Made by a program: the position numbers and the translations under genes. The notes beneath the pieces are model-generated. The model saw only the letters and a program-made list of their open reading frames with translations, searched no databases and was not told where the DNA came from. 64,000 nt of DNA from Thermococcus sp. AM4 (GTDB lineage: Archaea > Methanobacteriota_B > Thermococci > Thermococcales > Thermococcaceae). This document shows positions 1 to 64,000 of this stretch, in pieces (within the stretch, counting starts at the first letter, position 1; each line of letters begins with the position of its first letter). Location: the NCBI RefSeq assembly GCF_000151205.2, contig NC_016051.1, positions 1,612,001 to 1,676,000 of the forward strand, in the 5' to 3' direction.

Positions 1-678
1 AATCCGCGCTATCGCCAAATACCAGAGGCTCTGGGTGAGCGCTATTATCAGCCCCTCCGCCAGCGCGAGCTTCGTGAAGGCGAAGCCGGTAATAAAGGCT
101 GGAACGAGGAGGAGAAGCCCGCCGGAGGTGTTCCTCAATGTCGCTATCGTCACCGGGCTGTAATCGGTTCTCTTGGCTATTGCGTGCCCGAGCTGCCAGA
201 AGAGGGGAGTTAGGAGTAGTAGGATGTCGCCCTTCAGGAGCTCCGGCCTCTTTCCCTGCGCGACCACGAGGAAGACGCCCGTGATGAGTGCCAGGGCCGA
301 AACTACTGCCCTTCCGCTTATCCTCTCCCCCAGGAGGAGCCACGAGATGAGGAAGGAGTAGAAGACCTCGAAGCGCGTGAGTATTGCCGAATTAATCGCC
401 GTACTCAGCCTCGTCCCGTAGGCGAAGAGAGAATATGCCACCGCCGTCGCGAAAAGGCCCGTTAGAAATGCCTTTCTTAGCTCGGCCGGCCTCTCCCGGA
501 TTTCTCTCGCCTGACCGCCGAGCAGTATAACCGGCCAGAGGATTAGCGAGGCTATTAAAGCGGACAGAGAGGCGAAGGCGAATGGATTAACTGGATTGGC
601 TTTGATTACGACCGGCTCGAGGCCGAGCAGGAGCAGTACGACAAACGCTAACAGCGTCCCCTCTGTTTCGCGGTCCAT
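1..678 (-). CDS. EamA/DMT-family membrane transporter, C-terminus outside window
   Basis: The minus strand is open from an ATG at 678 to the window edge (226 codons), so the C-terminal part is missing. The product is almost wholly hydrophobic, with about seven predicted membrane segments, and opens with MDRETEGTLLAFVVLLLLG. The pattern of short helices and a repeated 'LxxxxAxxxxxxxxxxxLLLGERIS' region, ending in a GER(I/L)-type turn, is typical of the drug/metabolite transporter superfamily (EamA), whose members export metabolites. The substrate cannot be told. A TATA-like ATAAAAACC lies about 25 bases before the ATG, so the transcript is probably leaderless. Confidence 0.8.
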   Translation of the reverse strand, partial: MDRETEGTLLAFVVLLLLGLEPVVIKANPVNPFAFASLSALIASLILWPVILLGGQAREIRERPAELRKAFLTGLFATAVAYSLFAYGTRLSTAINSAILTRFEVFYSFLISWLLLGERISGRAVVSALALITGVFLVVAQGKRPELLKGDILLLLTPLFWQLGHAIAKRTDYSPVTIATLRNTSGGLLLLVPAFITGFAFTKLALAEGLIIALTQSLWYLAIARI

Positions 679-699
679 GGGCGGAGTTGGAAGGTGAGG

Positions 700-900
700 T
701 TTTTATGGGCTTCTCTACCCACCGCGAGGTCGAAGGCCAGCTCAGGGCTTTCTTTTTCCAAATCTTTTTCGCGATTATTCCATAGTGCTTCTCATAGCTC
801 TCCAATCAACGAGCTCGGCTTTCTTTTCGAGCTGTTTTAAAACTCTCCTAGCCTTTCTCGCCGTCAGATCCCTCTATTACAAAGTTTTGAGCTCATCCTG
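700..900 (-). pseudogene. Possible decayed coding remnant in the 679-1041 gap
   Basis: The 363-base gap between the transporter and the RelBE pair has no intact gene. On the minus strand three successive short stretches read like protein in shifting frames: DLTARKARRVLKQLEKKAEL, then ESYEKHYGIIAKK, then DLEKESPELAFDLAVGREA. Joining them needs two frameshifts. A TATA-like TTTATATAATT near 922-935 would suit a start at an ATG near 896. I read it as a dead small gene, perhaps an antitoxin-like protein, but the family is not recognised and chance is not excluded. I see nothing else in this gap. Confidence 0.3.
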
Positions 901-1041
901 ACGGTTGACAAATTCTCCAAACACAATTATATAAACGTGATTAGAGTTTTTATTCTGAGAGAGTTGGTTTGAGCATTGAATCCCTCAGGATTATAGCCCT
1001 ATATCAAAACTCTTTTAGGCCCTTCTTCTTAATACGGCACG

Positions 1042-1254
1042 GTGGTGAGCTTGGAGAAAGTGAGTGAAACAACTGTTGAGCTCGTGCTGACCGAACTTAA
1101 GCGCATAAGGCGTGAGCTCCAGCGACTTGAGGACCTTCTTATGGATGAGAGCCCTGAATTGAATGAAGATGAACTCGAAGAGCTCCTGAGGGAAGCCAGA
1201 GATGAGTCCATTGGATGGGTCAAACTTGAAGATCTGCCAAAGCCGGAGGATTGA
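1042..1254 (+). CDS. Putative RelB-like antitoxin
   Basis: This is a 70-residue, highly charged, helix-forming protein. Residues 10-35 look like a coiled coil (ELKRIRRELQRLEDLL), followed by an acidic C-terminus. Size, charge and position directly before a RelE-like toxin make it the antitoxin of the pair; such proteins bind and block the toxin and repress their own promoter. The start is uncertain: GTG 1042, GTG 1045 or TTG 1051 are all possible. It overlaps or abuts the toxin start at 1251/1257, so translation is probably coupled. Confidence 0.65.
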   Translation: MVSLEKVSETTVELVLTELKRIRRELQRLEDLLMDESPELNEDELEELLREARDESIGWVKLEDLPKPED

Positions 1255-1256
1255 GA

Positions 1257-1529
1257 ATGAGTTTCTCGGTTGAGGTTCATCCCCGCGTTGCCAAAGTGCT
1301 CTCAAAGCTGAAGCCAGCCCACTACCAGCGAATTTACGACTTTTTGTCCCTTCTCCAGGAGGAGCCAGTCCCTTCGAGTTTATACGACGTGAAGAAGCTT
1401 AAAGGTACGGGAGACCTCTCCGTTTACCGTGTGCGCGTTGGTGATTACCGTCTGATTTATGTTGTTGATTGGAGCAACTCAAGAATTAGGGTTCTCCGGC
1501 TTGAGCGGAGGGGCTCGGCTTATAAATGA
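1257..1529 (+). CDS. RelE/ParE-family toxin, mRNA interferase-like
   Basis: The 90-residue product has the RelE fold signature: an N-terminal strand and helix (FSVEVHPRVAKVL), a middle KKLKG turn, then YRVRVGDYRLIY and a final strand with a basic, aromatic tail (RRGSAYK). RelE toxins cleave mRNA on the ribosome or act as gyrase-type poisons in the ParE branch. ATG 1257 is chosen; a TTG at 1251 overlaps the antitoxin stop and is an alternative. A very similar protein is encoded at 21111-21392 (same VYRVR.GEYRLIY core and AYK ending). Confidence 0.8.
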   Translation: MSFSVEVHPRVAKVLSKLKPAHYQRIYDFLSLLQEEPVPSSLYDVKKLKGTGDLSVYRVRVGDYRLIYVVDWSNSRIRVLRLERRGSAYK

Positions 1530-1544
1530 ATTCCCTCACTTTCC

Positions 1545-1558
1545 AAAAACTTTAAATT
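1545..1558 (+). promoter_or_regulatory. trpS BRE/TATA box
   Basis: CAAAAAC followed by TTTAAATT (1551-1558) fits the archaeal BRE/TATA pattern. Counting 26-27 bases from the TATA centre puts the transcription start at about 1581, which is exactly the A of the small ORF described next. The transcript would then carry about 95 bases before the trpS start. Confidence 0.6.
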
Positions 1559-1580
1559 CTCCTCTCCCCTTTCTCTTCCC

Positions 1581-1610
1581 ATGCTCGGTGGTCGTTTTTG
1601 GCTTTGGTGA
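1581..1610 (+). CDS. Candidate Trp-containing leader peptide (MLGGRFWLW) upstream of trpS
   Basis: A nine-codon ORF begins with ATG at the predicted transcription start and ends with TTT TGG CTT TGG TGA, giving MLGGRFWLW. Two of its nine codons specify tryptophan, and it lies in the 5' leader of the tryptophanyl-tRNA synthetase gene. Leaderless translation from a 5'-terminal AUG is common in archaea. The arrangement recalls bacterial trp leader peptides, but whether it is translated or regulates trpS is inference. Downstream, CACCGCC (1627-1633) could pair with the GGAGGTG (1663-1669) just before the trpS start, with one G-A mismatch. Confidence 0.4.
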   Translation: MLGGRFWLW

Positions 1611-1675
1611 GGTCCATCTCTTCTGCACCGCCTTAGCCATGAGTTTCGTTTCCACTGGAAATGGAGGTGTTGGAA

Positions 1676-2824
1676 TTGGAGTTTAAGGTTACCCCCTGGG
1701 ACGTTGAAGGTTTGGTCGACTACAACAAGCTGATAGAGCAGTTCGGAACCAGCCCGCTGACTGACGAGCTGCTTGAGAAGACGGCAAGGCTCACGAAGAG
1801 AGAACTGCCGATTTACTTCCGCAGGCGCTTCTTCTTCTCCCACAGGGACTACGACAAGGTTCTGGCCGACTACGAGAGCGGAAGGGGCTTCTTCCTGTAC
1901 ACGGGAAGGGGTCCGAGCGGGCCGATGCACATAGGCCACATAATCCCCTTCTACGCCACCAAGTGGCTACAGGAGAAGTTCGGCGTCAACCTCTACATAC
2001 AGATAACCGACGACGAGAAGTTCCTCTTCAAGAATCTGACCTTAGATGAAACCAAGCGCTGGGCATACGAGAACATTTTAGATATAATCGCGGTCGGCTT
2101 CGACCCGGACAAGACCTTCATCTTCCAGGACAGCGAGTTCACGAAGATTTACGAGATGGCCCTCCCGATAGCGAAGAAAATAAACTACTCGATGGCCAAA
2201 GCGGTCTTCGGCTTCAGCGAGCAGAGCAAGATTGGAATGATTTTCTACCCGGCCATACAGGCGGCACCGACCTTTTTCGAGAAGAAGCGCTGTTTAATTC
2301 CAGCGGCAATTGACCAGGACCCCTACTGGAGGCTCCAGAGGGACTTCGCCGAGAGCCTCGGCTACTACAAAACCGCCGCTTTGCACTCGAAGTTCGTTCC
2401 GCCGCTGACGGGCCTCGAGGGCAAGATGAGCGCCAGCAAGCCTGAAACCGCCGTCTATCTCACCGACGACCCCGAGGAGGCTGGAAAGAAAATCTGGAAG
2501 TTCGCCTTGACTGGCGGTCAGCCGACGCTCAAAGAGCAGAGGGAGAAGGGCGGAAACCCGGAGAAGTGCGTCGTCTTCAAGTGGCTGGAGATTTTCTTCG
2601 AGGAGGACGACAAGAAGCTCATGGAGCGCTACCACGCGTGTAAAGCGGGAGAGCTGACCTGTGGAGAGTGCAAGCGCTACCTCATAAAGAAGGTGCAGGA
2701 GTTCCTGAAGGAGCACCAGAAGAAGCGCAAGGAGGCCGAGAGGATGGTGGAGAAGTTCAAGTACACCGGCGAGCTTGCCCGTGAGCAGTGGGAGAAGGCG
2801 ATTCCTGAGCCGTTGAAGAAGTGA
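1676..2824 (+). CDS. trpS: Tryptophanyl-tRNA synthetase
   Basis: This class Ic enzyme charges tRNA-Trp with tryptophan using ATP. The HIGH-type signature appears as PSGPMHIGH and the KMSKS loop as GKMSASK; the CHACKAGELTCGECKRYL-like stretch near the C-terminus holds several Cys and is typical of archaeal TrpRS. Length (about 382 residues) matches the archaeal family. I place the start at TTG 1676 because GGAGGTG ends six bases before it and it yields the family-like N-terminus MEFKVTPW; ATG 1661 or TTG 1670 in the same frame are alternatives. It stands alone and ends three bases before the convergent gene at 2827. Confidence 0.93.
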   Translation: MEFKVTPWDVEGLVDYNKLIEQFGTSPLTDELLEKTARLTKRELPIYFRRRFFFSHRDYDKVLADYESGRGFFLYTGRGPSGPMHIGHIIPFYATKWLQEKFGVNLYIQITDDEKFLFKNLTLDETKRWAYENILDIIAVGFDPDKTFIFQDSEFTKIYEMALPIAKKINYSMAKAVFGFSEQSKIGMIFYPAIQAAPTFFEKKRCLIPAAIDQDPYWRLQRDFAESLGYYKTAALHSKFVPPLTGLEGKMSASKPETAVYLTDDPEEAGKKIWKFALTGGQPTLKEQREKGGNPEKCVVFKWLEIFFEEDDKKLMERYHACKAGELTCGECKRYLIKKVQEFLKEHQKKRKEAERMVEKFKYTGELAREQWEKAIPEPLKK

Positions 2825-2826
2825 AA

Positions 2827-3519
2827 TCAGGGGCGGCCTGGAAGGCCGTTCCTTATCTTTCTAAGTTCCTGGTAAACCCTCCTTGCGAGTTCAACCTCTC
2901 CGCGGGTTCTTTCCGTTATGCTCTTGTATTCTTCCACGTCGTAGAGCTCCCACACGGTTGTGCCGCTCGGCTTTCTTTCCCCGTCTCTGAGAAGGTTCTT
3001 GACAGCCCAGTTCTGAGATACAGGGGCGAGCACATTCGGGTTCCTGTTCTCGGGAATCATCGGGGCCGAGGTGACGCTGAGGTCAAAGTGCCTCAGTTTG
3101 AAGTAGGTGTCGTAGAGCCGCTCTGGCTCGGCTATCCTGTGAATCTGGCTCCTGGCGAAGAGCACAGGTATATCAAGGCGCGTTATCCCGAAGCCCGCCA
3201 CTATCGGCTCCGTCAGTCTGGGATCTCCGCCCAGCAGTTCCCATCGCGTCCAGCTCTCCCTGAAGTAGAGGTAGATTTTCTCCAAGAGGTTCTTCTCTTG
3301 TTCCGTCGTGTCCCTGCCTTCCATGTCCCATATCCAGAACTCCTCCTTTTCCTCCAGCCTGTCCTCTATGGGGAAGTACCTCTGGAAGACGCCCCCGATG
3401 ACGAAGCTTCCATCCAGGTATGGGTTAGCCTTCAGTCCGGGTTGGTTTCTGTACTCTTTGGGGACGTAGTACTCGATGTCGAAGAAGATTACGTGGGTGA
3501 CCTCGCGTTTAAACTTCAT
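2827..3519 (-). CDS. Predicted 3'-5' exonuclease-like (RNase H fold) protein
   Basis: The 230-residue protein has features of a DnaQ-like nuclease: FFDIEYY near residue 12 (Exo I DxE), AGFGITRLDIPVL around 119-131 (Exo II, with an Asp after a GxN-like turn), HFDLSV, and VEEYKSI near 197 for the third motif. Its N-terminus is preceded by a short RBS-like purine tract. The classical Exo III Asp is not obvious, so activity is uncertain. It lies downstream of the small gene at 3564-3707 on the same strand, about 44 bases away. No close family name is recognised. Confidence 0.5.
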   Translation of the reverse strand: MKFKREVTHVIFFDIEYYVPKEYRNQPGLKANPYLDGSFVIGGVFQRYFPIEDRLEEKEEFWIWDMEGRDTTEQEKNLLEKIYLYFRESWTRWELLGGDPRLTEPIVAGFGITRLDIPVLFARSQIHRIAEPERLYDTYFKLRHFDLSVTSAPMIPENRNPNVLAPVSQNWAVKNLLRDGERKPSGTTVWELYDVEEYKSITERTRGEVELARRVYQELRKIRNGLPGRP

Positions 3520-3563
3520 CTTAGGAACCCCCTACTTTGCAACGTAAAATGAAAAGGTGTAGG

Positions 3564-3707
3564 TCATTTCTTCGAGTTCCTCGAGGCGGCGCTCATAGCC
3601 CTGGACTTGAAGCCTCCGTCAGCTTTGATGGCCCTGCCACTATCAACTGCGCTCTGGATTCTCCTCGCGGCTTCCCAGGTCATGGGTTTGGAGCCCTTCT
3701 TTCCCAT
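3564..3707 (-). CDS. Small basic conserved-looking protein, 47 residues
   Basis: The ORF begins MGKKGSKPMTWEAARRIQSA, continues with an AIKADGGFKSRAMSAAS motif and ends NSKK. It has an excellent ribosome binding site (CGGAGGTGAT seven bases before the ATG) and a TATA-like GTTATAAAGT near 3752-3761, so I take it as a real gene although it is very short. The Met-Thr-Trp-Glu-Ala-Ala-Arg-Arg-Ile-Gln and Gly-Gly-Phe-Lys-Ser-Arg-Ala segments resemble seed-maturation-protein (SMP)-type motifs. Function is unknown; it could bind nucleic acid given its charge (inference). Confidence 0.65.
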   Translation of the reverse strand: MGKKGSKPMTWEAARRIQSAVDSGRAIKADGGFKSRAMSAASRNSKK

Positions 3708-3822
3708 CGTATCACCTCCGTGGTGTTGTCAATAGTTATCCCACAATTTACTTTATAACGACGTATTCTCAAAAAGAAACACTTTTTTGTGAATATCCTC
3801 CATCTATGTACTGGTGGCTTAG

Positions 3823-4635
3823 GTGGGAAGGCCAGCAAAAATTGACAAGTTTAAAGTCGCCGAAGAGATAATTGAACTTGCAAGTAAGAACGAGGAGCTT
3901 ACAATTTACAACCTCACCAAAAAACTTAGGGAGATATCCCAAAAGAACAACGACCCAACTCTTGATGTGCGAACTGAATCCGTTCGGCGAGTTCTACAAG
4001 AACTTGTGCGTTTGAAAATCTTGACTGTATGTGGGAATTCTCGGGGAGAGAGTAAAGAAAAGAAGCCCTACAAACTCCTGTGGAATCCCGAAAAAGCCAA
4101 GGAAATTATCAAGTGCTGGAAAGAGTTTTACTCTCTAAGTGAAAAACTCAATATTTTGAAACATCTCGCTGATTATACGGAAGAAAATCTTGAGTTCTCG
4201 GGACTAGTTTACAAGTTCTGCCCCTACTTCGTTCTTCTTGGGATTGATTGGATAGAAGGGCTTTTGGACTTTCTTGGGAAGTTCGATTGGAAGACTTTCA
4301 TTGACAAGGCTGTACCTCTGTATGGTGCTGTGTTTTCACTTAGGCATGACCAAGAGCTTAAAGTTCTTAATGATGATTACATCGGTGGAGAGTTTTTTGT
4401 TGTTTCAGGCGAGAATTCATGCAGGTTCTTTGAAGAGGCACGCTGGGTTGAATATGTAGCTCGTAGAAAAGCAAAGATGGAAATTGAAAACAAGCTTTTG
4501 GAGATGTTCTATGATGGGAAGGAGTTTCAGTGTTTGAGCGTTCACTATGGAGACGGTGCAGGAACGCTCTCGAATTACATCTTTGGAGTTCGGTCGTTAA
4601 AATCCTGTCGGAGCCGACCCGATTTTCCATTTTGA
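3823..4635 (+). CDS. Unknown protein with probable N-terminal winged helix; AT-rich
   Basis: The 270-residue product is not recognised. Residues 1-85 look like a winged-helix segment (helices, then VRRVLQELVRLKILTV). The rest is helical and aromatic-rich. The base composition and codon choice are clearly more AT-rich than those of the neighbouring genes, suggesting recent transfer. Its last 33 codons overlap the start of the ArsR-type gene in another frame; this tail (LSVHYGDGAGTLSNYIFGVR and on) may be read-through into older sequence. The start is GTG 3823, with weak RBS support. Confidence 0.55.
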   Translation: MGRPAKIDKFKVAEEIIELASKNEELTIYNLTKKLREISQKNNDPTLDVRTESVRRVLQELVRLKILTVCGNSRGESKEKKPYKLLWNPEKAKEIIKCWKEFYSLSEKLNILKHLADYTEENLEFSGLVYKFCPYFVLLGIDWIEGLLDFLGKFDWKTFIDKAVPLYGAVFSLRHDQELKVLNDDYIGGEFFVVSGENSCRFFEEARWVEYVARRKAKMEIENKLLEMFYDGKEFQCLSVHYGDGAGTLSNYIFGVRSLKSCRSRPDFPF

Positions 4636-5117
4636 AACTGCTCCGCCAGAGGCCGATGAGCGTGAACGAGCTCAGCGATGCCCTCGGAAAGGACAGAACG
4701 ACCATATACAGGCACATTAAGGTTCTGGAGAAGGCCGGCCTCGTGGAGGAAGTCGATGAAGTGGGAAACGAGAAGATCTACTCCCGAACCGCGAGGATGT
4801 TTCTCGTGAAGGTTAGCCCCGATGAGAGCATCGAGGAGTTCCGCCAGTCCTACCTCCAGATAGAGGCCGAGAGGCTCGTTCAGGTGCTTGAGAAATCCGG
4901 GTTTGAGATCCGGGATCGCGAGAAGTTCAAGAGCCTTGCGAAGGAGATCCTCGACGAGATCGAGATAAGGTCCCAGCCGGTAATAAAGCGGATCTCCGAG
5001 GCGGACGTCGAGCTGACGGAGGTCGAGCTCTTCCACCTCCTCAACATGCTGGTCTTCCTCCAGAGCTGTGAGCTCTGCGAGAAGGCGAAGGAGGCAAAGG
5101 CTCTCCTTCGGTTTTGA
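4530..5117 (+). CDS. ArsR-type winged-helix transcription regulator
   Basis: The 195-residue protein carries an ArsR-like HTH at residues 22-80: VVKILSEPTRFSILKLL, then MSVNELSDALGKDRTTIYRH as recognition helix, then KVLEKAGLVEE wing. The C-terminal half is a long helical domain with one CELCEKA cysteine pair that could bind metal or be redox active. GGAAGGAG five bases before GTG 4530 supports this start, but the first 18 residues (MFERSLWRRCRNALELHL) look unlike the family and may be created by the junction with the foreign gene upstream. The target is unknown; the amylase gene lies just downstream. Confidence 0.8.
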   Translation: MFERSLWRRCRNALELHLWSSVVKILSEPTRFSILKLLRQRPMSVNELSDALGKDRTTIYRHIKVLEKAGLVEEVDEVGNEKIYSRTARMFLVKVSPDESIEEFRQSYLQIEAERLVQVLEKSGFEIRDREKFKSLAKEILDEIEIRSQPVIKRISEADVELTEVELFHLLNMLVFLQSCELCEKAKEAKALLRF

Positions 5118-5203
5118 TTTTCCCGTGATTCCGCACTTTTTGTGATTGGCTACCCCTTCCACTGGATGTTCAGTTATATCCCTCAGTGAACAGGAACGGC
5201 AAA

Positions 5204-5229
5204 ACTTAAATATTTCACCATCAGTGATA
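5204..5229 (+). promoter_or_regulatory. amyA TATA box and TrmBL1-type glycolytic motif
   Basis: CTTAAATAT (about 5205-5213) is the TATA box. Directly after it lies TTTCAC-CATCA-GTGATA (5213-5229), one mismatch from the Thermococcales glycolytic motif TATCAC-N5-GTGATA bound by TrmBL1/Tgr. That regulator is known to repress genes whose motif lies downstream of the TATA box when sugar is absent and to release them on maltooligosaccharides. The arrangement here therefore predicts induction of the amylase by its own products. Confidence 0.75.
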
Positions 5230-5233
5230 CATA

Positions 5234-5249
5234 GTGGGGTTCGCCCCAC
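5234..5249 (+). promoter_or_regulatory. 5'-terminal UUCG hairpin in amyA mRNA
   Basis: GTGGGG-TTCG-CCCCAC is a perfect six-pair stem with a UUCG tetraloop. The predicted transcription start (26-27 bases after the TATA centre) is 5234-5236, so the hairpin would be the very 5' end of the message, followed by the GGGAGGT ribosome binding site at 5258-5264. It may stabilise the mRNA; this is inference. Confidence 0.55.
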
Positions 5250-5269
5250 ACCACACGGGAGGTCGGGAC

Positions 5270-6661
5270 ATGAGGAGATCCGCAAGGGTTTTGGTTCTGA
5301 TTATAGCGTTTTTCCTCTTGGCGGGGGTTTACTACCCCTCCACGAGTGCCGCGAAGTACTCCGAGCTGGAGCAGGGCGGAGTCATAATGCAGGCCTTCTA
5401 CTGGGACGTTCCGGAGGGAGGAATCTGGTGGGACACAATACGGCAGAAGATCCCTGAATGGTACGATGCAGGCATATCCGCGATCTGGATACCCCCGGCG
5501 AGCAAGGGCATGGGCGGGGCCTACTCGATGGGCTACGACCCCTACGATTACTTCGATCTGGGCGAGTTTTACCAGAAGGGAACCGTTGAGACCCGCTTCG
5601 GCTCCAAGGAAGAGCTCGTCAACATGATCTCCACGGCCCACCAGTACGGCATCAAGGTTATAGCGGACATAGTGATAAACCACCGCGCAGGTGGAGACCT
5701 CGAATGGAACCCATACGTTGGAGACTATACCTGGACGGACTTTTCTAAGGTCGCCTCCGGGAAATACAAGGCCCACTACATGGACTTCCATCCAAACAAC
5801 TACAGTACCTCAGACGAGGGAACCTTCGGTGGCTTCCCAGACATTGATCACCTCGTGCCCTTCAACCAGTACTGGCTGTGGGCGAGCAACGAGAGCTACG
5901 CCGCCTACCTCAGGAGCATAGGGATCGATGCGTGGCGCTTTGACTACGTTAAGGGCTACGGCGCGTGGGTCGTCAAGGACTGGCTGAGTCAGTGGGGCGG
6001 CTGGGCCGTCGGCGAGTACTGGGACACCAACGTCGATGCGCTCCTCAACTGGGCCTACAGCAGCGGCGCCAAGGTCTTCGACTTCCCGCTCTACTACAAG
6101 ATGGACGAGGCCTTTGACAACAAGAACATCCCCGCCCTCGTTTACGCCATCCAGAACGGTGAAACCGTCGTCAGCAGGGATCCCTTCAAGGCCGTTACCT
6201 TCGTGGCTAACCACGATACGAACATAATCTGGAACAAGTATCCGGCCTACGCCTTCATCCTGACCTACGAAGGCCAGCCCGTCATCTTCTACCGCGACTA
6301 CGAGGAGTGGCTCAACAAGGACAAACTCAACAACCTCATATGGATCCACGAGCACTTGGCAGGGGGAAGCACCAAGATCCTCTACTACGACGACGATGAG
6401 CTCATCTTCATGAGGGAAGGCTACGGCGACAGGCCCGGGCTTATAACCTACATCAACCTCGGCAGCGACTGGGCGGAGAGATGGGTGAACGTTGGCTCAA
6501 AGTTCGCGGGCTATACAATCCACGAATACACCGGAAACCTCGGCGGCTGGGTCGACAGGTACGTCCAGTACGACGGCTGGGTCAAGCTTACCGCTCCGCC
6601 ACACGATCCGGCAAACGGCTATTACGGCTACTCGGTCTGGAGCTACGCCGGAGTTGGATGA
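5270..6661 (+). CDS. amyA: Secreted alpha-amylase, glycoside hydrolase family 13
   Basis: The 463-residue enzyme hydrolyses internal alpha-1,4 bonds in starch and glycogen outside the cell. A signal peptide ([20 protein letters not shown], ending near the STSAA site) precedes the mature [18 protein letters not shown]. The GH13 regions are visible: [16 protein letters not shown] with the nucleophile Asp, GEYWD with the acid/base Glu, and FVANHDT with the third carboxylate. A C-terminal beta-sandwich ends in [10 protein letters not shown]. Length fits the Pyrococcus/Thermococcus extracellular amylases. ATG 5270 follows GGGAGGT; a GTG at 5234 in frame is rejected because the signal peptide starts later. 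Confidence 0.95.
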
Positions 6662-6741
6662 TTATCTAGTCTTTACTTTATTTGGACTGGCAGTGCCCTG
6701 CAAACCCCGGTTGAGTTAAGATTGTCACTTCAGTTATTGTT

Positions 6742-8184
6742 TTAAAACTCCTCTACCCACTTTATTGCCTTTGGAATCCGCTTCGCGAGCTCCAAAGCCG
6801 TGAAGTTCTCACCGAGCTCTTCCTTCACCAGATCGCCGGCGAGGCCGTTGAGGAAGGCACCGACCGAGGCGGCCCTAAGCGGTTCGTTACCGAGCGCGAG
6901 CAGGGCCCCGACGAGGCCGGCCAAGACGTCGCCCGTTCCACCGGTCGTCATGCCCCTGTTGCCTGTCCTGTTGTACTTCCAGGTTTCACCGTCGCTTATG
7001 ATGTCGTATGCCCCTTTGAGGAGGATTACACCGCCAATTTTCCCGGCCTTCTCCTTGACCAGCTCTGCCCGCTCAATCAGCTCCTCCGGGGGCTTGACGC
7101 CGAAGAGGGCTTTGAACTCACCTGCGTGGGGCGTTAGGACGAAGGTCTTACCCTTGAGAACGCCCAAATCCTCTGCTATCGCTTTTAATCCGTCCGCATC
7201 GATGACCATCGGCTTCTCACAGCGTGCCACAAAGGCCCTCACGAACTCCTTAGTCTCCTCGGCGAGACATATTCCGGGCCCGATGACGACTGCATCTGCT
7301 TTCTCGGCCAGCTCGAGCAGGTTATCAAGGTGCTCGGTCGAGAAGTTCCCGCCCGGGAAGGGCCGGAGAATCAGGTCCGGGTCGCTTATCCTCTTCGCAG
7401 GTTCAGCAGGCATCGCGAGGTAAACGAGGTCAACGATGTAGCTCGCCCCCCTGGAGGCGAGGTACGGTGCGCCGTAATAGCTTGAGCTACCACCGATGAC
7501 GAGCAGTCTGCCGTTCTGTCCCTTGTGCTGGCCCCTCTTCCTGAGCGCGAACTTGGCATCACCCGGCCCGACGAGGTGGTAGAGCTCCCTGGGATATCCT
7601 ATCTTAACTACAACCCTCTCAAAGCCCTCATACTCCTCCTTGTCCCACTGGAAGGTGACGGCGAAGTCAGCTTTAACGCGAACCTCCGATGGGTAACCGC
7701 TCGGCAGGTCGACGCTAACTATCTTTGCCTTTCCGGCGTACTCATTTATTTTCTGGATTGCCGAGCGTACCGGCTCTCTCGGCTCGCCCCTCGTGCCCGC
7801 TCCGAGGAGGGCATCGACGATGACGTCGTAACCGTTCAGGTCGAGGGACCTTATGTAGGCGGAATCTTTGAGAACCTTGATTTTCACGAAGTCGAGGCCC
7901 TTCAGGATTTCCCAGTTGTGCCTAGCTTCCTCGCTCCTTATCTTAGCCTCGTCGCCAACCAGAAAAACCGTGACGTCGTTCTCGAAGCTAAGATGCCTCG
8001 CGGCGACGAAGCCGTCCCCGCCGTTGTTTCCGGTTCCCGAGAAGACCGCAATCCTGAGACCCTTTCCAAAGCGCTCCTCTATCGTTCTCGCGACGCCGGC
8101 GCCGGCGTTCTCCATAAGCTGGTAGGGGGTTATGCCGAGCCACTTAGCGTTTATGTCCCATACGTAAACGTCCTCGATTCTCAT
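6742..8184 (-). CDS. nnr: Bifunctional NAD(P)H-hydrate epimerase/dehydratase
   Basis: This 480-residue repair enzyme restores NADH and NADPH damaged by hydration. Residues 1-205 form the YjeF_N epimerase domain (MENAGAGVA, SGTGNNGGDGFVAARHL, VDLPSGYPSE). Residues 210-480 form the ribokinase-like dehydratase domain, with the ADP-binding and catalytic GNRGMTTGGTGDVLAG motif and the VIGPGI and TPHAGEFK motifs. Such repair is important at high temperature, where hydration is fast. The start follows an AGGTGATAAC site. It runs with the same-strand genes at 8218 and 8592 upstream and could be co-transcribed with them. Confidence 0.93.
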   Translation of the reverse strand: MRIEDVYVWDINAKWLGITPYQLMENAGAGVARTIEERFGKGLRIAVFSGTGNNGGDGFVAARHLSFENDVTVFLVGDEAKIRSEEARHNWEILKGLDFVKIKVLKDSAYIRSLDLNGYDVIVDALLGAGTRGEPREPVRSAIQKINEYAGKAKIVSVDLPSGYPSEVRVKADFAVTFQWDKEEYEGFERVVVKIGYPRELYHLVGPGDAKFALRKRGQHKGQNGRLLVIGGSSSYYGAPYLASRGASYIVDLVYLAMPAEPAKRISDPDLILRPFPGGNFSTEHLDNLLELAEKADAVVIGPGICLAEETKEFVRAFVARCEKPMVIDADGLKAIAEDLGVLKGKTFVLTPHAGEFKALFGVKPPEELIERAELVKEKAGKIGGVILLKGAYDIISDGETWKYNRTGNRGMTTGGTGDVLAGLVGALLALGNEPLRAASVGAFLNGLAGDLVKEELGENFTALELAKRIPKAIKWVEEF

Positions 8185-8217
8185 GTTATCACCTGGAATA
8201 ATTGAGGGTCCCTCCCA

Positions 8218-8595
8218 TTAAATCATTTTCATTGTTTGTTTGATAAGGATAAACCCCAAAAGCAGAAGGGAGCCATACCAGAAGATAACCCAAGACAGAA
8301 AAACGAGGACTGTTTGAAGGGAAATTCCGCTCAGGAGAACGCCTGGAAATTCGAGAACAACAGCGAGAACGACGTAGACTGTTAAAAGATACTTCAACGA
8401 TGGGCGGTTGTTGGCGACACCCATTAGGAGTTCCCACCCACTCATAAAAGCCACGTAGCCAGTCCAAGCAAGGCCGGGCAGTTTTCCAAAAATCAAGAAG
8501 TTGTACATTACTGTGAGAAGGAGGGGATAACTGAAGGCTGAGATCCTTATGAAAAGCCTTAAAAAGATAAGGAGCCGGATTTTCGACATCTTCAT
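8218..8595 (-). CDS. Unknown small membrane protein
   Basis: The 125-residue product has four predicted membrane helices: around residues 18-36 (AFSYPLLLTVMYNFLIFG), 43-60, 67-85 (YLLTVYVVLAVVLEFPGVLL) and 92-118. No motif identifies a function. Its start overlaps the stop of the macrodomain gene by four bases, so the two are translationally coupled. The lower GC content than its neighbours is in line with a membrane protein. Confidence 0.6.
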   Translation of the reverse strand: MKMSKIRLLIFLRLFIRISAFSYPLLLTVMYNFLIFGKLPGLAWTGYVAFMSGWELLMGVANNRPSLKYLLTVYVVLAVVLEFPGVLLSGISLQTVLVFLSWVIFWYGSLLLLGFILIKQTMKMI

Positions 8596-9143
8596 CTCCT
8601 CTCTCGCAGGGTTTCTAGAGACCTTTTGTAATCCCCCTCCGAATAGAGCACAAGGTAAACCTTCTTCACGCTTCTCGCTTGTCTCGAAAACTCCTCAACG
8701 GTTTCTTTGAACGTTCTAACTACCTCCTCAAGGGGACAGCCGTAGATCCCGGCGCTTATCGCGGGAAATGCTATAGTCTTGACGCCCAGCTCGTCGGCCT
8801 TCTTTAAGGCCCCCATTATGGCCTTTTTGAGCTTCTCTTTCTTGTCTCCGTCCCAGCGGCCGCCGCAGTACGGGCCGACCGTGTGGATGACATACTTGAT
8901 CCCATATTTTTCAAGCCTCATCGCCGGGGTAACGACCACCTCGCCGTGCTCGAACGAGTCCTTTCCGAGTTGCTCCCTCATGGCCTCTTTGCTTATTCTG
9001 ATGTACTCGCGGACGTTTCTGGCCGCCGCTTTGGCTATCGCGTAGGCAACCCCTCCGCCGTGCTCAAGGTATTTGTTCGCGGCGTTCACAATAGCCTCCG
9101 CCGGGAAACGGGTTATATCGCCCCTTACCACCTCAAACTCCAT
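8592..9143 (-). CDS. Macrodomain (ADP-ribose-binding) protein
   Basis: The 183-residue single-domain protein shows the macrodomain core: GDITRFPAEAIVNAANKYLE, HGGGVAYAIAKAAG-like ligand loop (GGGVAYAIA), VIHTVGPYCGG and AFPAISAGIYGCP. Members bind or hydrolyse ADP-ribose derivatives such as O-acetyl-ADP-ribose or ADP-ribose on proteins or nucleic acids. It is the first gene of a short minus-strand group with the membrane protein at 8218. A TATA-like TTTAAAG lies near 9175. The precise substrate is not deducible. Confidence 0.9.
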   Translation of the reverse strand: MEFEVVRGDITRFPAEAIVNAANKYLEHGGGVAYAIAKAAARNVREYIRISKEAMREQLGKDSFEHGEVVVTPAMRLEKYGIKYVIHTVGPYCGGRWDGDKKEKLKKAIMGALKKADELGVKTIAFPAISAGIYGCPLEEVVRTFKETVEEFSRQARSVKKVYLVLYSEGDYKRSLETLRERR

Positions 9144-9235
9144 TCTCCATCCCCTAGGGAGATCGTTCTTCTCTCTTTAAACCCTTTTTCAATGGACACT
9201 TTTAGACATCAGAGCAATCGTTTCGACAAAAATCT

Positions 9236-9265
9236 ATATATACCGCTTTGTCCTTAGGTATATAT
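9236..9265 (+). promoter_or_regulatory. Dyad containing TATA elements upstream of tfe
   Basis: ATATATACC (9236-9244) and GGTATATAT (9257-9265) form a perfect nine-base inverted repeat with a 12-base spacer. Each arm is TATA-like, so either arm may be the tfe TATA box, or the whole may be an operator. A start from the second arm would lie near 9288, about 22 bases before the GTG of tfe. Confidence 0.5.
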
Positions 9266-9309
9266 TGAGGCCCCTTTGTGCCATAAAATAAGATGTGGAG
9301 GTTGTGATT

Positions 9310-9942
9310 GTGGCAAGGAAAAAGAGACTTGACAAGGATCTCATTGACCTCGCGATGGAGATCGGAGGCGAGGAGGCGGTTGAGATAGTCAAGGCTCTCG
9401 CGGAGCGGAAGGACGCCACCGACGAAGAGCTTGCGGAGAGCACTGGAATACGAATAAACACCGTTCGAAAGGTTCTCTACACCCTTTACGACATGGGACT
9501 CGCCGATTTTAAGCGCATACGCGACAAGGAAACGGGCTGGTACTACTATTACTGGAACCTCGATCTCAGGAGACTGCCAGACATTATGCGGGCCAGGAAA
9601 ATGGAAGAGCTCAAGAAGCTGAAGAAAATGCTCGAGGAGGAATCGGGAGCGATCTACTACTGGTGCGGCAACCCGGGGCATCCGAGGCTGACCTTCGACG
9701 AGGCCATGGAGTACGAGTTCCAGTGCCCCATATGCGGTGAAATCCTGATGCAGTACGACAACAGTGAGATAATCGAGGATCTCAAGCGAAGGATCGAGGA
9801 GCTTGAACTCGAACTCGGATTGAAGAAATCAAAGAAGGCCAAGAAATCCTCAGGGAAGTCTGGAAAATCTGGAAAGTCCTCGAGGGGCAAATCCAGAAAA
9901 TCCTCAAAGGCAACCTCCAAGGCGGCAGAGGCCGCCGCGTGA
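9310..9942 (+). CDS. tfe: Transcription initiation factor TFE, alpha subunit
   Basis: TFE assists TBP and TFB in promoter opening by RNA polymerase. The 210-residue protein has an N-terminal extended winged helix (residues 1-85; [28 protein letters not shown]), a coiled linker ([16 protein letters not shown]), a zinc ribbon ([13 protein letters not shown]...QCPICG), and a long Lys/Ser-rich tail (about the last 39 residues, with [13 protein letters not shown]). GTG 9310 follows GGAGGTTGTGA and gives the expected MARKK start; GTG 9295 and 9304 are in-frame alternatives. The next gene, DUF2110, follows closely, an arrangement seen in other Thermococcales. Confidence 0.93.
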
Positions 9943-9983
9943 TTTGAATTGGAACGGTTTAATGAACTTCGGGGATGGTGAAG

Positions 9984-10712
9984 ATGGAAGAAGTGGTTAT
10001 TCTTGAGAAGGTTTACGGGGACAGGAGCGGTTTTGACAAGCTCCACAGGAAGCTCCGCTCCCTTCTGGGAGATTTGGAGGTCGAGTGGAAGCTATCGGCA
10101 ACGACCAAGAACTGGGTCAAGGTCAGCCTCAGCGGTGAGGACGAGGAAATCAGCGCGAACCTTGTCAGGGACGAGTTTGGCGAGGTTCCCTACAGCCTCA
10201 AGAACATCGAAGTCGGAAAGACCTACAGGGGACGCTTCATAGACCTCGGCAAAGTCGGCTACGGCGCCTACGTTGACATTGGAATCTTCAAGCCGAAGCC
10301 CAAGGACGCGCTGATTCCGCTCTACTACCTCAAGAAAACCTTCGGGGACATGCCTGTAAGGCAGATGATTCGGGAGTTCGGCTGGGTGGACAACCTGCCC
10401 GTCGAGGTCGAGGTGACGGACGTCGAGTTCGGCGCCAGGGAAGTGGAGTTAGCCTTCAGCGACGCCCAGCTGAAGAGGATTAAGGAGTGGCTGAGCGACG
10501 GTTACGACAAGCTCTTCATAACTGGGACGATAAGCGAGAAGGTTGAGGAGGCGCTCATCAAGACGGGCCACGGCAGGGACGTCAGGAGAATGGAGGAGCT
10601 CGGCTTAATGGAAACCCTACTCGTCCTCAAGAAGGGAACCCAGGCCCCGGGAATCATCAAGGCCCTCGGTCCCCACCTGAAGGGAGCAGTTTTCGGCGCA
10701 ATCAAGTTTTAG
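9984..10712 (+). CDS. DUF2110 family protein, possible RNA-binding
   Basis: The product of about 242 residues matches the archaeal DUF2110 family by overall pattern and by its place right after tfe. It has a central beta-rich part resembling an S1/OB-type barrel (GKTYRGRFIDLGKVGYGAYV, DIGIFKPKPKDALIPLYYL) and a C-terminal helical part (FITGTISEKVEEALIKTGHG). This suggests nucleic-acid binding, perhaps linked to transcription, but no function is established. The start is ATG 9984 after GGTGA; ATG 9975 in frame is an alternative. Its 3' end overlaps the convergent membrane-protein gene by 11 bases. Confidence 0.75.
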   Translation: MEEVVILEKVYGDRSGFDKLHRKLRSLLGDLEVEWKLSATTKNWVKVSLSGEDEEISANLVRDEFGEVPYSLKNIEVGKTYRGRFIDLGKVGYGAYVDIGIFKPKPKDALIPLYYLKKTFGDMPVRQMIREFGWVDNLPVEVEVTDVEFGAREVELAFSDAQLKRIKEWLSDGYDKLFITGTISEKVEEALIKTGHGRDVRRMEELGLMETLLVLKKGTQAPGIIKALGPHLKGAVFGAIKF

Positions 10713-11763
10713 CCGGTTCCCTCTTTGGTATTACCCTTCCCGTGTCCCTTGAGTGGAAGACGAGCCTGACGGATAAAACCGTGAGGGTTATCGCCGCGTA
10801 GGGGAGCAGCCTGGCGGTTGAGAGGGATCCCGTCAGGAAGACGAGGAGAAGGAGTATCAAAAACGGGGTTGGTCCCTTGCTGTTTCTCAGTATCGTCACG
10901 ATTGTTTTTGTCTTGAAAAGAATTGCATACACTATCAGCGTAACCGGCAGGAGGAGCTGGGGTGCAACGTCTTTCCAGTTCATGGACTCCCTGAATCCGG
11001 GCCGTATCAGCCCCCTGCTGACCGCGAAGCCGACCCCAAACAGCACGAGGGTTACGTAAATGAGGTTTCTTCTTCTCCGGGGGAAAGTTAACACAAATGC
11101 CGCCGGCAGTACCGCGTTCCAGGGTTCCATGGCTATCGCAACGACGGTGAAGAGCGCGAGGAGCATCGTCTGGAGAAGGGACTGAAGGGCTCTCGGAGAG
11201 AATACAAGGGACGTCATTACCGAAAGTGAAAGGACGAAGGCAGTTATTCCGATCAGTTCCGGTTTGGGAGGGTAGATAAGATTCCTGAAGAAGGGTGCCG
11301 AGAAGAGCATGCCGAAGATGAGGAATCCAAGCTCGCGGGAGCGACGCGGGGTTGAATAGTAAATCCCGGTCACGAGAAGGAGGAGCAGGAAAAGGTAGAG
11401 GTAAAAGGCCGTTTCCACGGGGATCGAGCGGTGAATACCGAGTTTGTGGTAGAAATCACGGACAACGGCCAGAAACGGGTTCATATTGGGGACTCCCGAG
11501 TTCATTATCCACACGGCGATTGTTGAGACCGAGAGGAGGTAGAAGATGTGGGCGTACTCGCCCGATCCCTCCAGGTGGATTGTAACGAGGGCGACCGTTG
11601 TGAGGGCCGCTCCGAGGAAGAGGGCGAGTCTGATGGGGGAAAACGTCACTCCCTGCGACCTCATGCGAAAAGTGCCTTCCGCTGAGGCTGGATTCACGAG
11701 TAAGAGTGCCGTTACAAGGCCTATCAGGATCACTATTAACGCCGCCTCGGTGCTCTTTCTCAT
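10702..11763 (-). CDS. Polytopic membrane protein of unknown function
   Basis: The 353-residue product has about ten hydrophobic segments, beginning with AALIVILIGLVTALLLV, and several Arg-rich cytoplasmic loops (PRRSREL, FPRRRRNLIY). An extracellular-looking stretch with IPVETAFYLY follows an Asn/Pro loop. No transporter or enzyme motif is recognised; the general look resembles uncharacterised Thermococcales membrane proteins. A TATA-like TTTTTAATG lies about 30 bases upstream of the ATG. Its 3' end overlaps the DUF2110 gene by 11 bases. Confidence 0.6.
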   Translation of the reverse strand: MRKSTEAALIVILIGLVTALLLVNPASAEGTFRMRSQGVTFSPIRLALFLGAALTTVALVTIHLEGSGEYAHIFYLLSVSTIAVWIMNSGVPNMNPFLAVVRDFYHKLGIHRSIPVETAFYLYLFLLLLLVTGIYYSTPRRSRELGFLIFGMLFSAPFFRNLIYPPKPELIGITAFVLSLSVMTSLVFSPRALQSLLQTMLLALFTVVAIAMEPWNAVLPAAFVLTFPRRRRNLIYVTLVLFGVGFAVSRGLIRPGFRESMNWKDVAPQLLLPVTLIVYAILFKTKTIVTILRNSKGPTPFLILLLLVFLTGSLSTARLLPYAAITLTVLSVRLVFHSRDTGRVIPKREPAKT

Positions 11764-11810
11764 TTGATCCCCCGGGACAGTAGGTATAATTCATTAAAAA
11801 CTTAATGTAG

Positions 11811-11880
11811 CCTGGTCCAGCGCGGCCCCATCGCAACGGCTCCCGCCGGCCTGAGCCGCGCCCGGAGAAGAATGGGTGAG
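11811..11880. ncRNA. GC-rich structured element, candidate small RNA
   Basis: Between two minus-strand genes lies an island that is far more GC-rich than intergenic DNA here. GCGCGGC (11820-11826) pairs perfectly with GCCGCGC (11855-11861), enclosing a second hairpin CGGC-TCCC-GCCG (11837-11848). In hyperthermophiles such islands often mark structured RNAs. On the minus strand it would sit after a TTTTTAAG element and end near an ACA trinucleotide, as H/ACA RNAs do, but I cannot fit a kink-turn or a pocket. The strand and class remain open; a terminator-like stem after mrp is the alternative. Confidence 0.4.
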
Positions 11881-11891
11881 GGGCTTAAAAA

Positions 11892-12791
11892 TCACTCGGT
11901 TTTCTCCTGCCCCTCGTTTTTACCCTTGAGCTCCTCGAGCTTCTTCACGAGCCTCTCAGCTATTTCCATGAAGGCCTTGGCCGCTGGGGTGTCGCCGTAG
12001 AGCACTATGGGAATCCCCGCATCGCTGGCTTCCCTCGCCTTGAGGTCTATTGGGACTTCACCGAGGAAATCAACTCCCTCCTTCTCGGCGAGCTTCTTGC
12101 CGCCACCTTTGCCGAAGAGGTCGATCTCGTTGCCGCAGTGCGGGCAGATGAGGTAGCTCATGTTCTCGACGACCGCGATGTAGGGCACTTCCATCTTCTT
12201 CATCATGTTCACTGCCTTGCCGGTGTCAAGTAAAGCAACCTCCTGCGGAGTAGTGACGATGACAGCGGCGTCGAGCTGGACGTTCTGAACGACCGTCAGG
12301 ATTTCGTCACCGGTCCCCGGTGGAAAGTCGATTATCATGAAGTCGAGCTCGCCCCACTTGACGTCGCCGAGGAGTTGTTTGATGGCCTTGGTAACGAGGG
12401 CACCGCGCCAGATTATCGGCTGGTCCTCGGGGACGAGGAAGCCCATGCTCATGACCTTAATCGGCGTTATCTGGCCGAGGAAGTCGTTCATGGGCGGGAG
12501 CATCTCAAAGCGGCCGTCCTCCATACGCTCGGCTAAAACGTCTGCCTTGTCAACGCCGAGCATTTTAGCGACGTTGGGCCCGTGTATGTCCGCGTCGAGC
12601 AGGCCGACGTAGTAGCCCTTCTTCGCGAGGGCAGCCGCGAGGTTCACCGCGACGGTGCTCTTTCCAACGCCGCCCTTGCCGCTGAGAACCGCTATCTTGT
12701 ACTTCCACTTCTCCTGCTTCTCCTTTATCCTCTGGGTCAGCGGGTCGGTACCGAGACCGGGAACGTTGAGCGTTGGAGCCTTAATCGTCAT
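11892..12791 (-). CDS. Mrp/NBP35-family iron-sulfur carrier ATPase
   Basis: The 299-residue P-loop protein has the deviant Walker A SGKGGVGKSTVAVNLA, switch regions DADIHGPNV and IIDFPPGTGDE, and a CPHC pair near residue 216 that can hold a bridging [4Fe-4S] cluster between two monomers. Family members (ApbC, Mrp, Nbp35) assemble or carry clusters to target proteins. The window encodes many Fe-S enzymes (FHL, POR, VOR) it could serve, though that link is inference. The charged C-terminus (KNEGQEKTE) is variable in the family. It is distinct from the hypB paralogue at 18747. Confidence 0.92.
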   Translation of the reverse strand: MTIKAPTLNVPGLGTDPLTQRIKEKQEKWKYKIAVLSGKGGVGKSTVAVNLAAALAKKGYYVGLLDADIHGPNVAKMLGVDKADVLAERMEDGRFEMLPPMNDFLGQITPIKVMSMGFLVPEDQPIIWRGALVTKAIKQLLGDVKWGELDFMIIDFPPGTGDEILTVVQNVQLDAAVIVTTPQEVALLDTGKAVNMMKKMEVPYIAVVENMSYLICPHCGNEIDLFGKGGGKKLAEKEGVDFLGEVPIDLKAREASDAGIPIVLYGDTPAAKAFMEIAERLVKKLEELKGKNEGQEKTE

Positions 12792-12873
12792 CTCACACCA
12801 CCGGCTCAGGTTGATCTTTGGGCTTAAAAGCTTTGTCCAGAAAAAGGGCAGTAATGGTCAAAAATGGGTAAAA

Positions 12874-14814
12874 TCAGCGCATCTCGAAGCCTTCTAAAGC
12901 TTTTTTCACTTCTTCCACGCTCGCCTCATCTTCCAGCGTTGAGAGGTCGCCGAGTCCCTTTCCGCTGGCGAGGGCCTTTAGGACGCGACGCATTATCTTC
13001 CCGCTCCTCGTCTTCGGCAGTTTGTTGACGAAGAATACCTCCGCCGGAGCCGCTATCGGTCCGAGGGTTTCCCTGACGTAGTCTATGAGTTCCTTCTTCA
13101 GGCTCTCCCTCGGAACGCAGTTCTCCTTGAGGATTACAAAAGCCACCGGCACTTCGCCCTTAATCTCGTCGGGCCTTCCGATTACTGCCGCCTCGGCAAC
13201 TGCCGGGTGGAGGACCAAAGCATGCTCTATCTCGGCCGTCCCAATTCTGTGGCCCGAAACGTTAAGCACCTCGTCGGCCCTGCCGAATATCCAGAAGTAG
13301 CCCTCGTCGTCTTTCATCGCATAGTCAGCTGGATAGTAAATCCAGATTCCCTCGTCGGGCCTGCTGAAGCGCTTCCAGTAGGTCCTAATGTAGCGCTCGT
13401 CGTCGCCCCAGATTCCGAGGAGCATTCCCGGCCAGGGCTTCTTTATCACGAGGTAACCGCGCTCGTTCGGCTCCGCCAGACTTCCATCGGCCCTGAGAAC
13501 GTCAGCATCGACGCCGAGGCCCGGAAAAGTAGCCGAGCCGGGCTTAAGCGGGGGCAACTGTATCCCAGCAGAGGGATAAATCATGTAGCCACCGGTCTCG
13601 GTCTGCCACCAAGTGTCGATTATCGGGCACCTTCCACCGCCAACGACTTCATAGTACCACTTCCAGGCCCTCGGGTTAATCGGCTCGCCGACCGAACCGA
13701 GGAGCCTTAAACTTGAGAGGTCGTGCTTCTTCACCCACTCGTCGCCGTAGCGCATGAGCATTCTGATTGCTGTTGGGGCTGTGTAGAATATCGTTACCCC
13801 GTGCTTCTCCACCAGCTCCCAGGGCCTGTCGGGCTTTGGATAGTTCAAGGCACCTTCGTACATCATCACGGTCAGGCCGAGCGTTAAGGGCCCGTAGACG
13901 AGGTAACTGTGGCCCGTTATCCAGCCAACATCTGCGGTGTTCCAGAAGAGGTCGCTCTCGGTTATTCCCCACGCCCACTCCATCGTCTTTGCCACGTAGA
14001 CGAGGTAGCCGCCGGTGGAGTGGACGATTCCCTTGGGCTTTCCGGTTGTTCCACTCGTGTAGAGGATGAATAACGGGTGGTTGCTCTCGACCGGAACGGG
14101 CTCAACGTAGCGCTCGGCCCCGTCGAGGAGTTCGTTCCAGTCGTAGTCCCTGCCCTCGACCATGTTGACGCCGTTCTCCTCCCTCCTGAGGACGACGACG
14201 CTTTCGACGCTCGGCGTTTCGAGGAGGGCCTTGTCAACTATCTCCTTGAGGTTGAGCTTCTTACCGCGCCTGTAGAGGTAGTCTGCCGTTATTACGACCT
14301 TGGCTTTGGCGTCGTTGATTCTCGTTGCTAATGCTTCCGCCGAGAAGCCGGAGAAGACGACGCTGTGAATCGCTCCAATCCTCGCGCTGGCGAGCATTGC
14401 TATGACAACCTCCGGGACGAGGGGCATGTAGATGACGACCCTGTCGCCCTTCTCGACGCCGAGGTTTTTCAGGGCCGAGGCAAAGCGGTTCACCTCGCGG
14501 TAGAGCTCGTAGTAGGTGAGCGTTCTCGTCTCACCGCGCTCGCTCTCCCAGATTATCGCGGCCCGGTTTCTCTTTCCTGCCTTAACGTGCCTGTCGAGGG
14601 CGTTGTAGCTCGCGTTGAGCTGACCTCCGACGAACCAGCGGAAGAAGGGCGCCTTTGAGTCGTCGAGGACCTTCTCCCAGGTCTTGAACCAGTCGAGAAC
14701 CTTCGCCTGCTCTGCCCAGAACTCCTCGATGTTCTCTATGGACTTCCTGTGCTCCTCCCTGAAGGCTTTCATCGGCAGGTATCTCTCCTTGAGGAATCCT
14801 TCGCCTATCTGCAT
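12874..14814 (-). CDS. acs: Acetyl-CoA synthetase, AMP-forming
   Basis: The 646-residue enzyme activates acetate with ATP and CoA. The adenylate-forming motifs are present: [18 protein letters not shown] (P-loop-like A3), [10 protein letters not shown] (A5), [20 protein letters not shown] (A7/A8) and [10 protein letters not shown] with the catalytic Lys (A10). The N-terminal ACAS domain includes [17 protein letters not shown]. Full length for the family. Thermococcales also use ADP-forming synthetases to make ATP from acetyl-CoA; the AMP-forming type would run in the assimilating direction. The promoter is the TATA box at 14852-14860. Confidence 0.94.
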
Positions 14815-14851
14815 GCTACCACCCCGCTTCTCAGAAATGGGAATTAGGAAA

Positions 14852-14860
14852 CCTTAAAAT
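14852..14860 (-). promoter_or_regulatory. acs TATA box
   Basis: On the minus strand ATTTTAAGG lies about 40 bases before the acs ATG at 14814, preceded by purine-rich AAAGA as BRE. The remaining 14.87-15.09 kb gap, 275 bases between genes in total, contains small dyads (CGAACG/CGTTCG near 14927-14960; TTTACA/TGTAAA near 15025-15042) but no gene that I can support. Confidence 0.5.
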
Positions 14861-15089
14861 TCTTTCGTTGATTGTCAAAGTGATGGACGACAAAAGTCGA
14901 AAAAGAGTTAGGGGGAACTAATTAGCCGAACGCCGAAATCATAATAGCCGTTCGTCGAAACAAAGGTGTGAGGAGTCCTAATTGACAAAGAATCGCCGAA
15001 AGATTCCGAAAAAATCCCGCAAATGTTTACAAAAATGTGTAAAAACACGAGAAGGCAACGTCAGACTGCCAAAAGCTCTCCGAATGTGT

Positions 15090-15818
15090 TCATCCGTTGA
15101 TTATCCTCCAGAGTTCTTCTATCTGCCCTATCGGCTCAACTTCCTTGCCCTTCAGGCCCTCGAGTATGAAGTTCTGGTCGAAGGGAATTACAACGTCGGG
15201 CTTGACCGGCAGTTCCTCCACGACGCCGGGCAGGGCTTTGTTGAGAACGAGGACGTGCTTCAGGCCGAGGCTCTCGCTCAGCGCTTTTATCTTCTTCGAA
15301 AGCTCTATGGACTCGGCCGATGGCTCTGCGACGTCGATGACAACGTCAACGTACCTGTCAACGCCCCTTCCGAAGTGCTCTATGCCCGCCTCGGTGTCTA
15401 CGATGATGACCTCGTTCTCCTTCAGCTTTATGCCCTCGAGGAGCTTTCTGGCAAGGAATCCATAGGGGCAGGCACAGCCCTCTTCAGCCTCTTCAATCTT
15501 CCCGATTGTCAGAACGGCGAGGTTGCCCTTCCTGGCCAGAATCTCCTCAGGAATCTCGTCGAGCGTCCAGTTGAAGAGCTCTTCGTCGAGTTCACCCTGT
15601 CCTTCAGCCGCCATGAGGATTTTGGCTCTCTTCTTCCCTCCGAGGTGCTCGGCGAGGGTTTTCACCTTCGGGAGGCCGAGCATCCGGTAAAGGCCCGGGT
15701 TGGACTCGTCAGCATCTATTATTAGCACGCGGTAGCCTTTTCCGGCCAGATACTTGCCGAGCATCGCGCTTATCGTGCTCTTTCCACAGCCGCCCTTACC
15801 GCTCACGAGAACCTTCAT
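15090..15818 (-). CDS. CooC-like nickel-insertion ATPase
   Basis: This 242-residue MinD/SIMIBI protein starts MKVLVSGKGGCGKSTISAML, the signature-lysine Walker A of CooC, and shows DADESNPGLYRMLG, GCACPYGFLARKLL with a Cys-x-Cys typical of the CooC dimer metal site, and IIVDTEAGIEHFGRG. CooC helps load nickel into CO dehydrogenase; no CODH gene lies in this window, but nikR, hypA and hypB lie nearby. ATG 15818 follows TTGGTGATACGA. The frame stays open far upstream, overlapping the GH12 gene, but the CooC start is clear. Confidence 0.85.
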   Translation of the reverse strand: MKVLVSGKGGCGKSTISAMLGKYLAGKGYRVLIIDADESNPGLYRMLGLPKVKTLAEHLGGKKRAKILMAAEGQGELDEELFNWTLDEIPEEILARKGNLAVLTIGKIEEAEEGCACPYGFLARKLLEGIKLKENEVIIVDTEAGIEHFGRGVDRYVDVVIDVAEPSAESIELSKKIKALSESLGLKHVLVLNKALPGVVEELPVKPDVVIPFDQNFILEGLKGKEVEPIGQIEELWRIING

Positions 15819-15877
15819 TCGTATCACCAAAATTGAAACATGTAGCACGACTTTTAACCTTTTTGAATTTCTAGTGC

Positions 15878-16819
15878 TCACAGGGGCAAGATGCACCTCA
15901 TCCTCGCAAATAAGGGTATAACCCTGAGAATGGCGGTTGGGAAGAGATCCTTTAGACTTCCGTACCTCGCGTTTATCCCCTCCATAACCCAGCGGAAGTG
16001 GGCCTCCCTCGTATCCGGTCCGCCGAACTCGGTTCCCATCTCCCAGTCCTGGAGGTAGAGGTTTTTGAGATCCACCCGGCTGAAGTTCTCGGCAGCAGTG
16101 ACGAAGAGGGTCGGGTCGAGCGTCACGTCGGCTTCCCTCATCGGTTCGGCGATCATAAACGCCATGTACTGCCATCCGTCCCCCATGTTCCCGTCCAGCC
16201 ACACCTCAAACGTCGCATTCACCAGGCTGCCGTTCACGAGCAGGGGAACGTGGGCCTCGCCAATTTTCTCCCCGGCTGGTGTCAGGTTCGAGTAGTAGAG
16301 CCAGACCATTATCTCGGCTTCCCCTGGAAAGACGCCAGTGCTCCTGTTCTTTTCCTTTGTGAGCCACGTCTCCATGGCGAGGTTGAAGGGAATCGGATCC
16401 GTGAGGTTAATGGAGTACTCGACGTGAACCAGAAAATGCCTCATCTCAGAAACCTTCACAGGAAGCTCCACGCCGAACCCTGGGGCGCTGTTGCCGTTCC
16501 AGGGTTTTGTTCCAAAATACACCTCTGGATAGCCGTGAACCCAGGACTCGGGATCCACGAGAACCTCGTCGCTCAGGTTGCTGACGAACTCTACTCTCCC
16601 GCTTTCCGGATCGTAGGTCATCCTCTGGAAGCCACTCGCCCGTTTTACGTTCCAGGGGTCTATCTCCATCACGAGGTCGCTGATGCCGTCGCCGTTAACG
16701 TCCAGAAAGGCCGTCGGCCAGTTCCCGTCCCGGGGATAGGCAATGGTCACGGCGCCAGCGCATGGAAGCGCGAGCACCGATGTGAGTATGATAACGGCCA
16801 CCAGTGGGAGGGTTCGCAC
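15878..16819 (-). CDS. Secreted GH12 endoglucanase
   Basis: The 313-residue product resembles family 12 endo-beta-1,4-glucanases such as Pyrococcus furiosus EglA. A signal peptide (MRTLPLVAVIILTSVLALP) is followed by DVNGDGISDLVMEIDPWN, FGTKPWNGNSAPGFGVELPV, GEAEIMVWLYY with the nucleophile Glu, and WEMGTEFGGP with the acid/base Glu. The last 30 residues (about SLKDLFPTAILRVIPLFARM) are unlike the usual ending and may be a lineage tail or the result of a late frameshift. GTG 16819 follows GGTG six bases away; GTG 16828 is the longer alternative. CTAAAAG near 16848-16858 is the likely TATA box. Confidence 0.85.
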   Translation of the reverse strand: MRTLPLVAVIILTSVLALPCAGAVTIAYPRDGNWPTAFLDVNGDGISDLVMEIDPWNVKRASGFQRMTYDPESGRVEFVSNLSDEVLVDPESWVHGYPEVYFGTKPWNGNSAPGFGVELPVKVSEMRHFLVHVEYSINLTDPIPFNLAMETWLTKEKNRSTGVFPGEAEIMVWLYYSNLTPAGEKIGEAHVPLLVNGSLVNATFEVWLDGNMGDGWQYMAFMIAEPMREADVTLDPTLFVTAAENFSRVDLKNLYLQDWEMGTEFGGPDTREAHFRWVMEGINARYGSLKDLFPTAILRVIPLFARMRCILPL

Positions 16820-16882
16820 GGTAAACACCTTACCCAGTAGGCTGAGGTCCTTTTAGCCCTTTCTGGGATGAAAAGAAATGGA

Positions 16883-17299
16883 TCACACGAGTTCCCGTCC
16901 GGTTCCGGTCATGACGAGCTTTCCGTGCTTAACTCCCTTGAGGCTCAGCAGTCTGTCGGCTATCTCCTTTATCCTCTTCGCCTTTCCCTTCACGATGACG
17001 ACTTCGAGGCAGTTGTGCTCGTCCATGTGGACGTGTATGCTCGAGACTATCTCCTCGAGGTAGTCGTGCTGGAGGTCAAGTAGCTCTTTGACGACGTCGG
17101 CCTCGTCGTGGTTGTAGAGCATCGTTATCGTTCCGGCAACCTCGGCGTCGCCGACCTCCCACTCGTGCCTTACTATGAAGTCCCTTATGAGGTCCCTTAT
17201 CGCCTCGCTCCTGTTAACGTAGCCCTTCTCCTCGATTATCCTGTCGAACTTCTCAAGGAGCTCCTCGGGTATGGACACACCGAACCTCACTATCGCCAT
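16883..17299 (-). CDS. nikR: NikR nickel-responsive ribbon-helix-helix regulator
   Basis: The 138-residue protein has an RHH DNA-binding domain ([32 protein letters not shown]) and an ACT-like metal-binding domain with the square-planar Ni ligands visible as a His in [28 protein letters not shown]. NikR represses nickel uptake genes when nickel is bound. It sits among nickel genes: the CooC-like ATPase, a CDF exporter, hypA and hypB. ATG 17299 is chosen because it gives the exact family N-terminus, although the frame stays open upstream to 17377. Confidence 0.92.
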
Positions 17300-17330
17300 G
17301 TCCCATCCCAACCCGAGTTCGCCTTTCCCT

Positions 17331-18212
17331 TTAAGAGCCTTCCTTCGGGCACAGCAGACCGGGCTCGCACCGGTCAACCTCGAGCTGAACCGTAACGTGG
17401 GTTACCCCGAACTTCCTCAGCCTCTCCTCGGCCTCGTCTATAATCCTCTGCGCCTCGCTCAGGGGCATGTCTTCCACCGCTAGGTGGCACTCGAAGTGAA
17501 TCCCACCCTCACCGACCCGCCAGGCGTGGAAGTGGTGGGCGTTCTTAACGCCGGGAATCGATTCCAGCTCGACCTTTATCTCTTCGAGGTCGAGCTCCGG
17601 CGACGCCTCCATCAGGACGTCAACGCTCTCCCTCAGCACCTCGTAGGCCTCGCGGAGGATGTAGAGCGCTATCAAAACTGTAACGAGCGGGTCGACCCAC
17701 TCGACGCCGTAGAAGCGAATCAGCAAACCACCAATCACGACGGCCACCGACGAGAGGGTGTCGCTCAGAAGGTGAAGGTAGGCGGAGCGGACGTTAAGGC
17801 CGTGGGCGTGCTCGTGGAGAAGGAAAACCGAGAGCAGGTTCGCGATTAGGCCGATAAGGGCTACCGGGAGCATTACCCCTGTATCAATCGGCTGGGGGTT
17901 TTTAAAGCGCCGGTAGGCCTCGACGACGAGGAATAGCGAAACGCCGATTAAGACGGCGGAGTTGATGAAGGCCACGAGGATTTCGGCCCTCTTGTAGCCG
18001 AAGGTGTACTTCTCGTTGGGCCTTCGCTCGGCGATTTTTAGGGCGAAGTAGCTCGCGAGCAGGCTCATGCTGTCGCTGAAGTTGTGAAGCGAATCGCTCA
18101 GGAGGGCTAAACTGCCCGAGATGAGACCGCCGATTACCTCTGCGATGGTTATCGTGAGGTTCAGGACGATTGAGATTGCCAGGTTCCTATTAAGCCCGTG
18201 CTCGTGTCCCAT
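17331..18212 (-). CDS. Cation diffusion facilitator (CDF) metal transporter
   Basis: This 293-residue transporter exports divalent metals in exchange for protons. It has six membrane segments and the conserved HxxxD-type sites: [19 protein letters not shown] in helix 2 and [18 protein letters not shown] in helix 5, where His and Asp bind metal. The cytoplasmic C-terminal domain carries [19 protein letters not shown] metal ligands and ends with a Cys pair. The neighbours (nikR, hypA) suggest nickel, cobalt or zinc; zinc is most common in CzcD-like members. It is divergent from hypA across 118 bases. Confidence 0.9.
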
Positions 18213-18292
18213 TCCACCACCGGGGAGAGTTCACGAAACGGTAAATAAACCCCTCTGGCCACAATCGTCCACCACCGGTTTCAAACCCAACC

Positions 18293-18301
18293 ATTTTTAA
18301 G
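18293..18301 (+). promoter_or_regulatory. hypA TATA box
   Basis: ATTTTTAAG lies about 32 bases before the hypA ATG at 18331, with a CAAACCC tract upstream as BRE region. It serves the hypA-hypB pair. The gap also holds the promoter of the divergent CDF gene. Confidence 0.5.
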
Positions 18302-18330
18302 GTGACACGCCAATTTCCGTCGGTGATACC

Positions 18331-18750
18331 ATGCACGAGTGGGCGCTGGCGGATGCCATAGTTAGAACTGTCCTCGACTACGCCAGTAGAGAAGGGGCAA
18401 AGAAGGTAAAGGCTGTCAAGGTCGTTCTCGGCGAACTCCAGGACGTTGCGGAGGACATAGTGAAGTTCGCGATGGAGCAGATGTTCGCGGGAACGATTGC
18501 AGAGGGGGCCGAGATAATCTTCGAGGAGGAAGAGGCCGTCTTCAAGTGCCGCAACTGCGGGCACACCTGGAAGCTCAAGGAGGTCAAGGACCAGTTCGAC
18601 GAGCGCATAAAGGAGGACATCCACTTCATTCCCGAGGTCGTCCACGCCTTCCTCGCCTGCCCGAAGTGCGGGAGTCACGACTTTGAGGTTGTCCAGGGTA
18701 GGGGCGTTTACGTCGCCGGGATAATGATTGAGAAGGAGGGAGAGGCATGA
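18331..18750 (+). CDS. hypA: Hydrogenase nickel-insertion protein HypA
   Basis: The 139-residue protein begins MHEWALADAIV; the N-terminal Met-His-Glu segment binds nickel. The zinc domain has CRNCGHTW and CPKCGSHDF pairs separated by an insertion characteristic of Thermococcales HypA. HypA hands nickel to the large subunit of NiFe hydrogenase together with HypB. Its stop overlaps the hypB start by four bases (ATGA), so the two are coupled. In T. kodakarensis the equivalent proteins form a HypA-HypB complex. Confidence 0.95.
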   Translation: MHEWALADAIVRTVLDYASREGAKKVKAVKVVLGELQDVAEDIVKFAMEQMFAGTIAEGAEIIFEEEEAVFKCRNCGHTWKLKEVKDQFDERIKEDIHFIPEVVHAFLACPKCGSHDFEVVQGRGVYVAGIMIEKEGEA

Positions 18751-19487
18751 TTGACCCGCGCGAGATAGCCATAAGCGCGAGGCTTGAGAAGGTCAAGAGA
18801 ATAATCCCCGTCGTCAGCGGAAAAGGCGGTGTTGGAAAATCGCTCATCTCAGCGACTCTCGCGCTGGCCCTGGCAGAGAAGGGTTATAAGGTCGGCCTGC
18901 TCGACCTCGACTTCCACGGGGCAAGTGACCACGTGATTCTCGGCTTCGAGCCGAAGGAGTTCCCGGAGGAGGACAAAGGAGTGGTTCCGCCGACCGTTCA
19001 TGGAATCAAGTTCATGAGCATCGCCTACTACACCGAGAACAGGCCAACACCGCTCCGCGGGAAGGAGATAAGCGACGCCCTCATCGAGCTCCTCACGATA
19101 ACCCGCTGGGACGAGCTTGACTACCTCGTCATCGACATGCCGCCGGGACTCGGCGACCAGCTCCTCGACGTTCTCCGCTTCCTCAAGAGGGGTGAGTTCC
19201 TCGTCGTTGCAACCCCGTCGAAGCTCGCCCTCAACGTCGTCGAGAAGCTCATACAGTTGCTCCTCGAGGAGAAGCACAAGGTCCTCGGCGTCGTCGAGAA
19301 CATGGTTCTCCGTTCGGAGCAACTGAACGACGAGGAAGACGTCAGGAAGCTCGCCGAGCGCTACAACGTCCCGTACCTCATCGGAATACCCTTCTATCCG
19401 GACCTCGACGCAAAGATTGGAAACGTCGAAGAGCTCATGAAAACCGAGTTCGCAGGAAAGGTTCGGGAGCTTGCGGAGAAGCTGTGA
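18747..19487 (+). CDS. hypB: HypB of the archaeal Mrp-type (nickel-insertion ATPase)
   Basis: The 246-residue ATPase has Walker A VVSGKGGVGKSLISATLA, DLDFHGASDHVIL and VIDMPPGLGDQLLD. It is an Mrp/MinD-like protein, not the classic GTPase HypB, and belongs to the archaeal form shown in T. kodakarensis to work with HypA as an ATP-dependent nickel-insertion partner. Coupling with hypA confirms the assignment. The CPHC pair of true Mrp is absent here, which separates it from the mrp gene at 11892. Confidence 0.9.
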   Translation: MIDPREIAISARLEKVKRIIPVVSGKGGVGKSLISATLALALAEKGYKVGLLDLDFHGASDHVILGFEPKEFPEEDKGVVPPTVHGIKFMSIAYYTENRPTPLRGKEISDALIELLTITRWDELDYLVIDMPPGLGDQLLDVLRFLKRGEFLVVATPSKLALNVVEKLIQLLLEEKHKVLGVVENMVLRSEQLNDEEDVRKLAERYNVPYLIGIPFYPDLDAKIGNVEELMKTEFAGKVRELAEKL

Positions 19488-19517
19488 GCTTTCTTTTTCC
19501 ATTGTCTCGCTGGTGTT

Positions 19518-19596
19518 AAGTTAGACTTTTCATCTTTTATAAAGGAGTGTAAAGTTAAACTTAACAAACTTTATAAGGTCTTGTAAAGTACAACTT
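19518..19596 (+). promoter_or_regulatory. Three 34-base-spaced AAGTNNNACTT dyads with two TATA boxes
   Basis: AAGTNNNACTT occurs at 19518-19528, 19552-19562 and 19586-19596; the centres are exactly 34 bases apart. The two intervals each hold a TATA-like element (TTTTATAAAG near 19535, CTTTATAAGG near 19569), and positions 19531-19562 match 19565-19596 at about three quarters of bases. This looks like a tandemly duplicated promoter/operator. From the second TATA, transcription would begin at the ATG of the ATPase gene (19600). Confidence 0.65.
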
Positions 19597-19599
19597 TGC

Positions 19600-20772
19600 A
19601 TGATGTCCGAAGACATGATTGAAGAGCAGAACCCGTGGTGGTTTCATGAGGAGGACCTTGACTGGGTGGAGTTCGACGAACTTGAATATCGGGTCATTCC
19701 AGAGTGGATAAGCGAAATTTCGCTGAAGCCGTTTGCTCTGAACTTCGTTATAGGGCCGAGACGCGTAGGCAAAACTATGGGCTTGAAGCTCCTCATTAGA
19801 AAGCTTCTCAACGGAGAGAAGAACCCATACAGCCTCTTCTACTTTGACTGCGGTGTCCTGGAGAATTACCGGGAGATAATCGATGTCGTGGAGGGCTACA
19901 TCAAACTCCGGGAGCGCAAGGGGGTGAGCACCTCGTACCTGTTTCTCGATGAGGTTACCCTCGTGCCCAACTGGTGGAGGGCGGTTAAGTACCTCGTGGA
20001 CAGGAAAAAGCTGAGAAACGACGTGCTCACGGTCACAGGTTCGGTGACGATAGCGGCAGAGAGGCACATCGGAGCCTTCGGGGGGAGGCAGGGAAACGGA
20101 AAAACGGTTAAGGTCATGCCCCTAAGCTTCCGCGAATACTACAGCCTCTTTTACGAGGACTTCTTTCCGTCGAAGGGAGAGGAGGTCTTCGAGAGATACC
20201 TCGAAACCGGCGGCTACTTGGCTTACCTCAACCGAAAGCTCAGGACGAGCGACATCGTGTCCGCTATAAAGGCCGATGTGAGGACGCTCGGCAAGAACAC
20301 GGGTCTCGCGAGGGACGTTATAGGGGCGGTTCTGGACGTTGCCCCCGACCCGGTTTCCTTCAGAAAGCTCGCCGAGAGGGCCGGAGTTTCCACACCGACC
20401 GTTAGGGAGTACCTGGAGCTCTTCGAGGGGCTTCACGTTCTCCTCGAAGTGAAGTTCCTCGATGCAGGCGGGAGGATACTGGAGAGAAAGGACAGGAAGC
20501 TCGCCATCAGGGACCCGCTTTTGGCCAGGGCGATGGCCCAGTGGGTTGGAAGGGAACTCCCGCGGCCGGTGCTCTACGAGTGGCTCGTTCAGGAGCACCT
20601 GTACCGGAAGTTCGGGGAGGTATTTTACTTCAGGACAAGGGACTACGAAATAGATGCCGTGACGAGGGGGCTGAAGGTCGAGGTGAAGTCCGGGGTCTCG
20701 AAGGGACGCTATCCAAAAGATGTTCTCGTGCTTGAAGGCAGAGATGTTCCCCGCTTCCTGTATGAGTTGTGA
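19600..20772 (+). CDS. AAA-family ATPase with DUF4143 C-terminal domain
   Basis: The 390-residue protein shows Walker A IGPRRVGKTMGLKLL near residue 51, Walker B YLFLDEVTLV near 108, a sensor TVTGSVTI, a winged-helix segment (FRKLAERAGVSTPTVREYLEL), and a C-terminal restriction-endonuclease-like piece (YFRTRDYEIDAVTRGLKVEV) typical of DUF4143. Such ATPases are abundant in archaea and their role is unknown; links to mobile elements and defence are suspected. Start is ATG 19600 (or 19603), leaderless by the TATA position. It is alone, followed by toxin-antitoxin genes. Confidence 0.85.
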   Translation: MMSEDMIEEQNPWWFHEEDLDWVEFDELEYRVIPEWISEISLKPFALNFVIGPRRVGKTMGLKLLIRKLLNGEKNPYSLFYFDCGVLENYREIIDVVEGYIKLRERKGVSTSYLFLDEVTLVPNWWRAVKYLVDRKKLRNDVLTVTGSVTIAAERHIGAFGGRQGNGKTVKVMPLSFREYYSLFYEDFFPSKGEEVFERYLETGGYLAYLNRKLRTSDIVSAIKADVRTLGKNTGLARDVIGAVLDVAPDPVSFRKLAERAGVSTPTVREYLELFEGLHVLLEVKFLDAGGRILERKDRKLAIRDPLLARAMAQWVGRELPRPVLYEWLVQEHLYRKFGEVFYFRTRDYEIDAVTRGLKVEVKSGVSKGRYPKDVLVLEGRDVPRFLYEL

Positions 20773-20876
20773 GGGGCTCCATGTTACATAGGGGGTCCTG
20801 CCACAATTGTTTATCTGACCACTGTATCCAAAATTCTAATAAGCAGTCCTGCCAATAACTTCTGGCTGGTGGGAGA

Positions 20877-21107
20877 ATGGCCGAGGTCATTAACTACGGT
20901 GCCATCATAAAGAGGATAGAGAAAATTGAACGCGACCTTGAAGAGCTGAAGCTCGAACTTCTCAGGAAGGAGGTAGAGTCGAAGGCCGCGGAAGAAATAG
21001 ATGAAGAAGCCTACGAGGAAATTCTCAGGAAGGCAGAAGAGATTGAAAAAGACGGAATTTCGGGCAGAGACGCCATCAAACTCCTGGAGAGTTCCTTGGA
21101 GGAATAA
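20877..21107 (+). CDS. RelB-like antitoxin
   Basis: A 76-residue acidic, helical protein: a coiled coil (IIKRIEKIERDLEELKLELL) then a second helical region (EEAYEEILRKAEEIEKDG) and a C-terminal GRDAIKLLESS. It sits three bases before a RelE-like toxin and has the same organisation as the pair at 1042-1529. It would bind and neutralise the toxin and may repress the operon. GTCCTGCCA occurs twice upstream (20795 and 20846), flanking the likely TATA box. Confidence 0.7.
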   Translation: MAEVINYGAIIKRIEKIERDLEELKLELLRKEVESKAAEEIDEEAYEEILRKAEEIEKDGISGRDAIKLLESSLEE

Positions 21108-21110
21108 GGC

Positions 21111-21392
21111 TTGTGGGACGTGAAGGTTGGTAGAGACGTTCTAAAGCGAGCGGAAAAGCTACCCCCTGCCAATAGGAGAAAGCTCCTTGACTTTATTAAT
21201 GAGCTGTACAGCACACCTTTTCCCTCTGGATTTGATATAGTTCCCGTCAAAGGCAAGAAGGCGAAAAAGTTTGGAAAGAGAGGAGTTTACAGGGTTAGAC
21301 TCGGTGAATACCGCCTCATTTATACTGTGAACTGGGAGGATAGGATTATCGCCCTCGTCGAGCTTAACCCCCGAGGGAGAGCGTACAAGTGA
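21111..21392 (+). CDS. RelE-family toxin
   Basis: The 93-residue protein has the RelE fold pattern: VKVGRDVLKRAEKLP, a KKFGKRG turn, VYRVRLGEYRLIYTV and a basic end PRGRAYK. It resembles the toxin at 1257-1529 closely in the core. Translation appears to start at TTG 21111, with GGAGG nine bases upstream inside the antitoxin end. The likely activity is ribosome-dependent mRNA cleavage. Confidence 0.8.
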   Translation: MWDVKVGRDVLKRAEKLPPANRRKLLDFINELYSTPFPSGFDIVPVKGKKAKKFGKRGVYRVRLGEYRLIYTVNWEDRIIALVELNPRGRAYK

Positions 21393-21522
21393 TTTCGTCA
21401 TCAATAAAGAAATCCAGCGGATTTGGTTATAGTTTTTTCATTGTCAAAGCCTTCTATGAGCCGGTGCATAACCAAACGAAACCTCTAAATATTTCTCCGA
21501 AGACTGTACTTCAGGTGGGAGC

Positions 21523-21765
21523 ATGGAAGGTGTAACCCCTGCCACGCTTCGCGAGTTCCTCGGCCCAAAACCTGAGAGGGAGCTTCTTCTGCTCGCGGCC
21601 ATAGAACTGTACCGCGAGGGGAGGCTGAGCCTCGGAAAGGCCGCGGAATTTGCGGGCCTGAGTCTGAGGGAATTCCTTTACGAACTGAGAAAGAGGGACG
21701 TGCCAATAAACTACACGAAGGATGAGGCAGAGGCAGATATAGAGACCGTAGAGGGTCTGGAATGA
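21523..21765 (+). CDS. UPF0175-family antitoxin
   Basis: This 80-residue protein matches UPF0175: a helical DNA-binding-type segment ELLLLAAIELYREGRLSLGK, AAEFAGLSLREFLYEL as the HTH, and VPINYTKDEAEADIETVEG as the C-terminus. The family is typically paired with DUF3368 proteins, and here its stop overlaps the start of such a gene by four bases. The TATA-like CTAAATATTT near 21484-21493 is the likely promoter. Confidence 0.85.
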   Translation: MEGVTPATLREFLGPKPERELLLLAAIELYREGRLSLGKAAEFAGLSLREFLYELRKRDVPINYTKDEAEADIETVEGLE

Positions 21766-22217
21766 AGACGATTGTATCAAACACGAGTCCCCTGATAGGG
21801 CTGTCCAACATTGGAAAGCTTGATGTTCTTCACAAAGTTTTTGGAAGGGTCTTCATTCCACCGGCTGTGCGCAGAGAGTTCGGAGAGGAGCTTCCGGAGT
21901 GGATAGAGGTCACGTCCCCAGAGAATCGACCCCTTGTCAGCGCCCTTTCGAAGCTCCTCGGGGCTGGTGAATCCGAGGCAATAGCCCTCGCTATTGAACT
22001 CGGAGCTGACTTTTTGATACCCGATGACCTTAAAGCTCGAAAAATCGCGAGAGAACTCGGAATCAACGTAATTGGAACTGCGGGCGTTTTACTGCTCGCA
22101 AAGAAGCGGGGCGTTGTTGATGAGGTAAAGCCACTACTCACCCTGCTTGTTGAGAAGGGGTTTAGAATCTCCGATGACGTTATACGGATTATCCCCAAAG
22201 CGGCGGGTGAGGATTAG
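21762..22217 (+). CDS. DUF3368 PIN-like toxin nuclease
   Basis: The 151-residue protein has PIN-domain acids: an N-terminal SNTSPLIGLSNIG (Asn in place of the first Asp, usual in DUF3368), AGESEAIALAIELGADFLIPDD with Glu and Asp pairs, and KARKIARELGINVIGTAGVLL. PIN toxins cut RNA. It forms a toxin-antitoxin pair with the UPF0175 gene, overlapped by ATGA. Confidence 0.88.
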   Translation: MKTIVSNTSPLIGLSNIGKLDVLHKVFGRVFIPPAVRREFGEELPEWIEVTSPENRPLVSALSKLLGAGESEAIALAIELGADFLIPDDLKARKIARELGINVIGTAGVLLLAKKRGVVDEVKPLLTLLVEKGFRISDDVIRIIPKAAGED

Positions 22218-22269
22218 CGATTTCAGCCGAAACCCCTAAATATCTTCACGCCCTACTTTTTCGGGTGGT

Positions 22270-22434
22270 GTGTCGTTGCAGGCCAACGTCAACCTCGACG
22301 CTCTTCTTGAGAAGATGAAAGCTGAGCTGGAGCGGGCGAAGAGGTTCGAACCACTTAAATTTGATGAAACCGTGGAAGAGTGCATTGACAAGGCTCGGGC
22401 TCTTGTTGAGGAGAGAGACTATGGAATGAAATAA
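22270..22434 (+). CDS. Small unknown helical protein, possibly truncated by frameshift
   Basis: A 54-codon ORF (GTG start after GGGTGG) encodes NLDALLEKMKAELERAKRFE, FDETVEECIDKARALVEERD and a stop after YGMK. A TATA-like CTAAATATC lies 30-40 bases upstream. Composition is like the neighbouring native genes up to about 22430, then changes sharply to AT-rich. A shift of reading frame near its end would join it to the larger protein at 22518. It may therefore be the N-terminus of that protein or a truncated antitoxin-like gene. Confidence 0.5.
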   Translation: MSLQANVNLDALLEKMKAELERAKRFEPLKFDETVEECIDKARALVEERDYGMK

Positions 22435-22517
22435 CTTGGAAAGAAAAAGAAATTAAATGGAGAGAAGAAAAAATAAAAGAAAACAATAAAGTCATTGAAA
22501 CTCATTATAATATACTT

Positions 22518-23771
22518 TTGGCAACATTTCTTTTGACATTACTTTCATTTATAGCTGCATCGGGGAGAAACGATACTATTAGAGCTATTCTGCTCATGAT
22601 AGGAATGCTTAGTGCGATGGTTATGGGTTATGCAATATTGATAATAGCTATTGGGCACCTTAAGTTGATTAGACAAACAAAAAATGAAATCAAGGAATTG
22701 GAAAAGGGGAGGGAAGAATTAGAGAAACGATATTGGGAAACATCAATCGAAGAGCTCGCAAGGGAAAAATTCGGTGACAATTTCTTAGAGGAGTGCAGAA
22801 AGAAGTTCAGAGCATACTCCTCAAAAAACAATGGAGATTGGAAAATACTCTCAGCAATCTCCCCTCCCCTTGAAAGGGCTTTAGGAGCACTTTTGAAAGG
22901 TGACTTCATTACATCCAAAGACGGATTCGACAAAGCGGAAGAAGAACTTAAAATTATCAATGGCATATATAACCCATTTAAAGACTACAAAATCGGTGGT
23001 ATCTTTCGAGATGTTCTCAAACTTGGAAAAGACGAGATACCCTGTATAGTCCAAGAACCAGAAGCAAAGTTTAACAGGAAAGGTATCCCTCGTGGAATCT
23101 CCGCCCTGAAGTTCGCCTCAAACGTGTGCCATGTTCTGCACTACGGAGACATGGAAGAGGCGAGGAAACTGCTGGAAGATGCCCAGGAAAGACTAAGGCG
23201 CATGAGGGAAGAGAAGTGGGACTACACCTGCGGCGACCTCAAATTTTTCCAGTACCTCTTTGAGTTCCACTACTTCCTTCTCAAGGCCGTCGTTGAAGCC
23301 TACGATGCTGAAACCGGAGCGGTCGCCAAAGCTACTCAGGAGCAGGCGGAGCGCTTCGCAGAGGCGAAGCCAGTTGAAGTGCCTCAAACCGTCGAGAAAG
23401 TTACCGTCTCCGGTGAAGAATCCGAAAAGGAACTCTACCGCGGTGAAGTTCGCTTCAAGATGGGGGCGATGAGTCAGGAGCGCGTCGGAAACCTCGTGAT
23501 AACGAACAAGAGGCTCAAGCTCACGGGCAAGTACAGGCTTAGAGGCTACGTTGCAACGGTCGCCATAAAGGCAGCTTTGAGAGCGGCTGGAGTTGGTGAA
23601 GTTTACGAGGACATTCCGCTGAGCGAGATAAAGTTCCTTCAGCTCAAAAAGGCCTTTCTCGGCGGTTATTACCTTGAGTTCAAGGCGAGGGGTAAGAAGT
23701 TCACGCTCTACACCGATGCCGCCCAGCACATCTACAACCTTCTGAGACAGTACGGTGCTGGGACCGTTTAG
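22518..23771 (+). CDS. Unknown membrane protein with C-terminal GRAM/PH-like domain; probable chimera or frameshifted
   Basis: The 417-residue ORF has two N-terminal membrane helices (TFLLTLLSFIAAS; ILLMIGMLSAMVMGYAILII), a coiled coil (NEIKELEKGREELEKRYWE), a helical middle, and a C-terminal beta-rich domain (RVGNLVITNKRLKLTGKYRL, ELYRGEVRFKMG) like GRAM/bacterial-PH domains that bind membranes. TTG 22518 has no RBS, and the frame is open and protein-like for 36 codons upstream without any start codon (WNEITWKEKEIKWREEKI), pointing to a lost upstream start. The first half is AT-rich, the last half has native composition. Confidence 0.6.
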   Translation: MATFLLTLLSFIAASGRNDTIRAILLMIGMLSAMVMGYAILIIAIGHLKLIRQTKNEIKELEKGREELEKRYWETSIEELAREKFGDNFLEECRKKFRAYSSKNNGDWKILSAISPPLERALGALLKGDFITSKDGFDKAEEELKIINGIYNPFKDYKIGGIFRDVLKLGKDEIPCIVQEPEAKFNRKGIPRGISALKFASNVCHVLHYGDMEEARKLLEDAQERLRRMREEKWDYTCGDLKFFQYLFEFHYFLLKAVVEAYDAETGAVAKATQEQAERFAEAKPVEVPQTVEKVTVSGEESEKELYRGEVRFKMGAMSQERVGNLVITNKRLKLTGKYRLRGYVATVAIKAALRAAGVGEVYEDIPLSEIKFLQLKKAFLGGYYLEFKARGKKFTLYTDAAQHIYNLLRQYGAGTV

Positions 23772-23808
23772 GGAAAACTTTTTCTCATTTCTTTCCATCT
23801 TTTGGTCG

Positions 23809-24130
23809 ATGGAAGCGAAGAAACTTATTCATGATGCTGTAATGAAGTCAGCGGATAAGCATGGGGTTAAGGTAGTTGAAATAATCTTGTTCGGCTCCCG
23901 TCCCCCCCGGCCCCTTCAGAGCCGACAGCGACTGGGACGTCCTCATAGTTACTGCCCGTCCGTTAAATTGGGAAGAAAGGCTGGCCTTCACCGGGGAAAT
24001 ACGGAAAACGCTCGCAAAGAAAGGCCTCGCGACGGACATACTCGTCATCTCGAAGGACGAACTTGAGAAAGTGAAAGGTGCCAAAGAGTACATCTACCAC
24101 TACGCCCTGCGTGAGGGAGTTAAGATATGA
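23809..24130 (+). pseudogene. MNT-type nucleotidyltransferase with frameshift in the active-site motif
   Basis: The gene starts MEAKKLIHDAVMKSADKHG and reads VVEIILFGSR, then a run of seven C breaks the frame; with one C fewer it continues PPGPFRADSDWDVLIVTAR and on to KEYIYHYALREGVKI and a TGA at 24128. The unit length is one base more than a multiple of three. The motif GS-x10-DxD is that of MNT antitoxins, which add AMP to the HEPN toxin. The stop overlaps the HEPN start. It could be a real lesion, a programmed shift or a sequencing error in the C tract. Confidence 0.75.
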
Positions 24131-24504
24131 GCTGGAGAGACTGGATAAGAAAAGGCCGTGACGACCTAAAACTCGCGGAGCTTGCACTCGAAAACGGCAT
24201 CTTTGACTATGCCGCTTTTCACGCCCAGCAGGCCGTTGAAAAGTTCTTGAAGGCGTTCTTAATCAAACACGGCAAACCCCCTGTTAGAACCCACGATATA
24301 GCATACCTTATCGAGCGGTGCAAGGAGATAGACCCCTCGTTCGAGGAGTTGTACGACCTAAAAGCCCACTACCTCTCGGATTTTGCCGTTGAGGTCAGGT
24401 ATCCCGGCTACTACTCGGTTCCCGGGGAGCTTGCTGGGGAAGCAATCGAAATCGCACGGAAGGTTCTGGACTTCGTTTTGATGAAACTGGGTGAAAGAAA
24501 ATGA
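24127..24504 (+). CDS. HEPN-domain protein, probable toxin
   Basis: This 125-residue helical protein has the HEPN pattern: DWIRKGRDDLKLAELALENG, FDYAAFHAQQAVEKFLKAFL and a PPVRTHDIAYLIERC turn followed by the YPGYYSVPGELAGEAIEIAR C-terminus. HEPN proteins in such pairs are RNases. Its partner upstream (MNT) has a frameshift. Its stop overlaps the ATG of hycI by four bases, so hydrogenase protease translation is coupled to it. Confidence 0.85.
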   Translation: MSWRDWIRKGRDDLKLAELALENGIFDYAAFHAQQAVEKFLKAFLIKHGKPPVRTHDIAYLIERCKEIDPSFEELYDLKAHYLSDFAVEVRYPGYYSVPGELAGEAIEIARKVLDFVLMKLGERK

Positions 24505-24989
24505 ACCTCGAAGAACTCTTCCAGGGAAAGAAAAGGGTCGTGGTCTGCGGAATCGGGAACGATATAAGGGGGGACGACGCCTTCGGCGTTCTGGTCGCGG
24601 AGAGACTGAAGGAGTTGCTAAAGAACCCGGACGTCCTCGTGCTGAACTGTGGGGAAGTTCCGGAGAACTACACTGGCAAGATAGCGAACTTTAAGCCCGA
24701 CCTCGTCGTCCTCGTCGATGCCGTTGATTTCAACGGTGAAGTCGGCGAGTATATCATAGCGGACCCGGAGGGGACGCTCGGAGAGGCAATATCGACGCAC
24801 GGCCTTCCGCTGAAGTTCGTCACCCAGTTCATGAAGACGATGGTTAACGCTGAGTTCGTGCTCATAGGCTGTCAGCCAGGCTCGACAGGCCTCTTTCAGG
24901 AGCCGAGCGAGCTGATAAGGAAGCGTGCCGAGAGACTGGCGGAGCTGTTAGCGGGGATTCTAAAAAGGGATAAGCCCTCAACAATGTAA
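24501..24989 (+). CDS. hycI: Hydrogenase maturation endopeptidase HycI
   Basis: The 162-residue protease removes the C-terminal tail of the NiFe large subunit after nickel insertion. Motifs: CGIGNDIRGDDAFGVLVAERL with the metal-binding Asp, CGEVPENYTGKI, VVLVDAVDFNGE, and STHGLPLKFVTQFM with His. It fits the large subunit at 28659-30458, which retains a 30-residue tail after CYSCTER. It starts inside the stop of a HEPN gene (ATGA). Confidence 0.92.
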   Translation: MNLEELFQGKKRVVVCGIGNDIRGDDAFGVLVAERLKELLKNPDVLVLNCGEVPENYTGKIANFKPDLVVLVDAVDFNGEVGEYIIADPEGTLGEAISTHGLPLKFVTQFMKTMVNAEFVLIGCQPGSTGLFQEPSELIRKRAERLAELLAGILKRDKPSTM

Positions 24990-25050
24990 GTGGGGATTGG
25001 TTTATCTTCCTTTTGAACACTAACCGAGGAGAGTGTCGCCCAAAAGTGGG

Positions 25051-25272
25051 TTATTCTCTCCGCAGTTCTCCCTTCATCCGCAGGTACTCTTCCCTGCTCA
25101 GCGGGAAGCTCTTGGCGGAGGCAAGGAAGGAGTTCACGAGCCTCACCTGCTGTTTGAAGACTTCATCGGGGTTCTCCTTCAGCCTCTTCACGTAGAGCCG
25201 GATGAAGGCGAGCCTCTCTCCCAAATCGCGCTTAGAACGGAACTTCAACGCCGAGCCTACTCGCGTAGTCAT
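25051..25272 (-). CDS. Unknown 73-residue basic helical protein
   Basis: From ATG 25272 the product reads MTTRVGSALKFRSKRDLGER, then helices with LAFIRLYVKRLKENPDEVF and a basic end. It overlaps the last 41 bases of the nucleotidyltransferase gene upstream in another frame, so it is probably coupled to it and may be its partner. The longer frame (to 25326) is less likely because it would overlap more. The family is not recognised. Confidence 0.5.
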   Translation of the reverse strand: MTTRVGSALKFRSKRDLGERLAFIRLYVKRLKENPDEVFKQQVRLVNSFLASAKSFPLSREEYLRMKGELRRE

Positions 25273-25813
25273 CGAGCATCCTCCTGTCAATTTTCTCGTT
25301 GAACAGCTCGTAGAGGAAAAAGGCATCTTCCACGTCCTTGTCAGTGCCGAGGTAGAGCTTGTACGCTATCTGAAGTTCTATCGGAGAGATGTAAATCACC
25401 CGCCCGTTGAACCGGACTGGAATCCTCTTTTCGAGCGCCTCCCTATGGAAGGCATCCTTGGGAAACTTTATCTCGGCGTTTGGGATTATCCCACCCTTTC
25501 TGACCATCCGTATTCCAAGCCTGTCGGCAAGCATTTCGTACAGACCTTCACAGTCTTCGGGGTTGAGGAACTCAAAGCCCGCCTTCTGCGCGTCTTCGCA
25601 CATGGAGATAAATTCCTCTCTGGGAAGCAGCTCTATCACAAAATCGACATCCTCGGTACCCCTAGAGCGGCCGAAGAGAATGGTAACGTATCCGCTGACT
25701 ATGACGTAACGGACGTGTTTCTCAAGAACATCTATGACATCAAACACAAATTTATCCAGCTCGCTGAGCTCGCGGTTGATTACTATTTCTTCTCCCTTAA
25801 TCTCGATGCCCAT
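25232..25813 (-). CDS. Nucleotidyltransferase-like protein (AbiEii/DUF6036-like)
   Basis: The 193-residue protein has a polymerase-beta-fold motif YVIVSGYVTILFGRSRGTED followed by DVDFVIELLPREEF, where the Gly-x-x-Val-x-x-x-Gly-Arg-Ser-Arg and DxD fit nucleotidyltransferases with an (S/G)GG-like opening. Then a helical C-terminus. This type occurs with small partner proteins as toxin-antitoxin or defence modules; the 73-residue gene overlapping its end is a candidate. Activity is not proven from sequence. Confidence 0.65.
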   Translation of the reverse strand: MGIEIKGEEIVINRELSELDKFVFDVIDVLEKHVRYVIVSGYVTILFGRSRGTEDVDFVIELLPREEFISMCEDAQKAGFEFLNPEDCEGLYEMLADRLGIRMVRKGGIIPNAEIKFPKDAFHREALEKRIPVRFNGRVIYISPIELQIAYKLYLGTDKDVEDAFFLYELFNEKIDRRMLDDYASRLGVEVPF

Positions 25814-25846
25814 GGCTCTCCCATTAAACTTTGAGGGGCATGCTAT

Positions 25847-26422
25847 TTATCCCTTTTGTATCCTCCCCAAATCCTCCCTCGTGTTCACGTTGAAGAAGCT
25901 CTCGCGCCACTCCTCGGGGAGGGACTCTATCGGGAGGTAGCAGGGATTGGCTTCACGGATTGCCCTGTTGAGGGCGTAGTTTCCGGTTTTTATCTTTTCC
26001 TCAAGGATTTCGCGGAAAGCCTTAGAATAAGCGGCGTGAAGGGGTTCGAGGTAGCCGTTGCTCCAGCGCGGCACGCAGGCGATTTTTCCGCTCTTCTCGA
26101 ATTCCGAGACGATGAAATCGACGAACTCCCGGACGAGAAGGGGCATGTCGCCGGCAACGACGAAGGCATCACCGAGGCTTAAGGCTGTGTAAACACCCCC
26201 CATCGGGCCTATCAGCAGGTTATCAACGACCACGCGGTAGCCGAGCCTCTTAAGCTTTTCCGCGTTGTCCTTCGAGGCAACTAAGATTATCTCGTCTATT
26301 CTCTTAGCTGTTTCAAGCCTCTCGATGGTGTAAAGAATCAAAGGCCTGCCGTTGATTTTGTAGAGTAGCTTGTCGCCCCCGAACCGCTTTCCCCTTCCTC
26401 CGGCCAGAACTGCCCCAATCAT
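25847..26422 (-). CDS. mobA: Molybdenum cofactor guanylyltransferase
   Basis: The 191-residue NTP-transferase joins GMP from GTP to molybdopterin. Motifs: [20 protein letters not shown] (P-loop-like, with G-G-D-K) and VVAGDMPLL with catalytic Asp, [10 protein letters not shown]. The formate dehydrogenase encoded at 35388 needs the bis-MGD form, so local placement fits. The start overlaps the stop of the nucleotidyltransferase gene at 26419 by four bases. A NTP-transferase for another substrate is possible but the motifs favour MobA. Confidence 0.88.
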
Positions 26423-26865
26423 TCCTCCCTCTCCTCGTCCAGCTGGATGTACTCGATGGTGCTGATGTACTTCACGTAATCCATCGCCTTCTTCGGATTC
26501 AGCATGTCGTTCATGAGGTTCTGGAAGTAGTTATCCTTATCGTAGGCGACCTCGTAGTTAACCACTACGTCGAGGTAGCCCGAATGGAAGTTCTCCGCTT
26601 CCTCGCGCGTGTAGAGCTCGAAGGAGACGTGGTAGCCGTACTTCTCCTCTATAGGGTCGCGGATGTTCTCAACGAAGTCCGCCATGCGGTTCATCTTCAC
26701 CGGGTCATAAGGCTTGTCAATGATTACGACGACGTCTATCTCTGGAAAGCTCGGGTCGCGGAGGTGCCTCCCGTAGAAGATTATCGAGAGAAGGTTGTCG
26801 CCGTAGAAGTCTTTCACCCTTTGAATCAGCTCCTTCTTGGCCTTCTTCAGCGTCTCCTCGTTCAT
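26419..26865 (-). CDS. Nucleotidyltransferase-domain protein
   Basis: The 148-residue protein has a polymerase-beta-like N-terminus: [20 protein letters not shown] followed by [11 protein letters not shown]. The usual GS is replaced by YGR, while the two acids in E-I-D-V-V are kept. The C-terminus is helical. It overlaps the mobA start (coupled) and lies just downstream of the FHL operon end but with its own TATA-like TTTTATTTT in the 39-base gap (26866-26904). Role unknown. Confidence 0.7.
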
Positions 26866-26904
26866 CTCACCACCTCCTGAGAAAAGTTGTGGGAAAATAA
26901 AAGT

Positions 26905-27231
26905 TTAATCGAAGCTCGGCTGGTAGCGGTACTCTATGTGGAGCTTGCTCTCGGAGTCGAGCTTCTCAGCGGCTTCGAGCAGGATCTTTCTGTCCTTCTC
27001 CGGCAACTCCTTAATCGGGAGCCTCAGCACGTCCCTGACCTCGATGTCGAAGGCCCTCGCGTTCTCGTCTATTCCGAGAGCGGACTTTATGAGCCTCACC
27101 GCCTCTTCGCTCAGCTCGCCCTCCTCCTCGATGATTAGCAGGTCGCCGGCGTAGTGGCCGGTTATCCTCGCCGAGTACTCAGGGTAGTCCTCGTACTTGA
27201 AGCGGTAGAGCTTCCAGGGCACCTCAGACAC
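26905..27231 (-). CDS. Small unknown subunit or accessory of the FHL operon
   Basis: The 108-residue product (GTG 27231, or GTG 27222) ends the formate-hydrogenlyase operon, overlapping the hycG-like stop. It has an N-terminal beta region (YRFKYEDYPEYSARITGHYA), then an acidic helix-loop and IEVRDVLRLPIKELP. No cysteines, no membrane helix. It may be an assembly factor or peripheral subunit; family not recognised. Confidence 0.6.
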   Translation of the reverse strand: MSEVPWKLYRFKYEDYPEYSARITGHYAGDLLIIEEEGELSEEAVRLIKSALGIDENARAFDIEVRDVLRLPIKELPEKDRKILLEAAEKLDSESKLHIEYRYQPSFD

Positions 27232-28054
27232 CCGCCGTCACGGGGTACTTCTTCTTGAGGGCCTCACCGAGGGAGTGGTACTCGTCGTACAGCTTCCAGA
27301 ACTCGTTTTCGAGGAAGCGCATGGCGACCTTTATCCTGGAGTCCTTCTCCTTGAGGAAGTAGCCGGTGACGAGGTCGTGGAGCTTCTCCCTCGGGTCCTC
27401 GCTCTCGAAGGCCTTCTCGACGAGGGCCATGAAGTCCTCAAGGACGGCCTCCCTGTCGTAGTAGCCAACGACGCGCCTGAGCTCCTCGCGAAGGGTGAGC
27501 CAGTAGCGGAGGGGTATCGGCCTGTCTGGGATTCTGAACTCGACCTCGTTCTCGGCCTTGGGCGTCTCCTTCGGCGGGAGCGCGATCCAGTATTCGCCCT
27601 TCATCTTCTTCTCCTTGATGCCGAGGAGCTGAGCGACGCCGTAGAGTATCTCCTCCGGGCTCGGCGGACAGCCGGGGATGTACATGTCTATCGGCACTAT
27701 CATCTCCGGTCCACCGCTCCTGAGCCTGTCCCTCCCGCGCTGGGGGGAGGTGTTGTAGAGGGCGTAGCTGTTGTAGAAGATTCCGCCGCTTGAGGCGCAG
27801 GTTCCTATCGCGACGACTATCCTCGGCTTCGGAGGCATGGCCTCGTAGGCCTTCTTGAGCATTATCCTCGTCTGCCTCGTGAGCGGGCCGGTGATGAAGA
27901 GGGCATCGGCGTGCCTCGGGTTGGGAACGACCTTGATACCGAGCCTCTCGAGGTCGTAGTACGGGCTGAGGACGTCGAGCACCTCGATGTCACAGCCGTT
28001 ACATGAACCGGCATCAACGTGATAGACCCAGACGGACTTGAGCCTTCGTCCCAT
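27224..28054 (-). CDS. FHL hydrogenase small subunit, NuoB/HycG-like
   Basis: This 276-residue subunit holds a [4Fe-4S] cluster for electron transfer to the NiFe site. Cluster ligands: HVDAGSCNGCDIEVLDV, AIGTCASSGGI and YIPGCPPSPEEILYG. Typical family length is about 150-170; here a C-terminal extension of about 120 residues follows (EFRIPDRPIPLRYWLTLREE and a helical end). The start is ATG 28054 within TGATG, overlapping the hycF stop. Confidence 0.88.
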   Translation of the reverse strand: MGRRLKSVWVYHVDAGSCNGCDIEVLDVLSPYYDLERLGIKVVPNPRHADALFITGPLTRQTRIMLKKAYEAMPPKPRIVVAIGTCASSGGIFYNSYALYNTSPQRGRDRLRSGGPEMIVPIDMYIPGCPPSPEEILYGVAQLLGIKEKKMKGEYWIALPPKETPKAENEVEFRIPDRPIPLRYWLTLREELRRVVGYYDREAVLEDFMALVEKAFESEDPREKLHDLVTGYFLKEKDSRIKVAMRFLENEFWKLYDEYHSLGEALKKKYPVTAGV

Positions 28055-28659
28055 CACTCCTCACCCCCTTTCTTCACGAGCATGAAGGCCGAGACTGGAA
28101 TTCCCTCGGTCTCCCTGAGCTTCTCGACGGTCTTGCGCATCTTTGCCTCCTGGGTCAGGCCGATTCTGTCTTCAAGGGCGTAGGTCTCGAAGATTTCCTT
28201 GGGCAGGATGTTCCTCACGTACTCAATCTGCCTCTCGGTGAAGTCGAGGTATTCGCCACACTCCTCGCAGTAAGCGAGCTTGTGCTCGACGACTTCGACG
28301 AGGTCTTCCTTGTTGTCGGTCGCTATCTCGAAGATGTTCGTCGGTTCCATCGCGCCGGTCGGGCAGACCTCCACACAGCGGTGGCACCTTATACATCTCG
28401 CCGCGTTGAAGGTGAGCCTCTTAACGCCGTGCTCCTTGTCCCACTCGAGGATTAGCGCATCGGGTGGGCAGGCGTTGACGCAGGCACCACAGCCTATGCA
28501 CTTCTCGGGGTTGATGTGCGGAATTCCGCGGTACTCGGGTGGCTTCTCGATGTCAATAAAAGGATAGGGAGTGGTGACCGGGGCCTTCTTGCTGAACTTC
28601 TCGACCTCGAAGCGGTCCCACTTCTTGAGCTTCTCGGTGTAGGAGAGGCTCTCGGCCAT
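28054..28659 (-). CDS. FHL ferredoxin-like subunit, HycF/NuoI-like
   Basis: The 201-residue protein has two [4Fe-4S] motifs, CIGCGACVNACPPDA and CIRCHRCVEVCPTGA, then a CEEC pair and a helical end. It passes electrons between the formate-side ferredoxin subunit and the hydrogenase small subunit. Start ATG 28659, overlapping the large-subunit stop (TGATG). It belongs to the same operon. Confidence 0.9.
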   Translation of the reverse strand: MAESLSYTEKLKKWDRFEVEKFSKKAPVTTPYPFIDIEKPPEYRGIPHINPEKCIGCGACVNACPPDALILEWDKEHGVKRLTFNAARCIRCHRCVEVCPTGAMEPTNIFEIATDNKEDLVEVVEHKLAYCEECGEYLDFTERQIEYVRNILPKEIFETYALEDRIGLTQEAKMRKTVEKLRETEGIPVSAFMLVKKGGEE

Positions 28660-30458
28660 CAGAACACCCCCCTGTACTTGATTGAGAGCTCGTTGAACTC
28701 GGCCTCGGTGAGAACCTTCACCTTGCCGGTCTGGACGTCGACGAACTGGACCCTCTCGGTACAGGAGTAGCACGGGTCGATGCTCGCTATGATGAGCGGT
28801 GCATCGGCAACGTGGTAGCCCTTGAGCATCTCCGGAACGGCGGGCAGGTTGTTGTACGTAGGAGCACGGACTTTCCAGCGGTAGACCTTGTTCTTCTCGC
28901 CGGTCATGACGTAGTGGACCACTTCACCGCGGTGGGCCTCGGTGAATCCAAGGGCTTCCTCGTACTCCGGCAGGTCGCCGATTGGAACCATTATGTCCCC
29001 GCCGGGCATCTGGTCAATGAGCTGTTCCACTATCCAGAGGCTCTCAAAGAGCTCGTCCATCCTGACGAGAACCCTTGCTAAAACGTCGCCCTCCTTATAA
29101 ACAGGAACCTTGAAGTCAACCTCGTTGTAGGCCATGGCAGTCTTCGTTGCCTGGTCGAGCCTCGTGTCGATCTTCCTTCCGCTGGCCCTTGCAGTCGGTC
29201 CGAGGACGGAGTAAGCCTTGGCGACCTTGTAGGGCAGGATTCCGACTCCCTCGGCGCGCTTGATGAAGGTGTTGGTGTTCAGGGCGATGTCAAGGAACTT
29301 CTTGGTTTCCTCGCGTATCTGCTTGACCACCTTGAGGATCTCCTCCTTGCGGTAGTCGAGGATGTCCCTCCTAACTCCACCGACGATGTTCATTCCGTAC
29401 TGCTTCCTGTTTCCGGTTAAGCGCTCGACGAGCCACATGACCGGCTCGCGGATTCTCCACGCGTGCATGAAGCCGGTGTCGTAGCCGACGAGGTGCGCGG
29501 CAATGCCGACCCAGAGCAGGTGGTTGTGTATCCTCTCCAGCTCGAGCATCAGCGTCCTTATGTAGCGCGCCCTGTCCGGGATTTCCACGTCGGCTAAACG
29601 CTCAACGGCCATGGCATAGCTGACGGAGTGCTGGTAGCCGCAGATTCCGCAGATTCTCTCGGCGAGGAAGAGAACCTGGTTGTAGGTAAGTCTGCCCTCA
29701 CCGGTCTTCTCGATTCCCCTGTGGGAGTAGAAGCCGCGGTAGTCAACGTCTACGATTTCTTCTCCCTTGACGAAGAGCCTGAAGTGGGCCGGCTCCTCGA
29801 TACCCATGTGAACCGGACCCATTGGGACGAGCGTCGTTCCCTCGGGCTTCTCCTTGAACTCTGTCTTGACTTCTGCCATCGGTGAGTGCCTGTAGTCCAT
29901 GTCCTTCCTGAGCGGGTAAACACCATCGGGCCAGTCCTCCGGAAGGATGAGCCTCCTCGGGTCAGGATGGCCAATGGGGTTGAAGCCGAGTAAGTCCTTA
30001 ACTTCCCTCTCTATCCAGAGCGCGGCTGGGAGCTTTGCCGCGACGCTCGGGAAGCTCGGGTCGTCGGCCGGGAGATAGGCCTTAAGGAAGACCCAGTAGT
30101 TCTCGTCCATGTTGAGGGGCTCGACCTGGACGTTGAGGAAGGGCATGTAGACGAAGTGGCCGTTGAGGGGCCTCTCGTCGGTTCCAACGGCAGTTGAGAG
30201 GTGGGTCTCCTTGAACTCCGGGTGGTTGTGCCACCAGAGGACGGCCTCTGGAAGAACTTCCCTGTCAATCACGAACTGGTATTCACCGTAGCTCATCCTC
30301 TTGCACTCTTTAATGTGCTCCCTGAAGGCCTCGTAAAACTCCCTAAGGCCCTTTCTCTCAGCGAGGATCGTTTCGACATCAGCCTTTCTGCAGTGGCCGT
30401 TTTCGCAGGCCCTGCACTCAAACTCGAAGTGAGCCTCCAAATCCTTCGTCGTTACCAT
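28659..30458 (-). CDS. FHL [NiFe]-hydrogenase large subunit, HycE-like (NuoCD fusion)
   Basis: This 599-residue catalytic subunit reduces protons to H2. Residues 1-180 are NuoC/HycE N-terminal (REVKDLLGFNPIGHPDPRRL); the rest is NuoD-like. NiFe ligands are ERICGICGYQHS (L1) and DPCYSCTERVQF (L2). About 30 residues follow the CTER site, a removable tail for HycI. An extra N-terminal Cys cluster, CRACENGHC, is present. The start is ATG 30458 after GGTGGTGAAT. Group 4 hydrogenase. Confidence 0.93.
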   Translation of the reverse strand: MVTTKDLEAHFEFECRACENGHCRKADVETILAERKGLREFYEAFREHIKECKRMSYGEYQFVIDREVLPEAVLWWHNHPEFKETHLSTAVGTDERPLNGHFVYMPFLNVQVEPLNMDENYWVFLKAYLPADDPSFPSVAAKLPAALWIEREVKDLLGFNPIGHPDPRRLILPEDWPDGVYPLRKDMDYRHSPMAEVKTEFKEKPEGTTLVPMGPVHMGIEEPAHFRLFVKGEEIVDVDYRGFYSHRGIEKTGEGRLTYNQVLFLAERICGICGYQHSVSYAMAVERLADVEIPDRARYIRTLMLELERIHNHLLWVGIAAHLVGYDTGFMHAWRIREPVMWLVERLTGNRKQYGMNIVGGVRRDILDYRKEEILKVVKQIREETKKFLDIALNTNTFIKRAEGVGILPYKVAKAYSVLGPTARASGRKIDTRLDQATKTAMAYNEVDFKVPVYKEGDVLARVLVRMDELFESLWIVEQLIDQMPGGDIMVPIGDLPEYEEALGFTEAHRGEVVHYVMTGEKNKVYRWKVRAPTYNNLPAVPEMLKGYHVADAPLIIASIDPCYSCTERVQFVDVQTGKVKVLTEAEFNELSIKYRGVF

Positions 30459-30460
30459 AT

Positions 30461-31378
30461 TCACCACCCCATGAACGCCATGCCCAGGATCACCAGGCCG
30501 ACGAAGAACATCCTAACGTTCATCTTTACTACGTGGTCTATCCTCAGCCTCGCGTTAGTCGCTTCGAGGGCCGCTATGATCGGGTAGAAGGCAACCGTCA
30601 GGATGAACTGAAGTGCGAGCACCAGTGCCGCCCTCTCCGGGGTGTTTATCGGTCCGATCCAGGGCATCGTTAGAATGCTGACGAAGAACCACAGCAGTGC
30701 GAAGCGCTTTATGTGTATCGCGTAGTAGAAGACCCCGAGGAGCCTTCCGCTGTACTCGCCCAGCGGGCCGCCTATGACTTCCTGCTCCGCCTCGGCAACG
30801 TCGAAGGGCACGAAGCCGCTCTCGACGTAGAGCGCGTAGGCAAGGACGATGTACGCGAGCACGAGCGAGGGCGTGAGGTGGAGGTTGGCTATGATGTCGG
30901 CTATGTTGAGCGAACCCGCGTTGTAAGCTAAGACACCGTAGAGAACCGCTATGAGGGGCTCAACGGTGAGGATGAGCTGGGCTTCCCTCGTGGCGCCAAT
31001 GTGGCTGAAGGCGTTCTGGACGCTCAGACCTCCGAAGATCAGGAAGACGCTGACCATCAGGATTACGTAGAAGAACACCACCAGGTTGAAGCCGAAGTCC
31101 ACTGGAATCACGTTTCCGTAGGGCAGGAGCAGCGCGGCCGAGATCGCCGAGGCCAGGGCCAGGAACGGGGCCGCGGTGAAGAGTAAGCTCTTCGTTGGTT
31201 TGACGGATGGAAGGTTGAAGAGCTTCTGGAGGTCGTACCAGGTCTGCATGAGCGGCGGCCCGCGCCTGTACTGGAGTCTCGCCTTGACCCTTCTCGCTAT
31301 TCCGTCGAGGTAAGGCGGCAGGAGGAAGATGATGAGGATCCCGACGAGCTCGAATCCGATCTTGATCGTTGTCTCCAT
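30461..31378 (-). CDS. FHL membrane subunit, HycD/NuoH-like
   Basis: The 305-residue integral protein has about eight membrane helices. NuoH hallmarks: RVKARLQYRRGPPLMQTWYD, FDVAEAEQEVIGGPLGEYSG (with the conserved acidic loop) and a C-terminal RIDHVVKMN. NuoH anchors the hydrogenase arm to the membrane and couples to ion movement. Start ATG 31378 after AGGTGATGGGA. Order and spacing place it in the FHL operon. Confidence 0.9.
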   Translation of the reverse strand: METTIKIGFELVGILIIFLLPPYLDGIARRVKARLQYRRGPPLMQTWYDLQKLFNLPSVKPTKSLLFTAAPFLALASAISAALLLPYGNVIPVDFGFNLVVFFYVILMVSVFLIFGGLSVQNAFSHIGATREAQLILTVEPLIAVLYGVLAYNAGSLNIADIIANLHLTPSLVLAYIVLAYALYVESGFVPFDVAEAEQEVIGGPLGEYSGRLLGVFYYAIHIKRFALLWFFVSILTMPWIGPINTPERAALVLALQFILTVAFYPIIAALEATNARLRIDHVVKMNVRMFFVGLVILGMAFMGW

Positions 31379-31388
31379 TCCCATCACC

Positions 31389-33383
31389 TCACAGGGCTAT
31401 AAGGATTCCTATCACGGCTCCGATGATAACCAGGGCCAGGATCACGAAGGTTCCGAGCCTCATTCCCGGGAGGACGTTTTTGACGATCCTGAGCAGTCTG
31501 AGCAGTGGCTTGAGGGCCTCTTCGTCTATGTGCATTATCTCCCTCTCACGGAGGTCGTCGAGGGTCTCAACCTTCGTGTACGGCGTATCGACGATCTTCG
31601 TGAAGTAGCTGGCGATCCAGAGGTAGGCCCTGACTATGTAGTGGATTATTCCGGCCCCAACGCTGTAGAACCAGTCGCCCAGCCGGTAGAAGGAGCCTAT
31701 CTTCTCCTCGTACCAGTGGTAGTAGCCCTCGGCGTTCGTTCTGTACTCGTCCTCGTCTATCTCGGTTGAGCCGCAGTCCCAGGGTTTGGCTTCCTTGTAC
31801 TCGGGCTTGAAGGTCAGGTACAGGGCAACGGTGAGTCCGGCGAGTAGTATCACGAAGATCACCGGCGAGAAGAGCACCGAGCCGAAGCCTATCCTGTAGA
31901 GGTTCTCGGTGAGGGGTGCGTTGAAGGGCTCGTTGAGGATTGGGACTACCAGCTTGGGGAAGACGCCGATGACGAGGGTCAGACCGGCCAGAATCCACTG
32001 GCCTATGAGCATTCCCGCTGGAACTTCCCTAACTTCCTCGTAGCGCTTCATCTCGCCGCCGAACTGGGTTCCGTAGAACTTGATGAACGATGCAAGCGTA
32101 GCGGCGCTGATGAAGGCCGCCAGAACGGCTCCGAAGGCAAGGATGAAGCTTCCTGACTGGTAGCCGGAGACGTAGATCAGCCACTTGCTGATGAAGCCGT
32201 TGAAGGGCGGAACGCCGCTTATGGCGAGCGAGGCGAAGAGCGCCGCCAGAGCGGTTATCTTCATGTTCCTGCCGAGACCGCCGAGCTCGTTGAGGTCAAC
32301 GGTTCCGGTTCTGTACTCCACCGCGCCAGCCGAGAGGAAGAGCGAGGCCTTGAATATCGCGTGGTTGAGTGCGTGGAAGAGCCCTGCAAAGGCGCCGAGA
32401 GCTCCAATAGCCCCGAGGAAACCGCCCTTTGGAATGAGGGCCATTCCTATGCCGATTCCGAGCCATATGTAGCCCATCTGGCCAACGGAGTGGTATGCGA
32501 GCAGTCTCTTTGCGTTGGTCTCCCTGAGGGCGTAGAGCGTTCCAACGGTTAGCGTTATCGCACCGAGGATCGCGACGATCATACCGAGGGTTGTGTTCGG
32601 CCCAACGGTCTTCCAGACCAGGGCGATGAGACCGTAGAGGGCAACCTTCTCCATTGCTCCGGCCATCACCGCCGAAACGCTGGTCGGGGCCGCCCTGTAG
32701 GTTTCCGCCACCCAGAACTGGAAGGGCACTATTCCAGCCTTGGTCATGAAGGCCAGCAGGAGAAGGCCGTACAGTACGAGCTTTGTGCTCTCAGGGGCCG
32801 TGAGGAGGTGGTAGTGGATGTTCTCGAAGGTGAGCTTTTCAAAGCTTCCGACGAGCGAGTAAGCCGTTCCGAGGGCAAGGAAGAGCGGAATCGTGTCGAG
32901 GAAGTGCATGGTGATGTAGTACTTGACGCTCGCGTCCGTGTCCCTCTTTTTCTCGCTGAAGAAGACCAGTATGAACGAGCTCAGCGTCATGAGCTCCCAG
33001 CTCATAACGAAGTACTCCATGCTGTCCACCGTAACGACTAGGGTCATGCTCGCGAGGAACGTGTTGTAGGCTATTGCGTACACCCAGCCCTTGCCCGTTT
33101 TCTCGAAGATCTCCATGTAGTTGATCGCGAAGAGCGATGCCGCGACGCCGACTATGCCTATGATGAGGAGGAAGACGTTTGAGAGGCCGCTCACGTTCAG
33201 GGGGATCCCGAAGAGGCTGAGCTTCTCCGGCCCGTTGGTGTAGACGTAGTAGACCTCTCCGAGGATCGCGAGCGAGCCGAGGAAGGCCATGAAGCTGGAG
33301 GCCTTTACACTCGCCTTGTACTCCCTAACGAAGCCTATCACACCGCCGATGATGAAGGCTATGATCGCGTACTCAAGGAACAT
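31389..33383 (-). CDS. FHL antiporter-like subunit, NuoL/HyfB type (664 residues)
   Basis: This long membrane protein has about 15 membrane segments, with antiporter motifs: VMSWELMTLSSFILVFFSEK (Glu), KAGIVPFQFWVAETYRAAPT (Lys and His), HSVGQMGYIWLGIG and HALNHAIFKASLF. The C-terminus is a 120-residue extension (EIDEDEYRTNAEGYYHWYEE, then two helices) like a HyfB/NuoL. It would move Na+ or H+ during formate oxidation. Start ATG 33383 after GGGGTGATGGGGA. Confidence 0.9.
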   Translation of the reverse strand: MFLEYAIIAFIIGGVIGFVREYKASVKASSFMAFLGSLAILGEVYYVYTNGPEKLSLFGIPLNVSGLSNVFLLIIGIVGVAASLFAINYMEIFEKTGKGWVYAIAYNTFLASMTLVVTVDSMEYFVMSWELMTLSSFILVFFSEKKRDTDASVKYYITMHFLDTIPLFLALGTAYSLVGSFEKLTFENIHYHLLTAPESTKLVLYGLLLLAFMTKAGIVPFQFWVAETYRAAPTSVSAVMAGAMEKVALYGLIALVWKTVGPNTTLGMIVAILGAITLTVGTLYALRETNAKRLLAYHSVGQMGYIWLGIGIGMALIPKGGFLGAIGALGAFAGLFHALNHAIFKASLFLSAGAVEYRTGTVDLNELGGLGRNMKITALAALFASLAISGVPPFNGFISKWLIYVSGYQSGSFILAFGAVLAAFISAATLASFIKFYGTQFGGEMKRYEEVREVPAGMLIGQWILAGLTLVIGVFPKLVVPILNEPFNAPLTENLYRIGFGSVLFSPVIFVILLAGLTVALYLTFKPEYKEAKPWDCGSTEIDEDEYRTNAEGYYHWYEEKIGSFYRLGDWFYSVGAGIIHYIVRAYLWIASYFTKIVDTPYTKVETLDDLREREIMHIDEEALKPLLRLLRIVKNVLPGMRLGTFVILALVIIGAVIGILIAL

Positions 33384-33389
33384 TCCCCA

Positions 33390-34826
33390 TCACCCCGCAA
33401 AGCCTATCTTCATAACCACGTCCAGCGTTATCCAGGGGGCAACGATGGCTATGAGGATCAGGACGATCATTGCAGCCGTCATGAGCGCTGGCTCGCTGAC
33501 TTCCGCCCTCGGTTCGGGCTCACCGAAGAATATCTCCCTGAACCACAGCAGAACGACCACCAGGAAGATTGCCGCGTCGAAGAGGACCACCGCCGGGAAG
33601 AGCCACGAGGCAATTCCCTGGGCGTGCCTGGTGCTCATGATCGTGAAGGCCTTGCTGAAGAACAGTCCGAGCGGAAGGACACCGGCTAAGCCGAGGAAGC
33701 TCATGAACCACGCGACGCTGGCCCAGGGGAGGCTCTTTCTTATTCCCCTGATCCTCTTGAGGTCGGTCGTTCCGAGGGAGTAGGCGAAGGCCCCGACGCT
33801 CATGAATGCCAGTGCCTTGACGAAGGCGTGGTTGACCACCTGGTAGAGGGCTATCTGAAGGCCAACCTCGTGGCCGAGGAGTGCGTAGGCCAGGGTTATG
33901 TAGGCAACCCCCGCCTGTGCTATCGTGGAGTACGCTATTAGCCTCTTTGCATCGCGCTGGAGCGGGTAGTAGATCATCATGAGGAGTATCAGCGCCACGG
34001 TGAGCGCTCCGAGGAGCCAGAAGTCGTCCTTTCCCGGGTTCATGTACTGGATCACGCGGAAGAGCATGAAGCTTCCGAGGGGGACTATCGAGGCGGAGTG
34101 CACGTAGGCGCTGGCCGGAACCGGGGAAGCCGTTGAATCCGGAAGCCACGAGTAGAAGAAGAACTGCGAGCTCATCGCGAAGGCCGCGAAGGTTAGAACC
34201 GCGAAGATCCTGTCCTTCGTCGACTGGGAGAGCGAGGACATCTTTGCCAGCTCCTGACCGTTGCCGAGGAGGACTATCGAGAGCAGCAGGAGGAAAACGC
34301 CGAGGTTCAGGACGAGAAATGCCTTCAGTGCTTTTCCTTCCGCGTTTCCGTGGAAGTTCACCAGGTAGAAGAACGCCACCGCCATCAGCTCGAGGAACAC
34401 GGCGAACTGGATCAGGCTCGTCGAGTATATGAATGCCATGCTCGATCCCACGAGCAGGCCGAGGAGTGCGTAGAAGCGCCCCTTGCCCTCCTTGAGGGGG
34501 GAGCCCCTGTTGGACGGGCCCAGGTAATCCGCCGCGTAGAGGACGAGCAGGAACGCGGTGAGTATCGAGACGAAGCCCATCAAAACCGACGCCACGTCAA
34601 CGTTAACGCCGAAGACCTCTCCGAGCTTACCGCCGGAGGCGTAGGAGAAGTGGTAGACCTTCTCTGCCCCCGATCTGAAGAAGGCGTACGTCCCAAGGCC
34701 GTTCACTACCAGTGCGAGGCCTGTTATCAGGATCGCGACGGTATCGGCGATTCTGCCCTCCATCTTGTAGATGAGCAGCAGCAGGAAGGGCAAGAGTGCC
34801 GAGACCATGAACACGGTGCCGTTCAC
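33390..34826 (-). CDS. FHL antiporter-like subunit, NuoN/MnhD/HyfF type (478 residues)
   Basis: This second proton/sodium-channel-like subunit has about 13 membrane segments. Motifs: QFAVFLELMAVAFFYLVNF (Glu), SWLPDSTASPVPASAYVHSA (Pro-rich loop in place of Lys-helix), YSTIAQAGVAYITLAY and QVVNHAFVKALAFMSVGAF. GTG 34826 starts after AGGGGTGG. It lies between fdhB and the large antiporter, so the operon has two antiporter-like subunits but none of the small Mrp/Mnh subunits. Confidence 0.88.
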   Translation of the reverse strand: MNGTVFMVSALLPFLLLLIYKMEGRIADTVAILITGLALVVNGLGTYAFFRSGAEKVYHFSYASGGKLGEVFGVNVDVASVLMGFVSILTAFLLVLYAADYLGPSNRGSPLKEGKGRFYALLGLLVGSSMAFIYSTSLIQFAVFLELMAVAFFYLVNFHGNAEGKALKAFLVLNLGVFLLLLSIVLLGNGQELAKMSSLSQSTKDRIFAVLTFAAFAMSSQFFFYSWLPDSTASPVPASAYVHSASIVPLGSFMLFRVIQYMNPGKDDFWLLGALTVALILLMMIYYPLQRDAKRLIAYSTIAQAGVAYITLAYALLGHEVGLQIALYQVVNHAFVKALAFMSVGAFAYSLGTTDLKRIRGIRKSLPWASVAWFMSFLGLAGVLPLGLFFSKAFTIMSTRHAQGIASWLFPAVVLFDAAIFLVVVLLWFREIFFGEPEPRAEVSEPALMTAAMIVLILIAIVAPWITLDVVMKIGFAG

Positions 34827-34879
34827 GTTTCACCACCCCTTGGTTTTTAACCCTTGGTTTTCCCCGCAAAAAAATAAGG

Positions 34880-35377
34880 TCAGAGGACGATGTAGGCCTT
34901 CTCGCCCTCCCCCTTCTCTGCGGAGCTCTTCAGGTTGGCCACGATCTTTCCTTCCCTGTTCCAGAGGACCTCGTTTACGTCGCCGTAGAGCAGGGCCTCG
35001 GTTGGGCAGGCCGAGACACACGCTGGAAGCTTTCCTTCCGCCCTTCTGTCGGAACAGAGGTCGCACTTGTCCATGATCTTGTTCTCCTCGTCGAGCTTTG
35101 GAATTCCGAAGGGACACGCTACCGCACACATAAGACAGCCGATACACTTGAGCGGGTCAAAGGCCACCGCGCCGTCCTCGTCCCTGAAGAGTGCCCCGGT
35201 CGGACAGACGTTGAGACACGGAGCCTTCTCACAGTGGCGGCAGTTGAAGGGGACGGTGAAGAGGTCGGGGAACTCGAAGACCCTTATCCTTGCCTCGCCG
35301 TGGGTCATCTCACAGGCGACCTCACAGGCCCTGCAGCCGATACAGCGCTTATAGTCGAGGAAAATCTTCTTGCTCAT
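34880..35377 (-). CDS. fdhB: Ferredoxin-type subunit of formate dehydrogenase, HycB/FdhB-like
   Basis: The 165-residue electron carrier has four [4Fe-4S] motifs: CIGCRACEVACEMTHG, CRHCEKAPCLNVCPTGA, CIGCLMCAVACPFGIP and CDLCSDRRAEG...CVSACPTEA. It carries electrons from FdhA to the hydrogenase arm. ATG 35377 follows AGGTGGTTGGA. The fdhA stop is 11 bases upstream in the same operon. Confidence 0.9.
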   Translation of the reverse strand: MSKKIFLDYKRCIGCRACEVACEMTHGEARIRVFEFPDLFTVPFNCRHCEKAPCLNVCPTGALFRDEDGAVAFDPLKCIGCLMCAVACPFGIPKLDEENKIMDKCDLCSDRRAEGKLPACVSACPTEALLYGDVNEVLWNREGKIVANLKSSAEKGEGEKAYIVL

Positions 35378-35387
35378 TCCAACCACC

Positions 35388-37445
35388 TCACTCCTCCACC
35401 TTACTAACCCTGGCCGCGACGGCCTTCAGCTCTGCCATCTTGGTTATCTCGTGGGTCTCTTCGAGGGTCAGGAAGTTGGCCTGCCAGTGCCAGGGCATGG
35501 CTATGACGCCCTCCCTGACGTGGTCGGTAACCTCGGCCCTGACGAGAACGCTTCCGCGCCTGGTCTCGACCTTGACGAGGTCTCCGCTCTTTATCCCGTA
35601 CTTCTCGGCGTCCTTCGGGTTGATCATGACGTACTCCTCGGGCCAGCGCTTCTCAAGGCTCGGGCTCTCGAAGGACATGGTTCCCGTGTGCCAGTGGCCG
35701 ACCTGTCTGAAGTTCGTGAGCCAGAGCGGGTACTCCTCGTCCGGCATCTCCGGCGGCTCGCGCCACTTAACCGGCTGGAGGTGGGCCTTTCCATCGCTCG
35801 TCTTGAAGGCACCCTTGAAGAGAACCTTCGTTCCCTCGCCGGGCTCGGTGCACGGGAAGAAGCATCCCTCGGGGTGCTCCGCGAGATATTCGGGAGTTGC
35901 TCCCTTGAAGATCGGAATGACGCTGTTTATCTCCCTGAGGATCTCGTCCGGGTGCTCGTACTTGAAGTACTCGCCGAGGCCGAGCTCTTTAGCTAACTCG
36001 ACGAGGATGAGCCAGTCCGGCTTTGCCTCTCCCGGGGCTTCGGCGGCCTTGTAAGTCCTCTGAACCCTCCTCTCGGCGCTTATTGCAGTTCCGGTCTTCT
36101 CGAACCAGGCGGCAGCTGGGAGAACTATGTCCGCGTACATGGCAGTGTCGGTGAGGAATATGTCCTGGACAACCAGAAAGTCGAGCTTCTTGAGCTGCTC
36201 CCTGACCCACCTGCTGTTCGGGGCGGACTTGGCGATGTTGCCGCCGACGATGTACATCATCCTGATCCTGTTGCCCATCTCGCGTATCATGCTGGTTAGA
36301 TCGAGGCCAGCCCAGTCGGGTATCTTGAAGCCCCAGAGCCTCTCAAGCTCGGCCCTCGCGGCCTCGTCGGTGACGAGCTTTCCGGTCGGGAGCTTGTTTG
36401 GAGCTATTCCAGTCATGGCGGCACAGAATCCACACTGGGCACCGGGGAAGACACCGCTCCAGACTCCCTCTTTCCCGATGTTGCCGGTGATGGCTATGAG
36501 GTTCGCTATTGCGAGGGCGAGCTCAAAGCCGTTGACGTGCTGGTTCATTCCCTCGTTGACGAGGAGGGCGGTTCTCTTCGTTGCTATGAGCCTTGCCACC
36601 TTTCTGATGTCCTCGGCTGGAACGCCGCTTACCTTCTCTGCCCACTCGGGGGTGTAGTCCTTAACGGACTCCTTGAGCTCCTCAAAACCCGTAACCCTCT
36701 CCTGGACAAACTCTTTGGCATAGAGCTCCTCGCCGATTACGACGTTGAGCATTGCCAGGGCTATCGCGAGGTCGGTTCCGGGGTAGGGCTTGAGGTGAAG
36801 CGAGGCGTACTTATGACCCCTGGTCGCGCGCGGGTCTATGACGACCATCTCCGCCCCGTTGTCGAGGACCGCCTTCTCGATGTACTGGCCGAAGAAGACG
36901 GGAGCGGTTTCCGCTGGGTTGTGGCCCCAGATGACTATCAGCTCGGCCTTGGCAACGTCCTCGAATGGGTTGGTCGCCGCGGCGCTGCCGAACACCTTCG
37001 TTCTGGCCGGGCTGTTGGAGTACTGGCAGTATCTGCCGGGGAAGTCGAGGTTGTTGGTTCCTATCGCCTTGGACAGCTTGTGGACGAGGTAGTTCTCCTC
37101 GAAGGTTATCTTCTCGCTCCCGAGGAAGGCTATGGCCTCTGGACCGTAGGTTTCCTTGATCTCCTTGATCTTCTCGGCGATTATCCTGTACGCCTCGTCC
37201 CAGCTTATCTCCTCGAACTTTCCTTCTCCCTTTTCACCAACGCGCTTGAGGGGCTTCTTGAGTCTCTTGGGGCTGTTTATGAACTGGTATGACGCAACGC
37301 CCTTTGGACAGAGCTTTCCGCGGTTGACGGTGGGGTTGTCGTAGTCGAACTCGATCTTCCTGATATAGCCGTTAACGCTGACCGCATAGAAGCGACAGCC
37401 GACTGAACACCAGGGACATACAACCGGCACGAGTTTCTCTGCCAT
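35388..37445 (-). CDS. fdhA: Formate dehydrogenase catalytic subunit, MGD type
   Basis: The 685-residue molybdopterin enzyme oxidises formate. N-terminal [4Fe-4S] site: CPWCSVGCRFYAVS and GKLCPKGVASYQFIN. RYCQYSNSPART contains the Cys at the metal position (no selenocysteine). MGD-binding segments: VIDPRATRGHKYAS, MYIVGGNIAKSAPNS. C-terminal beta barrel: TNFRQVGHWHTGT, RGSVLVRAEVTD. Start ATG 37445 after GGTGGTGACC. It heads the minus-strand FHL operon under a TetR-type operator. No focA-like formate channel is in the operon. Confidence 0.94.
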   Translation of the reverse strand: MAEKLVPVVCPWCSVGCRFYAVSVNGYIRKIEFDYDNPTVNRGKLCPKGVASYQFINSPKRLKKPLKRVGEKGEGKFEEISWDEAYRIIAEKIKEIKETYGPEAIAFLGSEKITFEENYLVHKLSKAIGTNNLDFPGRYCQYSNSPARTKVFGSAAATNPFEDVAKAELIVIWGHNPAETAPVFFGQYIEKAVLDNGAEMVVIDPRATRGHKYASLHLKPYPGTDLAIALAMLNVVIGEELYAKEFVQERVTGFEELKESVKDYTPEWAEKVSGVPAEDIRKVARLIATKRTALLVNEGMNQHVNGFELALAIANLIAITGNIGKEGVWSGVFPGAQCGFCAAMTGIAPNKLPTGKLVTDEAARAELERLWGFKIPDWAGLDLTSMIREMGNRIRMMYIVGGNIAKSAPNSRWVREQLKKLDFLVVQDIFLTDTAMYADIVLPAAAWFEKTGTAISAERRVQRTYKAAEAPGEAKPDWLILVELAKELGLGEYFKYEHPDEILREINSVIPIFKGATPEYLAEHPEGCFFPCTEPGEGTKVLFKGAFKTSDGKAHLQPVKWREPPEMPDEEYPLWLTNFRQVGHWHTGTMSFESPSLEKRWPEEYVMINPKDAEKYGIKSGDLVKVETRRGSVLVRAEVTDHVREGVIAMPWHWQANFLTLEETHEITKMAELKAVAARVSKVEE

Positions 37446-37461
37446 GGTCACCACCTTTTAA

Positions 37462-37504
37462 TGACTGACCAGTCATTTAGACTGGACGTCAAGACCTTAA
37501 ATAG
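37462..37504 (-). promoter_or_regulatory. fdhA promoter with TGACTG-type operator
   Basis: The TATA box is CTATTTAAGG on the minus strand (about 37495-37504). Downstream of it TGACTGACCAGTCA (37462-37475) is the core of an AATGACTG-AC-CAGTCATT inverted repeat, overlapped by CCAGTC-ATTTA-GACTGG (37469-37485). Lying between TATA and start, it would give repression. Similar motifs occur at 38170 and 38655. Confidence 0.7.
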
Positions 37505-37563
37505 TTTTCTGCAATGGCCGAAACAGAATGGATTAATGTGACACTCCGTGTTAAACGAGGGGC

Positions 37564-38163
37564 TCAAACACTGGCGGAGAGACGGAGGTGATTGAGAACA
37601 ACGTTCACAATCTTTTTCAGGTAGTGCTCCTTCGGGAACCCCAGGCACTCTTTTGCGTGGAGGTAGTGCATAAGTGACGCCACAAAAACCTGAAACGCTA
37701 TGAGGGCGTCTTCAAAGCCGACCTTAACGTACGCGGTGATCCTCCTCGCACCTTCCCTCAAAAGTTCAGAACAGGCCTGACGGTAGATCTCATCGATGCT
37801 CTTCATCCTCTCGCGAACGGATAGCATGTGGAAGAATATCTCCGCCCGGTAGCTCTCGGAGTAAAAGTCGAGGAACTCCTTTCCAAGCTGGAGGAGGTAG
37901 CTCTCAAGGGTTGGGAAAGAAACCGTGATGTAAGGGTCGTTCAGGGACGGCATGGCCATTATGGGCATGACCTCGAAGGCGAGCTCCTTTATGAGGTCGT
38001 CCTTGCTCTTGAAGTAGAGGTAGAACGTCCCCTTGGCAACTCCCGCTCGGGCGACTATCTCATCGACGGTAGTCTTGTCAAAGCCCTTCTTTGCGAAGAG
38101 CTCCATTGCCGACGCCACTAGTTTTCCCCTTGTTTTTCCCGGTGATTTTGTGGCCATTCCCAT
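37564..38163 (-). CDS. TetR-family transcription regulator, probable regulator of FHL
   Basis: The 199-residue protein has a TetR N-terminal HTH: TRGKLVASAMELFAKKGFDK, TTVDEIVARAGVAKGTFYLY, FKSKDDLIKELA. The helical ligand domain follows. It lies immediately upstream of fdhA on the same strand, with an own-promoter copy of the TGACTG-type dyad, so autoregulation plus control of fdhA is inferred. ATG 38163 (or 38157) is chosen; the longer frame is rejected because the HTH would start too late. Confidence 0.88.
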   Translation of the reverse strand: MGMATKSPGKTRGKLVASAMELFAKKGFDKTTVDEIVARAGVAKGTFYLYFKSKDDLIKELAFEVMPIMAMPSLNDPYITVSFPTLESYLLQLGKEFLDFYSESYRAEIFFHMLSVRERMKSIDEIYRQACSELLREGARRITAYVKVGFEDALIAFQVFVASLMHYLHAKECLGFPKEHYLKKIVNVVLNHLRLSASV

Positions 38164-38169
38164 CCCTTC

Positions 38170-38222
38170 TGACCACACAGTCATTTTCTTATGGACAGTT
38201 ATGTGCAGAAGGGAATTTAAAC
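38170..38222 (-). promoter_or_regulatory. tetR promoter and operator copy
   Basis: AGTTTAAATTC on the minus strand (about 38212-38222) is the TATA box. TGACCACACAGTCA (38170-38183), i.e. TGACTG-TG-TGGTCA on the minus strand, lies 7 bases before the ATG. It matches the fdhA dyad at 11 of 14 positions. Confidence 0.6.
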
Positions 38223-38260
38223 TTTCCGCCCGGGAGGGGTTTGAAAAAAGGTGTTGGGAG

Positions 38261-38644
38261 TTACAAAATCGAACTAACGATCTCTTCATCGACCTTCGAG
38301 ACCTCTGAGAGGACCTCGCCGAGCTCCGGTGGAGCCATCTTTGCGAAGAGCCCCATGTTCATGCAGTAAACGTAAACCCCGTCGGGGTTCTCAACGACCG
38401 AGAAATGGCACGGCATGAAGGCGGAAATCCAGCGGTTCTCGGGCTTCTCAAGCGCCTTTCTGGCAAAATCCTTGTTGCAGACCTCGATTATGGTCAGCTT
38501 AACGCCGATCTTCTCGGCTAGATCGTGCTCCCCGATAACGCTCCAGCCGAGTTCTTTGGTCTTCTCCTTTATCCTCTCCACCGTCTCTCCGTAGGGATAC
38601 CTGCTCTTCACAACTTTGATCATCTGTGTCATAATTTCCTCCAT
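38261..38644 (-). CDS. DUF302-domain protein
   Basis: The 127-residue protein contains the DUF302 pattern: SRYPYGETVERIKEKTKELG, VIGEHDLAEKIG, VKLTIIEVCNKDFARKALE and SAFMPCHFSVVENPDGVYVY. DUF302 proteins are small, often linked to redox or metal processes, with conserved Cys in the CNKDFA and MPCHFSV segments; function unknown. Start ATG 38644 after GGTGGTTCCG. Its promoter carries the TetR-type dyad. Confidence 0.85.
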   Translation of the reverse strand: MEEIMTQMIKVVKSRYPYGETVERIKEKTKELGWSVIGEHDLAEKIGVKLTIIEVCNKDFARKALEKPENRWISAFMPCHFSVVENPDGVYVYCMNMGLFAKMAPPELGEVLSEVSKVDEEIVSSIL

Positions 38645-38654
38645 CGGAACCACC

Positions 38655-38687
38655 TGACTGACTGGTCAGGAAAAGGTCTATAAATCG
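38655..38687. promoter_or_regulatory. Shared DUF302/hypC-like promoter region with TetR-type operator
   Basis: TGACTGACTGGTCA (38655-38668) lies directly downstream of the minus-strand TATA box (GATTTATAGACC, about 38675-38686). The same ATAAATC element may serve the plus-strand hypC-like gene starting at 38714, 30 bases away. The TetR protein may thus control both DUF302 and the hyp cluster. Confidence 0.6.
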
Positions 38688-38713
38688 TTTTCTATCACCT
38701 TTGGTTGATAACC

Positions 38714-38968
38714 ATGGCCCTGATGCTCGCGGGGAAGGTCCTCGAGGTGAGGAATGGAAGGGCGATAGTCGACGTGGACGGCCAGCTCAAGGAGGCAAGG
38801 CTGGACTTTGTAAAAGATGTAAAACCCGGGGACTACGTGAAGATTTACTACGGCATAGTTCTTGAGAAGGTCAGCAGGAGCGAGGCCGAGGAAACCCTCG
38901 CGAGGTGCTCCTACCACCGCTCAAGAAAGCTCGAGCCCACCTTCACGGTTTCAAACCGGAGGTTTTAG
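38714..38968 (+). CDS. HypC/HupF-family paralogue lacking the N-terminal Cys
   Basis: The 84-residue protein aligns with HypC: MLAGKVLEVRNGRAIVDVDG, LKEARLDFVKDVKPGDYVKI, YYGIVLEKVSRSEAEETLA. True HypC starts Met-Cys; here the N-terminus is MALMLAGKV so the catalytic Cys2 is absent. The C-terminus has an extra CSYHRSRK and ends SNRRF. The next gene is canonical hypC. It may be a regulatory or scaffold variant. GTTGATAACC is the RBS region; ATG 38714, or internal ATG 38723. Confidence 0.8.
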   Translation: MALMLAGKVLEVRNGRAIVDVDGQLKEARLDFVKDVKPGDYVKIYYGIVLEKVSRSEAEETLARCSYHRSRKLEPTFTVSNRRF

Positions 38969-39012
38969 AAAGGCTAAATAGCCCGTTTGAGAATCCAGGG
39001 TAGGTGAAGCTC

Positions 39013-39273
39013 ATGTGTCTGGCGACCGTTGCGAAGGTTTTGGAGGTTGACAGGGAGAAGGGAACCGCGTGGGTGGACTTCGGAGGCGTCAAGAGAGAGG
39101 CCAGAATTGATTTGATGCCCGACGTCAAGCCCGGTGAATACGTGCTGATTCACACCGGCTTCATAATCGAGCGCGTTGATGAAGAGACCGCGAAGGAAAT
39201 CCTCTCGGCCTGGGACGAGGTCTTCAAGCTGGAGAAGGACGCGATAGGCGGCTACTACTACCCGGGTGATTGA
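39013..39273 (+). CDS. hypC: Hydrogenase maturation chaperone HypC
   Basis: The 86-residue protein begins MCLATVAKVLEVDREKGTAW with the essential Cys2, then VDFGGVKREARIDLMPDVKP and YVLIHTGFIIERVDEETAKE. HypC shuttles the Fe(CN)2CO precursor between HypD and the large subunit. ATG 39013 after GGTGA. The stop TGA is just before the hypD ATG at 39275. Confidence 0.95.
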   Translation: MCLATVAKVLEVDREKGTAWVDFGGVKREARIDLMPDVKPGEYVLIHTGFIIERVDEETAKEILSAWDEVFKLEKDAIGGYYYPGD

Positions 39274-39274
39274 T

Positions 39275-40384
39275 ATGGGAACGCTGGACAAGTTCAGGGA
39301 CAGGGAGCTCGCCCAAAAGATAGTGAAGAAAATCCACGAGGAGGCGAAGGGCCTCGACGAGGTCCGCTTCATGCACGTCTGCGGAACCCACGAGGACACC
39401 GTAACGAGAACCGGAATCCGCTCGCTCCTGCCAGAGAACGTCAAGATACTCAGCGGGCCGGGCTGTCCGGTCTGCATTACGCCGGTCGAGGACATCGTTA
39501 AAATGATGGAGATAATGCGCCAGGCCTACGAGGAGGGCGACAGAATAATCATGACGACCTTCGGCGACATGTACAAGATTCCGACGCCGAGGGGAAGCTT
39601 CGCCGATTTGAAGAGCGAGGGCTACGACGTCCGCGTTGTTTACTCAATCTACGACACCTACCGCATAGCCAAGGAGAACCCCGACAGGACGGTGGTCCAC
39701 TTCTCACCGGGCTTCGAGACGACCACAGCTCCGGCCGCGGGAATGCTCAACGTTGTTGCCCAGGAGGAGCTGGAAAACTTCAAGATTTACTCGGTTCACA
39801 GGCTCACGCCACCGGCGGTTGAGGTCCTCATAAAGCAGGGGACGCGCTTCCACGGGCTCATTGACCCCGGCCACGTCTCGGTTATAATAGGCGTCAAGGG
39901 CTGGGAGCCGATAACCGAGAAGTACGGAGTTCCCCAGGTTATAGCCGGTTTCGAGCCGGTTGACATGCTCCTCGCGATACTCTACCTCGTCAGAATGGTG
40001 AAGGCCGGCGAGGCGAAGATAATCAACGAGTACACCCGCTCCGTTAAATACGAGGGCAACGTCGTTGCCCAGAAGCTCATAGACAAGTTCTTCGAGGTCA
40101 AGGACGCGAGGTGGCGCGCCCTCGGGGTCATGCCCAAGAGCGGGCTCGAGCTGAGGAAGGAGTGGAAGGAGCTCGAGATAAGAACCTACTACGACCCCGA
40201 AGTCCCGAAGCTCCCCGACCTCGAGAAGGGCTGTCTCTGCGGTGCAATCCTCAGGGGATTAGCTTTGCCACCGCAGTGCCCGCACTTCGGAAAGACCTGC
40301 ACGCCGAGGCACCCGATAGGGCCGTGCATGGTGTCCTACGAGGGAACGTGCTCGATATTCTACAAGTACGGGGCGTTGTTCTAA
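39275..40384 (+). CDS. hypD: Hydrogenase maturation protein HypD
   Basis: The 369-residue [4Fe-4S] protein assembles the Fe(CN)2CO group with HypC and HypE. Motifs: HVCGTHEDTV, GPGCPVCITPVED, HFSPGFETTTAPAAG, and the C-terminal Cys cluster GCLCGAILRG, PQCPHFGKTCTPRHPIGPCM and YEGTCSIFYKYG. ATG 39275 after GGTGATTGAT. It follows hypC by one base. Confidence 0.95.
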   Translation: MGTLDKFRDRELAQKIVKKIHEEAKGLDEVRFMHVCGTHEDTVTRTGIRSLLPENVKILSGPGCPVCITPVEDIVKMMEIMRQAYEEGDRIIMTTFGDMYKIPTPRGSFADLKSEGYDVRVVYSIYDTYRIAKENPDRTVVHFSPGFETTTAPAAGMLNVVAQEELENFKIYSVHRLTPPAVEVLIKQGTRFHGLIDPGHVSVIIGVKGWEPITEKYGVPQVIAGFEPVDMLLAILYLVRMVKAGEAKIINEYTRSVKYEGNVVAQKLIDKFFEVKDARWRALGVMPKSGLELRKEWKELEIRTYYDPEVPKLPDLEKGCLCGAILRGLALPPQCPHFGKTCTPRHPIGPCMVSYEGTCSIFYKYGALF

Positions 40385-40433
40385 CACCAAAGGTTCAAAA
40401 CTCCACTCTCGTTTTCAACTTTTGGTTTTGGAA

Positions 40434-40443
40434 ACCTATAAAG
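40434..40443 (+). promoter_or_regulatory. hypF TATA box
   Basis: CCTATAAAGG with upstream GGAAA purines lies about 35-40 bases before the hypF start at 40477, following an AT-rich stretch after hypD. It suggests separate transcription of hypF onward. Confidence 0.55.
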
Positions 40444-40476
40444 GCTCCAAATACCGAGAAAAACCGGTGGGTGGGC

Positions 40477-42795
40477 ATGAAGGCTTACCGTATTCACGTT
40501 CAGGGCATCGTTCAGGCCGTTGGATTCAGGCCGTTCATTTACCGCATAGCCCACGAGCACAACCTGAGGGGCTACGTCAAGAACCTCGGCGATGCGGGAG
40601 TCGAGATAGTCGTCGAAGGCCGTGAAGAGGATATAGAGGCATTCATAGAGGACATCTACCGCAAGAAACCCCCGCTCGCGAGGATTGACAGGCTTGAGAA
40701 GAAGGAAATCCCGCCCCAGGGCTTCGACCGCTTCTACATCGAGAAGAGCTCGAAGGGTGGAAGCGGTGGGGACTCGATAATTCCGCCCGACATAGCCATC
40801 TGCGAGGACTGCCTGAGAGAACTTTTCGACCCGACGAACAAGCGCTACATGTACCCCTTCATCGTCTGCACCAACTGTGGGCCGAGGTTCACAATTATCG
40901 AGGATTTACCCTACGACCGCGAGAACACGACGATGAAGGAATTTCCGATGTGCGACTTCTGCGAGAGCGAGTACAGAGACCCGCTCAACCGGCGCTACCA
41001 TGCTGAACCCGTCTGCTGTCCCGTCTGCGGGCCGAGCTACCGTCTCTACACGAGCGACGGGGAGGAAATCACCGGCGACCCGCTGAGGAAGGCAGCGGAG
41101 CTTATAGACAGGGGTTACATCGTCGCAATCAAGGGAATCGGCGGAATCCATCTGGCGTGCGACGCGACAAGGGAAGACGTCGTTGCCGAGCTGAGGAAGA
41201 GGACCTTCAGGCCCCAGAAGCCCTTCGCGATAATGGCTGACTCGCTTGAGACGGTCAAAAGCTTCGCCTACGTGAGCGAGGAGGAAGAGGAGGAGCTGAC
41301 CAGCTATAGAAGACCAATCGTGACGCTCCGCAAGAGAGAACCCTTCCCCCTGCCCGAGAACCTCGCGCCCGGTTTGCATACAATCGGCGTCATGCTCCCC
41401 TACGCGGGAACGCACTACATACTCTTCCACTGGAGTAAGACTAAGGTCTACGTGATGACCTCAGCCAACTACCCGGGAATGCCGATGGTCAAGGACAACG
41501 AGAGGGCCTTCGAGGAGCTGAAGGACGTCGCTGACTACTTCCTGCTCCACAACAGAAGGATACTCAACCGCGCGGACGATAGCGTGATTCGCTTCGTTGA
41601 CGGAAGGAGGGCCGTTATTAGGAGAAGCAGAGGTTTTGTGCCCCTCCCTATAGAGATTCCCTTCAACTACCGCGGTCTGGCAGTCGGTGCGGAGCTGATG
41701 AACGCCTTCGGCGTGGCCAAGAACGGGAAGGTTTACCCGAGCCAGTACATCGGCAACACCGGAAAGGTCGAGGTTCTTGAGTTCATGAGGGAAGCGATAG
41801 AGCACTTCAAGAGGATTCTCCGGGTTAGGGAGTTCGATTTAATCGTCGCCGACCTCCACCCGACCTACAACACGACAAAGCTCGCCATGGAGCTTGCGAA
41901 CGAGTTAAACGTCGAGCTGCTCCAGGTTCAGCATCACTACGCCCACATAGCGAGTGTCTTAGCCGAGAAGAACCTCGAATCAGCTGTAGGAATAGCCGTT
42001 GATGGAGTGGGCTACGGAACCGATGGCAACACGTGGGGTGGCGAGGTGCTCTACCTCGGCTACGAGGACGTGGAGAGGCTGGCTCATATAGATTACTACC
42101 CGCTTCCCGGCGGGGACCTGGCGAGCTACTACCCGCTCAGGGCCCTGATGGGAATCCTAAGCAAGGTCTACAGCGTCGAGGAGCTTGAGGGAGTCATAAG
42201 GAAGTGCTGTCCGAAGGCGATAGGAAGCTTAAAGTACGGCGAGGTGGAGTTCTCGGTTGCTTTGAATCAGCTCGCCAAGGGGATAAACCTCGCCTACGCT
42301 TCGTCAACCGGAAGGGTCCTCGACGCCTTCTCTGTGCTCCTCAACGTGGCCTACAGGAGGCACTACGAGGGCGAGCCTGCGATGAAGCTTGAGAGCTTCG
42401 CGATGAAGGGCAAGAACGACCTCAAGTTCGAGGTGCCCGTGGAGGGAGAACTCCTCAAGGTGGAAGAGCTGTTCGTGCAGGCGCTGGACGTCCTCGAAAA
42501 GGCCTCGCCGGCGGACATAGCTTACTCGGTTCATTTAGCACTCGCGAGGGCCTTTGCGGGGGTTGCCATCGAGAAGGCCAGGGAGTTCGGCGTGAAGGAC
42601 GTCGTAATGAGCGGTGGTGTCGCTTACAACGAGCTGATAGTCAAGACAGTAAGGAAAGCTGTTGAGGCGTCGGGCCTTAAGTTCCACGTTACAACGGAGG
42701 TCCCGCGCGGAGACAACGGGATAAACGTCGGCCAGGCCTTCCTCGGCGGGCTGTACCTGGAGGGCTACCTGACGAAGGAGGATTTGATGCTGTGA
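40477..42795 (+). CDS. hypF: Carbamoyltransferase HypF
   Basis: The 772-residue protein makes thiocarbamate from carbamoyl phosphate for the CN ligands. Domains: acylphosphatase (1-90; VQGIVQAVGFRPFIYRIAHE), zinc fingers (CEDCLREL, CTNCGPRF, CDFCESEY, CCPVCGPSY), YrdC-like (200-380; KGIGGIHLACDATRED, SANYPGMPMV) and Kae1-like carbamoyltransferase (HHYAHIASVLAE, GVGYGTDGNTWGGE, MSGGVAYNELI). ATG 40477 after GGTGGGTGGGC; the longer upstream frame is the hypD shadow. Confidence 0.95.
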   Translation: MKAYRIHVQGIVQAVGFRPFIYRIAHEHNLRGYVKNLGDAGVEIVVEGREEDIEAFIEDIYRKKPPLARIDRLEKKEIPPQGFDRFYIEKSSKGGSGGDSIIPPDIAICEDCLRELFDPTNKRYMYPFIVCTNCGPRFTIIEDLPYDRENTTMKEFPMCDFCESEYRDPLNRRYHAEPVCCPVCGPSYRLYTSDGEEITGDPLRKAAELIDRGYIVAIKGIGGIHLACDATREDVVAELRKRTFRPQKPFAIMADSLETVKSFAYVSEEEEEELTSYRRPIVTLRKREPFPLPENLAPGLHTIGVMLPYAGTHYILFHWSKTKVYVMTSANYPGMPMVKDNERAFEELKDVADYFLLHNRRILNRADDSVIRFVDGRRAVIRRSRGFVPLPIEIPFNYRGLAVGAELMNAFGVAKNGKVYPSQYIGNTGKVEVLEFMREAIEHFKRILRVREFDLIVADLHPTYNTTKLAMELANELNVELLQVQHHYAHIASVLAEKNLESAVGIAVDGVGYGTDGNTWGGEVLYLGYEDVERLAHIDYYPLPGGDLASYYPLRALMGILSKVYSVEELEGVIRKCCPKAIGSLKYGEVEFSVALNQLAKGINLAYASSTGRVLDAFSVLLNVAYRRHYEGEPAMKLESFAMKGKNDLKFEVPVEGELLKVEELFVQALDVLEKASPADIAYSVHLALARAFAGVAIEKAREFGVKDVVMSGGVAYNELIVKTVRKAVEASGLKFHVTTEVPRGDNGINVGQAFLGGLYLEGYLTKEDLML

Positions 42796-42839
42796 AGGTT
42801 TAAGTGGGGAAAGCAGGAAATTAACTGAGGGAAAAGACA

Positions 42840-43166
42840 ATGCCCGTAATCCCGAGGGAAGAGCTCCTCGAAATCCTGCGCGAGGTGAAGGAAAGGCTGA
42901 GAGAAATCCTCGGCGACGACTTAGTCGAGGTTATCCTCTTCGGCTCGTACGCGAGGGGCGAAGCTAAAGAAGACAGCGATGTCGACATGATTGTCATTGT
43001 CAAGAGACGGCTAACGCTCGAAGAGCACGACCGACTCAGTGAAATCACAGAGGAATACGTTCTGGAGAAAGGGTTAGTTGTCTCGCTCATCGTTTACCCC
43101 GTTAATCCGAGAATGGAGCACGACCCGCTGATTCAGAACGTTTACACGGAAGGTGTCAAGGTATGA
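42840..43166 (+). CDS. MNT-type nucleotidyltransferase (antitoxin)
   Basis: The 108-residue protein has the active MNT motif VEVILFGSYARGEAKEDSDV followed by DMIVIV, so GS-x10-DxD is intact. MNT antitoxins modify HEPN toxins by adding AMP. Its start follows AACTGAGGGAAAAGACA; TATA-like GGTTTAAGTGG lies near 42797-42807. It overlaps the HEPN gene by four bases and sits between hypF and hypE. Confidence 0.9.
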   Translation: MPVIPREELLEILREVKERLREILGDDLVEVILFGSYARGEAKEDSDVDMIVIVKRRLTLEEHDRLSEITEEYVLEKGLVVSLIVYPVNPRMEHDPLIQNVYTEGVKV

Positions 43167-43555
43167 GCGGGTACGAGGAAATACTGAAAAAAGCAGAGAG
43201 GAGTCTTGAGGCCTCAAAGACGTTGCTGGAGAAAGGGTTTTATGCCTTCGCGCTCTCAAGGGCGTACTATACAATGTTCTACTGCGCAGAGGCCATTTTG
43301 CTGACGAAGGGAATAAGGGTTTCGAAGCATTCCGCAGTCATAGCACTCCTCGGCAGGGAGTTCGTCAAGACAGGAGAAGTCCCACACAGGTTTTTCACAC
43401 ACCTTCGAACCGCGTTTAATCTCAGGCAGACCGCGGATTACTCCTTCGTGGTTGATATAACCGAGGAAGAGGCGCGCGAAAACATACGGCGCGCCGAAGA
43501 GTTCCTCGAATTTACGAGGCGCTATCTAATTTCGAAAGGCTTTCTGGAGGGTTGA
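43163..43555 (+). CDS. HEPN-domain protein, probable toxin
   Basis: The 130-residue protein matches HEPN: YEEILKKAERSLEASKTLLE, FYAFALSRAYYTMFYCAEAI and SKHSAVIALLG, and RTAFNLRQTADYSF with the conserved Arg and Tyr. Such HEPN RNases pair with MNT proteins. Its stop is followed after two bases by the hypE ATG (43558), putting the pair inside the hyp operon. Confidence 0.9.
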   Translation: MSGYEEILKKAERSLEASKTLLEKGFYAFALSRAYYTMFYCAEAILLTKGIRVSKHSAVIALLGREFVKTGEVPHRFFTHLRTAFNLRQTADYSFVVDITEEEARENIRRAEEFLEFTRRYLISKGFLEG

Positions 43556-43557
43556 AG

Positions 43558-44574
43558 ATGGGTGAAAAGATAAAGCTCGAACACGGTGCGGGCGGAGAAA
43601 TAATGGAGGAGCTCCTGAGGGACGTCATACTGAAGACCCTGACCCTCAAGAGCGCCGGGGGAATAGGACTCGACCAGCTCGACGACGGGGCGACGATACC
43701 GTTCGGAGACAAGCACATCGTCTTCACCATCGATGGGCACACCGTCAAGCCACTCTTCTTCCCCGGCGGTGATATAGGCAGGCTCGCAATAAGCGGAACG
43801 GTCAACGATTTGGCGGTGATGGGCGCGAAGCCTTTAGCCTTAGCAAACTCGATGATTATCGGGGAAGGCCTCGACATGGAGGTCCTTGAGAGGGTTCTCC
43901 GCTCGATGGACGAGACGTCTAAGGAAGTCCCCGTTCCAATCGTCACCGGCGACACGAAGGTCGTTGAAGAGCCGATAGAGATGTTCGTGATTACCGCGGG
44001 AGTTGGAATCGCGGAAAAGCCGGTAAGCGACGCCGGGGCAAAGGTAGGAGACATAGTCCTCGTCAGCGGAACGATAGGCGACCATGGAATAGCGCTGATG
44101 AGCCACAGGGAGGGTATAGCCTTCGAAACCGAACTGAAGAGCGACGTCGCGCCGGTGTGGGAGGTCGTTGAAGCGGTTGCAAAAGCAATCGGCTGGGAGA
44201 ACATCCACGCGATGAAGGACCCCACGAGGGCCGGGCTGAGCAACGCCCTCAACGAGATTGCCCGTAAAAGCAACGTTGGAATCCTCGTCAGGGAGGATGC
44301 CATACCCGTGAAGCCAGAGGTAAGGGCTGCGAGCGAGATGCTGGGAATCAGTCCCTACGACGTGGCGAACGAGGGGAAAGTGGTTATGGTCGTTGCCCGG
44401 GAGCACGCGGAGGAGGCCCTTGAGGCGATGAGGAAGACGAAGAGGGGGAAGGACGCGGCGATAATCGGCGAGGTAATAGAAGAATACAGGGGGAAGGTCC
44501 TCCTCGAAACCGGAATCGGCGGAAAGCGCTTCATGGAGCCTCCGGCCGGAGACCCCGTGCCGAGGATATGCTGA
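43558..44574 (+). CDS. hypE: Hydrogenase maturation protein HypE
   Basis: The 338-residue ATP-dependent dehydratase turns the thiocarbamate on its C-terminal Cys into thiocyanate. Motifs: KLEHGAGGEIMEELLRDVIL, GDDGAT-like QLDDGATIPFG, VNDLAVMGAKPLALANSMII, VSGTIGDHGIALMSHREGI, MKDPTRAGLSNALNE, and the C-terminal PRIC with the acceptor Cys. ATG 43558 right after the HEPN gene. Confidence 0.95.
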   Translation: MGEKIKLEHGAGGEIMEELLRDVILKTLTLKSAGGIGLDQLDDGATIPFGDKHIVFTIDGHTVKPLFFPGGDIGRLAISGTVNDLAVMGAKPLALANSMIIGEGLDMEVLERVLRSMDETSKEVPVPIVTGDTKVVEEPIEMFVITAGVGIAEKPVSDAGAKVGDIVLVSGTIGDHGIALMSHREGIAFETELKSDVAPVWEVVEAVAKAIGWENIHAMKDPTRAGLSNALNEIARKSNVGILVREDAIPVKPEVRAASEMLGISPYDVANEGKVVMVVAREHAEEALEAMRKTKRGKDAAIIGEVIEEYRGKVLLETGIGGKRFMEPPAGDPVPRIC

Positions 44575-44575
44575 G

Positions 44576-44615
44576 CCTTTTGTTTTTGCCCGGCTTTAAT
44601 TTCTGAAAAAACTGA
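44576..44615. terminator. Convergent oligo-T terminators between hypE and porB
   Basis: On the plus strand CCTTTTGTTTTTGCC follows the hypE stop (about 44577-44590); on the minus strand TTTTTT (44608-44613) follows the porB stop. Thermococcales transcription commonly ends at such T runs. The 55-base gap has no gene. Confidence 0.5.
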
Positions 44616-44629
44616 GAAGGAAGAGGGAA

Positions 44630-45625
44630 TTACTCTTCCGGCTTCGGGAGGGTGACCTCGACGCCGAGGACCTTCCACATGGCCTTTATCTGCTCGCGGA
44701 GCTGGTCGATTGCCTCTGGCTGCTTGAAGAGGTGCTTGAACCTGCCCTGTAACTTAAGGTACTCCTCGATGGGCTTCTTGAACTCTATGGCAACGATTTT
44801 GCCTCCCTCGCGCTTGACCTTCGCGCCTCCTCCTGGGCTCTGTATCTTGATGTTGTGGAAGTCGCCGTTCTCAATCTCGAAGAGCGGCCATACTCCCGTC
44901 TCGATTGCTAAGCGAGCTATCTCGACGCCCTTCTCGAGCGGGCTCTTCCAGCCGGTCGGGCAGGTACAGTGAACCTGGACGAAGGCCGGGCCGTCGACCT
45001 TGGCGGCCTTCTTCATCTTCCTGACGAAGTCGAAGGGGTTGCCTATGCTCGCGGTTGCCACGTAGGGTATCTGGTGGGCAGCAGCTATGAGGGCGACCCA
45101 CTTCTTGGGCTTGTCCTCACCGATGGAGTACTTTCCAGGCGGCGAGGTGGTTGTCCAGGCTCCGTAGGGGGTGGAGCTTGAGCGCTGGATTCCGGTGTTC
45201 ATATAAGCCTCGTTGTCGTACATCAGGTAGACGACGTTGTGCCTCCTCTCGAGCATACCGCTCAGGGCCTGAAGGCCTATATCGGCGGTACCGCCATCTC
45301 CACCAATGGCGAGGATCTTGCCCTTGAGTCCCTTCTTCTTCCAGGCCGCCTCGATACCGCTGGCGGCTGCGGCCGCGTTCTCGAAGGCGACGTGAACCCA
45401 CGGGACCTTCCAGGCTGTGTACGGGAAGACCGCCGAAACGACCTCCATACAGCCGGTGGCCTGGGCTATGGCGAAGGCGTCAGGGTCGCCGTACTTCTCT
45501 TCCATAGCCTCGCTAAAGGCCTTGGTGGCGAGCTTGAGAGCGGTGGCACAGCCACAGCCGGCACAGGCGGCGTGGCCCGGCGCCCAGTACTCGCGAGTTG
45601 TGATCGGGGGCTTCCTAACGGCCAT
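44630..45625 (-). CDS. porB: Pyruvate:ferredoxin oxidoreductase beta subunit
   Basis: The 331-residue TPP-binding subunit shows [16 protein letters not shown] (Fe-S Cys), [31 protein letters not shown] and [19 protein letters not shown] for TPP/Mg, and [18 protein letters not shown] converts pyruvate and CoA to acetyl-CoA, CO2 and reduced ferredoxin. ATG 45625 after GTGAGGTGATGAAG. Last gene of the VOR/POR operon, as in Pyrococcus. Confidence 0.95.
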
Positions 45626-45635
45626 CTTCATCACC

Positions 45636-46820
45636 TCACAGGATCTCCTTCCTAAGGCCTATCCAGTTGACCTCGTCAAACTCCTCTCCGGCCAAGGCCT
45701 TCTGAGCAATCGCGAGGGCTTCGTCGAGGTCCTTGAAAGTGACGTCCCTGCCACCGAGTCCGAGGATGAAGTCAACGAGTATCGGCTTCTCCTTCTCGTT
45801 CACTAGGGTCCTGCTGAAGTCCTGGAAGAGTGCACCGCCGACGCTGAAGGTGACGTTCTTCTCGAGGAGCGCTATAACTTTCGCCTTCTTTGCGAGAGCG
45901 CGAACCTCTTCAATCGGGAACGGCCTGTAAACGGTGAGCTTTGCCGCACCGGCCTTGATGCCCTTCTCGCGGAGCTTGTCCACGTACTCCTTCACCGTTC
46001 CGGCGAGTGAACCCATGGTGACGAATATTATCTCGGCGTCATCCGTGCGGTACTCCTCGATCTTGCTGTACTTCCTGCCGAACTTCTTCTCGAACTCGGC
46101 AAAGACCTCGTCGATGACCTTCCTTGCGTTCTCGTTGGCCTCCCAGACCTTGTATCTGGCCTCCATGTAGTGGGCCGGGAACGCTAACGTACCCTGGGTT
46201 ATGGGCCTCTTTGGATCAACGTAGGCGTGCTTGCCCTCGTACTCGCCGAGGAACTCATCAACGAGCTCCTGGTCCGGAATCTCGACGGGCTCGACGGTGT
46301 GGGTGAGGATGAACGCGTCGAAGCCGACCATCGCCGGCAATAGAACCCTCTCGTCCTCGGCCACCTTGAAGGCTATCAGAATGAGGTCCAAAGCCTCCTG
46401 GTTGTTTTCCGCGTAGAACTGGAGCCAGCCGGTGTCGCGCTCGCTTATGCTGTCCTGCCAGTCGTTCCAGATGTTGATCGGCGCGCTCAGGGAGCGGTTT
46501 CCAATGGCCATGACTATCGGAAGTCTCATGCCAGCGGCTATGAAGAGAACCTCATGCATCAAAGCTAAGCCCTGGGACGCGGTTGCGGTGAAGGTCCTAA
46601 CGCCCGCCGCTGAGGCACCGACACAGGCTGAAATGGCCGAGTGCTCGCTCTCGACCTTGATGAACTCCGCGTCGAGCTCTCCGTTGGCGACGAACTCGCT
46701 GATCTTCTCCGGAACGAGCGTTGACGGCGTAATCGGGAAGGCCGCTATAACCTTCGGCTTGGCAAGCTTGGCGGCCCAGGCAGCGGCTTCGTTCGCCTTC
46801 ATAACGGTTCTAATCGGCAT
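45636..46820 (-). CDS. porA: Pyruvate:ferredoxin oxidoreductase alpha subunit
   Basis: The 394-residue subunit contains the TPP pyrimidine-binding domain: [72 protein letters not shown]. The C-terminal domain III ends near [14 protein letters not shown]. 45% or so of the sequence resembles vorA by eye. ATG 46820 after GGTGAAAG. It follows porD. Confidence 0.95.
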
Positions 46821-46831
46821 CTTTCACCACC

Positions 46832-47149
46832 TCACTTGGTCTCCCTAACCATTATTATCGCGTCGGTCGGGCACTCGTTGGCGCAGATTCCACAACCCTT
46901 ACAGTAGTCGTAGTCGAAGACCGGGTAGTTCTCCTCGTCGAGGTAGATCGCCGGCTCGGGGCAGTAGATGTAGCAGAGGTAGCAGCGGACGCACTTGTCC
47001 CTGTTGAACTCGGGCATGAAGACTCTCCAAGAGCCGGTCTTGTTTATCACGCTACTCCCCGGGATGTAGGCTATCGCTCCCGGGGTCATCTTTTCGCTAT
47101 ACTCCTTCTGAACCCTCTCAATATCGGCCTTAAACGGGCTCTCAGCCAT
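46832..47149 (-). CDS. porD: Pyruvate:ferredoxin oxidoreductase delta (ferredoxin) subunit
   Basis: The 105-residue subunit has two [4Fe-4S] motifs, CVRCYLCYIYCPEPAIYL and CKGCGICANECPTDAI. It links the TPP site to external ferredoxin. ATG 47149 after AGGTGATACAC. It follows vorB by about 50 bases in the operon. Confidence 0.95.
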   Translation of the reverse strand: MAESPFKADIERVQKEYSEKMTPGAIAYIPGSSVINKTGSWRVFMPEFNRDKCVRCYLCYIYCPEPAIYLDEENYPVFDYDYCKGCGICANECPTDAIIMVRETK

Positions 47150-47198
47150 GTGTATCACCTCAGGTGAGTTATCAGGGGAAAACTTAAAAGTTACGGGC

Positions 47199-48134
47199 TC
47201 AGCCGAACACCTCGGCGAGCTTCTTAAGCTTCTCCCACTCGTGGAGCACCCACTGCTGGAGGATCTCTACATCTTCCTTGGTCATGTACTTGAAGCGGCC
47301 CTGGAGCTTGAGGTACTCCTCAATCGGCTTCGGCTCCTTCTTTGGACTGGGCATGTTTATCCTGTACTTGCCGTTCTCGTACTCGAAGAGCGGGAAGTAT
47401 GCCGTCTGAACGGCGAGCCTTGCGAGCTCGATGCTCTTGTCGGTCGGCGAGCGCCAGCCGGTCGGACAGGGCGCGAAGAGCTGGATGAAGCTCGGCCCCT
47501 CTATCTTCCTCGCCTTCTTGAGCTTCCTTATGAAGTCCTCCGGGAAGGCGACGCTCGCGGTCGCGGCGTAGGGGACCTCGTGGGCAATGACGATGTCAAT
47601 GACCTTCTTCTTGTGCCTCTTCTCGAGGAAGTGCCTCTTTCCTCCCGGCGTGTTTGTGGTCCAGGCTCCGTAGGGGGTTGAGCCCGAACGCTGTATTCCC
47701 GTGTTCATGTAGGCCTCGTTGTCGTACATTATGTAGAGCGCGTCGTGGCCCCTCTCGAGGAAACCGCTCAGGGCCTGAAGGCCTATGTCCGCTGTACCAC
47801 CGTCGCCGGCCCAGCCGACGACCATAACGCCGTCTTCGCCCTTGACCTTTATCCCCCTCGCCTTCAAAGCGGCCTCGATACCGCTTATGACCGCACCGGT
47901 GGTCTCGAAGGCGGTGTGGAAGAGGTTCGCGTCGAGGGTGTTGTATGGCCACGCACCGGCTATGATTGTCGAACAGCACGCCGGGATGACGAAGATGGTC
48001 TTTCTGCCGTAGGCCTTGAGGACGTATCGAAGTCCGAGTGAGGCGCCGCAGCCCTGGCAGGCGGTGTGGCCGGCAAAGAAGTGCTCCTCAGCGGGAATGG
48101 TCAACCTTTTCTTAATGCTCTCGGGAATCTCCAT
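47199..48134 (-). CDS. vorB: 2-Ketoisovalerate:ferredoxin oxidoreductase beta subunit
   Basis: This 311-residue subunit parallels por[78 protein letters not shown] oxidises branched-chain 2-oxoacids from amino acids. ATG 48134 after AGAGGTGAGAACG; ATG/GTG upstream in the same frame is within vorA. Assignment as VOR rather than POR rests on position next to gamma, as in P. furiosus. Confidence 0.9.
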   Translation of the reverse strand: MEIPESIKKRLTIPAEEHFFAGHTACQGCGASLGLRYVLKAYGRKTIFVIPACCSTIIAGAWPYNTLDANLFHTAFETTGAVISGIEAALKARGIKVKGEDGVMVVGWAGDGGTADIGLQALSGFLERGHDALYIMYDNEAYMNTGIQRSGSTPYGAWTTNTPGGKRHFLEKRHKKKVIDIVIAHEVPYAATASVAFPEDFIRKLKKARKIEGPSFIQLFAPCPTGWRSPTDKSIELARLAVQTAYFPLFEYENGKYRINMPSPKKEPKPIEEYLKLQGRFKYMTKEDVEILQQWVLHEWEKLKKLAEVFG

Positions 48135-48139
48135 CGTTC

Positions 48140-49324
48140 TCACCTCTTGAGGTGGTACCACTCAACCTCCCTATCGAGGCCGCTCTCGATGACCCTCTTC
48201 ATGTCCTCCGCTATGGCCCTGACGTCCTGAACCGTGAAGTCCCTGCCACCGAGGCCGACGATGTAGTTCTTCATCACGGGTCTCGCGGAGCTGTTGTAGA
48301 GCGAGCCCTTGGCCTCGTTGAAGAGTATGCCCTCCTGGCCGAAGGAGAAGTTCCTGTCGAGGACCGCTATGCCCTTCACGCTCTCCGCTATCTCAAGGAG
48401 CTCTTCTTTCGGGAACGGGCGGAACCACCTGACTTTGGCGTAGCCGACCTTGTAGCCTTCTTTCCTGAGCAGGTCAACGGCTTCCTTAACCGTTCCCATG
48501 AGCGAGCCCATGCCCATGAAGACGAAGTCGGCATCGTCGATGTAGCCCTTCTCGATCATGTCGCTGTAGTCCCTGCCAAACCTCTCCCCGAACTCCTTGC
48601 CGACGTCCTTGATGACCTTCTTGGCCTCCTCCATCGCCTTCGCGAGCTTGTAGCGGAACTCGTAGTAGTCATCTGGAGTCGCGAGTGCCCCAACCGAGAT
48701 CGCCTGGCTGAAGTCTGCCAGATCGTAGAGCGGCTTCCTCGGCGGGAGGAACTCATCGACGAGCTCCTGCGGAATCATCTCGACTACGTCGTAGGTGTGG
48801 CTCAGGATGAACGCACTCTCGATGACCATTATCGGGACGTTAACTGTCTCGGCTACCTTGAATGCCATCAGAACACCGTCGTAGACTTCCTGGTTGTTTT
48901 CCGCGTAGAACTGCATCCAGCCAGTGTCTCTCTGCGCTAAACTGTCGGTCTGATCGTCCCACACGCTCCACGGGGGAGCCATGGCCCTGTTGACGTCCAC
49001 CATAACTATCGGCAGTCTCGCTCCGCTCGCCCAGTGGAGCATCTCGTGCATCAAAGCGAGACCCTGGGCGGCGGTGGCTGTGAAAGCTCTGGCACCTGCG
49101 GCCGAGGCTCCTATGCTCGCTGCCATGGCCGAGTGCTCGCTCTCGACGGGGACGTACTGGATATCCGCTTCCCCGTTGGCGATGAACTCTGCTATCTTCT
49201 CGATGATGCTCGTCTGGGGGGTGATCGGGTAAGCGGCAACGACCTGAACGCGGGCGTGCTTTACCGCGTAGGCGGCTGCATAGTTCCCGCTCACAACCTT
49301 CCTAATCGGCTTGTACTCGGCCAT
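48140..49324 (-). CDS. vorA: 2-Ketoisovalerate:ferredoxin oxidoreductase alpha subunit
   Basis: 394 residues, with [80 protein letters not shown]. Same fold and length as porA, from duplication. ATG 49324 is one base after the vorD stop. It precedes vorB. Confidence 0.92.
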   Translation of the reverse strand: MAEYKPIRKVVSGNYAAAYAVKHARVQVVAAYPITPQTSIIEKIAEFIANGEADIQYVPVESEHSAMAASIGASAAGARAFTATAAQGLALMHEMLHWASGARLPIVMVDVNRAMAPPWSVWDDQTDSLAQRDTGWMQFYAENNQEVYDGVLMAFKVAETVNVPIMVIESAFILSHTYDVVEMIPQELVDEFLPPRKPLYDLADFSQAISVGALATPDDYYEFRYKLAKAMEEAKKVIKDVGKEFGERFGRDYSDMIEKGYIDDADFVFMGMGSLMGTVKEAVDLLRKEGYKVGYAKVRWFRPFPKEELLEIAESVKGIAVLDRNFSFGQEGILFNEAKGSLYNSSARPVMKNYIVGLGGRDFTVQDVRAIAEDMKRVIESGLDREVEWYHLKR

Positions 49325-49325
49325 A

Positions 49326-49643
49326 TCACTTCTCCTCCTTCTCCATCGTTATCGCGTTCGTCGGGCACTCGTTCGCACAGATACCGCAACCCTTACAGTA
49401 GTCGTAGTCTATGCCTATGTACCCGTCCTCGCGGATGTAGATTGCAGGCTCGGGGCAGAACTTCCAGCAGATGTAGCACTTGACGCACTTGTCGTCATCG
49501 ACAACGGGTATGAATGTCCTCCAGTCGCCGGTGAAGTTGCTGAGGGTTGTGGCGAGGCTTATCGGTGCCTCTGGATACTGTTCGACCGATGTGAAGACTA
49601 TCTTCCTTGCCTCGGCCTTTTTCTCACCAAACAGCGTGTTCAA
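49326..49643 (-). CDS. vorD: 2-Ketoisovalerate:ferredoxin oxidoreductase delta subunit
   Basis: The 105-residue ferredoxin subunit has CVKCYICWKFCPEPAIYI and CKGCGICANECPTNAI, two [4Fe-4S] motifs. The start appears to be TTG 49643 after GGGGAGGAG. It lies 36 bases downstream of the gamma gene. Confidence 0.92.
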   Translation of the reverse strand: MNTLFGEKKAEARKIVFTSVEQYPEAPISLATTLSNFTGDWRTFIPVVDDDKCVKCYICWKFCPEPAIYIREDGYIGIDYDYCKGCGICANECPTNAITMEKEEK

Positions 49644-49679
49644 ACTCCTCCCCTCCTCCTCAAAAGGGTTAAAGTAAAA

Positions 49680-50237
49680 TCAGAGCTCGTAGACAGTGGT
49701 CTTGTTGAAGGCTTCCTCGGCGGCCTTGGCGTTCTTCTCGCCGAGGGCTCCGGAGAAGGTCTCCTTGATGGCCTCCTGAACGCTCTCGAGCTTCACTATT
49801 CCGGTCGCCTTCGCGACCGCTCCAAGGATGGCCGTGTTGGTGATCGGAAGGCCGAGGACTTCAAGGGCTATGCCCGTTGCATCCACCAGGGCCAGCTTGC
49901 CCGGCTTCTTCTTGAGCTTCTCGAGGACTTCCTCCTTGCTCTTCTCGGTGTTTATGATGACGGTCCCGCCGTCCTTGAGGCCGGCCGTGACGTCAACGGT
50001 GTCCAGAAGGCTCGGGTCGAGGACGACCACTATGTCCGGCTCGTAGATCTGGGTCTTTATTCTTATCGGCTTGTCGTCTATCCTTGTGAAAGCTGTAACC
50101 GGTGCTCCACGCCTCTCAACACCGAAGAAGGGGAACGCCTGGACGTATTTTCCCTCCTTGAAGGCCGCAGAGGCTAAGATGTTCGCGGCTGTAACTGCAC
50201 CCTGTCCACCCCTACCGTGAAAACGTATCTCGATCAT
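49680..50237 (-). CDS. porG: Shared gamma subunit of POR and VOR
   Basis: The 185-residue subunit begins [20 protein letters not shown], and has [20 protein letters not shown] and [10 protein letters not shown]. In Pyrococcus furiosus the gamma subunit is shared by POR and VOR, and only one gamma gene is present here, followed by both sets of alpha, beta and delta. ATG 50237 after GGAGGCAGGAAGT. Confidence 0.93.
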
Positions 50238-50282
50238 ACTTCCTGCCTCCTTGGGGTTTTTCACTGAGTTTTCAACCGTTGC

Positions 50283-50293
50283 ATTTATTTGCC
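50283..50293 (-). promoter_or_regulatory. TATA box of the VOR/POR operon
   Basis: GCAAATAAATG on the minus strand lies about 48-55 bases upstream of the gamma-subunit ATG with a GAAAG BRE-like tract before it. The gap to 50453 also contains CCTCCGGAGG (50315-50324) and TACCC-GCT-GGGTA (50325-50337), adjacent short palindromes of unknown role. Confidence 0.5.
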
Positions 50294-50403
50294 TTTCGGT
50301 ATTGCTTTAATCTGCCTCCGGAGGTACCCGCTGGGTAATCGTGAACAGAAGAGGTCGGCAATGGTTTTTTAGCGGCAGAGCTTCCCGAAGAACCTTCGAA
50401 AAA

Positions 50404-50438
50404 CTTTTAAATAGTCTATGCACCACCATATAGACTAT
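50404..50438 (+). promoter_or_regulatory. PiT gene TATA box and inverted-repeat operator
   Basis: CTTTTAAATA (50404-50413) is the TATA box. ATAGTCTAT (50411-50419) and ATAGACTAT (50430-50438) form a perfect nine-base inverted repeat with a ten-base spacer, overlapping the TATA end and the expected transcription start near 50435. This is an operator candidate, perhaps phosphate-responsive. Confidence 0.6.
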
Positions 50439-50453
50439 ATAGGGGGGATCGAA

Positions 50454-51416
50454 ATGGAGGCAGTGGCGATAGCGATGGTTGCAGTGGCCTTCTACATCGC
50501 CTGGAACATAGGTTCCAACGATTCAGCCAACGCCATGGGAACGGCCGTCGGGGCCGGGATACTGAGCTTCCGCCAGGCAACCCTTACCATCGCGATCTTC
50601 ACCCTCCTGGGCGCGTACCTCAAGGGGTACAAGGTCATGAAAACGGTCGGAAAGGGAATAGTCCCCCCCGGCTATTTGACCGTTGAGCTCGCGGTTATAG
50701 CCCTCCTCTCGGCTGGCGTGTGGGTCACCATAGCGACAGTTAAGGGACTGCCAGTTTCCACGACGCAGGCAATAGTGGGCGGGGTTCTCGGCGTCGGCCT
50801 CAGCATAGGCGCCCCCGTCAACTGGGAGACCATGGGGAAGATAGCGGGGGCCTGGGTTTTCTCGCCCGTTCTGTCGGGAATCCTCGCGGCGGTTCTCTAC
50901 AAGTTCTACTCGCGCGTTGTCTCCAGCATTAAGAGCATCTCCACGATTGAGGCCCTCTACAAGGCCTTGGCCATTCTCGGAGGCTCGTATATGGCCTTCA
51001 ACTTTGGAACCAACGAGGTCGCAAACGCCTCGGGTCCGATCGTTGGAGCCGGTTTCCTCGAGCCCAGAACCGCGGGTGTTCTCGTTGCCCTGAGCCTCGC
51101 AATGGGTTCGCTCACCTTCAGCTACGCGGTCATGCACACCGTCGGCAAGAAGATAACCGCCCTGGGACCGATCTCGGCCTTTGCCGCCCAGTTCGGCTCG
51201 GCAATATCCGTGAGCCTGGCCAACGTTCTCGGCCTGCCCGTGAGCTCCAGCCAGGCGATAGTGGGCGGAGTCGTCGGCGTCGGCCTTGTTACCGGTGAGG
51301 GCGTCGATAGAAGGGTCATCAAGGACATACTCTTCGGCTGGGTGGCGACCCCTACCGTTGCCGTGCTCATCTCGCTTATAGTATTCCGCCTCTTCCACTT
51401 AGCCGGCCTCGTTTGA
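50454..51416 (+). CDS. PiT-family inorganic phosphate transporter
   Basis: The 320-residue permease has two repeats of the PiT signature: NIGSNDSANAMGTAVGAGIL and NFGTNEVANASGPIVGAGFL, plus GLPVSTTQAIVGGVLGVGLS and GLPVSSSQAIVGGVVGVGLV. It imports phosphate with a cation. About ten membrane helices. ATG 50454 after AGGGGGGATC. Its 3' end overlaps hflX by 18 bases (convergent). Confidence 0.92.
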   Translation: MEAVAIAMVAVAFYIAWNIGSNDSANAMGTAVGAGILSFRQATLTIAIFTLLGAYLKGYKVMKTVGKGIVPPGYLTVELAVIALLSAGVWVTIATVKGLPVSTTQAIVGGVLGVGLSIGAPVNWETMGKIAGAWVFSPVLSGILAAVLYKFYSRVVSSIKSISTIEALYKALAILGGSYMAFNFGTNEVANASGPIVGAGFLEPRTAGVLVALSLAMGSLTFSYAVMHTVGKKITALGPISAFAAQFGSAISVSLANVLGLPVSSSQAIVGGVVGVGLVTGEGVDRRVIKDILFGWVATPTVAVLISLIVFRLFHLAGLV

Positions 51417-52685
51417 GGGGTGCTCCAGCTTTATTCCAAGCCTCGTCAGTTCCTTTATCATTCCGACCTGCACGAGCCCTTCGACCTCAACTTCCTCCCC
51501 GTAGGAAACGCTCAGAACCTCTCCAATCGATTCCAGAAGTCCGAGGACCTTTCCCGGATCAACGGTCGGCGGGATGAGTATTCTGAACCTCCTGTACTTT
51601 GGAAGGGCGGGGATTATCTCCTCCAGGGCCCTTTTGAGTTCATCCAAGCGGCCGAGCTTTGCCGAGGTCTTCACGACGGCCTTCACGCTCGGCGCCAGTT
51701 CCTCGACTATCTCCTCCACCCTTCGCCGTTTCTCCTCGGCGTCTTCCCGGCTCGTTAGGTCTGTCTTGTTCAGAACGACGACCATCGGTTTGTCAAGGGT
51801 CTTGAGCTCCCTGAGAACGTCTATTGAGGCCATGAGCTTTCTTCTGACTTCAGCCCAGGGCTCGCTCACGTCCAAGACGAGAAGAACTATATCGGCCTTC
51901 ACTATCTCCTCGAGGGTTGAATGGAAAGCCTCGACTATGAAGGGGGGAAGGTTGTCTATGAAGCCAACGGTGTCCGTCAGGAGGACCCTCTTTCTTCCAA
52001 GCTTGAAGCGCCTCGTCCTCGTGTCGAGGGTTGTGAACATCTGATCCCGGGCCTCGGCGCTTTCCCCTGCCAGTGCGTTGAGGAGCGTCGATTTCCCCGC
52101 GTTGGTGTAGCCGGCAAGGGCTATGAGAAGGAACCCCAGCTCCTCCCGCCTCTTCCGCTTGACGTCCCTGTCGGCCCTGACGCGTTCGAGCTCTTTCCGT
52201 ATCTTGCCCATCCTGTACCTTATGTGCTTCAGGTACTGCTGCGTCTGGTACTCGCCCATTCCCTTGAAACCGGCCCTGTCGCCGAGCTTTATCCGCCTTA
52301 TCGCTTCCTTCACGAGCGGAACCTCGTACTGGAGCGAGGCAAGCTCAACCTGGAGTTTGGCCTCCTTCGAATGGGCCCTCTTCTCGAATATCTCCAGCAC
52401 GAGCTGCCAGCGGTCAATGATATCAACTCTGAGCTCCTTCCAGAGGTTGTAGGCCTGAGAAGGCGTTAAGCGGTTCGCAAAAACAACTTTGTCCGGTTTG
52501 AGCTCCCTGACGAGTTCCTTGAGCTCCTCCAGCTTCCCCTTCCCGATGTTGTAGCGCGGGTGCTCCTCCCTGTTCTGTTCGAGAATTGTCAAAACCTCGT
52601 AGCCGGCACTCCGCAGAAGTTCTTCAAACTCCGCCCTGCTCAGCCTTTCCCTTCTCGAGTACCTGATGACCCCGATGACCTTCAT
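51399..52685 (-). CDS. hflX: HflX-type ribosome-associated GTPase
   Basis: The 428-residue GTPase has the HflX N-terminal domain (GYEVLTILEQNREEHPRYNI, GKGKLEELKELV, QYEVPLVKEAIRRI), a coiled linker (YRMGKIRKELERVRADRD) and a G domain: GYTNAGKSTLLNALAG (G1), DTVGFIDNLPP (G3), NKTDL (G4), TSAKLG (G5). HflX binds the large subunit and splits stalled ribosomes under heat stress in bacteria. ATG 52685; TATA GAATTTATAAG at 52704-52714 leaves a very short leader. Confidence 0.93.
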   Translation of the reverse strand: MKVIGVIRYSRRERLSRAEFEELLRSAGYEVLTILEQNREEHPRYNIGKGKLEELKELVRELKPDKVVFANRLTPSQAYNLWKELRVDIIDRWQLVLEIFEKRAHSKEAKLQVELASLQYEVPLVKEAIRRIKLGDRAGFKGMGEYQTQQYLKHIRYRMGKIRKELERVRADRDVKRKRREELGFLLIALAGYTNAGKSTLLNALAGESAEARDQMFTTLDTRTRRFKLGRKRVLLTDTVGFIDNLPPFIVEAFHSTLEEIVKADIVLLVLDVSEPWAEVRRKLMASIDVLRELKTLDKPMVVVLNKTDLTSREDAEEKRRRVEEIVEELAPSVKAVVKTSAKLGRLDELKRALEEIIPALPKYRRFRILIPPTVDPGKVLGLLESIGEVLSVSYGEEVEVEGLVQVGMIKELTRLGIKLEHPSNEAG

Positions 52686-52703
52686 GTTACACACTCCGGG
52701 CAT

Positions 52704-54524
<1,821 letters not shown>

Positions 54525-54533
54525 GGGTCTGCC

Positions 54534-55010
54534 ATGAGGAAGTACCGCAAAGTGGTTGTCGGCGGCACCTTTGACAGGCTCCACCTCGGCCACAAGGCCC
54601 TTTTGAGGAAGGCCTTTGAAATCGGCCGCTACGTTTACGTCGGCTTAACCTCGGACGAGATGATCAGGAACAAGCCCTACGCCGAGAGGATCCTTCCCTA
54701 CGAGCTCCGCCTCGCGGATCTTCTCAAGTTCTTTGACGTGAACGGCTACACCAACTACCGCGTCATAAAGATAAACACCGCCATCGGCTTCGCGGACAGA
54801 ATGAAAAGCCTTGAGGCGATAGTTGTAAGCGAGGAAACGTACAAGGGTGCCCTCCTCGTGAACCGGGCCCGGGAAGAGAGGGGCCTTAAACCCCTTGAGA
54901 TAGTGACGATAAAGCTCGTGAAGAGCAGGATCGGGCCGAAGATAAGCTCGAGCCTGATCAGGGCCGGCCTCATCGACCCCTTCGGGAACCCAGTAAAGAG
55001 GGAAGACTAA
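54534..55010 (+). CDS. coaD: Archaeal phosphopantetheine adenylyltransferase
   Basis: The 158-residue enzyme forms dephospho-CoA from phosphopantetheine and ATP. The nucleotidyltransferase HxGH motif appears in VVVGGTFDRLHLGHKALLRK; later ISSSLIRAGLIDPFG carries the ISSS-type motif. ATG 54534 after AGGGTCTGCC. It follows the DUF835 gene by ten bases and overlaps the convergent Nif3 gene by four. Confidence 0.92.
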   Translation: MRKYRKVVVGGTFDRLHLGHKALLRKAFEIGRYVYVGLTSDEMIRNKPYAERILPYELRLADLLKFFDVNGYTNYRVIKINTAIGFADRMKSLEAIVVSEETYKGALLVNRAREERGLKPLEIVTIKLVKSRIGPKISSSLIRAGLIDPFGNPVKRED

Positions 55011-55759
55011 AGGCCGGTCGGCTCGTCTATGAAGAAGACGCTAAGCCCGAACTTTTCCCGAATGAGCTCCATCAAAGCTTTAACTCCCAGCGTCTCCGTC
55101 TTGTAGTGCCCCGCAACGAGGACGCTCTGGGGCAGGTCGAGGGCCGTCAGATAGTCCGCGTGGCTGAATTCGCCGGTGATGAGCAGGTCTATTCCCTTCC
55201 TGTAAGCTTCTTCCAGCGCAAAGGCGCCGGCCCCGCTTATCGCGCCGACGGTTTTAACTTCCCTCTCCCCGAACTCGTAGGTTCTGACGGTCGTGTCGAG
55301 CTTCTCCGCCATTATCTGCGCCACCTTCTCAATCGGCTGTGGCTCTTCGAACTCGCCGTAGAAGCCTATGCTCAGGCCCTTGTACTCTCCAAAGGGTCCC
55401 CTAGGCTCCAGGTCGAGAAGCCTGAGCAGGCCGACGTTGTTGCCGACTTCCGGGTGCGCATCAAGGGGCAGATGCGCCACGTAGAGGTTCAGGCCGTTCT
55501 CGATTAGGGCCTTCAGCCTTTTGTAGTGGATACCGGTTATATAGTTAAGACCTCCCCAAATCATCCCGTGATGCACTATCAACATGTCGGCCTTTCCCTT
55601 AGCTGCCCTCTCGATTGTTCTGAGCGTCGTATCAACGGCAAACGCTATTCTCTCAACCTCATCCCTTCCCTCCACCTGCAGTCCGTTGCTCGACTTGTCA
55701 GGGTAAGCCGAAACCTGAAGGTATTCGTCGAGGAAAGCAACGAGCTCGTCGCGGTTCAT
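55007..55759 (-). CDS. Nif3-family (DUF34) metal-binding protein
   Basis: The 250-residue protein has Nif3 hallmarks: YLQVSAYPDKSSNGLQVEGR, DMLIVHHGMIWGG (metal-binding His pair), YVAHLPLDAHPEVGNN, ISGAGAFALEEAYRKGIDLL, TGEFSHADYLTA, VAGHYKTETLG. Annotated in some databases as GTP cyclohydrolase 1 type 2, but the biological role is unproven. ATG 55759 after AGGTGATAGCC. Divergent from elp3. Confidence 0.9.
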   Translation of the reverse strand: MNRDELVAFLDEYLQVSAYPDKSSNGLQVEGRDEVERIAFAVDTTLRTIERAAKGKADMLIVHHGMIWGGLNYITGIHYKRLKALIENGLNLYVAHLPLDAHPEVGNNVGLLRLLDLEPRGPFGEYKGLSIGFYGEFEEPQPIEKVAQIMAEKLDTTVRTYEFGEREVKTVGAISGAGAFALEEAYRKGIDLLITGEFSHADYLTALDLPQSVLVAGHYKTETLGVKALMELIREKFGLSVFFIDEPTGL

Positions 55760-55770
55760 GGCTATCACCT

Positions 55771-55802
55771 ATTCACTTGGTGAATTATTCAGTAAACTGA
55801 AT
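55771..55802. promoter_or_regulatory. Two adjacent dyads between the Nif3 gene and elp3
   Basis: ATTCAC-TTG-GTGAAT (55771-55785) and ATTCAG-TAAA-CTGAAT (55787-55802) are perfect six-base inverted repeats side by side, in the 97-base divergent gap, close to the Nif3 start. They may be operator sites; elp3 has its own TATA-like TTTTAAAAC near 55820. Confidence 0.5.
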
Positions 55803-55856
55803 ATGCCCCGCAAACCCTTTTAAAACCCCGCCCTACATCGAGCGAGAGGTGTCGCT

Positions 55857-57629
55857 ATGGATGAGAGATTCCAGGAGGCAGTTAGAGAGCTTGCGAGACT
55901 CGTGATGGAGGGCGAGATTAAGAGCAGGGACGAGCTCAACCGCTGGAAGATTAAGGTGGCGAGAAAGTATCATCTCTCAAAGATTCCGGGCAATTCCGAC
56001 ATTCTGAGGGCCATTCCGGAGGAGAGGCGCGAGGAGTTCAGGGACTTGCTGAAGAGAAAGCCAACGAGGACGATAAGCGGAGTGGCTGTCGTTGCTATGA
56101 TGACGAAGCCCTTTCCCTGTCCTCATGGCAGATGTATCTACTGTCCCGGCGGGCCGAGCGTCGGTTCACCCCAGAGCTACACGGGAAGGGAGCCGTCAGC
56201 TTTAAGGGCAATCCAGAGCGCCTACCACCCTTACATCATCATGATGCGTCGCCTTAAGCAGCTCACCGACATCGGCCACGACGTTGACAAGGTCGAGGTC
56301 ATAATCCAGGGCGGAACCTTTCCGGCGGTTGACCTCGATTATCAGGAGTGGTTCATCAAGTGTGCCTTCAAGGCCATGAACGACTTCCCGCACTTTAGAG
56401 ACATAGAGAACCTCGAGGAGAAGCTGATTAGGCTGATAGTGAAGAAGGACGAGTCCGTTTTTGAGGAAGACCCGAAGTTCCGCGAGGCGTGGCAGAAAAC
56501 GCACGCAAAGCCCTACTACTACCTTGAAGACGAGCAGAGGAAGAACGAGAAAGCTAAGGTCAGAATGGTCGGCCTTACGATAGAGACAAGGCCCGACTGG
56601 GCCTTCGAGAGGCAGATTGACAGGATGCTCCACTTTGGCACCACGCGCGTTGAGCTTGGAGTCCAGACGGTTTTCAACTTCATCCACGAGAGGACCAAAC
56701 GCGGTCACGGCGTTGAGGAGATAGTAAAGGCCACACAGCTCCTCCGCGATGCTGGATTGAAAATCAACTACCACATAATGCCCGGCCTTCCCGGGAGCAA
56801 CTTTGAGCGCGACCTATACACCTTCAGGACGATTTTCGAGGATTCTCGCTTCAGGCCCGACATGCTAAAGGTTTACCCGACGCTTGTAACCAAGGACGCC
56901 CCCCTCTACCGCTGGTGGAAGGAAGGTAAATACCGCCCATACCGTACGGAAGAAGCCGTTGATCTCCTCGTTGAGGCATACAAGCTCTTCCCGAAGTGGG
57001 TTCGCGTTATGAGAATCCAGCGCGACATTCCCGTTCAGCTCATCGTTGACGGCGTCAAGCACTCGAACCTCGGCCAGCTCGTCTTCAACGAGCTGATAAA
57101 GCGCGGTATAAGGCCGAGGGAGATTCGCTTTAGGGAAGTCGGCCACATGATGGAGAAGTTCGGAATCCAGCCGGAGGTCGAGCATATAAAGCTCCTCCGC
57201 GAGGACTACGAGGCCTCTGGCGGGAGGGAGATTTTCCTGAGCTTTGAAGATACCAAGAACGACATCCTAATCGGCTTCCTCAGGCTGAGAATTCCGAGCG
57301 AAAAGGCCCACCGGAAGGAGATAAACTGCTGTCCCTCGGCGATAGTCAGGGAACTCCACGTCTACGGCCCGCTCGTGCCGATTGGAGGAAAGCCCCGCTA
57401 CGAGTGGCAGCACAGGGGTTACGGAAGGGAGCTTCTGGCCGAGGCCGAGAGGATTGCCCGCGAGGAGTTCGACGTTAAGAAGATGCTCGTCATCAGCGGT
57501 GTCGGCGTCAGGAACTACTACCGGAAGTTCGGCTACCGGAAGAACGGCCCCTACGTCGCGAAGAGGCTCGATAGGGGCTACGCCGAATACAAAAAGAGCA
57601 GGGAGTTCGACGCGCACCTGAACACTTAA
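55857..57629 (+). CDS. elp3: Elp3 tRNA uridine-34 modification enzyme
   Basis: The 590-residue radical SAM/acetyltransferase modifies U34 of tRNA with acetyl-CoA to carboxymethyluridine. Radical SAM cluster: CPHGRCIYCPGGPS. Other motifs: VEVIIQGGTFPAVDLDYQ, LTIETRPDWAFERQID, YHIMPGLPGSNFERDL. C-terminal GNAT domain: QHRGYGRELLAEAERIA. ATG 55857 after GAGAGGTGTCGCT. Confidence 0.95.
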   Translation: MDERFQEAVRELARLVMEGEIKSRDELNRWKIKVARKYHLSKIPGNSDILRAIPEERREEFRDLLKRKPTRTISGVAVVAMMTKPFPCPHGRCIYCPGGPSVGSPQSYTGREPSALRAIQSAYHPYIIMMRRLKQLTDIGHDVDKVEVIIQGGTFPAVDLDYQEWFIKCAFKAMNDFPHFRDIENLEEKLIRLIVKKDESVFEEDPKFREAWQKTHAKPYYYLEDEQRKNEKAKVRMVGLTIETRPDWAFERQIDRMLHFGTTRVELGVQTVFNFIHERTKRGHGVEEIVKATQLLRDAGLKINYHIMPGLPGSNFERDLYTFRTIFEDSRFRPDMLKVYPTLVTKDAPLYRWWKEGKYRPYRTEEAVDLLVEAYKLFPKWVRVMRIQRDIPVQLIVDGVKHSNLGQLVFNELIKRGIRPREIRFREVGHMMEKFGIQPEVEHIKLLREDYEASGGREIFLSFEDTKNDILIGFLRLRIPSEKAHRKEINCCPSAIVRELHVYGPLVPIGGKPRYEWQHRGYGRELLAEAERIAREEFDVKKMLVISGVGVRNYYRKFGYRKNGPYVAKRLDRGYAEYKKSREFDAHLNT

Positions 57630-57675
57630 GCGGAAATTTTAAGAGGTAACCACTTAACCACTACTGGGGGTGGAG

Positions 57676-58239
57676 ATGCCTTTCGGAAGGAAGATCTCGT
57701 ACGAAGAGGGCTCGGCAATAAAGATAGTCCTTGTCTTCGCGGTGATCTTTTTGGGAGTTCTGGCTGCCCTGCTGTATCCGCTCATCCACAGGGGAGAGGT
57801 TTATGAGGTCTCTTCTCCCAAGGGCCAGCCCCTGCTCGCGAGGAACTTCACCATCGACGGGGTTTCTTACAAAAACGCCGTTGCCTTCGGCGCCGGACGG
57901 AACGATCTCGTGATAAGGAGCTATTCCCTGGAACCGACGGACATCAAGATAACCCTCAAAACCCCCGGCTGGTGCATGGACCTCTGGCAGTGGGGGGGAA
58001 TGGAGCGTGGATGGATACTGGAGAAGAACTGCACGAGGGTGCTCTCGATAAGCTACTACTCCTTTGAACCCAGGGCCGCCCGCGAAAGCGGTGAGGTCTA
58101 TCTGGTCCTTGGAAGCGGGACGATGGTGGTCTTTCATAAGAACGGCCCCGTCAGGCATTACGAGGAGGTAAACTTCACCGTCAGCTATTCGGGCAGGGAG
58201 GACGTCGGCTACTTCCTTGTATCCCTTGGGAAGAGGTAG
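57676..58239 (+). CDS. Unknown membrane-anchored extracytoplasmic protein
   Basis: The 187-residue product has one N-terminal membrane helix (IKIVLVFAVIFLGVLAALLY) then a beta-rich exterior part with two Cys (WCMDLWQWGG, EKNCTRVLSI) that might form a disulfide and NFT/NCT glycosylation sequons. ATG 57676 after GGGGGTGGAG. It precedes a cysteine-cluster protein by five bases. No family recognised. Confidence 0.6.
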   Translation: MPFGRKISYEEGSAIKIVLVFAVIFLGVLAALLYPLIHRGEVYEVSSPKGQPLLARNFTIDGVSYKNAVAFGAGRNDLVIRSYSLEPTDIKITLKTPGWCMDLWQWGGMERGWILEKNCTRVLSISYYSFEPRAARESGEVYLVLGSGTMVVFHKNGPVRHYEEVNFTVSYSGREDVGYFLVSLGKR

Positions 58240-58244
58240 TTACC

Positions 58245-58760
58245 ATGCGCTTCAAGCCGAGACCCTTCAACGAGCCAGTCCGCTTCCGCTGTCTCTACTG
58301 CCTCGACTGCTGCAGGGGGAGGCACGTTTATCTAACGCTGCGAGACATTGAGCGAATAGCCAAAGCCGGAAACGACCCCCAGGACTTCGTGACCTTCTCG
58401 GTGGAGGGCAATACTGTACGCTTCGTTCTGGCCGTTAGGGAGTGGGATTTGGGCTGCGTCTTCCACGACCCGGAGACCGGTAAGTGTCGGATTCACGAGG
58501 TCAGGCCCCTAATCTGCCGCATCTACCCCTTCATGGTCTCTAAGAAACCGCTCGGCGTCGAGGGTGAGAGGCCCTTCCGGTACAACGGTCAGGAGCTGTG
58601 GCTCTACTACGACGAGAGCTGTCCCGGAATAAACGCCGAAAACCCGGAAACGACGATAACGCCCGAGGAGATAGCGGAGCTTGGCCTTGAGTTCGAGAGG
58701 GAGTTCGAGAAAACCGATATGGACGGCTTTGCAGGGATTCTCGACGAGCTCGAAGGCTAA
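58245..58760 (+). CDS. YkgJ-family cysteine-cluster protein
   Basis: The 171-residue protein has the Cys pattern of the YkgJ zinc/iron-chelating family: FRCLYCLDCCRGRHVYLT, CVFHDPETGKCRIHEVRPLI followed by CRIYPF. Function unknown; probably a metal or Fe-S cluster protein. It directly follows the membrane protein gene, hinting at joint expression. Confidence 0.88.
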   Translation: MRFKPRPFNEPVRFRCLYCLDCCRGRHVYLTLRDIERIAKAGNDPQDFVTFSVEGNTVRFVLAVREWDLGCVFHDPETGKCRIHEVRPLICRIYPFMVSKKPLGVEGERPFRYNGQELWLYYDESCPGINAENPETTITPEEIAELGLEFEREFEKTDMDGFAGILDELEG

Positions 58761-58790
58761 GCTTTTAAGTTCCGCACCAAGCATAGTGAC

Positions 58791-59294
58791 ATGAGCCGGG
58801 AACTCCGCTACCGCCGTGCCTCCGCATGGGAGTACGACTTAATCCTTCGCGAGGCCGAGAAGTACGGCGAGTTAAAGCACCATTTTTTCGCCGTCGTTGA
58901 GGGTAAGTTCAGGGACGTTTACGCCGTCAACGAGAGGGTCTGGAGGGAGCTTGAGGGGTTAAAGGTTAAGCCCTACGCCTACGGAACCTTCGTCGGCACG
59001 ATTAAGGTTGACAACCTCGTTGAAAAGTTCTACCCCAACGTCGAGTTCTTCTACTTCGTCAAGGTCGAGAAGAACTACGCGGTGCTGAGTCCAAAGGCCG
59101 GCTTCCTCTTCACCACGGGCAAGGACGTCCCGAGGAGTGGCGTGCGAAAGTACGTCTGGCAGGGAACGAAGAAGCTCGTAATCTACGACGAGAACGGGAT
59201 TATCCTCGGCATTGGCAGGATAAACCCGGAAAGCAAGAGGAAGTTCATCCTGAACGTCACCGACGTCGGGGAGTTTTTGAGGCGGAAGCGTTAG
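58791..59294 (+). CDS. PUA-domain protein, NIP7-like ribosome biogenesis factor
   Basis: The 167-residue protein has an N-terminal alpha/beta part ([37 protein letters not shown]) and a C-terminal PUA domain ([48 protein letters not shown]). The arrangement matches the archaeal NIP7 relatives that bind RNA in large-subunit maturation. ATG 58791; the stop overlaps the convergent ATPase gene by four bases. Confidence 0.75.
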
Positions 59295-60367
59295 AGCAGT
59301 CTGGCGGCATCTCTGTAGACGGGATTCGTGAAGGAGTAAAAGACCCTGTGACCAATGGTCTCTTTTTTGAGAAGGAACAACCCGTCGGTCAGGACTTCAA
59401 GGAGGGAGCTTAGGGATGGTTTGGAGATGCCTGTTGAAAGGAGCTCACTCCACGATTTTGGCCCTTCGGAGAGCTTTCTAACGACTTCCCTTGAAGCGGG
59501 TCCTCTGCCCTTTAGGATGTTCTCAAGCTCTCTCTTTGCCCTCTGCACGGCTGATGTTGAGACGATAGACAACGCTTCGCTGTGGGATTCTCCGATACAT
59601 CTTCTGAAACCGTACTCATTCAACCAACCGGGAAGCGTTCCGAGGAGTGATATTGTTTCATCTATCTCGACATCTTCGTAGTTCACTCCACAGCCTTTCA
59701 ATCCTTTAATCAGGAACTCTTCAGCAGTTTTCCTCGCCCAAGGGAGTACCTTTATCTGAACGGGTGGCCGTCCGAACATGGGTTCTTCGTGATGGGCTTC
59801 TGCAACTTTCTTAACAACCCCAGAGTAGGAGCCAGTAAAGACGATTCTGATATCTGGCCTCTCGTTGAAAACAACCCAGAAAGCTCTTGTTATTCTGTCG
59901 AGTCTCCCTTTCACTTCTTGAATCTCGTCTAGTATGATGACGGTATTTGGTGGTAATGTCATTATAGCATCCTCAAAGCTCTCGCTGACACGATGTTCGT
60001 TCGGTCTGTGCAGTTTCCCAGAGAAACCGAGACTTCCAAGACCAGTGGGAATGAATACGCTGAATTCTGCGTTGATGTTGCTTTTTCTGCTCCCTTTCAG
60101 CTTGGAAACAGCACTCACAAGACGAACCGTTAAATCACGAAAGCTTTTCGCGGTGGAAAGGTTGAGGTATATAACCGCAGTTCTCGCGTCTTTCGAGTAT
60201 TCAACGGCTGTCGCTATTGAGAGGCTTGTCTTCCCGGCCATACGCGGTCCAAGCACTACCGCCCACCCTGAAGCATGGAGAACCTTTAAAAGCTTCTCTA
60301 CTTCCTTCTTTCGTCCATAGAGCATTTTTAGTTCTGTTCTCGGATGGACGTTGAAGTAATCTTGCAC
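59291..60367 (-). CDS. Archaeal AAA-type ATPase with winged helix
   Basis: The 358-residue protein has [14 protein letters not shown], Walker [16 protein letters not shown], Walker [12 protein letters not shown], sensor [10 protein letters not shown], and a C-terminal winged helix ([20 protein letters not shown]). This Arch_ATPase group is amplified in Thermococcales, function unknown. The start is GTG 60367 or the internal ATG at codon 15. A long palindrome covers its promoter. Confidence 0.85.
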
Positions 60368-60370
60368 TTA

Positions 60371-60414
60371 ACAACCCCCCTTAACCAGTTAGGGGGGGTT
60401 GTGCAATTAAAGTT
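60371..60414 (-). promoter_or_regulatory. 32-base palindrome over the ATPase promoter
   Basis: Bases 60371-60402 form a near-perfect palindrome centred at 60386.5: ACAACCCCCC with GGGGGGTTGT, and inside it TAAC with GTTA, with one T-G mismatch and a CA centre. The minus-strand TATA-like AACTTTAATT is at 60405-60414, so transcription would start near the palindrome centre. This suggests an operator at the start site. Confidence 0.6.
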
Positions 60415-60464
60415 TTCGAAAATTGGGGGTTAAAAGTCATGGGATATGTGGACTTTTCTAACCC

Positions 60465-60522
60465 TACGTAACCTTTTTAAGACCTTTTGCGTAGAGCCTA
60501 ATGGTAACTAAAGGTTACTAAA
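60465..60522 (+). promoter_or_regulatory. KaiC-like gene promoter with repeated GGTAAC/GGTTAC elements
   Basis: TATA-like TTTTTAAG lies at 60474-60481. GGTAACTAAA and GGTTACTAAA form a tandem repeat (60503-60522) at the expected transcription start, containing the dyad GTAAC-TAAAG-GTTAC (60504-60518). A third copy, GTAACC, lies just upstream of the TATA box (60468-60473). The HTH protein encoded by the following gene is a candidate binder. Confidence 0.5.
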
Positions 60523-60535
60523 GGGGGTGACGCTC

Positions 60536-61282
60536 ATGATCAGGAAGGTCAAGACAGGCATTCCCGGCATGGACGAAATCCTTCACGGGGGAATCCCCGA
60601 GAGGAACGTCGTCCTGCTCAGCGGTGGGCCGGGAACGGGGAAGACGATATTCAGCCAGCAGTTCATATGGAACGGCCTCCAGATGGGCGAGCCCGGCATT
60701 TACGTCGCCCTCGAGGAGCACCCGGTTCAGGTGAGGCAGAACATGGCCCAGTTCGGCTGGGACGTCAGGAAGTACGAGGAGGAAGGCCTCTTCGCGATGG
60801 TTGACGCCTTTACCGCTGGAATCGGCAAGAGCAAGGAGTACGAGAAGTACATCGTCCACGACTTAACCGATATCAGGGAGTTCGTGGACGTCCTTAGAAC
60901 CGCCGTTAAGGACATAGGGGCCAAGCGCGTTGTCATCGACTCGGTTACGACGCTCTACATCAACAAGCCCGCGATGGCGAGGAGCATCGTCATGCAGCTC
61001 AAGCGCGTCTTAGCTGGTCTCGGGGTTACGAGCATACTCGTGAGCCAGATAAGCGTCGGCGAGCGCGGATTCGGCGGTCCGGGAGTTGAGCACGGTGTTG
61101 ACGGCATAATAAGGCTCGATTTGGATGAGATTGACGGCGAGCTCAAGCGCTCACTCATAGTCTGGAAGATGCGCGGAACGAGCCACAGCATGAGGAGGCA
61201 CCCGTTCGAGATAACCGACAGGGGAATCGTTGTCTATCCTGACAAGGTGCTGAAGAGGAAGACGGTAGTCTCACTCGAATGA
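60536..61282 (+). CDS. KaiC-like RecA-superfamily ATPase
   Basis: The 248-residue single-domain KaiC-like protein begins [20 protein letters not shown] and has Walker [35 protein letters not shown] with catalytic Glu pair, Walker [11 protein letters not shown], and [18 protein letters not shown]. Archaeal KaiC proteins are linked to signalling and motility regulation; the target here is unknown. ATG 60536 after GGGGGTGACGCTC. It is followed by an HTH protein 22 bases on. Confidence 0.88.
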
Positions 61283-61304
61283 AAACTGGAGGGGGGTGAG
61301 AGGT

Positions 61305-61850
61305 ATGGAGGTCCCGCTGAACCCGATTGGGAGGGAAGAAATCCACAGGCTCGAGAGCATACTGCTCTTCGCGACTCTCTTCAGGCCCGAGGTCATAGAG
61401 CTCATCAAGGACCCGGCCGAGAGGCTCACCTGGGTGGACAGCCTCGCCGTTGCAGCTGGAGCGATAGCGAGGGAGAAGGCTGGCATGACAGTCAGAGAAA
61501 TCGCCGAGGAACTCGGCAGGACTGAGGCCACCATAAGGAAGCACCTCAAGGGAGAAACGAAGGCCGGCCAGCTCGTCAGAGAAACCTACGAGCTCATAAA
61601 GCAGGGCAAGCTCGATGAGCTGGTTAAGAACGTTGAGATCCTCGCCAAGGGCGGTCAGCTCGTCGCGCTCGAGGAGTACGAGAAGCTCAAGCGCGAGAAG
61701 GAAGAGCTAGAGGCCAAGGTGAAGGAGCTCGAGGAGAAGGTCAAAGCCCTCGAAGAGGAGAACAGGGCACTAAAGGCGAAGCTTGAGAACGTCAGAAAGG
61801 TCCTCAGCGACGCGCTCGATAGGATAAGGGAAATAGAGAAGCTTCTCTAA
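61305..61850 (+). CDS. HTH protein with long coiled coil, partner of KaiC-like ATPase
   Basis: The 181-residue protein has helix-turn-helix features (MTVREIAEELGRTEATIRKH, LKGETKAGQLVRETYEL) preceded by a helical domain (LESILLFATLFRPEVIEL), and a C-terminal coiled coil of about 60 residues (EKLKREKEELEAKVKELEEK, VKALEEENRALKAKLENV). It probably regulates transcription under KaiC control (inference from adjacency). ATG 61305 after GGGGGGTGAGAGGT. Confidence 0.8.
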   Translation: MEVPLNPIGREEIHRLESILLFATLFRPEVIELIKDPAERLTWVDSLAVAAGAIAREKAGMTVREIAEELGRTEATIRKHLKGETKAGQLVRETYELIKQGKLDELVKNVEILAKGGQLVALEEYEKLKREKEELEAKVKELEEKVKALEEENRALKAKLENVRKVLSDALDRIREIEKLL

Positions 61851-62275
61851 CTCCCGTTTCCGTTTTTCCTTAGGCTCTCTTCCCAGGTCATTATCATGTG
61901 GGTGAAGGTGTCGTCGTCTTCCTCTATACCGCGCTTTATCTCGGAGACGTGGGCGTACTTGGCCTTGAGCTTGTCGAGGATGTAGTCAACGGCCTTCTCG
62001 GGCTCGGCCTTGGTTCCGCAGGTGTAGACGTCCAGAGCCGCGTAACCCTTCTCCGGCCAGGTGTGGATGGAGATGTGGCTTTCGGCGACGATGACTACGC
62101 CGCTGACGCCGGTCGGTGAGAACTTGAAGAAGTAGCTGGATTTGACCTCCATGTTTCCTACCTTCGCCGCCTCGAGGAATATCTCCCTAATCCTGTCAGC
62201 GTTACCGAGGATCTCGGGATCACAGCCAGCGGCCTCAACAACGTAGTGGAACCCGATGGTCTCGATCTCGCTCAT
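61847..62275 (-). CDS. speH: S-adenosylmethionine decarboxylase proenzyme
   Basis: The 142-residue proenzyme self-cleaves at Glu-Ser in VVIVAESHISIHTWPE to yield a pyruvoyl cofactor. Further motifs: GFHYVVEAAGCDPEIL and YAALDVYTCGTKAEPEKAVD. It supplies aminopropyl groups for polyamines needed in thermophiles. ATG 62275 after GGGGTGAGAGCC. A TATA box (CTTTAAAAA) is at 62309-62318 on the minus strand. Confidence 0.93.
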   Translation of the reverse strand: MSEIETIGFHYVVEAAGCDPEILGNADRIREIFLEAAKVGNMEVKSSYFFKFSPTGVSGVVIVAESHISIHTWPEKGYAALDVYTCGTKAEPEKAVDYILDKLKAKYAHVSEIKRGIEEDDDTFTHMIMTWEESLRKNGNGS

Positions 62276-62598
62276 GGCTCTCACCCCGAGGAGAGGCTAT
62301 GACCTTCCCTTTTTAAAGTTAATCCCAAATTGAGGAGTTTTGAGCGGGCTTTTTTGGTTTTAACCGGTTGAGATCTGGCCGGTAATCCATAGAACTGTTA
62401 GTTTCTGGCAGTTTTCGAAATTTAATGGAAGTTTCTGGCTAATAGGTGATATTGCCCGCCATCTGGCTCAATTTTGGGTTTGGCCCTCTCTTTCCGGGCC
62501 GATTGCAACCACTAATTTTAAAACTGGCTGGCCTTCATTATCCGTAGTGGTTCAGAGAGTGATCACTGCCCTTTGGAAAAGAGCAGTGGGGTGTTGGT
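62276..62598. other. 323-base gap between speH and secF: promoters and short repeats
   Basis: This gap holds the minus-strand speH promoter (62309-62318), then five loosely spaced CTGGC copies (62373, 62404, 62434, 62464, 62524), three of them preceded by TT or TTT, and the secF TATA box (TTTTAAAA 62516-62523). No gene is seen apart from a possible overlapping 25-codon frame from GTG 62547. Confidence 0.45.
62560..62592 (+). promoter_or_regulatory. Hairpin in the secF 5' leader next to the ribosome binding site
   Basis: CACTGC (62564-62569) and GCAGTG (62583-62588) pair perfectly, and inside them CTTT pairs with AAAG around a GGA loop, with one mismatch. GGGGTG, the ribosome binding site, follows at once before ATG 62599. 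The stem could modulate translation of secF-secD. Confidence 0.5.
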
Positions 62599-63534
62599 AT
62601 GGGAACCAAGAAGCAGAAAACTAAGAAGAAACCCTCCGATGAAATACTCGAGACAAAGCGGAAACGGCTCTCCTTCCTCGTGAGGATGGAACCGCGGAAA
62701 ATGATCCTTTATCCGCTCGTCGTGTTTTTAGTGGCGGCTTTGATTCTGGTCGTCCACTTCCCGGAGAAGGGCATAGACCTCAAGGGCGGTGTGGTTATAA
62801 CCGTCTACCACGTTTCGGCGTCTCCCAACGAGCTCGCGAGCTACGTTAAGGAGAAAACTGGAATAGACGTTAGGGCAGAGGAGTTCAAGGACCCTATAAC
62901 CGGCCTGTCTGGAATAAGGCTTTACGCCCCCGCTGGAACCGATCCAGACAAGATCTCGAACGTCATAAAGCTGAAGTACAAAGATGCGGACATAACGCCC
63001 AGGGTCGTTGATCCGACATTCGGAAAGATCGCTCAGAAGCAGGGCATCAAGGCCGTTGCCTACGCCTTCATAGGAATGGCGATAGTCGTCTTCCTGTTCT
63101 TCCGCGATCCCGTTCCGTCAGGCACGATAATCTTCTCGGCCTTCTCGGACATGGTTATCGCTTTGGCCATAATGGGGCTCCTTGGAATAAAGCTCACCAC
63201 CGCCACCATAGCCGCGCTGCTGATGCTCATAGGTTACACCGTCGACAGCAACATCCTCCTGACGACCCGTTTGCTGAGGAGAAAGGAGGACACGATTGAA
63301 GACGCCTACCTGAGCGCGGTCTCGACCGGTTTCACGATGAGCACGACCACGCTGGGTGCCCTCTTCATCCTGTGGCTCGTCTCGACCTCCGAGGTCATCG
63401 ACAGCATAACCACGGTCCTCATCTTCGGCCTCCTCGCCGACTTCATGAACACATGGATCTTCAACGCCGGCGTGCTGAGGTGGTACATAGCCAGTCCCTT
63501 CAAGTTCTCCATAAAGCTCAGGAGGGGTAAATGA
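62599..63534 (+). CDS. secF: Protein-export membrane protein SecF
   Basis: The 311-residue RND-type partner of SecYE has one N-terminal membrane helix (PLVVFLVAALILVVHFP), an exterior P1-like domain with GIDLKGGVVITVYHV, and five further membrane helices including FSDMVIALAIMGLLGIKLTT and MLIGYTVDSNILLTTRLLRR, the D-S-N signature of SecF. The stop overlaps the secD start. Confidence 0.95.
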   Translation: MGTKKQKTKKKPSDEILETKRKRLSFLVRMEPRKMILYPLVVFLVAALILVVHFPEKGIDLKGGVVITVYHVSASPNELASYVKEKTGIDVRAEEFKDPITGLSGIRLYAPAGTDPDKISNVIKLKYKDADITPRVVDPTFGKIAQKQGIKAVAYAFIGMAIVVFLFFRDPVPSGTIIFSAFSDMVIALAIMGLLGIKLTTATIAALLMLIGYTVDSNILLTTRLLRRKEDTIEDAYLSAVSTGFTMSTTTLGALFILWLVSTSEVIDSITTVLIFGLLADFMNTWIFNAGVLRWYIASPFKFSIKLRRGK

Positions 63535-64000
63535 TGGCCCGCAAAAAAGGTGTTAAAGCCCTGCTCCTCAACTGGAGGGTTCTCCTGCTCATACTGTTCC
63601 TCATCGGCTCGATAGTTTCAATATCAACCAAGGGGCTAACCTACGGTATCGACATAGGCGGTGGAGTTGCCCTCATAGCCGAACCCGAGAAGCCGGTCAG
63701 CAAGGACACCCTCAACGGCATAATAACCTCCCTCCAGAACAGGCTGAACACCTTCGGTGTCAAGGACATCACCATCGAGGCCCAGCACGATCCCGAGACT
63801 GGGCAGAGTTTGATCGTCGTCAAGGTGGCGAACGTCACCCTCGACGAGGCGAAGCAGATAAAGGATCTCATCGAGAGCCAGGGTGTTCTGTACTTTGAGT
63901 TCAACGGCGTTGTCTTCGCAACAGGTGCCGACGTTACGGTCCACTCGAGCGACTACGGCCTTGACCTCCAGCAGTGCCCCACCTGCTGGTACGTCGGCTT
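63534..64000 (+). CDS. secD: Protein-export membrane protein SecD, N-terminal part
   Basis: Read to the window edge (about 155 codons): one membrane helix (LLNWRVLLLILFLIGSIVS), then LTYGIDIGGGVALIAEPEKP, and LQNRLNTFGVKDITIEAQHD, typical of SecD P1. With SecF it supports late steps of export. ATG 63534 overlaps the secF TGA; ATG 63531 is an alternative. The C-terminus is outside the window. Confidence 0.93.
   Translation, partial: MARKKGVKALLLNWRVLLLILFLIGSIVSISTKGLTYGIDIGGGVALIAEPEKPVSKDTLNGIITSLQNRLNTFGVKDITIEAQHDPETGQSLIVVKVANVTLDEAKQIKDLIESQGVLYFEFNGVVFATGADVTVHSSDYGLDLQQCPTCWYVG

Follow-up and report, generated by a model that had tools for sequence, protein, structure and literature searches.

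A TetR/AcrR gene is found about 350 nt upstream of Group 4 formate hydrogenlyase (fhl) operons in the Thermococci, and is co-transcribed with those operons (Front Microbiol 2023, PMC10025317). That review describes the mechanism of this TetR-fhl link as unknown, names no operator in its section on the linkage, and states that the regulation of Group 2-5 formate-related operons of Thermococcales is unknown as well (PMC10025317). The same gene arrangement is seen in the stretch of Thermococcus sp. AM4 DNA considered here, i.e., a ‘window’ of 64,000 nucleotides. The linkage itself is thus already published (PMC10025317). What is new, relative to that section of the review, is an operator along with a regulon, that is, the operator’s conservation, hyp and DUF302 targets, and a likely CO dehydrogenase (CODH) target. 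Searching of the non-subscription literature found no operator or regulon for this TetR.

Two further systems are relevant to an appreciation of this locus. The sulfur-responsive regulator of Thermococcales, SurR, likewise controls hydrogen metabolism operons, and a SurR-like motif is present here at the hyp/DUF302 promoter. The SurR motif, GTTn3AACn5GTT, nevertheless differs from the TetR operator. Group 4 fhl promoters are reported in the 2023 review as being without that motif (PMC10025317), and in the fdhA promoter region of the window no GTTn3AAC, with or without n5GTT, was found. The second system is structural, i.e., the acyl-CoA-responsive TetR regulators FadR/FasR, whose fold the model of the window TetR resembles (6o6o, TM 0.75; 3whc, TM 0.70; both among the best matches). 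Sequence identity is only 15-20%, however, no Pfam ligand-domain family reaches cut-off with the window TetR, and its targets are not fatty-acid genes.

The features of the locus are collected in Table 1. Gene identities that had been assigned from the sequence alone, i.e., fdhA, TetR, DUF302, and HypC, were borne out by Pfam/NCBIfam, with hypF, hypE, and the HEPN-like gene named instead from reading and context. The nucleotidyltransferase and HEPN-like pair (window 42840-43555) lies between hypF and hypE, inside of the hyp operon, and is seen in many though not all relatives.

Table 1. Features of the TetR-linked locus, with positions counted from the first letter of the window.
Feature	Position	Strand	Basis
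Further membrane hydrogenase/antiporter genes, fhl operon	28659..34826	-	ORFs; syntenic with fdhAB in relatives
fdhB, 4Fe-4S subunit	34880..35386	-	ORF; syntenic across genomes
fdhA, heading a Group 4 fhl / Mhy1-type formate hydrogenlyase operon	35388..37454	-	PF00384 E 1.3e-78, TIGR01591 E 4.5e-200
Operator at fdhA	37462..37475	.	TGACTGACCAGTCA, exact match; arms 100% kept in 26/26 orthologous promoters
fdhA TATA-like box TATTTAA	37497..37503	-	Read from sequence; kept upstream of operator in orthologues
TetR-family regulator gene	37564..38160	-	198 aa reading; alternative ATG few bases upstream; PF00440 E 7.5e-20
Operator at tetR, autoregulatory (predicted)	38170..38183		TGACTGTGTGGTCA on minus strand, exact match; in 25/26 orthologous promoters
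tetR TATA-like box TTTAAAT	38215..38221	-	Read from sequence; similar TTTAAAT/CTTAAA in orthologues
DUF302 protein gene	38261..38653	-	PF03625 E 5.7e-07
Operator at DUF302/hypC divergent promoter	38655..38668	.	TGACTGACTGGTCA, exact match
Bidirectional TATA element CTATAAAT, common to DUF302 (-) and hypC-like (+)	38678..38685	.	Read from sequence; conserved
SurR-like half motif GTTGATAAC next to shared TATA box	38704..38712	.	Near hypC start
hypC-like gene, heads divergent hyp operon	38714..38968	+	PF01455 E 2e-14
hypC, hypD, hypF, nucleotidyltransferase, HEPN-like, hypE	39004..44574	+	PF01455, PF01924, PF01909; ORFs; synteny

The regulator itself possesses an N-terminal TetR_N helix-turn-helix (PF00440, 70.9 bits versus a cut-off of 24). 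It is the sole PF00440 protein of its genome, as is the case also in most genomes carrying a homologue, and thus no other TetR is available there to read the sites. Its AlphaFold2 model is an all-helical TetR fold (pLDDT 91.8) which with Foldseek matches TetR structures at E of about 1e-5, though that fold search indicates no single ligand class. A haem-NO-binding Pfam match, at E 0.004, falls under cut-off and is not counted as evidence.

Three dyads had been claimed by the sequence-only reading, one for each of the fdhA, tetR, and DUF302 promoters, and these are found exactly where they had been placed. Exact matches to TGACTGNNYRGTCA number four in the 2,086,428-base, single-contig genome, with three of these falling within 1.2 kb at this locus. 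The symmetric version, TGACYRNNYRGTCA, is observed three times in the window versus 0.025 times expected (Markov model of the window). Dyad occurrence at the locus therefore is real and far above chance. The consensus as first proposed, TGACTG-N2-YRGTCA, does match the sites but is slightly too narrow, as orthologous positions 5-6 and 9-10 read YR...YR; judging from pooled orthologous sites, the symmetric TGACYR-NN-YRGTCA is the better consensus. Specificity is confined to the full motif, since a window-wide search with three mismatches allowed displays no enrichment (84 matches versus 109 expected) and since the loose TGAC-N6-GTCA is present in 42 copies in the genome, a commonness which implies also that the YR positions matter. 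At unrelated promoters the full motif proved to be rare upon searching of the genome, the sole extra exact match being found in a CODH control region. Remaining matches away from the locus are mostly within long reading frames and are background-like.

Among 61 genomes of the genus Thermococcus that were searched, 26 possess a close TetR (65-100% identity, AM4 itself counted) and six more possess one at 33-37%. In the close-TetR genomes, TGAC-N6-GTCA is present in all 26 fdhA promoters, in 25 of 26 tetR promoters, and in 19 of 20 DUF302 promoters, with the remaining DUF302 promoter carrying a one-mismatch site. None of the eight arm bases varies among these sites, as compared with mean flank identities of 53% (fdhA), 52% (tetR), and 81% (DUF302). 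Copies of the symmetric motif, as counted by hand, average 3.5 per genome with an orthologous TetR (91 in 26) versus 0.5 per genome without any FHL-type TetR homologue (15 in 29), while a reversed-pattern control yields means of 1.1 and 0.55, respectively.

Regulator and operon also travel together. All fdhA genes of at least 79% identity are found in TetR-bearing genomes save for that of G049, a partial assembly; those of 59-62% identity are accompanied by a diverged TetR; and where the only fdhA genes are of 48% identity or less, this regulator is absent. Two TetR genomes, G036 and G039, similarly are partial assemblies with contigs ending nearby. TetR and the matching fdhA class thus co-occur except in partial assemblies. 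Where diverged TetRs (33-45% identity; Thermococcus as well as other genera) are paired with a related fdhA operon, the site at fdhA is kept. Predictions made from this were then borne out in three cases: in G088 sites are seen at both genes; in G064, with fdhA about 15 kb from TetR, two sites are located upstream of fdhA; and a second fdhA copy, in G026 (G026:C5:6651-8717), retains an operator in front even though it contains an internal stop codon. No site was found in front of the second fdhA of G089.

That each dyad is downstream of a TATA-like box, as had been claimed, is confirmed, with all three lying between that box and the start codon. Distances from operator to start, among orthologous promoters, are 16-21 nt for fdhA, 4-11 nt for tetR, and mostly 13 nt for DUF302. 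This positioning would fit a repressor, without proving one. As regards the local TetR regulon of the earlier reading, membership of fdhA, tetR, DUF302, and the divergent hyp operon is strongly supported, i.e., by footprinting of orthologous promoters and by regulator co-occurrence, whereas repression we infer from site position. Considering the observed sites, their conservation, the co-occurrence, the promoter positions, and the single TetR of the genome, we hold it to be highly probable that this TetR is an autoregulated local repressor of fhl, hyp, DUF302, and itself, one binding TGACYRNNYRGTCA dyads between TATA box and start, with the coo region probably included.

Mechanistically, TetR would bind, presumably as a dimer, to those dyads at fdhA, tetR, and DUF302, and also beside the TATA element that is shared with the divergent hyp operon. 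Bound TetR would then keep the RNA polymerase complex from assembling or from escaping, with the consequence that the Group 4 fhl operon, the hydrogenase-maturation operon, DUF302, and tetR would be repressed until some intracellular signal releases the regulator. In a subset of species, AM4 included, the cooF-cooS CODH region probably would be under the control of the same TetR.

That last target is likely, yet is less certain than the local ones. The fourth genomic motif (G000:C1:144072-144085, i.e., L068:5001-5014) is located between a cooC-like gene and cooF-cooS. A site at the same position is present in nine of 16 orthologous cooC-cooF regions, that is, in seven of nine from genomes with this TetR and in two of seven from genomes without it. 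Its presence in the latter two and absence from two of the former (one-sided Fisher about 0.07, by hand), together with a placement about 140 nt before cooF, away from the core promoter, leave a minority though appreciable chance that the coo site is instead a relic, a chance palindrome, or some other protein’s site. Against this, its arms are conserved at the same alignment position in nine genomes despite varied cores and flanks, and in its own genome it is the only full-motif match beyond the locus.

In G019, which has a CODH site, the only TetR is of a second type, and the apparent operator of that TetR differs from the one described here. This second type is seen in a few Thermococcus genomes (L131:2437, L132:966), near a flavodoxin-like gene and with a palindrome of its own, ACCGACCGGTCGGT. 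As readers of CODH sites the other-type TetRs of G019 and G051 were dropped, having no usable similarity to the window TetR and that different palindrome nearby. Separately, the cooC-cooF regions (L088-L103) contain a stretch resembling GTATAACCTTAGGTTTCACACTTTTGGATAATT that is strongly conserved and adjoins the TetR-like site, including in genomes without this TetR, and which possibly is the site of a second regulator.

Of candidate releasing signals, redox or thiol/sulfur chemistry at Cys132 (numbering of alignment A2) is a tentative one, and a reasonable candidate because this ligand-domain residue is the sole cysteine that is invariant in all 38 homologues, with identities down to 33%. It is without counterpart, as compared by eye, in two other-type TetR sequences, and in T. 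onnurineus growth on sulfur raises FdhA and FdhB as well as one hydrogenase subunit of the linked operon (PMC4463584). Conserved cysteines can be structural, however, and the fdh-mhy operon of T. litoralis, which may be of another group, displays the opposite sulfur response, i.e., down with sulfur and up on peptides (PMC2432063). Since acyl-CoA regulators are among the many TetRs that the modelled fold resembles, a peptide-catabolism metabolite is a possible signal as well.

It is unlikely that the reach of TetR stops at its own gene, the fhl operon, and DUF302, with the hyp operon under SurR rather than TetR. The GTTn3AAC at 38704, which in six orthologous loci (L016, L018-L021, L024) extends to the full GTTn3AACn5GTT, would be consistent with such a division, as would data from T. 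onnurineus, where sulfur lowers HypF and HypE but raises FdhA and FdhB of the linked operon (PMC4463584). That species, however, lacks a site directly at hypC, so its separate hyp response is uninformative on the window species. Furthermore, in four genomes without a detected DUF302 gene (L015, L017, L026, L027) the operator nonetheless remains at a near-constant 51-57 nt before the hypC-like gene, and for this reason the hyp operon probably is a direct TetR target. A perfect site at hypC is absent in three loci (L023, L028, L029), which, together with the siteless second fdhA of G089 and the other-type TetR of G019, counts against the proposed regulon.

Formate as inducer, an earlier suggestion that adjacency of the TetR gene to formate dehydrogenase genes might favour, is unsupported and decidedly unlikely in simple form given published expression, as in T. 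paralvinellae maltose or peptides give higher levels of this fhl operon class than formate does (PMC10025317), with the peptide and sulfur responses of the T. litoralis operon also speaking against it. That the dyads act as RNA hairpins was dismissed by reasoning, the constant arms being only four bases and the coo site being well removed from cooF.

Now that the operator is given exactly and the regulon defined, with genomes available in which the regulator is naturally present or absent, the question of regulation becomes testable. Perhaps, though we advance this only tentatively, the sole TetR is a dedicated one-carbon/hydrogen regulator through which fhl, NiFe-hydrogenase maturation, and CO dehydrogenase all answer to a single signal, with SurR acting beside it at the hyp promoter. 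If true, the joining of formate hydrogenlyase to CO dehydrogenase via one repressor would be new, and would be relevant to the production of biohydrogen from formate and CO.
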